IMG/VR virus record: IMGVR_UViG_3300042876_000248
Coordinates: 1 to 41,971 of that record
Strand: one strand, 5' to 3'
From: a virus
DNA length: 41,971 nt
The translations under genes and the position numbers were made by a program. The stretch's first letter is position 1. Each line of letters opens with the position of its first letter. A model generated the notes under the pieces. That model was not told the origin of the DNA. It did not search any database and saw only the letters and a program-made list of their open reading frames with translations. This document shows, one piece after another, positions 1 through 41,971 of the stretch.

Positions 1-96
1 ACTGGATAAATGAATTCCAGCTACAAGGAATAAAATTAGTCCTACGACTAATGATCCAGTTACCAATAAAACTAACTGACCAATATTTTCATTCAT
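1..96 (-). CDS. Partial copy of the membrane-anchored protein gene at 41550-41906
   Basis: This is the first 32 codons of the gene complete at the right end of the window (41550-41906), cut by the contig end. It encodes the short cytoplasmic N-terminus and the single hydrophobic segment. It starts at ATG 96 with a strong ribosome-binding site (GGGGGTGA). It is present because of the terminal repeat and is not a separate gene if the molecule is circular. Confidence 0.75.
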   Translation of the reverse strand, partial: MNENIGQLVLLVTGSLVVGLILFLVAGIHLSS

Positions 97-161
97 AATT
101 TTCACCCCCTTTAGAGGGGCTTGGAACTGATTCTTTTACGGATTAGCTCCAAGCCTAAGTA
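97..161 (-). promoter_or_regulatory. Leader with two hairpins, one covering the ribosome-binding site
   Basis: Read leftward, the leader holds a long hairpin (CTTGGA arm at 147-152, TCCAAG arm at 121-126, with further pairing inside) followed directly by CCCC-TCTAAA-GGGG, whose 3' arm contains the GGGGGTGA ribosome-binding site of ATG 96. Pairing of CCCC with GGGG would hide the site. The same leader occurs at 41907-41971 with different inner arms but still able to form the hairpin. A role in translational control is inferred. Confidence 0.5.
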
Positions 162-217
162 TTACAGTTAAGTGACATTACTCACAAAAACCATGCTACC
201 TCTAAAGAGAAAAAATG

Positions 218-373
218 TTATTCATCTCTTAACTCTGCGATTGCTTCTATCATTAGTTCTCTAATCGCATAACCAATTCCAAAACTAATAACTGGCGTAA
301 GAATCCAGTCTCTTGTAAAGAGAAAAATTACCCAAACAGATAACCAAACCATTAATAATATTATTTTTATCAT
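218..373 (-). CDS. Small membrane protein (51 aa)
   Basis: I do not recognise a family. The protein begins MIKIILLMVWLSVWVIFLF, a strong transmembrane segment, then a short charged stretch and a second moderately hydrophobic stretch, ending in an acidic AIAELRDE tail. The start codon overlaps the stop of the upstream gene (370-714) as ATGA, the arrangement used throughout this genome for coupled genes. It is the last gene before the repeat leader. A small membrane or holin-like role is possible but unproven. Confidence 0.7.
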   Translation of the reverse strand: MIKIILLMVWLSVWVIFLFTRDWILTPVISFGIGYAIRELMIEAIAELRDE

Positions 374-714
374 TTTCCTTCAAAAAGTTTTTCTATTTTC
401 CTTATTAAACCTTGTTCGACACCAGTAGGTTTGTATAGTTCCAATGGTTCTGAGTCAGCAGACCACTTGATAGGTGCCCCAAATCCAAACACAAGATACC
501 CGCTAAATGCTTCTGCTATCTTCTCCCTCACACTTTTGTTAATTCTTGTCATATTTTTACTTTTCTTTGCATTTAAGGTGTTTACTGCTTTTATTACTTC
601 GTTTAACTTTCTCATTATTCTAAAACCATCTTCACCCAAAACGCTCATAGTCTCATTAACTGGATCATAAACAGGTACCAATTCTTCTTTTATTTCCTTA
701 ATCTTTTTCTTCAT
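370..714 (-). CDS. Hypothetical protein (114 aa), Lys/Glu-rich N-terminus
   Basis: No family recognised. The N-terminus is very charged (KKKIKEIKEE), the middle is a probable helix with many Lys and Asn, and the C-terminal half (about residues 60-110) has a mixed alpha/beta pattern with YLVFGFGAP and ends in a helix. No membrane segment is visible. It overlaps the upstream 56-aa gene by 17 bases and the downstream membrane gene by ATGA, so it belongs to the leftward operon that starts at the 1271-1299 promoter and continues across the terminal repeat. Confidence 0.7.
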   Translation of the reverse strand: MKKKIKEIKEELVPVYDPVNETMSVLGEDGFRIMRKLNEVIKAVNTLNAKKSKNMTRINKSVREKIAEAFSGYLVFGFGAPIKWSADSEPLELYKPTGVEQGLIRKIEKLFEGK

Positions 715-868
715 TAAATTCTGCTTTTAGCCAAGTAGTAACCTCTTTTTGGATAGAATATTCTTTCCCGTCAACTGAAAACGTGTCTTTAACCTTCCAC
801 TTTAGATTCTCATGGTTAAATTCATATAATTCTTTAGCTACTGCAAGTATTAGTTCTTTTTTTGTCAC
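698..868 (-). CDS. Hypothetical protein (56 aa), GTG start
   Basis: A 56-residue acidic/basic protein reading from GTG 868. The GTG overlaps the TGA of the upstream zinc-ribbon gene (GTGA), and the 3' end overlaps the next gene by 17 bases, which fixes it in the operon although it is short. The sequence (TKKELILAVAKELYEF, then a short beta-like DGKEYSIQKEVTTWLKAEF) looks like a small folded alpha/beta protein. Function unknown. Confidence 0.7.
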   Translation of the reverse strand: MTKKELILAVAKELYEFNHENLKWKVKDTFSVDGKEYSIQKEVTTWLKAEFNEEKD

Positions 869-1074
869 TTCTTTCCTTTCAGTTTTTTTAATCTTCTTAA
901 CCTCTTATTTCTTTCACCTTTTTGGATAATCTGCCTCTTCACTATGCACTCATAGCAAAACTTGGCGTTGCCATTTGAATTAAACATTGGTTCGTTGCAC
1001 ATTTGGCATCTTTTAACACTCTGTTCCACAATGTTATATTTTCCTGTCACAATAGAAACAATACCACCATTCAT
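865..1074 (-). CDS. Small zinc-ribbon protein (69 aa)
   Basis: Two CxxC knuckles (CQMC and CYEC, about 17 residues apart) followed by a very basic C-terminus (KRLRRLKKLKGKK) suggest a zinc-binding, nucleic-acid-associated protein. I prefer ATG 1074 because GGAG lies nine bases upstream of it; the ATG at 1083 sits directly against the same site and would be too close. The gene overlaps the end of 1034-1264. Partner and role are unknown. Confidence 0.7.
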   Translation of the reverse strand: MNGGIVSIVTGKYNIVEQSVKRCQMCNEPMFNSNGNAKFCYECIVKRQIIQKGERNKRLRRLKKLKGKK

Positions 1075-1264
1075 GGTCCTCATCTCCTAGATCATTTAAA
1101 AATGGGTAAGGGTGGGTACACCCCAAAACTCTTGCCTTAACCGCCAAAACCTTGTTTAAAAACGTGGTTCCTGCTGGAAAATCTGAAAATATTTTTCTGA
1201 AAGATTTTGTTTTTTTTCGGAACTCTTTGAAGATTTGCCAACCACCTAGCGATATACTTTGCAT
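1034..1264 (-). CDS. Small protein with C-terminal Cys/His cluster (76 aa), leaderless
   Basis: The C-terminus has CTHPYPF...HEWWYCFYCDRK, a C-x-H plus C-x2-C arrangement expected to bind zinc. The N-terminal half is basic (FKEFRKKTKSFRK). There is no Shine-Dalgarno sequence. Instead the -10 box of a near-consensus promoter ends seven bases before ATG 1264, so the transcript should start at the start codon. It is the first gene of the leftward operon running through the terminal repeat. Function unknown. Confidence 0.7.
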   Translation of the reverse strand: MQSISLGGWQIFKEFRKKTKSFRKIFSDFPAGTTFLNKVLAVKARVLGCTHPYPFLNDLGDEDHEWWYCFYCDRKI

Positions 1265-1270
1265 ACCATG

Positions 1271-1299
1271 ATATTAACTCTAATGACACAATGTGTCAA
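1271..1299 (-). promoter_or_regulatory. Leftward promoter with dyad operator, leaderless
   Basis: On the minus strand TTGACA (1294-1299), a 17-base spacer and TAATAT (1271-1276) form a near-consensus sigma70-type promoter. A perfect 15-bp palindrome TGACACA-T-TGTGTCA (1284-1298) overlaps the -35 box and half the spacer, so a dimeric regulator bound there would block polymerase. Spacer bases are conserved in the promoter at 35924-35952. Confidence 0.8.
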
Positions 1300-1319
1300 T
1301 ACTCAAACTAGGCATTAAA

Positions 1320-1354
1320 TAAGCGGGCTTTCAGTTTCCCTACTTACCCGCTTA
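1320..1354 (-). terminator. Probable leftward terminator after the 1365-2720 operon
   Basis: TAAGCGGG (1320-1327) pairs with CCCGCTTA (1347-1354) in an 8-bp stem with a 19-base loop. It lies ten bases past the stop of the 57-aa gene and is followed on the minus strand by TTTAATG, a short U-rich tail. It separates the 1365-2720 operon from the promoter at 1271-1299. Confidence 0.55.
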
Positions 1355-1364
1355 CTATATACAG

Positions 1365-1538
1365 TTATTTCTCTAAGGCTTTCAAGATAATCTCTAGTGA
1401 TTTGGCAAATATACTCTCTACCTTTTCAATATAATTTTTTAAATCTTCGATCATCAATTGCTGTAGTCTGATTGCCTGGTTCAAGTTCTCATATGCTTCG
1501 GCAAGCTCCTTTATTGAAGTCTCCGTTTTTTGTGCCAT
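1365..1538 (-). CDS. Coiled-coil protein (57 aa)
   Basis: Almost the whole protein is predicted amphipathic helix with heptad-like spacing of Leu/Ile (IKELAEAYENLNQAI, LQQLMIEDLKNYI, SIFAKSLEIILKALEK). The start at ATG 1538 is chosen because a near-perfect ribosome-binding site (AAAGGAGGTGAT) ends five bases upstream. It is the last gene of the operon that begins with the transglycosylase-like gene. Function unknown; an oligomeric structural or regulatory role would fit. Confidence 0.75.
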   Translation of the reverse strand: MAQKTETSIKELAEAYENLNQAIRLQQLMIEDLKNYIEKVESIFAKSLEIILKALEK

Positions 1539-1576
1539 TAATATCACCTCCTTTAACTTCTATAATTCTATTTATC

Positions 1577-1601
1577 CCCGCCTTTAGAGTTTAAAAGCGG
1601 G
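1577..1601 (-). promoter_or_regulatory. Intercistronic hairpin
   Basis: CCCGCCTTTA (1577-1586) pairs with TAAAAGCGGG (1592-1601) through ten pairs including one G-U, with a five-base loop. It lies in the short gap between the 110-aa and 57-aa genes and has no U tail, so it looks like a processing or stability element rather than a terminator. Confidence 0.5.
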
Positions 1602-1611
1602 TAAAATATAA

Positions 1612-1944
1612 CTATGCTTGATTGTAATAATCAACTATATCCTGCGCAGTTTTGTCGTTACTTACATCAATTGAAGCACCGTCAAACCAATCTAAAAACC
1701 AGTACTCAATCCTGTCTATGTTTCCATATTTCTCAAAGACTCTAAGCTCGTCAGACGGCCCACCCCATGAGAATTGAATACGCTTGTAGCCCTTTTTTTG
1801 GTTCTCAAATGTATTGGGTTCAACTTTATCAACGCTTAAAATAAAACTCTCGTTTAAATAAGTGTTGTCGTTCTTGTGTTCTTCCCAATCTTTGCAAGTA
1901 TTCTCCCACTCTTCACTTATTCTATTTTTACAAGTGTCTGTCAT
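1612..1944 (-). CDS. Hypothetical phage protein (110 aa), WGGPSD motif
   Basis: An acidic soluble protein with a Cys-containing N-terminus, the motif IQFSWGGPSDELR near residues 57-69 and EYWFLDWFDGASIDV near 80-95. From memory this WGGPSD...WFDGA combination recurs in small phage proteins of unknown function; I have not checked it. It has a strong ribosome-binding site (AAAGGAGGTGAG) upstream of ATG 1944 and lies between two hairpin-bearing gaps in the leftward operon. Confidence 0.7.
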   Translation of the reverse strand: MTDTCKNRISEEWENTCKDWEEHKNDNTYLNESFILSVDKVEPNTFENQKKGYKRIQFSWGGPSDELRVFEKYGNIDRIEYWFLDWFDGASIDVSNDKTAQDIVDYYNQA

Positions 1945-1983
1945 AAATTACTCACCTCCTTTCGTTCTATTTTCTACTTATTG

Positions 1984-2011
1984 CCTAGCTCAAGATTACT
2001 CGTAAGCTAGG
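1984..2011 (-). promoter_or_regulatory. Intercistronic hairpin
   Basis: CCTAGCT (1984-1990) and AGCTAGG (2005-2011) form a 7-bp stem with a 14-base loop, between the 63-aa and 110-aa genes. No U tail follows in the direction of transcription, so it probably is not a terminator. It resembles the hairpin in the next gap (1577-1601). Confidence 0.45.
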
Positions 2012-2022
2012 TGTATAAATAT

Positions 2023-2214
2023 CTAAGCGTCTAGCAGTTCTCGGCGTAGATCGTTTAGGTTCAAGTTATCCTGTCTCTTTTGCTTCTCTTCCATTCTCTT
2101 AGCTATCTCAAGCTCCATTGTCCTGTTAGCTTCTCTTTGTTTGTTGTAATCAGCTCTTGCCTCTTGGTTTGTTAGTTGACCTTTAATCGGGTCTAGTAAA
2201 ATGCGTTCTTTCAT
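2023..2214 (-). CDS. Charged helical protein (63 aa)
   Basis: A highly charged, Glu/Arg/Lys/Gln-rich protein, mostly helical (EARADYNKQREANRTMELEIAKRMEEKQKRQ). I place the start at ATG 2214 because it overlaps the TGA of the upstream transglycosylase-like gene (ATGA) and has GGAGGTG nine bases upstream; the longer frame to 2241 would overlap that gene by 31 bases. Function unknown. Confidence 0.65.
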   Translation of the reverse strand: MKERILLDPIKGQLTNQEARADYNKQREANRTMELEIAKRMEEKQKRQDNLNLNDLRRELLDA

Positions 2215-2720
2215 ATTCCCATACACCTCCCTGCCGTCCATCTCACAAATGTATAATTGTCATTTTTGAACATCCTCCACGCATATTTGATATTACAGTC
2301 ATAGTTAAAGGCACAACTATCTGTAATGGGATGATATTTGTCACTAATTTGGAATATTCCACGATCCCGTGAGCCATCTTTGTTTGTGTATACAGCGTGA
2401 GGGTTAAGAGTAGCGTTTTCTCCACCGCATTTACTATTACCCTTTAAAAGTAGAAAAGCCGTGTCGCTGTATTCACCAAATGTAGAGCGGATAGACTCTT
2501 GTATTAACTCCTTTTGAGTCTTGGGCTTAGGTGTTGGGGTAGCTAGTGGTGTAGGACTGGTAAAGTCTGTGTTATTAACTTGTATGGTTGGCTCAACTGC
2601 CAATATTTCTCGTGTCTTTAAGTTGTGAGCATGGCCGTAAAGCAAGGTCATGGAAAGACCATATAGAACCCCTAGGGAGGCATATAACTGTTTATTATTA
2701 CTGTTAGATTGTAGACTCAT
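2211..2720 (-). CDS. Membrane-anchored transglycosylase-like protein (169 aa), leaderless
   Basis: Residues 12-30 form a membrane anchor or uncleaved signal, followed by a Pro/Thr-rich linker (SPTPLATPTPKPKT) and a lysozyme-like catalytic region (about residues 75-169). The catalytic Glu is probably in GGENATLNPHAV, followed by the typical SRDRGIFQIS and an AWRMF...RWTAGRC C-terminus seen in soluble lytic transglycosylase families. It should cleave peptidoglycan glycan strands at the outer face of the membrane. ATG 2720 coincides with the expected transcription start of the 2727-2756 promoter. It is separate from the lysis cassette at 36-38.4 kb, so it may act in superinfection control or release. 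Confidence 0.75.
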   Translation of the reverse strand: MSLQSNSNNKQLYASLGVLYGLSMTLLYGHAHNLKTREILAVEPTIQVNNTDFTSPTPLATPTPKPKTQKELIQESIRSTFGEYSDTAFLLLKGNSKCGGENATLNPHAVYTNKDGSRDRGIFQISDKYHPITDSCAFNYDCNIKYAWRMFKNDNYTFVRWTAGRCMGI

Positions 2721-2726
2721 ACAGAA

Positions 2727-2756
2727 TATATATCATGGCATGACAACACTTGTCAA
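2727..2756 (-). promoter_or_regulatory. Leftward promoter with dyad operator, leaderless
   Basis: On the minus strand TTGACA (2751-2756), 18-base spacer and TATATA (2727-2732) place the transcription start on ATG 2720. A perfect dyad TGACAA-GTG-TTGTCA (2741-2755) overlaps the -35 box, in the same position as the palindrome at 1284-1298. Both fit TGACA-N5-TGTCA. Confidence 0.75.
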
Positions 2757-2782
2757 GAGGGAAAATAGAAATACGGGTATAT

Positions 2783-2823
2783 TTGACAGATTATGGAGAG
2801 TGGTATATGTTCTATTTATAGAA
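2783..2823 (+). promoter_or_regulatory. Rightward orphan promoter with palindrome at the start site
   Basis: TTGACA (2783-2788), 17-base spacer and TATGTT (2806-2811) form a good promoter pointing into a stretch with no convincing gene. The perfect palindrome TTCTAT-TT-ATAGAA (2810-2823) covers the -10 end and the expected start site, a classic operator position. The likely product is a non-coding RNA. Confidence 0.55.
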
Positions 2824-3237
2824 CTTTGAAAAGTTGGGTGTTTAGTCTTTTGAAGCTGTGACACGCTTGTCTAAGAGTGCGTTTACTGTGTTTCCGTAAG
2901 TGCAGATATCAACGTAATCGGGTCGGGGGGAGGGGTTTAATTCTGCGTTTACAACTACTTCCCATAGTAAGAAAGGCAAAGGAAGTAAACCAAAGGCTAT
3001 GGGATATTCCTAGCTTAGTCGTACACTATACATTGTGCGACATTAACAGCCTAGTAAGTAAAACTTCATATAGGGCGTATATAAGGCATTATTAGATCAT
3101 TACTGATTAAGAAACTAAGGGTACCACACATGTAATTTAACAGAGAAATTGTGGGCGTGTAACCCCCTCACACGATATAGATTCCCTTTAGCAGTCATAC
3201 GTTGAGAGTGCTAATTAACTTAGTAGATTAAGTAATT
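2824..3237 (+). ncRNA. Possible non-coding RNA or DNA element between operons
   Basis: No plausible coding frame. The stretch carries stems such as CCCATAG (2961-2967)/CTATGGG (2997-3003), GTCGTACA (3018-3025)/TGTGCGAC (3034-3041) and a CGTGT/ACACG hairpin near 3155-3173, plus a G-run GGGTCGGGGGGAGGGG at 2920-2935. It lies downstream of the orphan rightward promoter and is antisense to nothing. It could be a structured RNA, or a DNA site for packaging or replication next to the terminase genes. I cannot decide between these. Confidence 0.4.
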
Positions 3238-3255
3238 CTTGATAGCTTTATCAAG
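3238..3255 (-). terminator. Hairpin directly after the terminase large subunit stop
   Basis: CTTGATA (3238-3244) and TATCAAG (3249-3255) form a perfect 7-bp hairpin with a 4-base loop, abutting the stop codon of terL. The 3' tail on the minus strand (AATTACTT) is only weakly U-rich, so termination may be partial. It may also help end RNA coming from the opposite orphan promoter. Confidence 0.5.
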
Positions 3256-4686
3256 TTAACGGTTGTACGCTTCTACTCTACCAATTGGTCCATACTCCAC
3301 TGCTCCATGAAGTGCAAGAGCTAACGCCATTACACAATCCGTTTCCATCCCTTTGTCATCCATGTTTTTCGGGTAAGTGAGAAGTTCTTGATAGAGTTGA
3401 GGAATGTAGGGCATGGAAAGTTGTTTGGTTCCAAGAACTCTTTGAAGGTTTGTAATGAGGTTTGATTTTTTCGCTGGGTTGCCTGCAAATTGGTAAGGAA
3501 TGAAGGAGATGCCAAGATCCCTTAACCATTCTGTTTGTAAATCCCCAATGGATGCTGTTGCATCAATGACAAATTCACCGTAGTATTCATTGTGAACTCT
3601 AAGTAGTTCTCCCAGTATTTCCTCCCACGTTACTACTCCTCCACCACCTCTGTAATAGTTGACTATGGGGTAGGGTGGACCTGAGGTAATGTCAAGTGTG
3701 AATGCTACTGTATAATCTTCCTTTCTTCCAAAGTCGACTCCTGTAATATAGAAGCGTCCAGTGGAAGGAGAGATGGGGAGTTTCAAGGAATCTTTCACTG
3801 CTTCGTCTACAAGATTCTGAGGAAATGCCAGAGAACTTTCATCAATGAATTTTCCTTCAATGCGTTCTGAGATTAGTGAGTCGTTTCTTGTTGAGAGGAA
3901 TTGTGAAATTCTTGTTTGATCTGCAAATGGATTATCTCTTGAGTCAGCAAACATGCTGTATATTCTTTCTTTGAAGAAAGGATTAATCTGTCCGTTTTCT
4001 GGTCTTATTCCACTTCTAAAAACAATATAGTATTCTCCCTTTGCTTTCGGTGTTCCAAATCCTGCAATTACTCCTCCACGCCTCCAAGTACGGGGTGTGA
4101 GGACTTTTTCTACGCAGTGAATTAAACTTCTGACATCGGCAGGTTCGTTTATTAAAACCAAATCATATGATTGACCCTCAACGTGTCTTCCTTTGTCATG
4201 CAGTCCAACCGCTTCAATGATTGTTCCGTTTTTTAACCTAATAAAAGGGTGGGTTTTGAGACGACTACCTGTACGAACTTCATCTACACGATATTTTAAA
4301 ATTGGAGAGTCACGAAATCCCTGTTCAACGTGTTCCCATAATTCAACTGCTTGTTTCATTTCAGGTCCAGTACAGAGAATGTTGTATTGTGCGTTTGTAT
4401 ATTCTTTGTAGCTTTTCCACGGCTTGTTTGGTTTAAATTTATACACTCCCCAATGCATTGCCATCCATTTGGCAGTCCACGTTTTACCTGAAGAATTTCC
4501 TCCCGACATCCATCCTTCGTCAAAGTTTCCCGTCATCATTGTTTGTATAAATTCCTCTTGGTGAGGGAGTGCGTAGAAGACTTTTCCCTGAGGTGAACAG
4601 AAGTTAGTTACAAATAGATTTAGGTTATATCTTCCCCGTTTATATAGATCAACGAGTTCATTGTTTAGGAGCTGATATTTGTTCAT
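3256..4686 (-). CDS. terL: Terminase large subunit (476 aa)
   Basis: The packaging motor ATPase-nuclease that drives DNA into the procapsid through the portal. Residues 62-69 (GGNSSGKT) are the Walker A loop, 174-181 (YDLVLINE) the Walker B strand with the catalytic Glu. The C-terminal RNase H-like nuclease starts at GVDFGRKEDYT (Asp318) with the second acidic residue in VIDAT (Asp375) and a probable third near Asp456 (TDCVMAL). Length is normal for the family. The gene overlaps the putative small subunit by 29 bases. Unusually for a compact phage, the terminase operon runs opposite to the portal and capsid genes. Confidence 0.95.
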   Translation of the reverse strand: MNKYQLLNNELVDLYKRGRYNLNLFVTNFCSPQGKVFYALPHQEEFIQTMMTGNFDEGWMSGGNSSGKTWTAKWMAMHWGVYKFKPNKPWKSYKEYTNAQYNILCTGPEMKQAVELWEHVEQGFRDSPILKYRVDEVRTGSRLKTHPFIRLKNGTIIEAVGLHDKGRHVEGQSYDLVLINEPADVRSLIHCVEKVLTPRTWRRGGVIAGFGTPKAKGEYYIVFRSGIRPENGQINPFFKERIYSMFADSRDNPFADQTRISQFLSTRNDSLISERIEGKFIDESSLAFPQNLVDEAVKDSLKLPISPSTGRFYITGVDFGRKEDYTVAFTLDITSGPPYPIVNYYRGGGGVVTWEEILGELLRVHNEYYGEFVIDATASIGDLQTEWLRDLGISFIPYQFAGNPAKKSNLITNLQRVLGTKQLSMPYIPQLYQELLTYPKNMDDKGMETDCVMALALALHGAVEYGPIGRVEAYNR

Positions 4687-5215
4687 TTACTTCTTCTCCT
4701 TTCAGTTCCGACTCAATTAGTTCCTGTTCCATTGCATCCAGTTCTGCGTCAACTGTAGTTCTGGGGGCACGTTTGCTTTCTTCACGAAGTGCGCCCATGA
4801 ACATACTTTGAGATATGGGCATTTTGGGACCCTTTACATGTTTGTCACCATTTACTTCCCTCCACCAGTTTTCAATCATTTCCCCACCCTTGGAGATCAT
4901 TCCGTCAATTACATTTCTGGCGTCGGTTGTTTGGTGGACTATTGTAGTAATTAGTCTTGCAGAAGCCTTGGAAGGAAGGTTTTTTATATATGGGGCATGA
5001 CGGCCAACATGAAGGACTATGGAGTTGGGGGACACTTTCACCCCTTGATCCAGTAGCCACATGCGTACTTGCAGGTATGTTTTCCCCTGAGCAATGAGGT
5101 TTTCCACCTCAGGTCTTAGCTCTTTTCCATATGAATCATGTGCAGTACATATCTTGCATCGGGATTCGTATTTATATCCCGACTTTGCCATGTTAGCTAC
5201 ATCTGTAGTGTTCAT
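4658..5215 (-). CDS. terS: Putative terminase small subunit (185 aa)
   Basis: Assigned mainly by position: directly upstream of and overlapping terL. The N-terminal part has a CKICTAH motif and a helix-turn-helix-like stretch (about residues 34-70: EVENLIAQGKTYLQVRMWLL...VSPNSIVLHVGRH), suited to recognising the packaging site. The middle is helical and could oligomerise; the C-terminus is acidic (DAELDAMEQELIESELKGEE), as in small terminases. The start overlaps the stop of the 58-aa gene (TAATG). The subunit identity is inferred, since these proteins diverge strongly. Confidence 0.65.
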   Translation of the reverse strand: MNTTDVANMAKSGYKYESRCKICTAHDSYGKELRPEVENLIAQGKTYLQVRMWLLDQGVKVSPNSIVLHVGRHAPYIKNLPSKASARLITTIVHQTTDARNVIDGMISKGGEMIENWWREVNGDKHVKGPKMPISQSMFMGALREESKRAPRTTVDAELDAMEQELIESELKGEEVNEQISAPKQ

Positions 5216-5388
5216 TTAGTTCCTTTCTTGGCTTTTTGCCATGCCATTTTTTTTGGTTCAACTGTTGGTTCCTTCACAGCATTAACCTGTTCAAGATGTT
5301 TTTTGATGTCTAACATCTCTTTTTCTTCTTCAGGGGATCTTTTTGCTTTTGCTTCTAATTCTTTTAATCGTTTTTCATGCGGATTCAT
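5212..5388 (-). CDS. Charged small protein (58 aa)
   Basis: A Lys/Glu-rich, mostly helical protein (KRLKELEAKAKRSPEEEKEMLDIKKHLEQ) with no recognised family. ATG 5388 is preferred over an upstream GTG because GGGGGTGAT lies five bases before it. The stop overlaps the start of the putative small terminase, so the two are probably translationally coupled. Confidence 0.7.
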   Translation of the reverse strand: MNPHEKRLKELEAKAKRSPEEEKEMLDIKKHLEQVNAVKEPTVEPKKMAWQKAKKGTK

Positions 5389-5435
5389 ATAAATCACCCC
5401 CGTTTACATAATTCTAAGACCAAGAGTTGAGAACG

Positions 5436-5576
5436 TCAAATTACCTTGCCTGCACACTTTCCACAAATTTTTTCGCCGTTTACTAACCAAACACCAATTG
5501 CAGATTTACACAAAGGACAAAGAAATAACCTGCCGTTTCTAAAAGACTGTTCCCTAACTATTTTCTTTTTTAACAT
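5436..5576 (-). CDS. Small zinc-ribbon protein (46 aa)
   Basis: Two CxxC pairs (CPLC and CGKC, 17 residues between) with a short beta hairpin (AIGVWLVNGEKI) between them make a minimal zinc ribbon. The N-terminus is basic (LKKKIVREQSFRNGR). It is the first gene of the leftward terminase operon. The function is unknown; such ribbons in phages often bind DNA or host transcription proteins. Confidence 0.65.
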   Translation of the reverse strand: MLKKKIVREQSFRNGRLFLCPLCKSAIGVWLVNGEKICGKCAGKVI

Positions 5577-5990
5577 CTGATATTAAGAATGTATTGCTCG
5601 TTCCACTCGCAATGTTATTTATATTATCCCCAGAAGGAGGGAGAAAAGCCACGTTTCCCCCCTTTCCCCCCATTAGGAATTAGGTAAACGATTGCTTCAG
5701 TTTACAGTGTCTTTCCCTGTTATCTGTAAAGGATTACTCCCTCCTATCGTTCAAAGGTACATGTAATCTTCCTCATCCCCGTCAGTCGGTCGAATGAGCC
5801 TTAACACTATTTTTTAACGCCTCAAGTGTTATTTAAGTTTCCCTTGGCTTATAACTGCAATGACGTTTTAAGAAACTTCTTGCTGAAGAAATCTGAAGAT
5901 ACTTGCTTTTATGTGGTTTGTTATGAGATACTAATTCTGTCATTGTTTTTGGGCATGGTTATTTTATATAACCAAATGCCCAAGGTGTCA
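5577..5990 (+). ncRNA. Hairpin-rich non-coding stretch, possible structured RNA
   Basis: No convincing gene on either strand. Nested complementary arms are frequent: AGGAGGGAG (5635-5643) with CTCCCTCCT (5737-5745), inner TTTACAG (5701-5707) with CTGTAAA (5724-5730), TAACACT (5802-5808) with AGTGTTA (5825-5831), and TTGGGCAT (5949-5956) with ATGCCCAA (5976-5983) enclosing GGTTAT/ATAACC. A C-rich tract lies at 5656-5670. A strong rightward terminator follows at 5991-6026 with no gene to serve, which argues for a terminated RNA. No clear promoter was found. Confidence 0.45.
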
Positions 5991-6026
5991 AGAGGGATCG
6001 TAGGGCAGACGGTCCCTCTTTTTTTT
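5991..6026 (+). terminator. Strong rightward intrinsic terminator
   Basis: AGAGGGATCG (5991-6000) pairs with CGGTCCCTCT (6010-6019), ten pairs with one G-U and a 9-base loop, followed by an unbroken run of T. It insulates the portal promoter just downstream from any transcription arriving from the non-coding stretch. Confidence 0.85.
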
Positions 6027-6032
6027 GTAAAA

Positions 6033-6061
6033 TTGACAAATAGCATTCTAAGCTAAATAAT
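6033..6061 (+). promoter_or_regulatory. Rightward promoter for the head genes, near-leaderless
   Basis: TTGACA (6033-6038), 17-base spacer and AATAAT (6056-6061). The expected start is about 6067-6068, only three or four bases before ATG 6071, so there is no room for a ribosome-binding site. The box and spacing match the promoter at 18656-18684. Confidence 0.8.
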
Positions 6062-6070
6062 CTCTATTAA

Positions 6071-7894
6071 ATGGTTAATTCTTCATTAGTCAACAAGGTG
6101 TTGAAACCTTTTGGTTTTAAGGAACCTAATCAAGAAAATGTGGTTGATTCAAAGGAGTACAAGGAAAAGTACGATCAGATGGAACTTGCCCAGAAGGTAT
6201 TTGATGAATGGGATGAATCAGAATCTACATATTCTCAAGTTTTTGTTAGATTAACCGAAGACAGAGACTTTTACTTAGGTCAAACTAACCAACAGTGGTC
6301 AACATCACCTGAAGGATCTTTGCAGTTAATCTTCAACGTAGGTGCAACTATCATTGATTTATTCACGTATATTGTTTCCAACAATACTCCCAATGTTCAG
6401 TTCATTCCTGAAGGTGTTACGCCCATAGCTCAGGTAAAGGCTGACTTTGGTGAAACTATTACCAGGAAACTTCTTGATAATGCCAAGTTTAAAAAGAGAT
6501 TCAAGGATGGAGTCAAACAACTATTTTCTCTGGGATTTTTCATTCCCTACTCTTTTTGGAATCCTGATAACAAAATAGGCGGGGAAAAGGGAACATGGGA
6601 AATATCCAACCTTAATCCTTTTACGACCAGACTTAGATTTGCTGGTGATGACTATGAACAGCTTATATCGTTCATTACAGTCAAAAGAATGCTTCCTTCT
6701 GTAGTTAAAGAGAAATATGACTTTGATGCTTTACCTGATAATGAACTAAAGATGCTTCCAAAAACTTTCACCCTAACGGATGAAGGAATGGTTAATGTAT
6801 TTAGGAGATACAACGACAAGACGATTACTACTGTAATTAATGGAAGGGCTGTTAAAGTTGAAAATCACAATCTTGGTTTTGTTCCAGCTAAGATAGTAAA
6901 TAATAATATTGTTACTAACGATGCATTTGGGTACTCAGAGATATATAGGTGGAGGCCAGTTGCGCAGGAACTTAATGCTTTAATCACTGCTGCTAGTGAA
7001 ATATCAAGAGATTTAGCATATCCCCCCTTGCTTGAAATTAACAACTCTCTAGGAGGAAGAAAGGTTAGTAAATGGAGGGGACAGAAGATTCCAGTTAGAG
7101 TCTCAGACAAAGGTGAAGGACTGAGATTCATGCTTAATACTGCTCAAATTGCTCCTCTTTTAAAGCAGATCCAACTTTTGCTCGATTTATTCCACTTTAT
7201 TACTTTAATGCCGAAAGCTGCTGCGGGAATATTTGAGCCGTCAGTTACATCAGGTTTTCAGGCTAAACTTGCCATGCAACCTGCTACTCTTACGACTGAA
7301 AACAGGAAGATTGATTTAGAGGACTTAATCAAGGAATTAGTTAGAGATGCTATTCGATATTTAGATAAATACGATCCAGATGCTTTGAAACTTACGCTAG
7401 ATAGTGGAGAGGAGTTTAAATTTGACGATTTGGACAAACATGAGATGCAGATTGTGTGGCCTGAGAATTTGCCAGTAGATATAGCTCGTGAAGTACAAAA
7501 CTTAATCCTTGGACTTCAGAATAATTTGACTTCAGTACAACAGGCGGTTGATAAATATAATGTGATGATGGGTATGGGTTCTCCTACTGATACTGTTTCC
7601 TATTTGAAAAATGAAGCAGAAAAGCCAGAGATTTCTCCTGATCGTGCATTAAAGGTTGCGTCTGCAAGACAAAAAATACAAGAGTTAAGTGGAATGCTGG
7701 GTGATGTTAATAACAAACTTACTGATTTAAGAGGAGCATTAAATAATGGTCAAAATCCAACTAATATGGCCCGTGGTGCAACTTCTCCACTTCCAGAGGA
7801 ACAAAGAGTATCTAGTCAAGGGCCTGAGTCTGTTGCTCCAACATCTACAGGCGGAGTTCCAGTTCCATTAGGACCGCAAGGAGGAGGGCAATAA
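6071..7894 (+). CDS. Portal protein (607 aa)
   Basis: Probable portal: the dodecameric ring through which DNA is packaged and ejected. Support comes from length, the first position in the rightward head operon, and sequence features typical of P22/SPP1-type portals: an N-terminal alpha/beta region with Trp/Tyr-rich motifs (FYLGQTNQQW), a central stem-like stretch around residues 340-400 with RWRPVAQELNALI upstream, and a helical, Gln-rich C-terminal crown (about 480-560) ending in a flexible Gly/Pro tail. No ribosome-binding site: the upstream promoter gives a near-leaderless message. Followed after one base by the next gene. Confidence 0.8.
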   Translation: MVNSSLVNKVLKPFGFKEPNQENVVDSKEYKEKYDQMELAQKVFDEWDESESTYSQVFVRLTEDRDFYLGQTNQQWSTSPEGSLQLIFNVGATIIDLFTYIVSNNTPNVQFIPEGVTPIAQVKADFGETITRKLLDNAKFKKRFKDGVKQLFSLGFFIPYSFWNPDNKIGGEKGTWEISNLNPFTTRLRFAGDDYEQLISFITVKRMLPSVVKEKYDFDALPDNELKMLPKTFTLTDEGMVNVFRRYNDKTITTVINGRAVKVENHNLGFVPAKIVNNNIVTNDAFGYSEIYRWRPVAQELNALITAASEISRDLAYPPLLEINNSLGGRKVSKWRGQKIPVRVSDKGEGLRFMLNTAQIAPLLKQIQLLLDLFHFITLMPKAAAGIFEPSVTSGFQAKLAMQPATLTTENRKIDLEDLIKELVRDAIRYLDKYDPDALKLTLDSGEEFKFDDLDKHEMQIVWPENLPVDIAREVQNLILGLQNNLTSVQQAVDKYNVMMGMGSPTDTVSYLKNEAEKPEISPDRALKVASARQKIQELSGMLGDVNNKLTDLRGALNNGQNPTNMARGATSPLPEEQRVSSQGPESVAPTSTGGVPVPLGPQGGGQ

Positions 7895-7895
7895 C

Positions 7896-9782
7896 ATGGC
7901 AATTGCTACAAGTAGACCATCAGGAAGAGGAACAACTAGAATAGCTCCTTCATCAAACTATTCTGGAACTATATCCCGTTATGCTGACACAATTCAGTCT
8001 GCCTTAAAAGAGGAAAGAAAAAACAAGATCAGTTCCATGGTTCTTAACTGGCGTGACGGTTCTACTACTTGGAATGATCTAAAAACATTTTTGGACAAGG
8101 AACTTGCTAGTGAATCTCCTGATTCTTCACTTGCTATTGATTTAAGAGAGTTAATTGGAAAACTGAGTGAAGAAAAGAAAACGATGGATATTCGTCAGAG
8201 AAGGGCGGAGCTTACTGCACAAATGTCAGAAGGCGGTATAACTCCGATGGAAAAATATGATATTGAGAAGGAACTTTTGGGTATGGAAACTCCTGGTACT
8301 CAAGATTATCAAACACAGGAAAAAAATGTCGTTAATGCATACGCCAATGCTGTCGAGTATCAAGTTGAGAGCAAGCGTTCTGAACTTTTGAAACAATATC
8401 AAGGCGGGGGTATTACATCAGAAGAAGAATTAGCTATCAACCTTGAACTTCAAAAGTTAGCTCCTGAAGGAACTGATACATACAACAAACTTGTTCAGGA
8501 AGAAGCCCAAATTAGAACTAACATTCAGTCAGAACAGGAAAAAGCTGCAAAGGCTGGTGCTGGTGAAGCAACGAATCAGGTTGGACAACTAATTGAAGCA
8601 GCAAAACAACGTGATATTACTTTGTTTGGCGGTTCTACTCCACAAGGGACTATTGAAGGAGCATTTAGTCAGGGACAGATAAATGGACTTCAAGCAGAAC
8701 AGGAAAGTTTAAAGAATTGGCAGGAAGTTTTAAACGCTTTTCAAAAAGCTGGCATAGATCAGGTGGAGGGTATACGAGTAACTACGATACAAGAAATTAT
8801 TAGTAGAATTCAAACCAGTTTAGATGAAAGACAGAAGGGTTTGAGGTTTGATATTATTGACGACAAAGGCAGGCAAATTTCAGCAAGTATTGATGATGTT
8901 ATATCAGGTCGTGTTCCAGCTACCAAGAATGTACGACTAAACCAACAAACAGGGGAATATGAAGTATTTGATCCCGTTACAGGAGATGTTACTTTTTCTT
9001 CCAAGGATCCTGCTGAGGCAGATGCCAAAGCTACTGAAGTGTCTGGACTTTTCAAAACTAGAGATATGAATGGAAATGAAGCATATTTTAGTTTGGACCA
9101 AAACCCTAAATCTGATACCTATAATAAATTCATAGAAACTAAAGCAGGTGGAGGTCGTGCAGTCTATAGTTCTGTTCCGCAGACTCCTGAACAATCACAG
9201 AAGTTTCTCAACTATGTAGAGTTTGACGGAAAGAAAGTTGGTAATGCTGGACAGATAATGGAACAGACTCCCACTACAAATGCTGGAACTGCTTTAGGAA
9301 ATGTATTTGAAAATATTAAAAAGGGAGTTAGTACAGTCACACAGACATTGACAGGACAGAATCAAAATCAGGGACAGACGAAAGGTCCTGATCTGGGTCA
9401 AGCAGCTTTAGGTTCACTTGGTCCTATTGGTGCAGGATTTGGTTTAATAAAACAATTAGAACCTACTGTTACTCAGTTTACAAACAGATTCCAAGATATA
9501 GTCTCTCCTGTACAGACTCAGGTACAGAATGTTGCAAGACAAGCAAGTCAAACAGTTAATACAATAAGCAGAAGTCCATTAGTCCAGTCGTTTAATTCTC
9601 CGCAATCAAAGATTGGTAGTATATTTGGTCCAGCTGGTTCGTTAATTGGTGCTGGATTAAGTAGAGTCACGGGAGGTGGAGGACAAACACAACAACCTAA
9701 CATAATTCAAAAAGCTGGTTCAGCAATATCGAGTGGTATAAATAAGGTTGGTAGTTTCTTAGGAGGGTTGTTTGGAAAATGA
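7896..9782 (+). CDS. Probable internal virion protein (628 aa), coiled-coil and Gln/Gly-rich
   Basis: No family recognised. The first 250 residues are charged helix with heptad character (ELTAQMSEGG, MEKYDIEKELLGM). The middle is mixed alpha/beta. The last 150 residues are rich in Gln, Gly, Ser and Thr with a hydrophobic Gly/Ala stretch (IGSIFGPAGSLIGAGLSRV) and a C-terminal repeat-like GSAISSGINKVGSFLGGLFG. Position between portal and a large ejection-type protein, together with the amphipathic Gly-rich tail, suggests a protein packed in the head and ejected with DNA. It has a good ribosome-binding site (GGAGGAGGG) and no gap from the portal gene. Confidence 0.6.
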   Translation: MAIATSRPSGRGTTRIAPSSNYSGTISRYADTIQSALKEERKNKISSMVLNWRDGSTTWNDLKTFLDKELASESPDSSLAIDLRELIGKLSEEKKTMDIRQRRAELTAQMSEGGITPMEKYDIEKELLGMETPGTQDYQTQEKNVVNAYANAVEYQVESKRSELLKQYQGGGITSEEELAINLELQKLAPEGTDTYNKLVQEEAQIRTNIQSEQEKAAKAGAGEATNQVGQLIEAAKQRDITLFGGSTPQGTIEGAFSQGQINGLQAEQESLKNWQEVLNAFQKAGIDQVEGIRVTTIQEIISRIQTSLDERQKGLRFDIIDDKGRQISASIDDVISGRVPATKNVRLNQQTGEYEVFDPVTGDVTFSSKDPAEADAKATEVSGLFKTRDMNGNEAYFSLDQNPKSDTYNKFIETKAGGGRAVYSSVPQTPEQSQKFLNYVEFDGKKVGNAGQIMEQTPTTNAGTALGNVFENIKKGVSTVTQTLTGQNQNQGQTKGPDLGQAALGSLGPIGAGFGLIKQLEPTVTQFTNRFQDIVSPVQTQVQNVARQASQTVNTISRSPLVQSFNSPQSKIGSIFGPAGSLIGAGLSRVTGGGGQTQQPNIIQKAGSAISSGINKVGSFLGGLFGK

Positions 9783-9788
9783 TATGTC

Positions 9789-12593
9789 ATGTTTAATCAA
9801 TTTTCTTCTACATTATCGAAGATAGGGCAGGGAATTTCCTCTGGGATTTCTAACGTAGCTGATGTTCTTTCAGGTGCTAAATTCGCTGGAACTACAACCA
9901 AAGCATTAATCGGTGACTTTACAAATAAGGCTGCCAGTGCTGCTAATATCTTAAAGACTAACCTTGAATATTTACCAAAAGAAATACCTAGACAAATTAA
10001 ACGGGCTGGTGCTGCTAATATCATTGAATCTGGTCTTAAACCATTTGAACAAAAGGTTGGTTCCATCAAGGGAGTTGGAGGGGAAAATGAGGCTCTACCA
10101 AAAGTAGTAGCGGGACTGCCTAGAACTTTACTTGGATTTGTAGGTCTTAGTCCTGAAGCAATACGAGAAAATGAAAGTACACAAAAAGTTATTCAGACAA
10201 AACTTGGTGTCAGTCCGACAGAATCTAACTTTGGATTTAAATTAGAAAAGATACCAGATAATGTATTGAAACAGAAACTTACTCCTGACGAATATACAAA
10301 GGTTAGGGGATATATGAGTAGTAAGATTCTTAATATTGGTGGTTTGACGGCTGGTGTTGAGGCAAAGGGATTTGGAAATGCGTCTAATAAGTTTACTGGT
10401 GCTTTTGACCAGAAACCAAGGTTTGAAATATCTGATCTATCAGCCAAAATCAAAACAAGTAAATTAGGTCAAGCAGTTAATGAAGGTATTACTAGATTAG
10501 GTAACATATTGGATCACAAAGGACTATTCGACAACTACCCTCATTTTAAAGATTTGAGAATAAATTTTGGTGCAACTGAAATGGGATCCAAAGCACAATT
10601 TGATCCTAATACATTTTCAATAACTGTCAATAAAGATTTGTCCCGTGGGGACTTACGATCATCAATTCTTCATGAAGTACAGCACGCCATTCAGGAAGTT
10701 GAAGGGTTTGCTAAAGGAGGACTTCCTAAAGACGCAAGTCCAGAAGCATCAAGAATTTACAAGAACTTAGCTGGTGAGATAGAGGCCCGTGCAGTTCAAG
10801 CCAGAGAAGGAATGACGGCTGCTCAAAGAAAGGCCACTCCATTCTTTGAAGATATTATGAAACGGGAAAATATTAATCCAAGTGAGGTAAAAACCAATTT
10901 TACTCCAACTACTGCTGGAAGTGTTGAAAATGCTCCTCAAGTTGCTTCACCTGCTGTTGAAAAAGTTAGAACTGCTATTCAAGAAGCAACGACTGTAAGA
11001 CCTGGACTGGAATCGGAAATATCATCTGCTCGAACTCAGAGAGCAGCAAAAGTGGCTGACATATTAGAGAAAAATCCTACTGAAGCAGGTTTCAGAGAAG
11101 CATTATCACAATTAAAAGGTCCACTGGCTGAAAATCAATCTAGGTTTGAAGGGATTAGAAATAAACTAGATCAGACTGATGTTGATAATTTGGCAAAGCA
11201 AATTAATGAAAGTCCAAAATTAAATACTTTTGAAAAAATATCGGCATGGGATGGATTTAATAAACTTCTTACTGGTGAGATCCCTGAACCTGCTCAACTT
11301 CTAAAACTACAGGATGTATTCGGACAGGAATTAGTTAAAGATGTATTGGAAAAGAGAGCTAGTGGTATAAGTCTAAAAGGACTTGTAATGGAAGCAGTTA
11401 ATATTCCAAGAGCATTAATAACATCTGCCGATATGTCTGCTCCTTTTAGGCAATCAATACTTTTCACTTTAAGTCTAAGTAAGTTGCCTGTAACATCTAA
11501 ATCATTTGTACGAATGTTTAAAGATGCTTTTTCTCCTTCCAGTTATCAGCAATTTTTCGATCAATTACCCCAAAGACCTTTATATAACGTAATGAAAGAT
11601 AGCGGTTTATATATTGCTAATCCTAATACTGCTCACTTGGTAGAGAAAGAAGAAAATTTTATGACTAACTATGGGAAACAAATTCCTGTTCTTGGTCCTT
11701 TACTAGACAAAACTCTAGGAAAAGTTATTAGATTTAGTGAACGAGCTTATACAAGTTATCTTAATAATGTTAGAGTTGGTGTCTTTGAATCATTAGCTAA
11801 CAAATTTATTAAAGATGATTTAACTCCTGAAACAGATGCAAAAGTATTTAAAGATCTTGCTGGTTTTGTTAATGCTGGTACAGGTAGAGGAGGATTAGGA
11901 CCACTAGAAAAGTATGCTGCTGAACTTAATACTGCGTTTTTCTCACCTAGATTAATGGCATCAAGAATTCAATTTATGAATCCAAAGTGGTATGCCAATC
12001 AAAGTCCTCAAGTGAGACGGGAAGCGATTAAATCATTCGCTGAATTTATTGGAACAGGAGCAACTATATTAGGAATGGTTAAACTTGTTGGTGGTAAAAA
12101 TGTACGGGTAGAAAGCGATCCAAGAAGTTCTGATTGGGGAAAGATTAGAGTTGGTCATACTACTTGGGATGTATGGGGTGGTTTTCAACAGTGGGCCAGA
12201 TTCTTTACTCAAATGGCGACTGGTCAAAGAAAATCTGTATCAACAGGGCAAATACACAATCTAAGTGCGAAAGAGTTTCCTTTTGAAACTAGACTAGATG
12301 TAGCCGAAAGATTTTTTAGAGGTAAGTTAAGTCCGATTCTAGGGTTAGGACTAGAAGCAGTCGATGGACAAAAATTATATGGTGGAGATTTAGATGTAAC
12401 CGAAGAAGCAGTCACGAATATTGTTCCACTTTATATTCAAGATACTCTTAACGCTATTAAAGACATAGGTCCAGAAGCATTGTTTACTGTAGGTGTGCCT
12501 GGATTCTTTGGAGTTGGTACTCAGACATTTACTCCTACTCCTAAAAAGTCTACTTCCAAGAAGAAAACTACTAAGGCAAAGGCAGGTTTTTGA
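9789..12593 (+). CDS. Large polyvalent/ejection-type protein with HExxH domain (934 aa)
   Basis: The longest protein here. The N-terminus (SSTLSKIGQGISSGISNVADVLSG) resembles the C-terminus of the previous protein. Around residues 240-345 there is a compact domain with HEVQHAIQEVEGFAKGG (His295-Glu296, His299) and downstream GEIEARA (Glu330, Glu332): a metallopeptidase-like zinc site of the kind found in large polyvalent phage proteins. The C-terminal 400 residues, with ADMSAPFRQ, RFSERAYTSYLNNVR and AFFSPRLMASRIQ, look like the helical part common to such proteins. It probably enters the host cell with the DNA. Ends in a Lys/Thr-rich tail. Confidence 0.65.
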   Translation: MFNQFSSTLSKIGQGISSGISNVADVLSGAKFAGTTTKALIGDFTNKAASAANILKTNLEYLPKEIPRQIKRAGAANIIESGLKPFEQKVGSIKGVGGENEALPKVVAGLPRTLLGFVGLSPEAIRENESTQKVIQTKLGVSPTESNFGFKLEKIPDNVLKQKLTPDEYTKVRGYMSSKILNIGGLTAGVEAKGFGNASNKFTGAFDQKPRFEISDLSAKIKTSKLGQAVNEGITRLGNILDHKGLFDNYPHFKDLRINFGATEMGSKAQFDPNTFSITVNKDLSRGDLRSSILHEVQHAIQEVEGFAKGGLPKDASPEASRIYKNLAGEIEARAVQAREGMTAAQRKATPFFEDIMKRENINPSEVKTNFTPTTAGSVENAPQVASPAVEKVRTAIQEATTVRPGLESEISSARTQRAAKVADILEKNPTEAGFREALSQLKGPLAENQSRFEGIRNKLDQTDVDNLAKQINESPKLNTFEKISAWDGFNKLLTGEIPEPAQLLKLQDVFGQELVKDVLEKRASGISLKGLVMEAVNIPRALITSADMSAPFRQSILFTLSLSKLPVTSKSFVRMFKDAFSPSSYQQFFDQLPQRPLYNVMKDSGLYIANPNTAHLVEKEENFMTNYGKQIPVLGPLLDKTLGKVIRFSERAYTSYLNNVRVGVFESLANKFIKDDLTPETDAKVFKDLAGFVNAGTGRGGLGPLEKYAAELNTAFFSPRLMASRIQFMNPKWYANQSPQVRREAIKSFAEFIGTGATILGMVKLVGGKNVRVESDPRSSDWGKIRVGHTTWDVWGGFQQWARFFTQMATGQRKSVSTGQIHNLSAKEFPFETRLDVAERFFRGKLSPILGLGLEAVDGQKLYGGDLDVTEEAVTNIVPLYIQDTLNAIKDIGPEALFTVGVPGFFGVGTQTFTPTPKKSTSKKKTTKAKAGF

Positions 12594-12619
12594 CAACTCG
12601 TAATAAATCCCTATATGAT
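12590..12619 (+). promoter_or_regulatory. Rightward promoter for scaffold and capsid
   Basis: TTGACA (12590-12595), 18-base spacer and TATGAT (12614-12619). It begins at the end of the preceding gene and should start RNA near 12626, giving a 73-base leader before the scaffold gene. A separate strong promoter here fits the large amount of scaffold and capsid protein needed. Confidence 0.7.
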
Positions 12620-12625
12620 TCTCAG

Positions 12626-12698
12626 TATATGAGTGAACAGGGGGTGAGCATAAAGGCGAAAGGTTGAGATACCGAATGGTAGCCTTAAAAACAAACGT
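12626..12698 (+). promoter_or_regulatory. Structured leader of the scaffold gene
   Basis: AAGGC (12653-12657) pairs with GCCTT (12682-12686). Inside, two short hairpins exclude each other: GGT/ACC (12662-12664/12671-12673) and TACC/GGTA (12670-12673/12678-12681). GGGGGTGAG at 12641-12649 looks like a ribosome-binding site but lies 49 bases before ATG 12699. Any regulatory role is inferred. Confidence 0.4.
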
Positions 12699-13424
12699 AT
12701 GGATGATTCTTTAACCGATGAAAACAAAGACCTAACTCCGTCTAATGACGGAGAAGGTAATAGTCCAAATGCAGGAAAAGATGCGAATGAGTCTCCTGAA
12801 GGAGAACTTGACCTAAAAACTAAAAAGGGATTTCAGAAACTTGTTGCCAAAAGGGAGCAAGAAGCTCAAGAGGCAAGACGTGAGGCTGAAGAAGCAAAGG
12901 CGAAAGCTTTTGCTGCTCAAGCTGAACTGAAAAAGAAAGAACTGGATGAACTTGATGAGACTGAACGACTAAAAATCGAGAACCAAGAAAAAAGCAAAGA
13001 GAATGCTCTATTGAACATTAAACTTTTTGTGAATACAGAAGTCCAAAAGAGAAGTTTAGATATTAATGATCCCCTCGTGGAGATCGTTCTAAATACTCCT
13101 TGGTCAATACCTGTTATTCAAGGCAGTCTTGGTGACAATCCAACTTGGGAAGAAATAATCAGTGCAGTAAAGGCAAAGTTACCTCCTTACTTAGACAATT
13201 TGGTATCCAAGCGTGGTGGAAATGGGAAACCAGTCACCACTCCTAGCAACGGACAAGAACCTACTGTTACTCCTCCAACGGCTGATGCCGAAAGAGGTTC
13301 AGGAGGTGATTCCGCAAAAAGAACTTGGTCAAGACGGGAGATTCGTAACATGGATAATGCTACTTATCTAAAACACAAACCCGAAATAGATCAAGCTCTC
13401 CGAGACGGGAGAATGACTGATTAA
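12699..13424 (+). CDS. Capsid scaffolding protein (241 aa)
   Basis: Features and position fit a scaffold: an acidic, disordered N-terminus (DDSLTDENKDLTPSNDGEG), a long charged coiled coil about residues 45-105 (KLVAKREQEAQEARREAEEAKAK), a short folded middle, a disordered Pro/Thr/Gly stretch, and a basic C-terminus (SAKRTWSRREIRNMD...YLKHKPEIDQAL) like the coat-binding helix of scaffolds. It sits directly before the major capsid gene. It would direct procapsid assembly and then leave or be cleaved. Confidence 0.8.
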   Translation: MDDSLTDENKDLTPSNDGEGNSPNAGKDANESPEGELDLKTKKGFQKLVAKREQEAQEARREAEEAKAKAFAAQAELKKKELDELDETERLKIENQEKSKENALLNIKLFVNTEVQKRSLDINDPLVEIVLNTPWSIPVIQGSLGDNPTWEEIISAVKAKLPPYLDNLVSKRGGNGKPVTTPSNGQEPTVTPPTADAERGSGGDSAKRTWSRREIRNMDNATYLKHKPEIDQALRDGRMTD

Positions 13425-13441
13425 CCGAACAAAAAAATTCT

Positions 13442-14332
13442 ATGGCAACGGGTAATATAACTGTTACTACGGCTGCGAATTTCATTCCAGAGATCTGGTC
13501 AAAAGACGCACAGCTCGCTACTGAGAATAATCTCGTAACGGCAAAGCTCGTCAATACTCAGTTTGAATCTGATATGGAATATGGAGATACACTTCATATA
13601 CCTCAGGTTTCTAACTTGACTGCGAGAGCTAAGTCTGCTGGTACAGACGTAACCTTTGAAACTTTCACAGAAGGTGTCATCGATGTTTCTATCAACAAGC
13701 ATTATTATGCTGCATTCAAAGTTGAAGATATTGTCGAGATTCAAGCGAATCAAGACCTTCGAGCAAGGTATACAGATAAAATGGGTTACGCTTTGGCAAA
13801 GCAGATGGATGCAGACCTTTTAGGTTTGTATTCTGGTCTTTCACAATCAGTCGGAGTTCAAGGTACAAATATAACTGAAACAAACTTTTTGCGTGCAGTT
13901 CAGTACCTAGACGATGCTGATGCGCCTGCTGGCGACAGATTTGCGATAATAACACCTGCACAGATGCATGCGATACTTAATATTTCTAATTTTGTATTGC
14001 AAAGCTCTGTAGGTTATTCCTCGGTAAATTCACCGAAGGTAACCGCAGCACTTGAGAGGGGTCTATTTGATCCAACTAAAGTAAAAGGGTTATTCGGAAT
14101 GATGTATGGTGTCTTGGTGTATATCTCTGGAAATATCCAGACGACAGGTACTTCACCTTTGAGCTATCACAACTTACTGTTCCACAGAGATGCTTTCTTA
14201 CTTGTAAGACAACAGGATATTCGTGTGCAAGCACAATATAAAGTTGAATCTCTGGCTACAGATGTAGTTGCTGACACTCTCTATGGTGTTGCTGAATACC
14301 GAGATGCTTTCGGAGTCCGTATACTAAGCTAA
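13442..14332 (+). CDS. Major capsid protein (296 aa)
   Basis: HK97-fold-type coat protein by length, gene order (scaffold then coat) and sequence: starts TTAANFIPEIWSKDAQLATENN, continues with VNTQFESDMEYGDTLHIPQV and has the KMGYALAKQMDADLLGLYSG helix characteristic of this class. The C-terminal part has FHRDAFLLVRQQDIRVQAQYKVE and an AEYRDAFGVRIL ending. No N-terminal delta domain, so a separate scaffold is expected and is present. There is no Shine-Dalgarno sequence: the start follows an A/T-rich stretch (AACAAAAAAATTCT), odd for the most abundant virion protein. Confidence 0.9.
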   Translation: MATGNITVTTAANFIPEIWSKDAQLATENNLVTAKLVNTQFESDMEYGDTLHIPQVSNLTARAKSAGTDVTFETFTEGVIDVSINKHYYAAFKVEDIVEIQANQDLRARYTDKMGYALAKQMDADLLGLYSGLSQSVGVQGTNITETNFLRAVQYLDDADAPAGDRFAIITPAQMHAILNISNFVLQSSVGYSSVNSPKVTAALERGLFDPTKVKGLFGMMYGVLVYISGNIQTTGTSPLSYHNLLFHRDAFLLVRQQDIRVQAQYKVESLATDVVADTLYGVAEYRDAFGVRILS

Positions 14333-14347
14333 TTTGTATACAACTAT

Positions 14348-14421
14348 GGGAGAAACCTGACATCTCTCTTACTCACAGGTGCTAATGGGGTTGACGCTTA
14401 ATACCCCAAAATGGTTTTCCC
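14348..14421 (+). ncRNA. Three-way-junction RNA element before the APS-kinase fusion gene
   Basis: P1 is GGGAGAA (14348-14354) with TTTTCCC (14415-14421); P2 is ACCTG (14355-14359) with CAGGT (14376-14380); P3 is GGGGT (14387-14391) with ACCCC (14403-14407). The three stems make a compact three-way junction between the capsid gene and the sulfate-activation gene. No U run follows, so it is not a normal terminator. It may be a riboswitch-like leader, a processing site or a ribozyme; the class is not recognised. Confidence 0.5.
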
Positions 14422-14470
14422 AAACCCTGATTGTCACCAAGACTGCTTTACACAAAAATGCAATTAAGAC

Positions 14471-15109
14471 ATGAATATGAACAAGTATTCCCTATTTATA
14501 GGAAGGTTCCAACCTCTACATGAAGGCCACAAGGCTCTAATTCAAAAAGTATTAGACGAGGGAAAACCTGTCCTTGTCGCTTTAAGAGACACCCCCATTG
14601 ACGAGAAAAACCCCTACTCAATAGATCAAAGGAAAGAAATGTTTAAAAAAGAGTTCGGGGACAAGGTAGATGTAATTACTATCCCCGATATAGCCGAAGT
14701 CTGCTATGGCCGTGATGTAGGCTACAGCGTAAGAAAGATTGACCTAAAGCCTGAGATTGAGAATATATCAGCTACAAAAATAAGAAGCGGGATGGTGTGG
14801 TGGCTTACAGGGAATTCAGGCTCAGGCAAAACTACAACAGCGCTTCAGTTTAAAGACGCAATTCACCTTGATGGAGATGTTATGAGAACTGTTTGGAGCT
14901 TAGGATTTTCTAAAGAAGATAGATACGAGCAGAACCTTCGCATTGCAAAGCTAGCTAAAGTACTTCGCAATCAAGGGCATAACGTGGTTGTGAGTACAAT
15001 ATGCCCATTCAAGGATTTAAGGGAAAAGGTGCAAGAAATATGCGACTGCAAGTTTCTATATGTAGAGGGAGGGAAGGAACCTTCAGAAAACTATCCCTAT
15101 GAACGATAG
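14471..15109 (+). CDS. Nucleotidyltransferase-adenylylsulfate kinase fusion (212 aa)
   Basis: Residues 1-106 are a nucleotidyltransferase of the HxGH superfamily (GRFQPLHEGH at 11-20, CYGRDVGY at 78-85, ISATKIR at 99-105). Residues 109-212 resemble adenylylsulfate (APS) kinase: P-loop GNSGSGKTT (114-122), DGD (134-136), GFSKEDR...RIAKLAK...QGHNVVVSTICPF (145-180). APS kinase phosphorylates APS to PAPS, the sulfate donor. If the first domain makes APS the fusion would be a PAPS synthetase, but NMN- or other adenylyltransferase activity is equally possible. The kinase part is short, with a reduced C-terminal lid (ENYPYE). The next gene is a sulfotransferase candidate, overlapping by 11 bases. 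Activity on APS is inferred. Confidence 0.75.
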   Translation: MNMNKYSLFIGRFQPLHEGHKALIQKVLDEGKPVLVALRDTPIDEKNPYSIDQRKEMFKKEFGDKVDVITIPDIAEVCYGRDVGYSVRKIDLKPEIENISATKIRSGMVWWLTGNSGSGKTTTALQFKDAIHLDGDVMRTVWSLGFSKEDRYEQNLRIAKLAKVLRNQGHNVVVSTICPFKDLREKVQEICDCKFLYVEGGKEPSENYPYER

Positions 15110-15698
15110 AACGGTTTACGTCGTTTCAGGCTATATGCGCACAGGAACCTCAATGATGATGAAGGCCTTAATGGCAGGAGGGATGAGTGGAGAGTATAGA
15201 GAGAGCCGAGAAGAAATGAGAAAGCGCCACAGTGACAGTAATTACGACCCCAACAAAGACGGCCTATTCGAGCTGGACAAAGAAGAATATCACGCATTTG
15301 GCTTCCCTAATAAGTTTGAGGGGAAGTTAATTAAAGTCCTCCACTACGGAGCGAGTAGAATGTCTGTAATGGAACAAGGAATTAGGATTATATATATGAG
15401 GCGGGATATAGAGGAGGTAAGACAGAGCTTTAATGCTTTCTTTGAAAGGCAAATACCGCCTGAAGATATGGGGGATGTTGAGCGTGAAACGGAGGATATT
15501 ATAAAGCGGTTAGGGAATAGAAAGGATGTATTAAGCCTTGATGTCTTTTGGTATAGAGAAGTCTTGAAAGAGCCCATGAAATACTTTTTAACCTTAAAAG
15601 ATCATGGCTGGCCGATTGATGTAGATAAATCAGTCGCAGTAGTTGATCCTAGTAGAATAAGATACAAAAAAGAAAATCTAACCGAGGGGGTAATATGA
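15099..15698 (+). CDS. Sulfotransferase-like protein (199 aa)
   Basis: SGYMRTGTSMM (residues 10-20) matches the 5'-phosphosulfate-binding loop of sulfotransferases, and IRIIYMRRDIEEVRQSF (95-111) the 3'-phosphate-binding segment (RRD...S). The family transfers sulfate from PAPS to a hydroxyl or amine of a sugar, peptide or small molecule. The protein is shorter than many (199 residues) but both cofactor motifs are present. It overlaps the PAPS-making fusion upstream by 11 bases and the stalk protein downstream by ATGA, so all three are coupled. The substrate is unknown; the stalk protein or its glycans are the obvious candidates. Confidence 0.75.
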   Translation: MNDRTVYVVSGYMRTGTSMMMKALMAGGMSGEYRESREEMRKRHSDSNYDPNKDGLFELDKEEYHAFGFPNKFEGKLIKVLHYGASRMSVMEQGIRIIYMRRDIEEVRQSFNAFFERQIPPEDMGDVERETEDIIKRLGNRKDVLSLDVFWYREVLKEPMKYFLTLKDHGWPIDVDKSVAVVDPSRIRYKKENLTEGVI

Positions 15699-18325
15699 AT
15701 CGCCTACTAAATAGATTTGAAGACTTAACTCTTTTAAACGACAAGATATTATCAGCCAAGCCAATAGGAGGGCTTGAGATTGAATCGGAAAGAACTACTT
15801 ATTCTAAAACCTACTCTACTCTTTCTGGAAACAGATTAGTTGTTTCTCCCTTTATCCTCCACTACAAAGACGATCCAACAAATGACGCAGAGGCTTTAAA
15901 AGATATTAACTTAAATGTAGAGGACAAGATTGACTATTACGCTGTTGATAAAGGGATTTACAGGGTAAAGCTATATAAAGACAAAGTAGGGGTAGACTTT
16001 GAATCCAAGTACGGCGGGATAATCAAAATGTATCTTACCAGTGCAGGAGGATTGCCTATCGATACTTCAAAGCTAGTTGTCGAGGTAGATTCAAACAAAC
16101 TCATCTGGAAGAATGTATATCCCGATACCGATATTATCTTCGTATCAAGGATTGATGATTTTGAAATATTTAAAAGAATAAATACAAGTAACGGAACTGG
16201 AAACTTCAAGTGGAGTGTAGAGGAGGATTTAGACAATGGGGAAGCTGGAATAAACCACGATATTGTAGGCTTAGACGATCAAAATAACGCTGTTGAGATA
16301 GTTAAATCAATAACTAATGAGAAAGTAACCATAGATATAGCAAGTGGGAGAAAGATTAGAACGTATGATCTGGAGGAGACCTGGACAGGAAGAATATCAA
16401 AAGTAGTTGACAATCTTACCCGACAAAAAGACTGGATAGACGAGCCTGCGGTTTACCCAGTAATAATTGATTCTAACTTTACAGCTTCAATCTCACTAAC
16501 CGCAGATGATGGAAAAGAAACCGCAACCTATTGGTATGATACCCCGTACTCTACTTACTCGGTCAATCTTTGGGGTAAAGTAAACGCAACAATATGGCAC
16601 GGCGGTCTTCGTTATAGAACTGTAACAGTTCCAAACGCCGCAACTATAACAAGTGCTACTTTAACCGTTATTTTGGCTGCAAATACAGGAAGCCCTAACT
16701 TAACTGTATATGGGGACGATGTAGACTCAGCGGCTCTTTGGGGCAATACCAGCCGTCCTTCCCAGGTTACAAAGACTACAGCTAATACTAATTGGCAGCC
16801 TACTGGAACTGGAAGCAAGGTAATAACGATTACAAGCATTGTCCAGGAGATCGTTAATAGAGCAGGTTGGGCATCGGGCAATAATATGCGCTTTGCCTTC
16901 ATTAACCAGTCGGGTGCTGCGGGGACAAATGATGTATCGGTTTGGGATAGAAAAGGGGGAGCCGCAAATGCAGCCGTCCTTACAATAGATTACACGACAG
17001 GTTCTTTTTCTCCTTCAATATCCCCCTCAGTTAGCCCATCGCCATCTAAAAGTCCTAGTATTAGTCCCTCCGTTTCACCATCACCTTCAAGAAGTCCTAG
17101 TATCTCCCCATCAGTCTCACCATCTAAGTCGCCATCTATTAGTCCTAGTCTTTCTCCATCTCCTTCTCTTAGTCCATCATTAAGCCCTAGCATCTCGCCA
17201 AGTCCTAGTCGTTCGCCTTCAGTTAGCCCAAGTGTAAGTCCTTCTGTTTCACCATCCCCCTCATTGTCACCAAGCGTTAGTCCAAGCAAAAGCCCTTCAA
17301 TTTCTCCTAGTATTTCCCCTTCCGTTAGTCCTAGTCCAAGCCTTTCACCTTCAATCTCGCCTTCAAGATCACCTAGTATTAGTCCTAGCATATCTCCTAG
17401 CGTCTCACCATCTCCTTCTCTTTCCCCATCTGTCAGTCCATCTAAAAGTCCGTCAATAAGTCCTTCAATCTCGCCTTCTATTTCACCAAGTCCATCGTTA
17501 TCTCCTTCAATTTCTCCCAGCATCTCACCGTCAGTGTCGCCAAGTCCCTCTATTAGTCCATCAGTTAGCCCATCGAAAAGCCCAAGTATAAGTCCATCAG
17601 TAAGTCCAAGTCCTAGCTTGTCACCTAGCTTAAGTCCGTCGATATCACCATCACTTAGCCCTAGTCTTTCGCCATCTTTGAGTCCATCGGTATCACCGTC
17701 TGCTGGTGTTAGTTTTTCTCCATCGGTTTCACCGAGTATTTCTCCTTCGACTAGCCCTAGTCCAAGCCTATCACCATCGCTTAGTCCTTCTTTAAGTCCA
17801 TCTATATCTCCATCGCCGTCATTATCGCCGTCACTTTCACCATCACTCAGTCCGTCGGTTAGTCCTTCCCCTTCCTTGTCATCATCACTTAGCCCAAGTA
17901 TAAGCCCATCAGTTTCCCCTAGTCCAAGCTTGTCACCAAGTTTATCACCATCATTGAGTCTTTCTGTTTCTCCATCCATTAGCTCAAGTCTTAGTCCATC
18001 GGTATCACCAAGCATCTCACCATCTGCATCCCCTAGTGTACCCCCCCCAAAAAGAGTAACAGTTAAATTAAAGGACAAAAATGGTAATGCGGTAGCTTCT
18101 GAAACCCTAAAATACGGAATTTTTGAATACGATTCTGGAATTCCCACCAATGCCAATTGGATGAGCATTAGTAACAAAGGTTTAGGTACGACAGACGCTC
18201 TCGGTTTATTAGATGTGGAGTACACGGGTCCGACGGCAGTGGGAGATTTAATTTATATAGTTATAATTAGACCAAACAGTAACCCAACAGAATCTCTAGT
18301 TTGGACAGAAACAGTACAAGAATGA
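15695..18325 (+). CDS. Giant Ser-Pro stalk protein, probable fibre or appendage (876 aa)
   Basis: Three parts. Residues 1-438 are beta-rich, the last part (about 265-430: ATYWYDTPYSTYSVNLWGK ... TVTVPNAATITSATL) resembling carbohydrate-binding DNRLRE/CBM96-type domains. Residues 439-781 are an almost unbroken run of SPS-[IVLK] units, about half Ser, expected to be an extended mucin-like rod. Residues 784-876 form a small beta domain (RVTVKLKDKNGNAVASETL) like an invasin/Ig fold tip. The start overlaps the sulfotransferase stop (ATGA). Likely exposed on the virion and a target for O-glycosylation or sulfation; this is inference. The opposite strand shows a long open frame only because of the repeat. 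Confidence 0.75.
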   Translation: MNRLLNRFEDLTLLNDKILSAKPIGGLEIESERTTYSKTYSTLSGNRLVVSPFILHYKDDPTNDAEALKDINLNVEDKIDYYAVDKGIYRVKLYKDKVGVDFESKYGGIIKMYLTSAGGLPIDTSKLVVEVDSNKLIWKNVYPDTDIIFVSRIDDFEIFKRINTSNGTGNFKWSVEEDLDNGEAGINHDIVGLDDQNNAVEIVKSITNEKVTIDIASGRKIRTYDLEETWTGRISKVVDNLTRQKDWIDEPAVYPVIIDSNFTASISLTADDGKETATYWYDTPYSTYSVNLWGKVNATIWHGGLRYRTVTVPNAATITSATLTVILAANTGSPNLTVYGDDVDSAALWGNTSRPSQVTKTTANTNWQPTGTGSKVITITSIVQEIVNRAGWASGNNMRFAFINQSGAAGTNDVSVWDRKGGAANAAVLTIDYTTGSFSPSISPSVSPSPSKSPSISPSVSPSPSRSPSISPSVSPSKSPSISPSLSPSPSLSPSLSPSISPSPSRSPSVSPSVSPSVSPSPSLSPSVSPSKSPSISPSISPSVSPSPSLSPSISPSRSPSISPSISPSVSPSPSLSPSVSPSKSPSISPSISPSISPSPSLSPSISPSISPSVSPSPSISPSVSPSKSPSISPSVSPSPSLSPSLSPSISPSLSPSLSPSLSPSVSPSAGVSFSPSVSPSISPSTSPSPSLSPSLSPSLSPSISPSPSLSPSLSPSLSPSVSPSPSLSSSLSPSISPSVSPSPSLSPSLSPSLSLSVSPSISSSLSPSVSPSISPSASPSVPPPKRVTVKLKDKNGNAVASETLKYGIFEYDSGIPTNANWMSISNKGLGTTDALGLLDVEYTGPTAVGDLIYIVIIRPNSNPTESLVWTETVQE
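17009..18037 (+). repeat. Protein-level SPSx repeat with shuffled codons
   Basis: About 1,030 bases encode mainly SPS-[I/V/L/P/K/R] tetrads. Ser codons rotate among TCT, TCA, TCC, TCG, AGT and AGC and Pro codons vary as well, so the repeat is strong in protein but weak in DNA. This keeps the length stable against slippage and recombination and shows selection on the protein. Confidence 0.9.
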
Positions 18326-18326
18326 A

Positions 18327-18620
18327 ATGGCGACTCTTTGCACAAATGATCCTACTCTAAATGAAGGATATTTAACTACCCATGATCCGACTACATGTGG
18401 ACAATCTATATCTGGAGGAAAACCCAAGAAGAAAAAATGGAACTTGGTTTACTTTGATGAAGAAAAATGGCTTTTGGAGAAAACAAAAGAAATTATAAGC
18501 ACAGGAGTAAGGAAGAATACTATGGCTCCAATCTCAAGAAAGAATCCAAGAGTGCCTGTGTCAAGAAAGAGAGCAAAAAGAATTGCAGAGGCATTACTAA
18601 AAAGAAAAACAGTATACTAG
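18327..18620 (+). CDS. Basic small protein (97 aa)
   Basis: No family recognised. The N-terminal third is polar (CTNDPTLNEGYLTTHDPTTCGQ) with two Cys residues; the rest is strongly basic (GKPKKKKWNL, SRKNPRVPVSRKRAKRIAEALLKRK) with a likely C-terminal helix. It follows the stalk protein after one base and precedes a promoter. Position among tail genes suggests a virion or assembly protein, perhaps one that binds an acidic (for example sulfated) partner, but there is no direct evidence. Confidence 0.6.
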   Translation: MATLCTNDPTLNEGYLTTHDPTTCGQSISGGKPKKKKWNLVYFDEEKWLLEKTKEIISTGVRKNTMAPISRKNPRVPVSRKRAKRIAEALLKRKTVY

Positions 18621-18655
18621 ACAACTTGTGATACATTATCACCAAGGCTGATTTT

Positions 18656-18684
18656 TTGACAAAGATTATCCCCAGATAAATAAT
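18656..18684 (+). promoter_or_regulatory. Rightward promoter, leaderless
   Basis: TTGACA (18656-18661), 17-base spacer and AATAAT (18679-18684). The expected start coincides with ATG 18691, so the LamG protein should be translated from a leaderless message. Same boxes and spacing as the portal promoter at 6033-6061. Confidence 0.8.
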
Positions 18685-18690
18685 AGTAAT

Positions 18691-19725
18691 ATGGCATTGG
18701 ACCTCAATGATAAAACAGCAAATGGAAATAATTTAACCAATAGTGGTGCAACTGAATGGATAACAGATTTTCCATTTGCTCAATCTACAGAAGCGATTAA
18801 ATTAGTTCGAGCATCCTCTCAATATTTATATGCTGCTGATAGTGCTTCCTTAGACTTGTCTGGAAATGGAACAATTGAACTATGGGTTAAATTTGACTCT
18901 ACACCAGCTTCGGATGGAGATATCTATACTTTTGTTTCTAAATATCAAGACTCGACTAATAATCGTAGTTATATATTCTATCTACGCAACGATACAGGAA
19001 CTTTAAGACTTAAATGGCTTACTACTACTGATGGAACAGCAGGGACCGTAGTTATAAAACAAGTTGACTGGACACCTTCAACGGGAACTTGGTATCACGT
19101 TGCTACCACCTTTGATACATCTGGAAATGTAATATTTTACGTTAATGGTAGTCAACAGGGTACAACTCAGACTGGTGGTAATACTTCGATATTTAATAGC
19201 AATGCTAAATTAGGAATAGGTGTTTACAATATTGATTCGACTCCCATTGATTTTTTCGATGGAAAAAAAGATGACATAAGAATTTGGAGTGTAGTTAGAA
19301 CACAAACGGAGATTACCAATAACAAAAGTCTTGAGTTGACAGGTAGTGAATCTAATTTAAAAGCATATGTTCCTTTTGAAACCAATTTAGGACCAGGTAG
19401 TACATCTCCCTCTTTAAGTCCATCTATATCTCCATCCGTTTCACCATCCCTCAGTCCTTCACTGTCACCATCCTTGAGTCCTTCGGAGAGTCCTTCTGTT
19501 TCACCATCCGTATCTCCTTCTGTCTCACCTAGCCCTTCTATAAGCCCAAGTGCATCTCCATCTGCTAGTCCTAGCGTAAGTCCAAGTGCAGCCGATGAAG
19601 AATCTCCTACTCTTTTGGCTGCGACTGAAATAACTGTTCAACCATCAACTACTGAAACTAAAACCATATATTCTGCTACTGAAGTAGATGTAATTGTAAG
19701 TTCAAAGAAAATCTCTAATATTTGA
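18691..19725 (+). CDS. LamG-domain protein with short SPS stalk (344 aa)
   Basis: Residues about 35-215 form a LamG/concanavalin A-like jelly-roll (SASLDLSGNGTIELWVKF, TWYHVATTFDTSGNVIFYVNG, DDIRIWSVVRTQTEI), a fold that usually binds carbohydrate. Residues 239-299 are an SPS-x stalk like that of the 876-aa protein, and 300-344 a Thr/Val-rich beta tail. Probably an appendage or receptor-binding protein of the virion. It has its own leaderless promoter, so its level can be set separately. There is no signal peptide, as expected for a structural protein assembled in the cytoplasm. Confidence 0.8.
   Translation: MALDLNDKTANGNNLTNSGATEWITDFPFAQSTEAIKLVRASSQYLYAADSASLDLSGNGTIELWVKFDSTPASDGDIYTFVSKYQDSTNNRSYIFYLRNDTGTLRLKWLTTTDGTAGTVVIKQVDWTPSTGTWYHVATTFDTSGNVIFYVNGSQQGTTQTGGNTSIFNSNAKLGIGVYNIDSTPIDFFDGKKDDIRIWSVVRTQTEITNNKSLELTGSESNLKAYVPFETNLGPGSTSPSLSPSISPSVSPSLSPSLSPSLSPSESPSVSPSVSPSVSPSPSISPSASPSASPSVSPSAADEESPTLLAATEITVQPSTTETKTIYSATEVDVIVSSKKISNI
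19405..19587 (+). repeat. Second SPSx stalk repeat
   Basis: About 60 residues of SPS-[L/I/V/E/A] units within the LamG protein, again with mixed Ser codons. It shares its unit with the long stalk at 17009-18037, suggesting a common modification or assembly role for both proteins. Confidence 0.85.
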
Positions 19726-19757
19726 CTTACTTTAATAATTGAGTAAAGATTAGGCAA

Positions 19758-20636
19758 ATGACTTTAATAATCGAAAGATTGTATGCTGAAAATCCTATTG
19801 ACGGAACAGATACGTTTGACCAAATCAGGTTCTACTCTGCTACTGATTCCTCTGGTACTGGAACTGCTTTAATTGCAACAGTTTCTATTGATACAACTAC
19901 TATAAATCCCATTGATCCAGGATTTACTTTATACAAATATACGTCAGGAGATAGCACAAAATACGTTTCCGCCACTTATTACAGTACAACTTCTAATTTT
20001 GAAACTAGAAAATCTGATTGGGTTCTTCAGGGACAAGATAGGTGGGACACCATGTTTATGAATGAACTTCAAGACACTACAAGTTCAGTCTGGAATGCTA
20101 CAGATAGAAGTTATATCAAAAATAAGGCATTACAAGCTCTCTTTCCTGATTTCTTTTATGAAAGTATAGATACTTCATTAACAGTTGTTAATAATTCAAC
20201 TACCCAAACTAAAATATATACTGTTCCTTTTGGGATATTCCAAATATCAGAAGTGGGAGTTGGTAATCCGAATAGTTCGACTCAAACTTTTAAACTGGTA
20301 GTGCAGGATAATTGGGAATTTGAACAAAACAAACTTAGATTTTTCAATATGTCTGGTATGACAGATACTTACCCACTTCGTATTGTAGCTTCTAAGAAAT
20401 ATGTAGAGGTGGGACAAGTACCTACAAGACTCGATCCTCTTTCAATGCTTTACATGAAGATGAGTGCATATCAAAGACTTGCAGACGATTATCCACGATA
20501 TTTGAAATGGTCCAGACTACAAAAAGGAAGCAAAGTAACTCTTGAAGGATTGAGACTCCTAATTAAAGACTTGAGAAATCAGTTTGAAGAAGAAAGGGGA
20601 AGACAAAAAACTCTCTTTAGATCAGGAAGGATATGA
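19758..20636 (+). CDS. Putative head-tail adaptor or tail protein (292 aa)
   Basis: The first 85 residues are beta-rich (ERLYAENPIDGTDTFDQIRFYSA ... YYSTTSNFETRKSDWVLQG). The rest is mixed, with helices WNATDRSYIKNKALQALFPDFFYE and a C-terminal helical hairpin (DPLSMLYMKMSAYQRLADDYPRYLKW ... RLLIKDLRNQFEEER). A helix-rich core after a beta domain and a position between appendage and tail genes fit an adaptor, but no signature motif is seen. Weak ribosome-binding site. Followed after six bases by the Dit-like gene. Confidence 0.5.
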   Translation: MTLIIERLYAENPIDGTDTFDQIRFYSATDSSGTGTALIATVSIDTTTINPIDPGFTLYKYTSGDSTKYVSATYYSTTSNFETRKSDWVLQGQDRWDTMFMNELQDTTSSVWNATDRSYIKNKALQALFPDFFYESIDTSLTVVNNSTTQTKIYTVPFGIFQISEVGVGNPNSSTQTFKLVVQDNWEFEQNKLRFFNMSGMTDTYPLRIVASKKYVEVGQVPTRLDPLSMLYMKMSAYQRLADDYPRYLKWSRLQKGSKVTLEGLRLLIKDLRNQFEEERGRQKTLFRSGRI

Positions 20637-20642
20637 AACTAG

Positions 20643-21485
20643 ATGTCAGAATTTCAAAAAACCACCTATAATTTTAACAGTCGTCTAGTCCTCAATGACG
20701 ATACTACAGATCCAGATGCTTTTGTCTTAGTTGATCCTAACGCATTACTAGATACTCTTGCTGCTAACGTCCAAGAACCTAAACCAACAGAACCAGGAAT
20801 TATTGACTATGGAGTAAAGTTTAATCAAGGTATTGCTGTCATACCTGTTCAGTTAGTTGCGACCAGTGAAGCGAAAATGGCACAACTAATTCAAGATGTA
20901 AAGCAAGCATTTAATCCAGATTTACTAGAATTAGACACAACATACGGAGAAACTACAAAATATCAAGGCTACCACCCCCTGAAATGGACTGAGACAGTGG
21001 GTTCTACTTCGAGAGCATTTCAAATATATCTCAAGAGCCAAGAAACTCCGATTATTGAACAAGATTCACTGGCAGGTCTTGTCAGAGAAGGAAAATTAAA
21101 GTTAAAAGCTATGGATCCGAGGAAATATCTCCAATCTCAGACGACTTTAACTGGTGCTGGTGATGCTACTAATGCTGGTACATATCCAACACCCGTAGAA
21201 ATTACTATTACAGCAAGTGGAACAACATCAACAAGTTTGCAACTCATTAATGCTACCCGTGTTCCTGCTGACGCTATATATGTCACAACTGCTTTGGCAA
21301 ATAATGACGTATTAGTAATTGATACTTTTCTTCATTCTGTTAAATTAAATGGAACTGAGAAAAGAGGAATGTTAGGAAACAACACTGAATGGTGGACACT
21401 TTTCCCTGGACAAAATACAATTACATATAATAACGGAACTAATATGTCGATGGTGACGAAATTTTACAGTGCTTGGCCTTTGTAA
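20643..21485 (+). CDS. Phage tail protein, distal-tail (Dit)-like (280 aa)
   Basis: Pattern resembles siphovirus distal tail proteins: an N-terminal region with IDYGVKFNQGIAVIPVQLVATSEAKMAQLIQDVKQAF, a KWTETVGSTSRAFQIYLKSQETPI strand set, and a C-terminal galectin-like beta domain (PVEITITASGTTSTSLQLINA ... LIDTFLHSVKLNG) ending in NTITYNNGTNMSMVTKFY. Such proteins form the ring joining the tail tube to the baseplate. Located directly before the baseplate hub candidate. Subfamily is uncertain. Confidence 0.65.
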   Translation: MSEFQKTTYNFNSRLVLNDDTTDPDAFVLVDPNALLDTLAANVQEPKPTEPGIIDYGVKFNQGIAVIPVQLVATSEAKMAQLIQDVKQAFNPDLLELDTTYGETTKYQGYHPLKWTETVGSTSRAFQIYLKSQETPIIEQDSLAGLVREGKLKLKAMDPRKYLQSQTTLTGAGDATNAGTYPTPVEITITASGTTSTSLQLINATRVPADAIYVTTALANNDVLVIDTFLHSVKLNGTEKRGMLGNNTEWWTLFPGQNTITYNNGTNMSMVTKFYSAWPL

Positions 21486-21511
21486 TAAGTTTATAAAGTG
21501 AGGTGATTTAT

Positions 21512-21658
21512 ATGGCAAAAGGAATGGAAAATTGCAGTTATGGAGAACACATGGCCCCCAAGGGACATAAAAATCGTATGTCCGCTAATGTTATGGACAA
21601 ATCTATGAAGATGAAATCTCCCGCAATGATGAATAAAACACATAGTGGAAAAAATTAA
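21512..21658 (+). CDS. Met-rich small protein (48 aa)
   Basis: A short gene with a good ribosome-binding site (GAGGTGAT five bases before ATG 21512) exactly filling the gap between two tail genes. Ten of 48 residues are Met, with several Lys, His and Asn (MAPKGHKNRMSANVMDKSMKMKSPAMMNK). No membrane segment and no recognised family. The site and fit support it as real. It may be a tiny tail or assembly protein, or a metal-binding peptide; unknown. Confidence 0.65.
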   Translation: MAKGMENCSYGEHMAPKGHKNRMSANVMDKSMKMKSPAMMNKTHSGKN

Positions 21659-21664
21659 AGGACG

Positions 21665-22768
21665 ATGGCAGAACCAACAAAGTATGTTGTTTTGGTTAAA
21701 GACAAAGCAGGTACTAATAGTTATGAATTTGAAAAATCCACGTCTCTTTCATGGGATTGGTATGAAAATGACGTAGGTGCATGTAGATTTACAATTCCAT
21801 ACAACGATGTTAAGTTAAATTCAACTTCAATTCCCGATAACGCTTTCAGTGAAATATTGATTTATAGAAACCAATCTTTAGTTTGGCAGGGATTTATTGC
21901 TTACATTGAAGATACAAAAGACGGAACTACAGTATATGGATTAACTTATATGGAAGTTTTTAAATATCTTCCAACTGGATTTAATGGTGTTGATGATGAT
22001 TCTTCTACTAGATATGTCAGCCAACAAATACCTGCAATTATTAATACTCTTTGGTCTGCTTTGGGTAATTATGCTTGGACTACTAACAAGATAACTAAGG
22101 GAACGATAGAAACTGTTTATCAGACTGGAACTTCGACTGCTAAAACTATAAGTAAAACATTTTTTGACGAGTATTGGTTTGATATGCTTAGACAGTTTGT
22201 AGATTTTGGTAGATCGGATTCTCCATCTGGTGCTTGGAAGCAAGATACTGTTTTTGAAATAACTTTTTCTGAGACAACACCTACTTTTAACTTTTGGCGT
22301 GATGTAGGTAGTAATAAATCTGATGTTATTCTTGAACTAGATAGCGAAATAGTTAATTTTAATTTTGGAGTTGACTTTAGAGCTTTAAGAAATTCTATAG
22401 TTGGTTATGCAATTACTGATGGTCCACTGGTTATTAATAACGGGCAATCAGATGCCACATCTTCATCAACTTATTATCGAAGAAGATTATCTCCTTTAAT
22501 TTCAGGAGTTACAAATACCGATCAGTTATCTGAGAAAACTAAATACTTGCTTAAATCGTATAAAGATCCACTCAAAAACTTTTCAATTCAACTTGCATCT
22601 GGACTGATACCTTTTAGTGGTTACTCAATGGGAGATAGTATTAAAATAAGAATAAACAGAGGTAGGGTTAATGTAGATCAGTTTTTTAGAGTTATTGGTA
22701 TGGAAGTTAACTTAGATCAAAACGGAGTAGAAACTGTAAAACCACAACTACAAGTACAAAAAACATGA
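21665..22768 (+). CDS. Baseplate hub / tail-associated protein (367 aa)
   Basis: Resembles the N-terminal hub part of tail-associated lysin/gp37-like proteins: an initial beta domain (SLSWDWYENDVGACRFTIPYNDV ... SEILIYRNQSLVWQGFIAYIED), a middle helical section (YVSQQIPAIINTLWSALGNY, EYWFDMLRQFVDF), and a final domain with FSIQLASGLIPFSGYSMGDSIKIRINRGRVNVDQFFRVIGMEV, typical of hub proteins. No lysin domain is attached. ATG 21665 has AAGGA five bases upstream. Overlaps the next gene by ATGA. Confidence 0.7.
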   Translation: MAEPTKYVVLVKDKAGTNSYEFEKSTSLSWDWYENDVGACRFTIPYNDVKLNSTSIPDNAFSEILIYRNQSLVWQGFIAYIEDTKDGTTVYGLTYMEVFKYLPTGFNGVDDDSSTRYVSQQIPAIINTLWSALGNYAWTTNKITKGTIETVYQTGTSTAKTISKTFFDEYWFDMLRQFVDFGRSDSPSGAWKQDTVFEITFSETTPTFNFWRDVGSNKSDVILELDSEIVNFNFGVDFRALRNSIVGYAITDGPLVINNGQSDATSSSTYYRRRLSPLISGVTNTDQLSEKTKYLLKSYKDPLKNFSIQLASGLIPFSGYSMGDSIKIRINRGRVNVDQFFRVIGMEVNLDQNGVETVKPQLQVQKT

Positions 22769-23319
22769 CAAAAAGTCAGGCTCTAGTTTCATTAGAAGTG
22801 TTTTTGACAATTATTATTATTGCTACGATAATTATAAAATATATGCCAATTACCTTTCCTCAACCAAATCCACTTGATGATTCACAAAATTTATCATCAT
22901 CCAATCTTGGAAATTCGACAGATACGAATATGGTTACTAAATTAACTGTCGGACAGGTAACTGATGCTAACCTATTTACAACTACTTCAACAACTTATGT
23001 GGATGTTACAAACATGTCTTTGACATTTTCTCTTTCGAGAACTTCCAATGTCTTAATTGGGGGTGGTGCTGGTGGTTTCAATACTCATGCTACTAATCCC
23101 GCACAACTAACTGTTGAGGTCGATGGGGCTACAGTTGGAAGTATTATGCCATTGGTTAACGCAACAGGTGGAGCGTCAAGTGCCTCTACTACTCAAATAG
23201 TATCTCTTGGAGTTGGAAGTCACACAGTTAAAATGAGATTGCTTGCTAATACAGCAGGAACCGCAACTTTACCAGCAGCAAGCCAAAAAATTATTTATTA
23301 CACAGTGTTAGCAAACTAA
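22765..23319 (+). CDS. Single-pass membrane or hydrophobic-tip tail protein (184 aa)
   Basis: Residues 9-28 are strongly hydrophobic (VFLTIIIIATIIIKYM), then a Ser/Asn/Asp-rich linker and a beta-sandwich-like domain (about 65-184: TSTTYVDVTNMSLTFSLSRTSNVLIGGGAGG ... GSHTVKMRLLANTAGTATLPAASQKIIYY). The domain looks like the small beta domains of tail fibres. The N-terminal anchor is unusual for a virion protein and may insert into the host envelope. Coupled by ATGA to the hub gene; followed by a strong hairpin. Confidence 0.6.
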   Translation: MTKSQALVSLEVFLTIIIIATIIIKYMPITFPQPNPLDDSQNLSSSNLGNSTDTNMVTKLTVGQVTDANLFTTTSTTYVDVTNMSLTFSLSRTSNVLIGGGAGGFNTHATNPAQLTVEVDGATVGSIMPLVNATGGASSASTTQIVSLGVGSHTVKMRLLANTAGTATLPAASQKIIYYTVLAN

Positions 23320-23333
23320 TGTGACCAAAAAAA

Positions 23334-23361
23334 AGGAGGAGATAAAAAATTATCTCCTCCT
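23334..23361. terminator. Bidirectional terminator hairpin
   Basis: AGGAGGAGATAA (23334-23345) and TTATCTCCTCCT (23350-23361) form a perfect 12-bp stem with an AAAA loop. On the minus strand a run of T follows, making it strongest for leftward RNA leaving the glycosyltransferase operon; rightward the tail (CTTGATTAATT) is weaker. It marks the end of both converging transcription units. Confidence 0.8.
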
Positions 23362-23379
23362 CTTGATTAATTCTATCAT

Positions 23380-23559
23380 ATGTTGAAACAAATAACATGG
23401 TATGTGATTACACTTCCCTTTAGGATGTATTTTTCTACTTGGTGCTTCATCCTAATTCTATTTAAACGGAGGACTCCTAAGTGGTTGCAGGAGAGAGTAC
23501 AATCTGAGATGAAGTTTGAAGATTTGCCTTTTGGAAAAATAGAAAGTTACAAAAGATAA
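23380..23559 (+). CDS. Small membrane protein (59 aa)
   Basis: A complete frame between the terminator and the next promoter. Residues 5-28 are hydrophobic (ITWYVITLPFRMYFSTWCFILILF), followed by KRRTPKWLQERVQ, a positive-inside signature, and an acidic-to-basic tail. No clear ribosome-binding site. Its composition suggests a genuine single-span membrane protein, for example a spanin or superinfection protein, but I recognise no family. Confidence 0.55.
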   Translation: MLKQITWYVITLPFRMYFSTWCFILILFKRRTPKWLQERVQSEMKFEDLPFGKIESYKR

Positions 23560-23563
23560 AAAT

Positions 23564-23591
23564 TTGACAAGAGATTAAAAAAGAATAATAC
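23564..23591 (+). promoter_or_regulatory. Rightward promoter, leaderless
   Basis: TTGACA (23564-23569), 16-base spacer and TAATAC (23586-23591). The expected start falls on ATG 23599, which decides that start over an upstream TTG at 23593. Confidence 0.75.
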
Positions 23592-23598
23592 TTTGTTT

Positions 23599-23964
23599 AT
23601 GGCTAATCAAAAAGTTTTTCAAGCTGATTTTGTAGATGGTACATCACTTTCCAATGGAGTTGACTTTATTTTCTCCAATAACAGTTCTCCAGTCTATATG
23701 TTTTTTATAATGCCATCAGTTTGGAATGGTACTGCGATAACTTTTCAAGCAACAGATGAAAAAGGAGGAACTTATAAAAATGTTTACGATTCAGGGGGTA
23801 CAGAGATTTCAGTAACAGTAGCAAATAATCGAGTAATTGTACCCACTGCTGCTATTCAAGCAGCTCTGGCATCTATAACGCATATTAAGATCCGATCTGG
23901 TTCTTCGGCTACACCAGTAAATCAGCAAGACGATAGATCTATTAAGATTGTAGTTTCGGCCTAA
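23599..23964 (+). CDS. Small beta-rich virion protein (121 aa), leaderless
   Basis: A compact beta protein: FIFSNNSSPVYMFFIMPSVW, WNGTAITFQATDEKGGTYKNVYDSGG, then THIKIRSGSSATPVNQQDDRSIKIVVSA. The ending IRSG...PVNQ..DR.I is, from memory, shared by many small phage proteins found near tail or capsid genes, so a decoration or tail-tip protein is likely. The promoter places the 5' end of the RNA at ATG 23599. Its 3' end overlaps the convergent zinc-ribbon gene by 23 bases. Confidence 0.7.
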   Translation: MANQKVFQADFVDGTSLSNGVDFIFSNNSSPVYMFFIMPSVWNGTAITFQATDEKGGTYKNVYDSGGTEISVTVANNRVIVPTAAIQAALASITHIKIRSGSSATPVNQQDDRSIKIVVSA

Positions 23965-24208
23965 CTTCCTTAATTCTTCCTTTCTGGTCCACAATTGCTA
24001 CATCACCATTTGGTAGTACCTTCCTTGACTTAATATCCTCATGCCATACCTTTTCGTTTTTATACCACTTTAGTTTTCTCGCCTCTTGTGCTGTGAGTGG
24101 TCTACGTCTTCTAAACTCCTCTGGATGATTAATTTTATTTACACAATCATCACATCTAAACACACCATCTGGAACTTCTTTTGAACAATCGTAACAGTAA
24201 GAACTCAT
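23942..24208 (-). CDS. Zinc-ribbon protein (88 aa), last gene of the sugar operon
   Basis: The N-terminus CYDCSKEVPDGVFRCDDCVNK is a zinc ribbon (two CxxC). The rest is basic (EEFRRRRPLTAQEARKLKWYKNEKVWHEDIKSRK) and ends in a short beta stretch (NGDVAIVDQKGRIKEV). It is coupled to the upstream glycosyltransferase by ATGA and converges on the rightward 121-aa gene with a 23-base overlap. Its role is unknown. Confidence 0.65.
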   Translation of the reverse strand: MSSYCYDCSKEVPDGVFRCDDCVNKINHPEEFRRRRPLTAQEARKLKWYKNEKVWHEDIKSRKVLPNGDVAIVDQKGRIKEVRPKLQS

Positions 24209-25281
24209 TGAATTGCTTTCTGAAATATCCTTGTAATCAAGTCAAGTGAATACTTCTTCTTTATACTTGATGAAAATACCATGGCATCGTTCTTGTAACT
24301 TTCGTAGTGTTTATATACGTCCCACATCAAGGATTTCAACTCGTCAAGCGATGGTTCTATCCAGTGGGGTACAACTCCTACATCAAAAGATAGATCATAC
24401 CTTGCTTCAACAGGCATACTTGTATTTATGGGGATACCGAGATGGGCATATTCATGCATTCCACTGCCATTTGTTACTATGGTTGGAACTCCTCTAGCCA
24501 TCATCTCAATTGGTGGCAATCCCAATCCCTCTCCACGACTAGGAAACACAAACAAATGGGTTTTGTCCTGTAGTCTTTCTAGTTCAGCTCTGTCCATGTT
24601 TTCTACAATTACTGTTATATTTGGTTGGTTGGGAATTGTATTAATATCGCTTTCATTGTCATGTTTTCTTCCTTTTAGAATCAACTCAACACTCTCTTGT
24701 CTACCAAATACTTCTATAAATGCTTTAACAACTAAATCCCATCCTTTACGTTTAAAGTCAGAAAAAGCATTGTAATGGAGTATTCTAAAAGGATTGTTGT
24801 AATTAGGTTGGACTACAGAGAAATTATCCGTTCCTAGTCTTATTACATTTATAGACTGAGTTATACCAGAATCTACAAACACCTTCTTGCACCATTCAGT
24901 AGGGACCAATATTAAGTCAAATGTCGCACAATATTCACGCCACCCTTGAGGTAATACGTCTGCTTCAAACATTGTAATGAGTATTGATCTTTCCCCTTCC
25001 TCTTTCTCAATAGGTCTGGGATAACCGCAATATATTTTGGTTTTACTCTCTGGATTAAATTCAAAACAATCATTCAAAAGTTCCACGACTCTGCCATATC
25101 CACCAAAAGGATATTGAGCCTGTGAAGGAAAAGCTGCGTCAAGTTTAACTTTCTGCCTAGTGATTCTATTTTCTTGCCCATCGAGCTTTGCATAGCCCAT
25201 TTTAAGCAGTTCTTCTTCACGGGAAGCGTCTACTTCCACCTCTAATCCCCTCGGATTTTTCATCCAAATAAATGTTCTCAT
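24205..25281 (-). CDS. GT4-like glycosyltransferase with N-terminal NPRGL domain (358 aa)
   Basis: GT-B glycosyltransferase: the C-terminal half has FVFPSRGEGLGLPPIEMMARGVPTIVTNGSG (about residues 245-275), the nucleotide-sugar site with the E-x7-E-like pattern of GT4 enzymes; FRILHYNAFSDFKRKGWDLVVKAF starts the second Rossmann domain. It transfers a sugar from a nucleotide donor to an unknown acceptor. Residues 4-33 (FIWMKNPRGLEVEV...LLKMGYAKL) are an extra small domain almost identical in pattern to the stand-alone 68-aa protein at 34351-34557. Coupled by four-base overlaps on both sides. Expected to act in the cytoplasm. Confidence 0.85.
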   Translation of the reverse strand: MRTFIWMKNPRGLEVEVDASREEELLKMGYAKLDGQENRITRQKVKLDAAFPSQAQYPFGGYGRVVELLNDCFEFNPESKTKIYCGYPRPIEKEEGERSILITMFEADVLPQGWREYCATFDLILVPTEWCKKVFVDSGITQSINVIRLGTDNFSVVQPNYNNPFRILHYNAFSDFKRKGWDLVVKAFIEVFGRQESVELILKGRKHDNESDINTIPNQPNITVIVENMDRAELERLQDKTHLFVFPSRGEGLGLPPIEMMARGVPTIVTNGSGMHEYAHLGIPINTSMPVEARYDLSFDVGVVPHWIEPSLDELKSLMWDVYKHYESYKNDAMVFSSSIKKKYSLDLITRIFQKAIQ

Positions 25282-25655
25282 ACTTGTTCAGCCATTAATT
25301 CCCATAACTTTCTAAACCAAAATTCCTGATAATAAGCAAATGGTTCAGTATTATCTTCACCAACTTCCACACCTCTATCTTGAAAGATACTAATAACTAA
25401 ATGACTAATCTCATGGATCAAAGTAAATAGTCCATCTTTTTTCTTTATGTAAACAAAATATACAGTGCCAGTAATTTGAACATCCTTATTGTGAGACTTA
25501 TCAGTTTTTCCAAACATTCCGTCAATATCTGGACCGCTTTCCATTGGTAAAAATCCATTTCTTTGAAGGATTTTATTAGCTCTTTTATAGGAACAGTCAT
25601 TTATAAATAGGATTTCCTGTCTATAAACTGGATCGAATATTCTTTTGGTTATCAT
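25278..25655 (-). CDS. Small HExxH metallopeptidase-like protein (125 aa)
   Basis: HEISH (residues 81-85) in the context LFTLIHEISHLVISIFQDRG, followed by acidic residues in VGEDNTEPFAYYQEFWFRKLW, fits a zinc metallopeptidase core with the third ligand among Glu100/Glu104. The N-terminal half is beta-rich with ITGTVYFVYIKKKDG. Similar small HExxH proteins occur near structural genes in other phages. It is embedded between two glycosyltransferases by four-base overlaps. It could mature a virion protein or be an inactive structural domain; the substrate is unknown. Confidence 0.65.
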   Translation of the reverse strand: MITKRIFDPVYRQEILFINDCSYKRANKILQRNGFLPMESGPDIDGMFGKTDKSHNKDVQITGTVYFVYIKKKDGLFTLIHEISHLVISIFQDRGVEVGEDNTEPFAYYQEFWFRKLWELMAEQV

Positions 25656-26701
25656 TGTAATTTTTCTAAAAACCTTTTTATTTCTTCAGCTTCTTTGTCA
25701 AAATCTACGACTGATTTGAAATTTTCGTAGGTGGATTTAGACATCTCATCAGAATTGGATCCTATGATCTTGTCCCTTATTTGCTGTGGTGATAGTCCAT
25801 CTATAATTATTGAATTACTACTGGTGATTAAACTTCCTCCTAACTTTCCTTGATAATCCGATAGTCTTGTAATTATGGGTCTACCAACAGCAGCAGCATT
25901 ATGGATTATGTGTCCATATCCATCTCCCCACCTTTTAACATGAAATACAAACTGTGCTTCACGCATTTTCTCAGCCAATGCCTTTGCTCCATGTGCAGCA
26001 CCATCACGACAGGAACCTCCAAACGATCTAAATTCCCAATCAGGCATTAGTTTTTCGAGTTCCAAAAACAATTCCCAATCTTCTTTGTAATGTTCAGCAG
26101 TACCTAAACAGTTAATGAAGCTATATACCTTTTTGCTTTGATTAGGTTCTCCATAATGGAAAATATCTAAGTCAAATTCTTGATGGTATGTAACCATATT
26201 TGTATTTACAGGAACATTCGGAATAATGGCAGAAGCTAAGATATTATCAGCATACCCTTGATCTATATTCCAAGAGTTACCCACTTGGTATATAAACTTT
26301 GGTTTATTAGGGTGAATCGCACAAAGTTTCTTAAAAGACTCAATGTGTTGTGGAATGGACGCAATCACAATGTTTATATCAAGGTTAAGAAATCTACTTA
26401 GTGGAATTGCTTTGTGGTAGTAGTTATATTCTGGATCCCAAACGTAAAAGATCCCTTCCTCTATCTTCTGTACTCTATTAAGGGGCAGTGATCCGTCTTT
26501 GGGTATGTAGTCATCTCTAACTCCCAAGTATTGTTCAACAGTCTCAGGGGCGTTATTATATATCTCTGCCATCCTCCAATAACCCTCATCTAACCATTCT
26601 TTCCCAATTGGTCTATATAATTTTCCACTTAATCTTTCTTCAAAAAGAAGTCTAAGGGAATTGTATAACGACAAATGATGCTGGTCTGAAAATATTTTCA
26701 T
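25652..26701 (-). CDS. Glycosyltransferase, GT-B-like (349 aa)
   Basis: The C-terminal region FVFHVKRWGDGYGHIIHNAAAVGRPIITRLSDYQGKLGG (about residues 250-290) has the look of a GT-B donor site with a conserved His/Gly stretch, preceded by a Rossmann-like segment (KVYSFINCLGTAEHYKEDWELFLELEKLMPDW). The N-terminus (SDQHHLSLYNSLRLLFEERLSGKLYRPIGKEW) has no signal peptide. It is coupled by four-base overlaps to both neighbours. Sugar donor and acceptor are unknown. Confidence 0.75.
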   Translation of the reverse strand: MKIFSDQHHLSLYNSLRLLFEERLSGKLYRPIGKEWLDEGYWRMAEIYNNAPETVEQYLGVRDDYIPKDGSLPLNRVQKIEEGIFYVWDPEYNYYHKAIPLSRFLNLDINIVIASIPQHIESFKKLCAIHPNKPKFIYQVGNSWNIDQGYADNILASAIIPNVPVNTNMVTYHQEFDLDIFHYGEPNQSKKVYSFINCLGTAEHYKEDWELFLELEKLMPDWEFRSFGGSCRDGAAHGAKALAEKMREAQFVFHVKRWGDGYGHIIHNAAAVGRPIITRLSDYQGKLGGSLITSSNSIIIDGLSPQQIRDKIIGSNSDEMSKSTYENFKSVVDFDKEAEEIKRFLEKLQ

Positions 26702-27447
26702 GGTTTGAAGAATGGATATAACTGATCTAAGTTTCGTAGACCTTCATCTACAATCTTAGAACGTGTTAGAAATCTACTGTCCTGTTCAACCAATAATCTT
26801 CCAGCATAGTAATTATAGATCGAGAACTCTTGAGGTTTATATACATCATTATATCTTCCTAGTAGGCAGAGAGTATAATTATGGGTTAGTCCAGCCAAAT
26901 GGATATAATCTTGTTTTTCATGGAATCCTAGTTCTTCTAATCCTTTAAACTTGGCTTTATCCTTCAATTGCTCTGTAAACCAGCCAAAATGATCTGACAT
27001 ACCAGGTTTTATCCCAAACTCCTTACTGGTCTGTTCTATCATCCTCCTACTCACCACGATGCATGCAGGGTGCAGTCTACCTTCAATAAGGGCATGTATT
27101 ACAGTGTCATCTTCAATGTTAAACAGTTTTTCGAGGAATTTTTGATCTTTGTACAAGAAATCCTGCTCTGTAAACCAAATATATTCTGCTTTAGAAACCG
27201 CCAAGCAAGTATTTACTGCCACATCCCGCCAATCTTGACCACTCTCTATCTTTGGAGTTTGGAGAAAGGTAATTTCCCATCCACTAAAAGACTTACGGAC
27301 AAAGTCTTCATAGTCTTCATCGTGATCTCCGTAGGAAAAACAAATAATCACCTTCTCAAACATATGTCTGAAGCGTTGTATGTTCCAGCGAAATACAGGG
27401 AAATCAATTCCAACTGGCCAAACTACTAAAAGATCTGGGCGTATCAT
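26698..27447 (-). CDS. Glycosyltransferase, GT-A-like (249 aa)
   Basis: A short GT-A enzyme: PDLLVVWPVGIDFPVFRWNIQRF opens the nucleotide fold, and AEYIWFTEQDFLYKDQKF (TEQDF at 93-97) supplies the acidic metal-binding motif in place of the usual DxD. HPACIVVSRRMIEQ and DHFGWFTEQL follow where acceptor-side residues lie. It belongs to the coupled operon with four-base overlaps. Specificity cannot be read from sequence. Confidence 0.75.
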   Translation of the reverse strand: MIRPDLLVVWPVGIDFPVFRWNIQRFRHMFEKVIICFSYGDHDEDYEDFVRKSFSGWEITFLQTPKIESGQDWRDVAVNTCLAVSKAEYIWFTEQDFLYKDQKFLEKLFNIEDDTVIHALIEGRLHPACIVVSRRMIEQTSKEFGIKPGMSDHFGWFTEQLKDKAKFKGLEELGFHEKQDYIHLAGLTHNYTLCLLGRYNDVYKPQEFSIYNYYAGRLLVEQDSRFLTRSKIVDEGLRNLDQLYPFFKP

Positions 27448-28499
27448 ATCCCCATTAACTCCTTGTATATTTTCTTTCGTTTGTTAATTTTGTCGTTACT
27501 AAGTTGGTACTGATTGATTATATTTTCGGTAGCCTTCCAGTACATTTCTCCAAAGTATTCAATATCTTTACACTCTCCTCTGGTTTCTTCATATGCTAGT
27601 TGCCACCACATGACTCGTCTTTCAAATTCGTTTTTGTCCCCTTCTGAGTGGATATAGTCTGGGAGTTTTTCTTCTCCTTTTAGATCAGGATTAGTTCGGT
27701 GTGCTAGTGGCTTTCCGTAATCGTCCCGCAGAATCCCGAATATTCCAGAAGATACAGAACCTAGATGCAACCAGGGACAATTTCCATCCCATAGGTTTTG
27801 ATTACTCTCCTTTTCTTCAAAGTCGTTTGGGTGGGCATGATACTGGGGAACATTATATATTTTTAATCCCATAGCTCTAAGTTGAATTGAAGCCCATACA
27901 AAAGTATCTCCTGCTGCTTGTTCCTCTGGAACAGTTAAATCCAACTCTTTTATAAATTCTCCTCTTTGCCAAACCTTAGCTGCAAAGTTCATATCAGTTT
28001 TAAGCAGATCGTTTCGTCTAGCAAAAAAGAAGTTAGGCCAAAAGTGTGGTCCCTTATCTCCATATCCTTCGTAATTCAGGCCATACTTTTCTTTCGCAGC
28101 TTGTATTAAAGAATCAGCAGATGATCCACGGCCAGAAGCTACAATATCCGCATACCCTTTTTCAATTCTGTCAAAGCATTCAGTAACCATATTAGGTCTA
28201 AAGATAACAGCATCATCTTCTATGAACATTACTAGATCTTCAGTGGCTCTTAATGTCATTTGGGTAAGACATGGACCATGGTCATTTGCTCTACGCTTGG
28301 TTATTAATCTAACTTTGGGATGCCTTTTGACGTAATTACACATGAAGTTAAACACTGGTTGTTCAATAGGAGAGTTGATATAGATGTAGAGTCTATCTAC
28401 TTCATTCTGCCAAATCTCTCTAAAGAATCGAAAGAAAAAGACTAGGCAGTAGGGATCGCCAGGAGAAGGAAGGAATGCACATCTATATATTTTTCTCAT
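27444..28499 (-). CDS. Glycosyltransferase, GT-A-like (351 aa), paralogue of 29460-30401
   Basis: GT-A fold with FIEDDAVIF (EDD at 94-96) as the probable metal site. The start PSPGDPYCLVFFFRFFREIW...VDRLYIYINSP and the segments CFDRIEKGYADIVASG and PNFFFARRNDLLKTDMNF closely parallel the gene at 29460-30401, so the two arose by duplication. About 35 residues longer than its paralogue. Likely adds a different sugar or linkage. Overlaps the next gene (28483) by 17 bases. Confidence 0.8.
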   Translation of the reverse strand: MRKIYRCAFLPSPGDPYCLVFFFRFFREIWQNEVDRLYIYINSPIEQPVFNFMCNYVKRHPKVRLITKRRANDHGPCLTQMTLRATEDLVMFIEDDAVIFRPNMVTECFDRIEKGYADIVASGRGSSADSLIQAAKEKYGLNYEGYGDKGPHFWPNFFFARRNDLLKTDMNFAAKVWQRGEFIKELDLTVPEEQAAGDTFVWASIQLRAMGLKIYNVPQYHAHPNDFEEKESNQNLWDGNCPWLHLGSVSSGIFGILRDDYGKPLAHRTNPDLKGEEKLPDYIHSEGDKNEFERRVMWWQLAYEETRGECKDIEYFGEMYWKATENIINQYQLSNDKINKRKKIYKELMGI

Positions 28500-29463
28500 A
28501 GGTATATGGAATAATCCAATCGTGATAATTAAGAAAACGATTATAGTATTCTTTCCAGTAGGGCGTTACTAAAAATAAAGACTGCTCGAACTCAGTAGGA
28601 ACTTTATATTTGGTTGTAATAGACATCATGTTTACCCATGCCAGCATTCTCATTAACTCTTTCGGAGTTGCAGCACCCGCATATCCACTAGTCAGTTCAA
28701 ATACTTTTGTAAAATTACGGATGTGATAATAACCTAAGTTTTCTTTTAGCGGTTCACCTTCCAAAAATTCCTCTTCTTCAATGATTCCATCCTCCCTAAG
28801 ATATAAACTTCTTCTGTCGTCTTTCATTTCGACAAACTTAGCACCTTCAATTCCTAACAGTTGAAGCGTCATGTAACCCATAGAGTCTGTCCAGTCACCC
28901 ACCTTTGTTTGATAGTCCAAATTCCTGATTTTAAAGTCTTGATTAAACTGCTTGGGACTAAAATCTATATCGATCTTTTTTAAGAGTGAACTGTCTATGA
29001 AAGTTAGATATGGAGCGAACCTAAATCTCTTTCCACGTTCTTTATTAGCATCTAGGATGGTAGAAAATGGCAGTTGGAATCCACCAGAACTATCGAGAAT
29101 TCCTTTAACTGTATTTTCTAGTCCAAATCCTTCGTCTAATACTTTAAGATCGTAGATAATAGTGTCCTGATCCATTATCAGTATATAGTCTGTGTGAATT
29201 TCTTTGAGGTATATATTCATGTTGTCCCAATGATCCTGTTCTGGTGCTTTCTCGTATTGAAGTTTATTGCCAAATACATCTTTGAGCCACACTATGTCCT
29301 TTTCAGTGAAGTTCCACCCAGAATCTATTATTAGAATTTTATCTATCTTCTTTTCCGCTTCTTTTAAAAATACCTTTTGGAATTCAAACAGCACCCGATA
29401 GTATTCACGTTCTCTCATCCTTTCGTTTGCAAAAAATGGAATAATGATTCCGTTTGTTTTCAT
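28483..29463 (-). CDS. Glycosyltransferase, GT-A-like (326 aa)
   Basis: DYILIMDQDTIIYDLKVLDEG (DQD at 98-100) is the metal-binding motif of a GT-A glycosyltransferase, preceded by the donor-fold segment KILIIDSGWNFTEKDIVWLK. The middle has GILDSSGGFQLPFSTI and KVGDWTDSMGYMTLQLLG, likely acceptor side. It is not closely related to the neighbours at 27444 and 29460. Coupled to the upstream gene by four bases. Confidence 0.78.
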   Translation of the reverse strand: MKTNGIIIPFFANERMREREYYRVLFEFQKVFLKEAEKKIDKILIIDSGWNFTEKDIVWLKDVFGNKLQYEKAPEQDHWDNMNIYLKEIHTDYILIMDQDTIIYDLKVLDEGFGLENTVKGILDSSGGFQLPFSTILDANKERGKRFRFAPYLTFIDSSLLKKIDIDFSPKQFNQDFKIRNLDYQTKVGDWTDSMGYMTLQLLGIEGAKFVEMKDDRRSLYLREDGIIEEEEFLEGEPLKENLGYYHIRNFTKVFELTSGYAGAATPKELMRMLAWVNMMSITTKYKVPTEFEQSLFLVTPYWKEYYNRFLNYHDWIIPYTYEKNI

Positions 29464-30401
29464 GGATTTATAACCTCCTCAAAATAACTAACCATCCTGT
29501 CAACATCTCCTTGAATACCAGTCTTCTCGATGAACGTTTTTAAGACTCTTTCGTACTCTCCCGAAAAGTTAGGGATCTTATCTTTATCTGGAAAATGCTT
29601 CCATATTAATGTTCTAAACGCAGCCGTCTTTGTAAATACCCACCTATTGTTTACAGAATTAACTTGTCCTACAAAGGCATTTATTTTGTCCTCATCACCA
29701 TCTCTAATGGCCCTGTAGTCTTCTCCATTACCAAAACCTAGCATGCTACTTCCCATCTGCCTGACGTGTAGCCATTTATAAGCTGAAAACATAAGAGAAT
29801 AGGTATTATTTGGATGAAGCATATTAGAAGGTATTTCACAGACTCTTGGATGTTTGTTGGCAATCTGAGCAGAGATCCAGCCAAAACAGTCAAAGGCTAC
29901 ACCCATATCTTCTCTAGGCATAAAGTCCATATCTATGGATTTAAAGTATTTTGTACGGCAAAAGAAAAAGTTTCTTGCCCATCCTCTACCAATTGATTCA
30001 GCCAAAGGAGGAGGAATAACTTGATAATCTGAGGCTACTAGATCATATTTTTGTTTCTCAATCTTGTCGAAACAATCATTGACTATACCCTTGCCAAATA
30101 TAAATCCATCACTCTCTATAAGCCCTAATAATCCTTCTCTCACTTTTGGGATGAGGATTTGATTTCTAGTTTCTGGATTAGTTGGATGGAAATAAGGAAA
30201 GGCAACAATTTTGTGGAAATGAGATAGCAACTGATTCTGATACGCTATTGTTTCGACTGTTGAATTAAGAGGATGATATGCTATTGATAGGTAGACCTTG
30301 TCTACTTCTCCTCCCCAATACTTTTTGTAAAGATGAAGCCAAAAGTGAAGTAGAAACGGATCTCCGTCAAAGGTTGTTACGATAGCTCTCTTTAATCTCA
30401 T
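29460..30401 (-). CDS. Glycosyltransferase, GT-A-like (313 aa), paralogue of 27444-28499
   Basis: Start set at ATG 30401 because it overlaps the TGA of the HAD-like gene (ATGA), and because MRLKRAIVTTFDGDPFLLHFW aligns with the start of its paralogue at 27444. The metal site appears as GLIESDGFIF, where the paralogue has EDD. CFDKIEKQKYDLVASD and RNFFFCRTKYFKSIDMDF are shared segments. A role as a second sugar transferase is likely; the altered metal motif may change the metal or donor preference. Confidence 0.75.
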   Translation of the reverse strand: MRLKRAIVTTFDGDPFLLHFWLHLYKKYWGGEVDKVYLSIAYHPLNSTVETIAYQNQLLSHFHKIVAFPYFHPTNPETRNQILIPKVREGLLGLIESDGFIFGKGIVNDCFDKIEKQKYDLVASDYQVIPPPLAESIGRGWARNFFFCRTKYFKSIDMDFMPREDMGVAFDCFGWISAQIANKHPRVCEIPSNMLHPNNTYSLMFSAYKWLHVRQMGSSMLGFGNGEDYRAIRDGDEDKINAFVGQVNSVNNRWVFTKTAAFRTLIWKHFPDKDKIPNFSGEYERVLKTFIEKTGIQGDVDRMVSYFEEVINP

Positions 30402-30760
30402 ATCATTATTTTTGTTACATCTGGTAGTTCTTTCCACACATCAACTCCGCATGTTTGTTTATAAATCTTAAAATCGTTGTCAATCCAAATATCAGGTTTA
30501 ATAAACTTGGCAATTGCAATTTTCCATTCTGCTTGAGTTTTCAGGTCACGGGGTAACTCAGGCTGCATATAATGAATCTCATCGTATTTAATCCCCCAGC
30601 TTGTAAGTTCTAGCTCAGTTTCAAATATCCTTTCAGGATTGCGACAGCTTACGATATGAACTTTATGTTTGTTTTCTTTCTTTCTGAGGGTGTATATAAA
30701 CCACTGGAAAAAACTTGGATTAGAAGTTATTACTCCATCTATATCAATTAAAAATAGCAT
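30398..30760 (-). CDS. HAD-like phosphatase (120 aa)
   Basis: FLIDIDGVIT at the N-terminus is the HAD superfamily DxDG[V/T] motif (Asp6 nucleophile, Asp8 acid). IVSCRNPER is the second motif (Ser/Cys), and IDNDFKIYK near residue 93-101 the fourth acidic motif (ND). Length is small, as in cap-less HAD enzymes. In a sugar operon it may remove phosphate from a sugar-phosphate or nucleotide intermediate. Substrate unknown. Coupled by ATGA to the downstream glycosyltransferase. Confidence 0.7.
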   Translation of the reverse strand: MLFLIDIDGVITSNPSFFQWFIYTLRKKENKHKVHIVSCRNPERIFETELELTSWGIKYDEIHYMQPELPRDLKTQAEWKIAIAKFIKPDIWIDNDFKIYKQTCGVDVWKELPDVTKIMI

Positions 30761-30761
30761 A

Positions 30762-31400
30762 TCATCTCCACCTATGGTCGTTTACTCTTGTCTTATAAAA
30801 GATCGTAATTCCTCGTGGAGTTGGAAGATGAAATACCCTTAACAGATCATCTTTTACCCAATCTTGAACTATCTCTGGTATCTCTCCAAATGGCCAGTTA
30901 GTCATTCCATGAGCTGTAATTCCACTTTGTCCCATAGCATTACTTAAATCGTGAATAATGATAAAACCACCTTCTTTAACGTGGGGAAAAACCCTGACTA
31001 ATTCTTTGAAACGAATGTCTGGTTCTGTGTCAAGGAGAGCAATGTCGTAGTCAAAGTTAATCTCAAAGTCCTCAACTTTCATTAGGTGAGGAACAATATG
31101 ATCTAATACTTCTAACTTTGTCCATATATCAAGGTAGTCTTGCTGGTGTTGAGGATCGAACTCGATTGTATCTAACAGACCTTTTTTATTTTCTTTCAAA
31201 GCTAAACCGATATAGCTTGCACCTATTCCTTTGTGTGTTCCCGTCTCAAGTATTCGTTCAGGTTTTGTAGCTATTACAAGTCCATACAGAAAAGTACCTA
31301 CCTCAGTTTCAACCCCACCTGTATTGAAACACCTATATCCAGAATCAGTAGGTTCTTGTAACAAAGGTAAAAACTGTGCTATTTGTTTGGTTGGATTCAT
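30762..31400 (-). CDS. SAM-dependent methyltransferase (212 aa)
   Basis: Class I fold: PERILETGTHKGIGASYIG (about residues 44-62) is the SAM-binding motif I (E/DxGxxxG), LLDTIEFDPQHQQDYLDIW holds the acidic ribose contact, and FDYDIALLDTEPDIRFKEL with GGFIIIHDLS are motifs IV-V. It resembles methyltransferase_24 enzymes that act on sugars or small molecules in surface-glycan clusters. Probably O- or N-methylates a glycan. It sits between the HAD-like gene and a glycosyltransferase. Confidence 0.8.
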   Translation of the reverse strand: MNPTKQIAQFLPLLQEPTDSGYRCFNTGGVETEVGTFLYGLVIATKPERILETGTHKGIGASYIGLALKENKKGLLDTIEFDPQHQQDYLDIWTKLEVLDHIVPHLMKVEDFEINFDYDIALLDTEPDIRFKELVRVFPHVKEGGFIIIHDLSNAMGQSGITAHGMTNWPFGEIPEIVQDWVKDDLLRVFHLPTPRGITIFYKTRVNDHRWR

Positions 31401-32434
31401 GCTAGTGAGTCAATAAACTTTCTCCATTCTTCTCTGATTTTGTCTTTCGCAAAGTATTCTATTGCACTTGCTCTGCCTGCCTTTCCAATCTTGTCTGCAA
31501 GTCCAGAGTCATTTAAAAGCGTCATACAGTAGTTCCGCAGCTCATCTACATTATTTGACCAAAAACCATTTACTTCGTTTTGTATTAGACTGCTAACTTC
31601 ATACAAATGATGATCCTTGTATATTGACTCTGTAAACTTTGGACCTAGAGCCACTATGGGAATTCCTGTCATCCATGCTTCAATGAAATTAAGAGCATAG
31701 CTGGATGGTTGAGTACCAGTATAGAGATAGACACGATTCAACCTAAGTTCTTTCTTCAAATCTTCATATCCCAAAAACCCCCCTGATACTTCTCCTAAGT
31801 CTTCGTTATTGGGGCCATATACGATTGTAGGTAGTCCAGATGTTATTAAGTTAAATACCTGCCAGTTACAGTGTTCACCACGGGATTTCATTGACTGAGT
31901 GAAGTTGACTATATAGTTCTTTTCACCAGTCCAGCCTTTAAACTCCTCTGGATCTTTGTAAAAACGAATAATGGCATCTTCTCCAAGATAGCCTGGAATC
32001 TCCCTTTCCTTTGGAGAATACCTAACTATCTTCATTCCTTTGTCTCTAAATGGTTTTAATGATTCTTCAACCTTATCTATTGACTGCCCTATCGTTCTCC
32101 ACACAACTTTCTTTCCTTTAAAAGCATCCCAATTTTTGACGATCCATCTAGGCATGTGCATTACAATAATAATGTCAAAGTTGCTAATAAACTCAGGAGT
32201 TAAGTAGTCCTTAGCATCTTGTCCAGGGTACATCCCACCAATCTTGTGGTATTGGTCAACAATATATGGATCGTATCTGAGTCCTTTAACGTCTGGTCTA
32301 GCATATGCGTTCCCTGGATTTTGAGGTTCTACATATGCACCAGGAGAAAATACATCATGTCCTAGTTCGTGTAGAATACTAACTTCATCATATTCAAGTA
32401 TACTATGGGCTGATAAATACAATATTCTACTCAT
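31397..32434 (-). CDS. Glycosyltransferase, GT-B-like (345 aa)
   Basis: N-terminal acceptor half starts ILYLSAHSILEYDEVSILHELGHDVFSPG; the C-terminal half contains LNRVYLYTGTQPSSYALNFIEAWMTGIPIVALGP (about residues 230-263), the donor-binding segment of GT-B enzymes with the Glu of FIEAW, followed by NGFWSNNVDELRNYCMTLLND, typical of GT4 C-termini. No membrane segment. Coupled to both neighbours by four-base overlaps. Confidence 0.8.
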   Translation of the reverse strand: MSRILYLSAHSILEYDEVSILHELGHDVFSPGAYVEPQNPGNAYARPDVKGLRYDPYIVDQYHKIGGMYPGQDAKDYLTPEFISNFDIIIVMHMPRWIVKNWDAFKGKKVVWRTIGQSIDKVEESLKPFRDKGMKIVRYSPKEREIPGYLGEDAIIRFYKDPEEFKGWTGEKNYIVNFTQSMKSRGEHCNWQVFNLITSGLPTIVYGPNNEDLGEVSGGFLGYEDLKKELRLNRVYLYTGTQPSSYALNFIEAWMTGIPIVALGPKFTESIYKDHHLYEVSSLIQNEVNGFWSNNVDELRNYCMTLLNDSGLADKIGKAGRASAIEYFAKDKIREEWRKFIDSLA

Positions 32435-32637
32435 TTTATATATCCCAATTTCTGTCTTCTGTTAAGTTGTCTCAGTTTCAGTTCTAATTCCTCTATCTGT
32501 TCTACCTTTGTAACTATTATGAATTCGTCTGGATCGTCCATATCTTTAACCTCTTTTACAAGGTTATATATTCGATTAGCATAGAAATCAGTGGCTAATA
32601 CAAACGTACTCTGTGTTTTTTCTATCTCCTTATCCAT
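32431..32637 (-). CDS. Small charged protein in the sugar operon (68 aa)
   Basis: Residues 10-50 have an alternating alpha/beta pattern (TFVLATDFYANRIYNLVKEVKD, DEFIIVTKVEQIEELELKLRQL) and the C-terminus is basic. No family recognised. Overlaps of four bases downstream and 16 bases upstream keep it in the operon. Perhaps a subunit or regulator for a neighbouring enzyme; unknown. Confidence 0.65.
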   Translation of the reverse strand: MDKEIEKTQSTFVLATDFYANRIYNLVKEVKDMDDPDEFIIVTKVEQIEELELKLRQLNRRQKLGYIK

Positions 32638-33236
32638 ACTGTTTGCCGTTCATCAAGCACACATCTCCAATTATTCTCAAACAAATATCGTTTAGCGAGT
32701 AAACTCTTTCCACCATTATCTATGTCATTGTCATCAATCATAACTATGGAATATGGAGTCAGTTGCTTGTAGACAGAGAGAAGTTCTCTTAATGTATGCT
32801 TCTGAGAGGCACTAGCATCACTTCCAGCTTCAGTAGGACAATCTAGTGAGTCTAAGTAAAGAAGATCAATTGGCCTGCTAAACTTCTCTAGGTAAGCTAC
32901 TGAATCACTTAGGACGTATGTAACATTATCCCTAAAATCGTTAGTTACTCTCTTTGCCATTTCAAGATTCTCTGGATTGTTGTCAATCGTAAATAACTGT
33001 TTTTCATATTGTTTGCAGAACCTACCAAAAATGTAAGTTGAATATCCAGCAGTCCAATCATTCTCTTGTCTAACAGAACCAGTCTCAACAATCAGTCTTG
33101 ATTCTTCCTGCTGAAAAAATAAGTTGAGAGCTGCTTTAAAGGTGTAATATCTACCCCCAGGCTTTGTCTTGAATTCATTGAACCAAGAGTCAAAGTTTAC
33201 GAAGTTCTGAACGTCTTGTTGTGTAGGATTCGTCAT
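32622..33236 (-). CDS. SAM-dependent methyltransferase (204 aa)
   Basis: Class I methyltransferase: RLIVETGSVRQENDWTAGYST (about residues 46-66) corresponds to the SAM loop, KQLFTIDNNPENLEMAKRV carries the acidic ribose-binding residue, and IDLLYLDSLDC with YSIVMIDDNDIDNGG are the later strands with acidic residues. Unrelated in detail to the methyltransferase at 30762-31400. Probably modifies a glycan or its precursor. Start overlaps the previous gene's stop by four bases. Confidence 0.78.
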   Translation of the reverse strand: MTNPTQQDVQNFVNFDSWFNEFKTKPGGRYYTFKAALNLFFQQEESRLIVETGSVRQENDWTAGYSTYIFGRFCKQYEKQLFTIDNNPENLEMAKRVTNDFRDNVTYVLSDSVAYLEKFSRPIDLLYLDSLDCPTEAGSDASASQKHTLRELLSVYKQLTPYSIVMIDDNDIDNGGKSLLAKRYLFENNWRCVLDERQTVWIRR

Positions 33237-34354
33237 AGTGTTTCAGCAATTTTCATTAATCTTTTTCGCATCATTCCTCCCACTTTATCAGAATTAAAGT
33301 TTTCTATTACAAAGTTTCGTGCAATCTGTCCAACCTCCATAGCTTTATCTCTGTTATCGTATACAAATCTCATCTTACCTCGTAGATCAGTTATATCTAC
33401 ATCTGCCCAATTCTGATTTGGAGTATAGTAAGGTCTGTCATCTTCCTGAGTAACAGGAGTCAAGTTGTAGTTGGTAAGATACGCATTTGTTTCATTTAGA
33501 TATTCATGTATTCCCCCATAGTTAGTTGAGATTATCGGTTTACCCATCATCATAGCTTCCATTTGCGGTCTGCCCCATCCTTCCCCTCTATGAGCTGATA
33601 CAAAACAATCACCTGTAACATGTAACCTCCATGTTTCTTCATTGGTCAAAAGATCACTGCTATATAGAATTCTAGGGAACTTCTTAATTCCACTTCCTTG
33701 CTTAAGCTCATTAATCCAGCCTTTAACTTTTTGGTGCATTTGAAACGTGTAGTTGTCTCGAAAAGTCTTGAGAAGCAGTGAGACATCTTGATCTCCTTCA
33801 AACTCTTTCCAGTAAGCAGTTAAAAGGGCTTCAGGATTCTTTCTTTTGGTCCACTCGAAGATTGAATAGAAAAGAAAACCTCTGTGGTTGGGAATTATAA
33901 ATGGCTCATAATCTTCTGGTTTTACTTCTACTATCGGTTCAGGAAAAACGTATATTGGTACTCTAACTCCTGACTTAACTAGAATCTTTTTGGTTTCAGG
34001 GCTTCTTGTCCATATTTCGTCTAATCGGTTGCAGAACCATGACCAGTTATTTGGTAGCTTGTCAGTTTCCCAAACAAGTACACCAATATGATGTTTGTTA
34101 GGTTCGAGATAGTTTAGATATAAGTCTGGGGTAAGGTGAATAATGACTGCTTGATAGTCAATAGGCTTTCCTTCTAATCTTTCGGCTATCTTCAAAGCCT
34201 CACCATAGTCAGCAGATTCTCTAACGAATGAAGTTCTAGCGGTTGTTAAAGGAATCTGAGCTTTGTTCAAAGAGAAAATAGTCTGTCTTGCTGCTTCAGC
34301 ATATCCAGAATGATCTCCAAAGGCTGATATATATTTAACTGCAATATCTTTCAT
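33233..34354 (-). CDS. GT4-like glycosyltransferase (373 aa)
   Basis: Clear GT4 pattern: ALNK-type start KYISAFGDHSGYAEAARQTIF, and a donor-site segment FVSAHRGEGWGRPQMEAMMMGKPIISTNYGG (about residues 250-281) with the E-x7-E-type Glu residues. SRGEG/HRGEGxG links it to the enzyme at 24205-25281. LKTFRDNYTFQMHQKVKGWI and RILYSSDLL precede the donor site. It is the second gene of the sugar block, coupled to the NPRGL gene. Confidence 0.85.
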   Translation of the reverse strand: MKDIAVKYISAFGDHSGYAEAARQTIFSLNKAQIPLTTARTSFVRESADYGEALKIAERLEGKPIDYQAVIIHLTPDLYLNYLEPNKHHIGVLVWETDKLPNNWSWFCNRLDEIWTRSPETKKILVKSGVRVPIYVFPEPIVEVKPEDYEPFIIPNHRGFLFYSIFEWTKRKNPEALLTAYWKEFEGDQDVSLLLKTFRDNYTFQMHQKVKGWINELKQGSGIKKFPRILYSSDLLTNEETWRLHVTGDCFVSAHRGEGWGRPQMEAMMMGKPIISTNYGGIHEYLNETNAYLTNYNLTPVTQEDDRPYYTPNQNWADVDITDLRGKMRFVYDNRDKAMEVGQIARNFVIENFNSDKVGGMMRKRLMKIAETL

Positions 34355-34557
34355 AGTTCCTCGACAGTTAAATAAACCTTTCTGCTCTTGGGGATCTGAT
34401 CTCTAATATCTTGTGGGGTATCTACGTCCATTGAAACAACTTGAAAACCTTGATTCAATAGCTCTGGTAATTTCTCCTTTGCCACTTCTACAACCAATCC
34501 TCTTGGATTTCTTACCCACACAAATGGTGGATATGATTCTAAATCTATTTTTACCAT
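34351..34557 (-). CDS. Stand-alone NPRGL-domain protein (68 aa)
   Basis: Residues about 12-42 (FVWVRNPRGLVVEV, LPELLNQGFQVVS) match the pattern of residues 4-33 of the glycosyltransferase at 24205-25281 (F-[IV]-W-x-[RK]-NPRGL-x-VEV, then LL-x-x-G-[FY]). From memory, a similar short domain occurs in phage structural proteins. As first gene of the sugar block it may bind the acceptor protein or the virion. A hairpin element lies just upstream. Confidence 0.65.
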   Translation of the reverse strand: MVKIDLESYPPFVWVRNPRGLVVEVAKEKLPELLNQGFQVVSMDVDTPQDIRDQIPKSRKVYLTVEEL

Positions 34558-34570
34558 ATATAATTATTTT

Positions 34571-34633
34571 GTCCCTGTAGCAAAGAAAGGAGTGAGTTTG
34601 AGTCTACAATCCATGGATCCTCACTACAGGGAC
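34571..34633 (-). ncRNA. Structured element between the annealing and sugar blocks
   Basis: GTCCCTGTAG (34571-34580) pairs perfectly with CTACAGGGAC (34624-34633). Inside, AGTGAG/CTCACT offers an alternative extension and ATCCATGGAT (34609-34618) is self-complementary. It sits between the zinc protein and the NPRGL gene, the only sizeable gap in the 12-kb operon, and lacks a U run. It may process the RNA or tune the downstream sugar genes. Confidence 0.5.
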
Positions 34634-34649
34634 TAAGTAATCCAACTAA

Positions 34650-34868
34650 TTATTGTTTCTTCAGGGAAAATTTAGTATTAGTTGGAACCTCAATTTTTGG
34701 ATTTGGAATATCAGCAGTAGAGTGCATTACAGCACCGCAATTTGTGCAAAAGAGAGTTGTGATAGTCCATATACGATCTCTTAAAGGAATTGCGCTAGTT
34801 CCCCCATTAGCGAAAAATCCTCTATGTGTACATTTATTTTCGTGGTTGCTGCTACTTTTATTTTCCAT
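34650..34868 (-). CDS. Small Cys/His protein (72 aa)
   Basis: CTHRGFF near residue 13 and CTNCG near residue 41 suggest a C-x-H...C-x2-C zinc site. The surrounding sequence is polar with no membrane span. It overlaps the stop of the annealing-protein gene by one base (TAATG). No family recognised. Confidence 0.65.
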   Translation of the reverse strand: MENKSSSNHENKCTHRGFFANGGTSAIPLRDRIWTITTLFCTNCGAVMHSTADIPNPKIEVPTNTKFSLKKQ

Positions 34869-35359
34869 TAAAAATCTATGTCTTCATCAGTAACTTCACT
34901 TGAAGTAGTTGTCGTGGTAGGCAACGGCGTATTTTTAGTTGCTGGATAGAAAATATCAGATGCAATCCCTAGGAGGGAAGCAGACTTCTTGAGAGCGTCT
35001 GAAGCTGCGGATTTAAGATCATTGCCTATGTCTATAACCCCACCAGCTTTATATTCTTTAATGTCACTGCTTCCAAATGCCTCTTTCTTTAAAGAGAAGT
35101 TGGGTGCTAGATGTACAGTTAATCTACCTTTTACCCAAACTTGTTTTCTACCAACTTTCTGATCCACTACTTCAAATTCCCATAGTTTTTGGAATGCTTC
35201 ATCAAGTTGAGAGATAATATACCCAATACTTACATAATCAAGCATTATTCCGCCAGGACCTTTTCTCTTTTTAATCTCACTAGCTGGTGTAGATTTTTTA
35301 AGAATCTCGATTACTGTATTTTGGAAAGTTGGTAATTCTATTGATTTATCTTCACCCAT
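34868..35359 (-). CDS. Rad52/22-like single-strand annealing protein (163 aa)
   Basis: The pattern YVSIGYIISQLDEAFQKLWEFEVVDQ, VWVKGRLTVHLAPNFSLKKEAFGSSDIK and GNDLKSAASDALKKSASLLGIASDIFY matches the Rad52/Rad22 family of DNA annealing proteins. These bind single-stranded DNA and pair complementary strands in recombination-driven phage replication and repair. The C-terminus is a Thr/Ser/Pro linker and an acidic DEDIDF tail, as in proteins that dock partners. Without a phage polymerase it is the only clear DNA metabolism protein here besides the endonuclease and terminase. Confidence 0.8.
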   Translation of the reverse strand: MGEDKSIELPTFQNTVIEILKKSTPASEIKKRKGPGGIMLDYVSIGYIISQLDEAFQKLWEFEVVDQKVGRKQVWVKGRLTVHLAPNFSLKKEAFGSSDIKEYKAGGVIDIGNDLKSAASDALKKSASLLGIASDIFYPATKNTPLPTTTTTSSEVTDEDIDF

Positions 35360-35522
35360 TTTGTGGTTCCTCCCTTTGATCTTTTACCTTTTCTTTTACT
35401 TTGTCTATTATCTTCTCCATATAGTTTTTGTAAAATTCCTCAGACGTTTCAGGTCTGGTCTTTTTAATATACAGTAAATATATAACTGCTCTTAATCTTT
35501 GACTAGGTGTGACATATGACAT
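35352..35522 (-). CDS. Small helical protein (56 aa)
   Basis: A complete frame overlapping the upstream gene by 20 bases and the annealing gene by 8. It contains TPSQRLRAVIYLLYIKKTRPETSEEFYKNYMEKIIDKVKEK: a short hydrophobic stretch then a strongly charged helix. Its 3' end carries the ribosome-binding site (GGGAGG) of the annealing protein. Function unknown. Confidence 0.65.
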   Translation of the reverse strand: MSYVTPSQRLRAVIYLLYIKKTRPETSEEFYKNYMEKIIDKVKEKVKDQREEPQNG

Positions 35523-35706
35523 TATTTTTAACCTTTCTAAACCAATTCCTAGATGCCATTCTGATTACAAATCTCATAAACGCAAAAGCATAAACTTTGT
35601 TCAAAGTTACATATCTTTTTGATTCAACTGGGTCAGCTATTGCGAACCATTTATTTTCTTCATCCCACCAAAATTCTCTTAGTTTAAGACGTTTATGTAT
35701 TATCAT
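35503..35706 (-). CDS. Small basic protein (67 aa)
   Basis: Aromatic- and Arg/Lys-rich (REFWWDEENKWFAIADP, FMRFVIRMASRNWFRKVKN). Residues 12-40 look like a small beta sheet, the rest helix. No family recognised. It is second in the operon, overlapping the helix-turn-helix gene by 14 bases and the next gene by 20. A DNA-binding or host-takeover role is possible but unproven. Confidence 0.65.
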   Translation of the reverse strand: MIIHKRLKLREFWWDEENKWFAIADPVESKRYVTLNKVYAFAFMRFVIRMASRNWFRKVKNNVICHT

Positions 35707-35917
35707 TTATAGGTTTCTCCTTATCCAAAGCCCTTTGTAAATGAACTAGCTTTTCTTCTTTAGAAAGAGGTTTTATGTGATAATAGATTGTCCTAACTTC
35801 GAGGTTGTATATTTTTGCTATCTCTGGAACAGAGTTACCTTCAAGGTATAATCGCTTCATTTCAGACTTTTCTTCAGGGGATCGCTTTATCTTTACTTTT
35901 ACCTTTTTTCTTCTCAC
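35693..35917 (-). CDS. Helix-turn-helix protein (74 aa), leaderless GTG start
   Basis: RSPEEKSEMKRLYLEGNSVPEIAKIYNLEVRTIYYHIKP (about residues 12-50) is a helix-turn-helix of the sigma-region-4/resolvase-like type, with a basic N-terminus (RRKKVKVKIKR) suited to DNA contact. It is the first gene of the long leftward operon and begins at a GTG that coincides with the expected transcription start. Its promoter carries an imperfect copy of the TGACA-N5-TGTCA dyad, so it is my best candidate for the regulator that binds those sites, including its own. Binding is not shown. Confidence 0.75.
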   Translation of the reverse strand: MRRKKVKVKIKRSPEEKSEMKRLYLEGNSVPEIAKIYNLEVRTIYYHIKPLSKEEKLVHLQRALDKEKPINDNT

Positions 35918-35923
35918 GATATG

Positions 35924-35952
35924 ATATTACACCTAATTGCACATTGTGTCAA
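35924..35952 (-). promoter_or_regulatory. Leftward promoter of the annealing/sugar operon
   Basis: On the minus strand TTGACA (35947-35952), 17-base spacer and TAATAT (35924-35929). The spacer (CAATGTGCAATTAGGTG) is close to that of the 1271-1299 promoter, and TGACACAATGTGCAA is an imperfect version of the same dyad. The expected start coincides with GTG 35917. One promoter seems to drive the whole 12-kb operon. Confidence 0.8.
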
Positions 35953-35973
35953 CACCAAAAAGTCCATATCTTT

Positions 35974-36009
35974 TTGACAAATTAGATATAGTCTTTTAGT
36001 CTATATACT
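35974..36009 (+). promoter_or_regulatory. Rightward promoter of the lysis cassette
   Basis: TTGACA at 35974-35979 with either TAGTCT (35997-36002, 17-base spacer) or TATACT (36004-36009) as -10. Both predict an RNA start within about six bases of ATG 36015, so no ribosome-binding site is possible. It lies back to back with the 35924-35952 promoter. Confidence 0.55.
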
Positions 36010-36014
36010 ATAAA

Positions 36015-36203
36015 ATGGCTGAATTTTTTACCATAGTAGCTAATTTTGGTTTCCCCGTGGCTGTAGCCTCGTATCTTCTATTCCGTTTTGAAAAAAAGCT
36101 GGAATTATTGGAAAACACTAACGATGATTTAGTTGTAGAAATTAAATCCCTAAAAGAAAAAGTTGCTGAGTTAAGCGGAATAATTAAAGAATTGAAAAAA
36201 TGA
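36015..36203 (+). CDS. YvrJ-like small membrane protein (62 aa)
   Basis: NFGFPVAVASYLLFRFEKKLELLENTNDDL fits the YvrJ / BhlA-like pattern: one N-terminal membrane segment (residues 5-25), then a charged coiled-coil tail (about 28-62, EIKSLKEKVAELSGIIKELKK). Such proteins are often phage holin-related. It is first in the lysis cassette, overlaps the next gene by ATGA, and is expressed from a near-leaderless RNA. Confidence 0.8.
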   Translation: MAEFFTIVANFGFPVAVASYLLFRFEKKLELLENTNDDLVVEIKSLKEKVAELSGIIKELKK

Positions 36204-36544
36204 TTAATTTAGTTTTACAGTCGTTTGTCTACGTTACAAGTGATATATATTTCTGGCCGTCAATGTCACTTACTACAATGATGGGTATATTTATAGGTGC
36301 GGTAATTTATAATGGGGATGTGACGCAAATTAAGAAAGCGATGGCAATGTTGAGTTCGTATGTAGTTCTACTTTTGGTAGTTAGTTTGGCAAGAGTAGTT
36401 CCACAAATAAATACCACTTTAGTTCCCTACAAACCGATTTCGTCTGCAACCACGATATTTCTGGTAACAATCTTTTATGTACTAGGAATGTGGTTGGGAG
36501 TGAGATTGGTTAATAGAGCCCATAAAGAGAAAAAGAGTTTATGA
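36200..36544 (+). CDS. Membrane protein with about three spans (114 aa)
   Basis: Hydrophobic stretches at about 15-38 (PSMSLTTMMGIFIGAVIY), 45-68 (MAMLSSYVVLLLVVSLARVV) and 80-104 (SATTIFLVTIFYVLGMWLGV), with a basic C-terminus (RAHKEKKSL). No family recognised. Between two coupled genes of the lysis cassette, so a holin or holin partner is likely. Confidence 0.7.
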   Translation: MINLVLQSFVYVTSDIYFWPSMSLTTMMGIFIGAVIYNGDVTQIKKAMAMLSSYVVLLLVVSLARVVPQINTTLVPYKPISSATTIFLVTIFYVLGMWLGVRLVNRAHKEKKSL

Positions 36545-36648
36545 AAGACAAGTTCAATGAGCTTTTTAAAAAGTATAATGGTAAATTCGTCGAGACAAAC
36601 GATGTTTCTAATTTATATCAGTTGTTAAGATGTCATGGTATAATATGA
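36541..36648 (+). pseudogene. 35-residue remnant, possibly of an endolysin
   Basis: Overlaps the previous gene by ATGA and encodes FNELFKKYNGKFVETNDVSNLYQ followed by a short unrelated end. The first part resembles the N-terminus of phage CHAP/peptidase endolysins, where the catalytic Cys follows soon after a YQ-C motif; here the frame ends instead. The homing endonuclease gene starts four bases later. I infer that the insertion cut or replaced an older lysin, but it could be a genuine tiny gene. Confidence 0.4.
36636..36644 (+). promoter_or_regulatory. Extended -10 promoter of the homing endonuclease
   Basis: TGG-TATAAT (36636-36644) is a consensus extended -10 box with no clear -35. The expected start is at or next to GTG 36652, making the endonuclease message leaderless and independent of the lysis cassette. 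Confidence 0.6.
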
Positions 36649-36651
36649 TTA

Positions 36652-37137
36652 GTGAAAATATTAAAAATAAAAAGTAAAAAACATGGATCATTCCAAGTAA
36701 AACTTGATAATGAAGATTATGAAAAAGTTACTAATACATGGAGATCACCAAAATGGTGCGTTAGAATTTGTAAAAAAAGACATAACCTTGTTTATCTTCA
36801 GAAAAGATTGCCAAGTCAAAGATTGATCGAATTACATCGTTTTGTAATTGGAGCTAAAAAGGGAGATATTGTAGATCATATAAACGGCAATACTTTAGAT
36901 AATAGAAAGTCTAATTTAAGGATTGTAAGTAATGGGGCAAATATTCGGAAAGGTAAAATAAGAGTAAATAATAAAACTGGATATACAGGTATTGAAATTC
37001 GTAAAAATCAACCTATAAAACCTTATGGTGCAAAGATAAGAGTAAATTATAAATATATTTGGTTAGGTTCTTATAAAACTATGAAGGAAGCTATTAAAGC
37101 TAGAAAAATTGCAGAGAAAGAATATTATAATATATGA
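36652..37137 (+). CDS. HNH-AP2 homing endonuclease (161 aa)
   Basis: ELHRFVIGAKKGDIVDHINGNTLDNRKSNLRIVS (60-93) is the HNH nuclease core: His62, Asp75-His76, Asn84/Asn88. TGYTGIEIRKNQPIKPYGAKIRVNYKYIWLGSYKTMKEAIKAR (109-151) is an AP2-type DNA-binding domain. These selfish elements cut a target and copy themselves in. No intron is evident. It starts at GTG 36652, has its own extended -10 promoter, and overlaps the C39-like gene by four bases. The N-terminal 45 residues are a beta-rich extra domain. Confidence 0.88.
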   Translation: MKILKIKSKKHGSFQVKLDNEDYEKVTNTWRSPKWCVRICKKRHNLVYLQKRLPSQRLIELHRFVIGAKKGDIVDHINGNTLDNRKSNLRIVSNGANIRKGKIRVNNKTGYTGIEIRKNQPIKPYGAKIRVNYKYIWLGSYKTMKEAIKARKIAEKEYYNI

Positions 37138-37754
37138 AACTTTATTCACAAAGAGACACAAGATGGAGAGATGAATATATGGGTAATGGCACACTTGGCC
37201 AGTATGGGTGTCTTGTTACCTGTATTTCCATGATCTCAGAAACCGATCCAGACGTTTTAAACAGAGAAATTAAAAGCATTGGAGGATATGACGATAATAA
37301 TTTAATTTGGGATAAGCTGGATAATATCAAAGGTCTTGATTTTATTAAGAGGGTAAGGATTTATGATAATACGGATGTTTTAAACAACATTCCATGTATT
37401 GTTGAAGTTGATGGTACACCGATAGGCGGTATCACCCATTGGGTTTTATATATTGGCAATAAAAGATGCTATGACCCTTGGGATGCAGAGGAAAAAGCTA
37501 CAAGTAGATATAATCCAATAGGATATGCAGTCGTCAAATATTCTCTTACTCCTACTTTCACTTTTACTGATCAAACTAAACTTCCTAAAGAGCTTTTGGG
37601 AACTAAGGAAGATTTGGAAGTTCAACAGATACGGGGAAAACTTAATGACCTTGAAAGGCTTTCGAGGATTCAAATTCAACCTCCAAAGCAGTATAATGGG
37701 TTTGCGAAACTCTTAGTTGTGTGGGCAGATGCTATACAGAATTCAAGAGGTTAA
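37134..37754 (+). CDS. C39-like cysteine peptidase, probable endolysin (206 aa)
   Basis: GQYGCLVTCISM (Cys26), ITHWVLYIG (His102) and CYDPWDAEE (Asp114) form the Cys-His-Asp triad of peptidase C39-like proteins used by phages to cut cell-wall peptides. MKLYSQRDTRWRDEYMGNGTLGQ is the usual opening. The C-terminal third (about 140-206) is a linker with a charged helix (ELLGTKEDLEVQQIRGKLNDLERL) and no known wall-binding domain. No signal peptide, so export would depend on the neighbouring membrane proteins. Its substrate is inferred. Confidence 0.75.
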   Translation: MKLYSQRDTRWRDEYMGNGTLGQYGCLVTCISMISETDPDVLNREIKSIGGYDDNNLIWDKLDNIKGLDFIKRVRIYDNTDVLNNIPCIVEVDGTPIGGITHWVLYIGNKRCYDPWDAEEKATSRYNPIGYAVVKYSLTPTFTFTDQTKLPKELLGTKEDLEVQQIRGKLNDLERLSRIQIQPPKQYNGFAKLLVVWADAIQNSRG

Positions 37755-37757
37755 GAT

Positions 37758-37943
37758 TTGCAAAAAAAGATACCTGAATGGCCAAAATCGAAATGGGAAC
37801 TAGCTCTGGAAGAATTGATAGGGGCTGTTACACTATTCTTCAAAAGACTTGCAAAAAGGCCAAAAGACATTATGGATTTAATTGAAAGAATTAGCTGGAT
37901 TTTATTAACGATAGTCATTATTTGGAGAGCGACATCGAGGTGA
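37758..37943 (+). CDS. Small membrane protein (61 aa), TTG start
   Basis: Starts at TTG 37758, three bases after the peptidase stop. Residues 1-40 are charged and helical with a moderately hydrophobic stretch; residues 45-57 (ISWILLTIVIIW) are a C-terminal membrane span followed by RATSR. It precedes two further membrane genes of the lysis cassette. A holin or spanin-like role is possible. Confidence 0.6.
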   Translation: MQKKIPEWPKSKWELALEELIGAVTLFFKRLAKRPKDIMDLIERISWILLTIVIIWRATSR

Positions 37944-37948
37944 TTTAT

Positions 37949-38215
37949 ATGGATATATCAATAGAACAATTAGCGTTAGCTGGAAGTTTAACAACTGGAT
38001 TAGTGCAAGTTTTACTTTTAACACCTTTAAAAGAAGTTTTAACAAATAAAGCAGGTAGTTGGATTCCATTTATTAATATCATTATTGGTGTGATTGTGGG
38101 ATTAGTTATTGGACTTCCTTTTATTCCTGCTTTAATGGGGGCACTTGGAAGCATGGGTCTTTATGATATTACAAAAGCTGTAATCAGAACTCCGAAATTA
38201 GCGAAAATGGCTTGA
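37949..38215 (+). CDS. Holin-like membrane protein (88 aa)
   Basis: ATG 37949 is chosen because GAGGTGAT precedes it by five bases. Two hydrophobic segments, about 8-30 (ALAGSLTTGLVQVLLLTPL) and 45-72 (WIPFINIIIGVIVGLVIGLPFIPALMGALG), and a basic C-terminal helix (DITKAVIRTPKLAKMA). This is the shape of class II holins. Located after the peptidase, as expected for the lysis cassette. Confidence 0.72.
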   Translation: MDISIEQLALAGSLTTGLVQVLLLTPLKEVLTNKAGSWIPFINIIIGVIVGLVIGLPFIPALMGALGSMGLYDITKAVIRTPKLAKMA

Positions 38216-38232
38216 CAATAGGGGGTGATTTT

Positions 38233-38430
38233 ATGTCTATATCAGAAGTAATAATAAAAGCAGTAGGAATAATCTTAATAATTGTAGGACTAGGTTTAAT
38301 TTTAGCAGCAGTAGGGCTTAACTTTCTGGGAGTTGGAGCAGTATTACCTCCAATTTTGCAGATAATTGTTGGTGCATTATTTATTGGTGCAGGAGTAATT
38401 ATAATAAGAGGTGGAACTATTACTGCTTAA
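38233..38430 (+). CDS. Two-span membrane protein (65 aa), holin-like
   Basis: ATG 38233 with GGGGGTGAT upstream. Two very hydrophobic spans, about 5-30 (EVIIKAVGIILIIVGLGLILAAVG) and 38-60 (AVLPPILQIIVGALFIGAGVIIIRG), with few charges. Together with the previous gene it may form a holin pair. It ends three bases before the convergent 88-aa gene, and no terminator hairpin was seen between them. Confidence 0.7.
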   Translation: MSISEVIIKAVGIILIIVGLGLILAAVGLNFLGVGAVLPPILQIIVGALFIGAGVIIIRGGTITA

Positions 38431-38432
38431 AC

Positions 38433-38699
38433 TTATTGAATATCACTCTTGTCCACAATAGTTATGTGCCATCCCTGGCCTTCATTACGTAAGGCGTATC
38501 TATAATCCAGAGAATCGGGTAAGTAATCCAGCCAGCTATTTGCTTCCTCCATGATGTTTAATTTTGTCTCCAAACTTGCATCTACTTCCCCATATCTAAT
38601 AGCGTCTATCTGGTCAAGAACTTCTTTCATGGAGAATATCTCATGGCATACAACATAATCGTTTGCTAATCTTGGTACATCAATTCTTTCTCTACGCAT
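38433..38699 (-). CDS. Hypothetical protein (88 aa), acidic
   Basis: Mostly helical and acidic (CHEIFSMKEVLDQIDAIRYGEVDASLETKLNIMEEANSWLDYL) with a basic start (RRERIDVPRL). Final gene of the leftward operon that starts near 1.26 kb and crosses the terminal repeat. It converges on the holin-like gene with a two-base gap. Function unknown. Confidence 0.65.
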   Translation of the reverse strand: MRRERIDVPRLANDYVVCHEIFSMKEVLDQIDAIRYGEVDASLETKLNIMEEANSWLDYLPDSLDYRYALRNEGQGWHITIVDKSDIQ

Positions 38700-39000
38700 T
38701 TTTCCTTTCCCTGTCAGTTCTATGATAATTTTTGTTGTATTCTCTCATATAAAAATATCTTTTCATGCCTAAGTTACATACTTTAGCCCAATAATTTCCA
38801 TGGCATTTGGGACTACAGAACTTATACGTACTTTGTGTTTGAGTAAACCATTCATGGCAGAAATAACATCTAATTTCTTTTGGTGTAAAAGTAGCAAGGC
38901 ATTTTTTACACCTGCTAGTTTTTCCAGATTTACGATACTTGTCATTCCTAAATTCTTCTAATGGTTTTTCAAGCCCGCACTTACTGCACTTCTTTTTCAT
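38692..39000 (-). CDS. Multi-zinc-knuckle protein (102 aa)
   Basis: CSKCGLEKPLEEFRNDKYRKSGKTSRCKKC (4-34) is the double CxxC ribbon often found at the N-terminus of phage HNH proteins; CYFCHEWFTQTQSTYKFCSPKC (46-67) is a second CxxC...CxxxC site. A basic, Tyr-rich C-terminus follows. There is no HNH core, so it may be a DNA-binding protein or a remnant. Overlaps both neighbours by 4-8 bases. Confidence 0.7.
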   Translation of the reverse strand: MKKKCSKCGLEKPLEEFRNDKYRKSGKTSRCKKCLATFTPKEIRCYFCHEWFTQTQSTYKFCSPKCHGNYWAKVCNLGMKRYFYMREYNKNYHRTDRERKNA

Positions 39001-39239
39001 TTTCCCAAATGTTCACTTATTCTATTCTCCAGCTCTCTTTTAACCCAATAGAACTTCTGCTGTTGGTGATCAATTGACTGTTGGGGAAAGTTTTTGCTTA
39101 ATTTCATTGCATCTGCAATTCTAAGTTCATTTTCAAACATTTGAAGAAGTTGTTTATTGCTTGCTTTTGAGATGGAATCAAGCAGTTCTCCGTTTTGACG
39201 GAGTATTTCTTGTATTCCTTGTTCTAATTCTTTCAACAT
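38997..39239 (-). CDS. Helical protein (80 aa)
   Basis: Almost entirely helical with heptad-like hydrophobics (LKELEQGIQEILRQNGELLDSI, KQLLQMFENELRIADAMKL, FYWVKRELENRISEHL). No clear ribosome-binding site before ATG 39239. Part of the leftward small-gene block. Function unknown. Confidence 0.6.
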   Translation of the reverse strand: MLKELEQGIQEILRQNGELLDSISKASNKQLLQMFENELRIADAMKLSKNFPQQSIDHQQQKFYWVKRELENRISEHLGK

Positions 39240-39336
39240 CTAAATTTTTTTCTGCTTCAACTAAGTAAAGCATAAAGCCCACTCCCATGACTAATAAAAA
39301 TATTAGTCCTACTAAAATTAAAAGTAAATCCAACAA
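39178..39336 (-). CDS. Possible small membrane protein (52 aa), TTG start
   Basis: A frame from TTG 39336 reads a strong membrane segment (LLLILVGLIFLLVMGVGFMLYLV) and then overlaps the next gene by about 60 bases in another frame. GGAAG lies upstream. The hydrophobic stretch supports translation of at least the first part, but the long overlap and rare start leave real doubt. Confidence 0.35.
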   Translation of the reverse strand: MLDLLLILVGLIFLLVMGVGFMLYLVEAEKNLDVERIRTRNTRNTPSKRRTA

Positions 39337-39337
39337 T

Positions 39338-39424
39338 TTATTTTCTTCCAAAAAAATACCAATCGGCTAAAACTCCTAATATAAAGCCTAGTAAAAAGTT
39401 AACTACAATCAAAGTTAAAACCAT
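39338..39424 (-). CDS. Tiny membrane protein (28 aa)
   Basis: A 28-residue peptide with one membrane span (LTLIVVNFLLGFILGVLADW) and a basic end (FFGRK). ATG 39424 has GGAGG eight bases upstream, a good site. Such single-span peptides are common in phage accessory blocks; role unknown. Confidence 0.55.
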   Translation of the reverse strand: MVLTLIVVNFLLGFILGVLADWYFFGRK

Positions 39425-39504
39425 TCATTATACCTCCCTACATCATTCTCATCTTCAAAGATACTTTTAATATGGATGATTAAAAATTTAAGTTTGTTTA
39501 TCAT
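39415..39504 (-). CDS. Possible 29-residue peptide
   Basis: A short frame from ATG 39504, three bases past the stop of the 64-aa membrane gene, whose N-terminus (INKLKFL) resembles that of the gene upstream (TKLKFLKY). A 17-bp stretch (39480-39496) is repeated at 39681-39697. No ribosome-binding site seen; low confidence. Confidence 0.3.
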   Translation of the reverse strand: MINKLKFLIIHIKSIFEDENDVGRYNEWF

Positions 39505-39507
39505 TAG

Positions 39508-39702
39508 TTATGATTGTATTTTGGCTACTAACCATACAAGACCGATGTAAAAAATAAATACAAATCCAATGCCTATTATAAGTGTCCTTAACTCATCAGT
39601 TCCCCATATAAGAAGAGTAACAATGGGAGTAAAAACCATAATCACTGGAATTATATATTCCTTTAGTTTATTCATATATTTTAAAAATTTAAGTTTGGTC
39701 AT
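39508..39702 (-). CDS. Two-span small membrane protein (64 aa)
   Basis: Hydrophobic segments at about 16-31 (YIIPVIMVFTPIVTLLIW) and 39-60 (LIIGIGFVFIFYIGLVWLVA), with a basic N-terminus (TKLKFLKYMNKLK). No family recognised. Could be a second lysis-related or superinfection protein. Ribosome-binding site weak. Confidence 0.65.
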   Translation of the reverse strand: MTKLKFLKYMNKLKEYIIPVIMVFTPIVTLLIWGTDELRTLIIGIGFVFIFYIGLVWLVAKIQS

Positions 39703-39720
39703 TAATTTTTTTCATTATAG

Positions 39721-39906
39721 TTACCATCTATAATCATGTGATTGACCTCTCTTAAGCCACTGACCACAAATTCCACAAAGATGTCCATCAAAAGCTTGTA
39801 TAAAAGACTCAGGTGTCTCTCTAATATTTTCCAGTTCTTTCACCCTTGCTTCCAGCCTTTTCACCCTCCCCTCCAACTCTTTAACTGTTGTTTTTTTGTT
39901 TGTCAT
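39721..39906 (-). CDS. Coiled-coil zinc-knuckle protein (61 aa)
   Basis: N-terminal coiled coil (VKELEGRVKRLEARVKELENI) followed by FDGHLCGICGQWLKRGQSHDYRW with a CxxC and His residues likely to bind zinc. ATG 39906 is one base past the stop of the 32-aa zinc-ribbon gene; an upstream GTG at 39918 is an alternative. Function unknown. Confidence 0.6.
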   Translation of the reverse strand: MTNKKTTVKELEGRVKRLEARVKELENIRETPESFIQAFDGHLCGICGQWLKRGQSHDYRW

Positions 39907-39907
39907 T

Positions 39908-40006
39908 TTAAAATCCACAAAAGTGTTTCCCTTTCACTTCAATCTTCTTGCCACAAGCTGGACAATATATATCTTTTTTAAGTTTTTTGGTTTGTTTTTT
40001 CGCCAT
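39908..40006 (-). CDS. Minimal zinc-ribbon peptide (32 aa)
   Basis: Basic N-terminus (KKQTKKLKK) then YCPACGKKIEVKGKHFCGF, a CxxC pair with a third Cys and a His. It starts just beyond the stop of the 95-aa gene and ends directly before the next gene. Short, but the Cys motif and tight packing support it. Confidence 0.55.
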   Translation of the reverse strand: MAKKQTKKLKKDIYCPACGKKIEVKGKHFCGF

Positions 40007-40011
40007 TAAAC

Positions 40012-40299
40012 TTAATCAACCACTAACCTAACCATATCCTTAGATTGATATTCTCTCTGCCTTTTAACAGCCCATACTCCTTTTGATAGTCTTATGGTCT
40101 TATGCTCTTGATGGTTTATCAATGCTTTATTTAAGATCACCAAGTAAAGATCATTATTTTTGGTAAATATGTCTCCTCCGTCTAAAGTATGAGAATGCCC
40201 CGTACTTTCGCCACGAAGTATCACATTGCCTTTCACCTTTTTAACAGTCTTAGGCAACTCATTAATTTTTATAAATACTAAATCTCCCTGTCTTTTCAT
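40012..40299 (-). CDS. Phage protein with GESTGHSHTL motif (95 aa)
   Basis: A beta-rich protein with KGNVILRGESTGHSHTLDGGDIF (about residues 24-46) and a GVWAVKRQREYQ ending. From memory, the ESTGH-H and final Trp/Tyr pattern recurs in small phage proteins with no known function. Good ribosome-binding site (AGGTGATGTAA). In the leftward block after the repeat protein. Confidence 0.68.
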   Translation of the reverse strand: MKRQGDLVFIKINELPKTVKKVKGNVILRGESTGHSHTLDGGDIFTKNNDLYLVILNKALINHQEHKTIRLSKGVWAVKRQREYQSKDMVRLVVD

Positions 40300-40308
40300 T
40301 TACATCAC

Positions 40309-41313
40309 CTAGCTTTCTGATATGGGATTATACTCTGTATCTTTGAGTCCAAATGTCCACGCAACAGCTTCATGTGCGCTAACTGCATTAGGTTTAACTC
40401 TCAAGTAATAAACTCTACTCGTTGATGAGTCTTTTACCTTGACGTACCTTGCAACATGCTCTGGATCATCTTTTAAGTCAACTTCCAGAAGTTCACCAAA
40501 TCTATCCTTTTGAATACTCCTTGCTTTTAAGGCTTTGATAAATCTTTCTCCCATCCTCTCTTGAATAACACGCCTTACCTCAAGGTTTTCTTCTTTCTGC
40601 CAATCAGATTTTGATAATTTATCAGGAGTTTCTATAATTTTTTTGTTTGCCCTTACTCCATGCCAGAAGTAATAACCAACGCCATCACTCCACTCAACCG
40701 CTTTAACATTTTCGTTATGCAGTCTTCCTTCTTCATCCCTTGTTAATCGTATAGGCTTTCTAACCAACCACGCTTCTTTTTCATATAATCCATATCCGAT
40801 TACATTCTCTGAAACTTTAATAAGCCATATTAACTTGTTGGGTTCCAATAAATCATTAAAAGTCTTGTAAAAGGATAAATCATCGCTGTCATACCAAGCC
40901 CTAACTGAATCCCTAACTGAATCCCAAACTGAATCCCAAACTGAAGCCCTAACTGAATCCCTAACTGAATCCCAAACTGAATCCCAAACTGAATCCCAAA
41001 CTGAATCCCAAACTGAAGCCCTAACTGAATCCCTAACTGAATCCCTAACTGAATCCCAAACTGAATCCCAAACTGAAGCCCTAACCGCTTTTGTAAAAGA
41101 TTCGGGAGATTCAAACCATTTTATTTTTTTAGGCAATTCCAGCCCTGCAACTTTATATGCGTTATTCATACAAAGCTCCACTTCCTTGTCTGATAGTCTC
41201 TGCTTGGTAGATAAATATATCTCAATCTGCTTTTGAGCAAATTTCTTGCAATAAGCTAACTGAGCTTTAGTAAGCTCCTTTTGTCCTTTTTTTATTTTTA
41301 ACTCTTTTTTCAT
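40309..41313 (-). CDS. DUF6745-like protein with tandem SVWD/SVRD repeat (334 aa)
   Basis: Three parts: a helical N-terminus (1-75: KKGQKELTKAQLAYCKKFAQKQIEIYLS), fifteen 4-residue units [AD]SV[WR] (about residues 79-138), and a C-terminal region (140-334) with NKLIWLIKVSENVIGYG, AVEWSDGVGYYFWHGVRA and a final VRKP/DLKDDPEHVARYVKVKD...EAVAWTFGL. The layout resembles DUF6745-type proteins as I recall them; unverified. The repeat probably stacks as a solenoid. ATG 41313 has AAAGGA upstream. The function is unknown. Confidence 0.65.
   Translation of the reverse strand: MKKELKIKKGQKELTKAQLAYCKKFAQKQIEIYLSTKQRLSDKEVELCMNNAYKVAGLELPKKIKWFESPESFTKAVRASVWDSVWDSVRDSVRDSVRASVWDSVWDSVWDSVWDSVRDSVRASVWDSVWDSVRDSVRAWYDSDDLSFYKTFNDLLEPNKLIWLIKVSENVIGYGLYEKEAWLVRKPIRLTRDEEGRLHNENVKAVEWSDGVGYYFWHGVRANKKIIETPDKLSKSDWQKEENLEVRRVIQERMGERFIKALKARSIQKDRFGELLEVDLKDDPEHVARYVKVKDSSTSRVYYLRVKPNAVSAHEAVAWTFGLKDTEYNPISES
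40900..41079 (-). repeat. Fifteen near-identical 12-bp units
   Basis: Units CC[TA]-AAC-TGA-[AT/AG]C differ at only two or three positions, giving DSVR, DSVW and ASVW. They fall into higher-order blocks of four to six units, each opened by ASVW. Near-identity at the DNA level points to recent expansion by slippage or unequal crossing-over and to length variation between strains. Confidence 0.9.
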
Positions 41314-41333
41314 TTTTTCCTTTCACTTGAGAA

Positions 41334-41549
41334 ATTAGTGGAGGAGGTAAGGATTTGTTAGTCACCTTACATGAGTGAATCCATAACGATTCGGCCCATC
41401 TCAAGTAGTTCGATCTCTAGTTGTTACAAGTTGCGATCTTGTCCTCTAACCCGTTGATCTCCCGCCTGGTTCTCTTGCTCTCACCAATCCGTTCTCCTAC
41501 TTTCGTAAACGGCCTTTGCGTCTACCTGTTCCGCCACTCCTCCACTAAT
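41334..41549 (-). ncRNA. 216-nt structured RNA with tRNA-Leu-like 5' half
   Basis: ATTAGTGGAGGAG (from 41549) and CTCCTCCACTAAT (to 41334) form a perfect 13-bp closing stem that includes a 7-bp acceptor-like GGAGGAG/CTCCTCC. The 5' side continues TG-GCG-GAACAGGTAGA-CGC, a typical tRNA-Leu D-arm. Inside are a stem CCGTT/AACGG with a GAAA-capped inner hairpin, an anticodon-like arm ACAAG-ATCGCAA-CTTGT, GAATC/GATTC, and GTAAGG/CCTTAC next to the acceptor strand with an expanded loop (CAAAT reminiscent of a T-loop). No CCA end is encoded. A normal tRNA is excluded by length and the disrupted anticodon arm; it may be a tRNA-like structure or ribozyme. GC is higher than in its surroundings. Confidence 0.55.
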
Positions 41550-41906
41550 CTACTCAATATTGTCAATTTCAACATCTTTACATAAATCAAGTCCAAATGC
41601 TCTCACTCCGTGGTAGCGAATAGTTACTTGCTTTCGAGACTTGTTAGCCTCTTTAGCCTTTTCTATCAAACCTCGATTATCTCTGTTTATACAGTACATA
41701 TCCTCTTGCGAGGATGAATTATCAGTTTTAAAGTAAACATCGTAATTTCTAAATATATATCCGTTTTGATCTATTGCTGTTATGTAGCCTGAATGTTCAC
41801 CCTCTCCAATACTGGATAAATGAATTCCAGCTACAAGGAATAAAATTAGTCCTACGACTAATGATCCAGTTACCAATAAAACTAACTGACCAATATTTTC
41901 ATTCAT
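41550..41906 (-). CDS. Single-span membrane protein with GEHSGYITA domain (118 aa)
   Basis: Residues 8-29 are a membrane segment (LVLLVTGSLVVGLILFLVAG), followed by an outer or lumenal beta domain: GEGEHSGYITAIDQNGYIF, VYFKTDNSSSQEDMYCI, then a helical segment and VTIRYHGVRAFGLDLCKDVEIDNI with two Cys that may bond. From memory, similar small EHTGYV...SSQEDxYC proteins are frequent in Patescibacteria genomes and their phages. ATG 41906 has GGGGGTGA upstream. Its start region is the terminal repeat. Confidence 0.75.
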   Translation of the reverse strand: MNENIGQLVLLVTGSLVVGLILFLVAGIHLSSIGEGEHSGYITAIDQNGYIFRNYDVYFKTDNSSSQEDMYCINRDNRGLIEKAKEANKSRKQVTIRYHGVRAFGLDLCKDVEIDNIE

Positions 41907-41971
41907 AATTTTCACCCCCTTTAGAGGGGCTTGGAATCAGCTCTTTTACTTCTAACTCCAAGCCTAAGTAT
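41811..41971. repeat. Right copy of the direct terminal repeat
   Basis: Identical to bases 1-126 up to 41936, then diverging in the hairpin arms (41937-41958) and matching again to the end. Covers the 5' part of the membrane-protein gene and its leader. See the left copy at 1-162. Confidence 0.85.
41907..41971 (-). promoter_or_regulatory. Right copy of the two-hairpin leader
   Basis: Here the long hairpin reads CTTGGAGTTAG with CTGATTCCAAG (11 pairs counting G-U), and the second hairpin CCCC-TCTAAA-GGGG overlaps the ribosome-binding site of ATG 41906. The inner arm sequence differs from the left copy although pairing is kept, so the structure rather than the sequence may be selected. Confidence 0.5.

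Follow-up and report, generated by a model that had tools for sequence, protein, structure and literature searches.

A tRNA-Leu-like RNA in a viral genome record points to a widespread class of noncoding phage RNAs that seems not to have been described

What kind of RNA is encoded where viral DNA opens and closes like a tRNA-Leu gene and carries a long run of further bases in between? This question is raised by a locus in a 41,971-base IMG/VR virus record, the whole of which is referred to here as the window. An earlier note had placed there, between two leftward genes, a 216-nt tRNA-Leu-like RNA with a 13-bp closing stem, and had offered four readings of it: a tRNA-like decoy, a processing signal, a reduced intron-bearing tRNA or a new RNA class. 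Both the flanking genes and the coordinates proved exact, the RNA being encoded by the minus strand between 41549 and 41334 (Table 1) in the order ATTAGT-GGAGGAG-UGGCGGAACAGGUAGACGC-(147 nt)-GUAAGG-UGACUAACAAAU-CCUUAC-CUCCUCC-ACTAAT. All 13 pairs of the closing stem are Watson–Crick, and the remaining features of that description, namely the tRNA-Leu-like acceptor and D-arm, the exact closure of the acceptor at the 3′ end, its extension by ATTAGT/ACTAAT and the missing CCA end, are seen as well, the 120 or more extra bases amounting to a 147-nt insert. The minus strand of the element folds at −70.3 kcal/mol (z −3.35), with none of 200 shuffles as good, against z −2.11 for the plus strand; the insert alone gives z −0.85. 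ARAGORN called no tRNA or tmRNA in the window, and the RNA matched neither tRNA nor any other RNA family of Rfam.

Table 1. Parts of the tRNA-Leu-like RNA and its flanking genes in the window.
Feature	Position	Strand	Basis or remark
Upstream ORF, 121 aa, no family match	41550..41915	-	Stop codon abuts the RNA, whose first base directly follows it
Whole tRNA-Leu-like RNA with 13-bp closing stem	41334..41549	-	Pairing, fold, covariance-model match
6-bp extension, 5′ side, ATTAGT	41544..41549	-	Sequence; U at −1
Acceptor stem, 5′ strand, GGAGGAG (positions 1–7)	41537..41543	-	Sequence
U8 and D-arm, UGGCGGAACAGGUAGACGC	41518..41536	-	3-bp GCG/CGC stem; A14, A15, A17, G18 G19
147-nt insert in place of anticodon and variable arms	41371..41517	-	CAU (U48) at its end
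T-arm-like hairpin GUAAGG/CCUUAC, 6 bp	41347..41370	-	Loop UG-ACUAA-CAAAU (UGACUAACAAAU)
ACUAA, 5-nt T-loop insertion	41358..41362	-	Other copies have here a hairpin beginning ACUA
Acceptor stem, 3′ strand, CUCCUCC (positions 66–72)	41340..41346	-	
Extension, 3′ side, ACTAAT	41334..41339	-	A at position 73; no CCA
Downstream gene, 334 aa, DUF6745 domain	40309..41313	-	ATG 20 nt after the RNA; Shine–Dalgarno-like GAAAGGA

The window RNA is one of a class of noncoding phage RNAs that is widespread and, it appears, has not been described before. A search of phage records with the short D-arm returned 124 records; among the 60 listed, most have no tRNA annotated at the matching place, and these include SPP1, Grass and other Bacillus subtilis phages, Listeria B054, Leuconostoc Ln-9, Lactobacillus Lb338-1, Weissella PWc, Enterococcus EfsSzw-1 and phi3T. 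Scanning viral contigs with the D-arm gave at least 120 matches, of which, among the matches listed, about three-quarters are class members and most others are true tRNA-Leu genes. With a pattern combining D-arm and T-loop, genomes of bacteria and archaea yielded another 58 copies, almost exclusively in Firmicutes or MAG contigs. The class comprises at least 157 copies, 128 of them non-redundant, mainly from Firmicutes phages and prophages. Their common plan, from 5′ to 3′, is a variable acceptor strand, the D-arm, a hypervariable segment, usually CAU, a hairpin and the acceptor partner; what is kept is a shell made of a 7-bp covarying acceptor, the D-arm UGGCGGAAyAGGUAGACGC, U48 and a 6-bp hairpin with the loop UGCAAAU. 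The insert is hypervariable, ranging from 8 nt (in the shortest copy, L047) to about 177 nt, and the total length is 60–251 nt. No family of Rfam 15 reports class members, and the class is not described in the full-text literature searched, most subscription papers lying outside its reach. Its existence explains why a number of tRNA calls have failed when phages were annotated, and it represents a well-conserved RNA left unannotated in much-studied phages, such as SPP1, phi3T, Listeria B054, and Lactobacillus and Enterococcus phages.

The earlier note had made its case hang on covariation in homologues and on the retention of the closing stem; the acceptor covaries strongly, and the stem is kept across the homologues. 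All four Watson–Crick pair types occur at each of acceptor pairs 1–6 in 78 non-redundant copies, in which pair 7 is always G–C and the T-stem also covaries, and a 35-sequence alignment contains 133 double-change cells, against 31 after shuffling and at most 41 after sliding, both sets having been chosen with pairing required. For 55 genome copies chosen on the D-arm and T-loop only, the acceptor being disregarded, 377 of the 385 possible acceptor pairs form, compared with 209 in shuffled controls (maximum 240), with 7/7 pairs in 47 copies and 6/7 in the other eight. The D-loop and T-loop are nearly invariant across the class, the search pattern itself accounting for part of the D-arm constancy, and the equivalents of G18 G19, U54, C56 and A58 are kept. 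The base preceding the T-stem is U in all 78 copies, which fits the A15:U48 contact of tRNA. Nine copies other than that of the window, referred to as type B, carry a longer insertion in the T-loop, usually a hairpin and always starting ACUA. Three records (L082, L122 and L205) each contain two back-to-back copies, 2–6 nt apart, as in tRNA arrays.

The covariance model that the earlier note had called for, R1, was built from 35 type-A copies with the window copy left out, and its sole match in the window is this element (47.2 bits, E 1.9e-11). Since true tRNA-Leu genes score nearly as high with R1 (up to 46.8 bits), the bit score cannot be the sole test, and membership of the window RNA is decided by its features: it has the T-hairpin and the CAU, and it lacks an anticodon arm. 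Its acceptor forms 7 of 7 pairs directly before a D-arm of the class type, its T-hairpin stands as CAU-GUAAGG...CCUUAC-CUCCUCC (6 bp, GG/CC end, (C/U)AU before it), and its loop UG-ACUAA-CAAAU is a short type-B form found only here; ten pattern matches to such a short ACUAA T-loop in the viral contig scan included none in the class. Because type-B insertions always begin with ACUA, the window loop is a reduced type-B loop. The 6-bp extension ATTAGT/ACTAAT is likewise particular to the window copy; most members have 0–2 extra pairs, with none beyond the 7 bp in 58 of 128 and six or more in 5 of 128. It is hardly credible that the RNA is merely a decayed or intron-bearing tRNA-Leu gene, as the closeness of its D-arm and acceptor to tRNA-Leu and the R1 scores of true tRNA-Leu genes might suggest, given that ARAGORN detects no anticodon arm in the window, that Rfam yields neither a group I intron core nor any other match for this RNA, and that many copies covary strongly around a different, fixed T-loop. 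The class minimum of 8 nt stands where an anticodon arm needs 17 nt, which contradicts the reduced intron-bearing tRNA of the earlier note, whereas its new RNA class, now with many homologues and strong covariation, and its processing signal are favored. The CCA end and A73 of tRNA-Leu also fail as common properties (no CCA in the window; A73 in 70 of 128 copies), although CCA addition after cutting is possible.

How such an RNA may be produced is indicated by its flanks. U is found at −1 in 58 of 128 copies (about 37 at neighboring positions), A at 73 in the 70 just mentioned (about 47) and U at 74 in 64 (about 40); A73 and U74 are preferences, not rules, and the three enriched bases coincide with the cut positions of RNase P and RNase Z. 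CCA is present in one copy and absent from 127. Uracils just 3′ of the discriminator activate B. subtilis RNase Z. RNase P cleaves minimal substrates that keep just the acceptor together with the stem and loop of the T-arm; its contacts include N−1 and, in the T-loop, positions 54, 56 and 58, and it accepts the phage C4 and M3 RNAs as substrates (PMC11143913). CCA-less tRNAs in B. subtilis are matured by RNase Z (PMC8097732). On account of the flank signals, the kept RNase P contacts and the RNase Z route, we favor excision from operon transcripts. In the predicted course of events, the element, which has no recognizable promoter of its own (no promoter-like sequence was found directly upstream of class elements), would be read as part of the operon and would most likely be excised as a short, stable, tRNA-shaped RNA by two host enzymes: RNase P, cutting on its 5′ side, and RNase Z, which serves tRNAs lacking an encoded CCA, cutting on its 3′ side. 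In this product, the shell, composed of the acceptor, D-arm, T-arm and elbow contacts, would enclose an exchangeable guest replacing the anticodon and variable arms. We speculate that the free RNA acts in trans through its shell; the partner should be a factor that binds the tRNA elbow, because the shell and not the insert is conserved. The chances seem to us about even that this reading holds as a whole, namely that of a noncoding phage RNA which tRNA-maturation enzymes of the host cut out, which is a stable tRNA mimic and which is interchangeable with the skipping-rope RNA discussed below. It leaves the insert without an explanation, and the lack of the RNA in TerL relatives of the window phage speaks against it. 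Several features count against excision. RNase P measures 12 bp of acceptor and T-stem, whereas these sum to 13 bp in the class; the continuous 13-bp closing stem of the window copy should hinder cutting at the usual site; and positions −1 and 73 pair in excess (70 against 55 of 128), as do −2 and 74 (66 against 52), both above chance with P about 0.003.

The genes around the element recur to some extent. Those directly upstream include late transcription activators (PHROG 248 and 36; 26 against 0 downstream), and those downstream include HNH endonuclease, terminase-type and portal genes (about 48 against 2 upstream), one terminase cluster having been named by eye from its Walker-A region and the others from Pfam. 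A Shine–Dalgarno sequence with a start codon follows within 60 nt in 30 of 127 cases (13.5 in the control), and a terminator-like site lies downstream in 27 of 118 (against 8). Such a setting would suit a cis element of the operon mRNA, in which the tRNA-like fold controls how strongly the downstream genes are expressed, either by marking an RNase P cut or by blocking 5′–3′ decay, the released piece doing nothing. We consider this explanation conceivable but rather unlikely, in that terminator-like sites occur in the antisense controls too (15 of 118), the downstream gene is on the opposite strand at about a fifth of the loci, and the neighbors vary, the element being found in tRNA arrays (Grass, EfsSzw-1 and L053), beside tmRNA, after hup (phi3T) and before the scaffold gene (SPP1), so that no single gene is served. 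A leader of one fixed gene was rejected, as the neighbors differ among loci.

Other structured RNAs were observed as well. A ROOL RNA lies directly upstream of the tRNA-Leu-like RNA in Lb338-1 (L020, 860–1432), and a tmRNA directly upstream of that in EfsSzw-1 (L025, 1145–1495). In SPP1-like phages, short tRNA-like modules, which have closing stems and T-arms of the sequence GGGUUCRAUUCCCGG, are lined up between genes 9 and 11 in arrays that vary from phage to phage (L016, 1600–1660; L217, 300–470; L218, 300–700; L219; L220), the SPP1 tRNA-Leu-like RNA being one module of such an array. In two other phages, at L008 (770–912, minus strand) and L009 (304–373, plus strand), tRNA-Leu-like RNAs with a canonical UUCGAAU T-loop stand directly before a gene start; ARAGORN calls no tRNA there, and the Rfam tRNA score is 37–40 bits.

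Turning to the window phage itself, no homologues of the element were found through either of the two flanking genes, and the RNA is absent from four TerL relatives, some of them short contigs. The TerL gene of the window lies on the same strand as the RNA and, once the two ends are connected, some 4 kb upstream of it. An RNA serving in packaging or late transcription, like phi29 pRNA or the antitermination RNA HK022 put, would be in keeping with the place of the element between late activator and terminase genes in many phages; this possibility is nevertheless very slight, considering the absence from the TerL relatives and the fact that the Grass, phi3T and window elements do not stand directly before terminase. 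To our knowledge, neither phi29 pRNA nor HK022 put keeps the tRNA elbow contacts. Elsewhere in the window, a tandem repeat at 40905–41085 in the DUF6745 gene gives a run of RASVWDSVWDSVRDSV in the protein, and a long minus-strand island at 24205–34354 contains several glycosyltransferase genes and many unknown genes. Positions 1–160 and 41812–41971 form an imperfect repeat of the contig ends with a variable middle, which suggests that the genome is circular or has terminal redundancy, and that strains vary.

The insert may be asked whether it, and not the shell, does the work, the shell merely protecting a guest RNA as a tRNA scaffold. Consistent with this idea, the hypervariable inserts nonetheless fold more stably than shuffled sequences on average (mean z −0.83), the unrelated B. 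subtilis phages SPP1 and Grass carry a similar insert within different acceptor stems, and in one case (L056, element at 3831, reversed locus) the guest is a tRNA-Lys gene. It is an improbable explanation in our judgment, the shortest copy having an insert of just 8 nt and the complementarity of inserts to their own phage being not above control. By eye, the inserts of L096/L128 and L082/L205 contain tRNA-like pieces. An antisense small RNA within the insert was rejected on the longest complement to the own contig, on average 9.15 nt, against 9.00 nt for foreign inserts. The free RNA might, on the other hand, be a decoy, as the earlier note had suggested, binding and so titrating a factor, of the host or of a rival, by which tRNAs are attacked or handled (a tRNA-targeting toxin or defense system, or a tRNA enzyme). 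Its sporadic presence across unrelated phages, the retention of the elbow but not of the anticodon, CCA or a strict A73, and the vicinity of tRNAs or tmRNA in some phages (within 800 nt in 19 of 107 cases, against 8 in the control) agree with such a role, which is possible for the window RNA and, on balance, unlikely: lacking an anticodon arm, the RNA cannot be directed at anticodon nucleases, the decoy has no known target, and the location before packaging genes is left unexplained.

For the preferred reading, an excised tRNA mimic, a further line of evidence comes from the skipping-rope RNA (RF02924). At the site downstream of hup in SPbeta-like phages, phi3T, SPbetaL7 and SPbetaL1 hold the tRNA-Leu-like RNA (R1 46–70 bits), and Goe14 and SPbetaL5 hold skipping-rope RNA (31 bits, E below 1e-3, under the gathering score of 36.7). 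SPR, SPbetaL8 and SPBc2 have a sequence nearly identical to the latter, with similar right flanks, and the SPbetaL2 site holds neither RNA. Because this site is occupied by one or the other, the two RNAs look interchangeable. Both are found in G021, within one tRNA array and at separate places. RF02924 has no match at the gathering score in the window or in L015–L028, and among 50 further records it matches only G021 (at the separate place) and Goe14. Since RF02924 does not report the tRNA-Leu-like class and R1 does not report skipping-rope, the comparison of sequences establishes a common place and a common plan, not common descent. We put forward tentatively, leaning somewhat against it, a broader proposal, namely a modular superfamily of tRNA-mimic phage RNAs with skipping-rope and tRNA-Leu-like RNAs as interchangeable branches, each being a host-excised shell around a guest and directed at a universal host factor binding the tRNA elbow in the lytic switch. 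The tRNA-Leu-like class gives the orphan skipping-rope RNA a tRNA-like reading, and with it a testable biochemistry involving RNase P, RNase Z and tRNA-elbow binders.

Among known RNAs, the class is related in kind to the phage tRNA-like and skipping-rope-type RNAs. With tRNA-Leu it shares the 7-bp acceptor, the UGGCGGAA..GGUAGACGC D-arm, U48, a T-loop-like hairpin and the preference for A73, but it has no anticodon or variable arm and no CCA, carries an insert of 8–177 nt in their place, and differs in its 6-bp T-stem, with G at 55, and in A at 17. tmRNA (ssrA) lacks an anticodon arm and has a tRNA-like domain in which a large insert separates the D and T parts, a layout also seen in the class; the latter differs in its missing CCA and Leu-type D-arm, RF00023 has no match in the window at E 10, and EfsSzw-1 possesses a separate tmRNA adjoining the element. 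Phage C4 RNA is cut out of a longer transcript, and C4 and M3 are RNase P substrates, as the tRNA-Leu-like RNA, another phage RNA, putatively is; unlike C4, it has no Rfam C4 match, and its insert has no antisense match to its own phage. Skipping-rope RNA differs from the class in its 5-bp D-like stem, its 5-bp second hairpin with a different loop, its 8-bp closing stem, and the lack of the tRNA-Leu D-arm and the UGCAAAU loop, and possesses a pseudoknot with covariation support (PMC7779021). By manual, unscored comparison with the RF02924 model consensus, however, both RNAs, each occurring in phages, consist of a closing stem ending in G–C, a D-like hairpin that contains GGAAA and has a GG loop, a variable rope, and a U directly followed by another hairpin, which is stacked on the closing stem.
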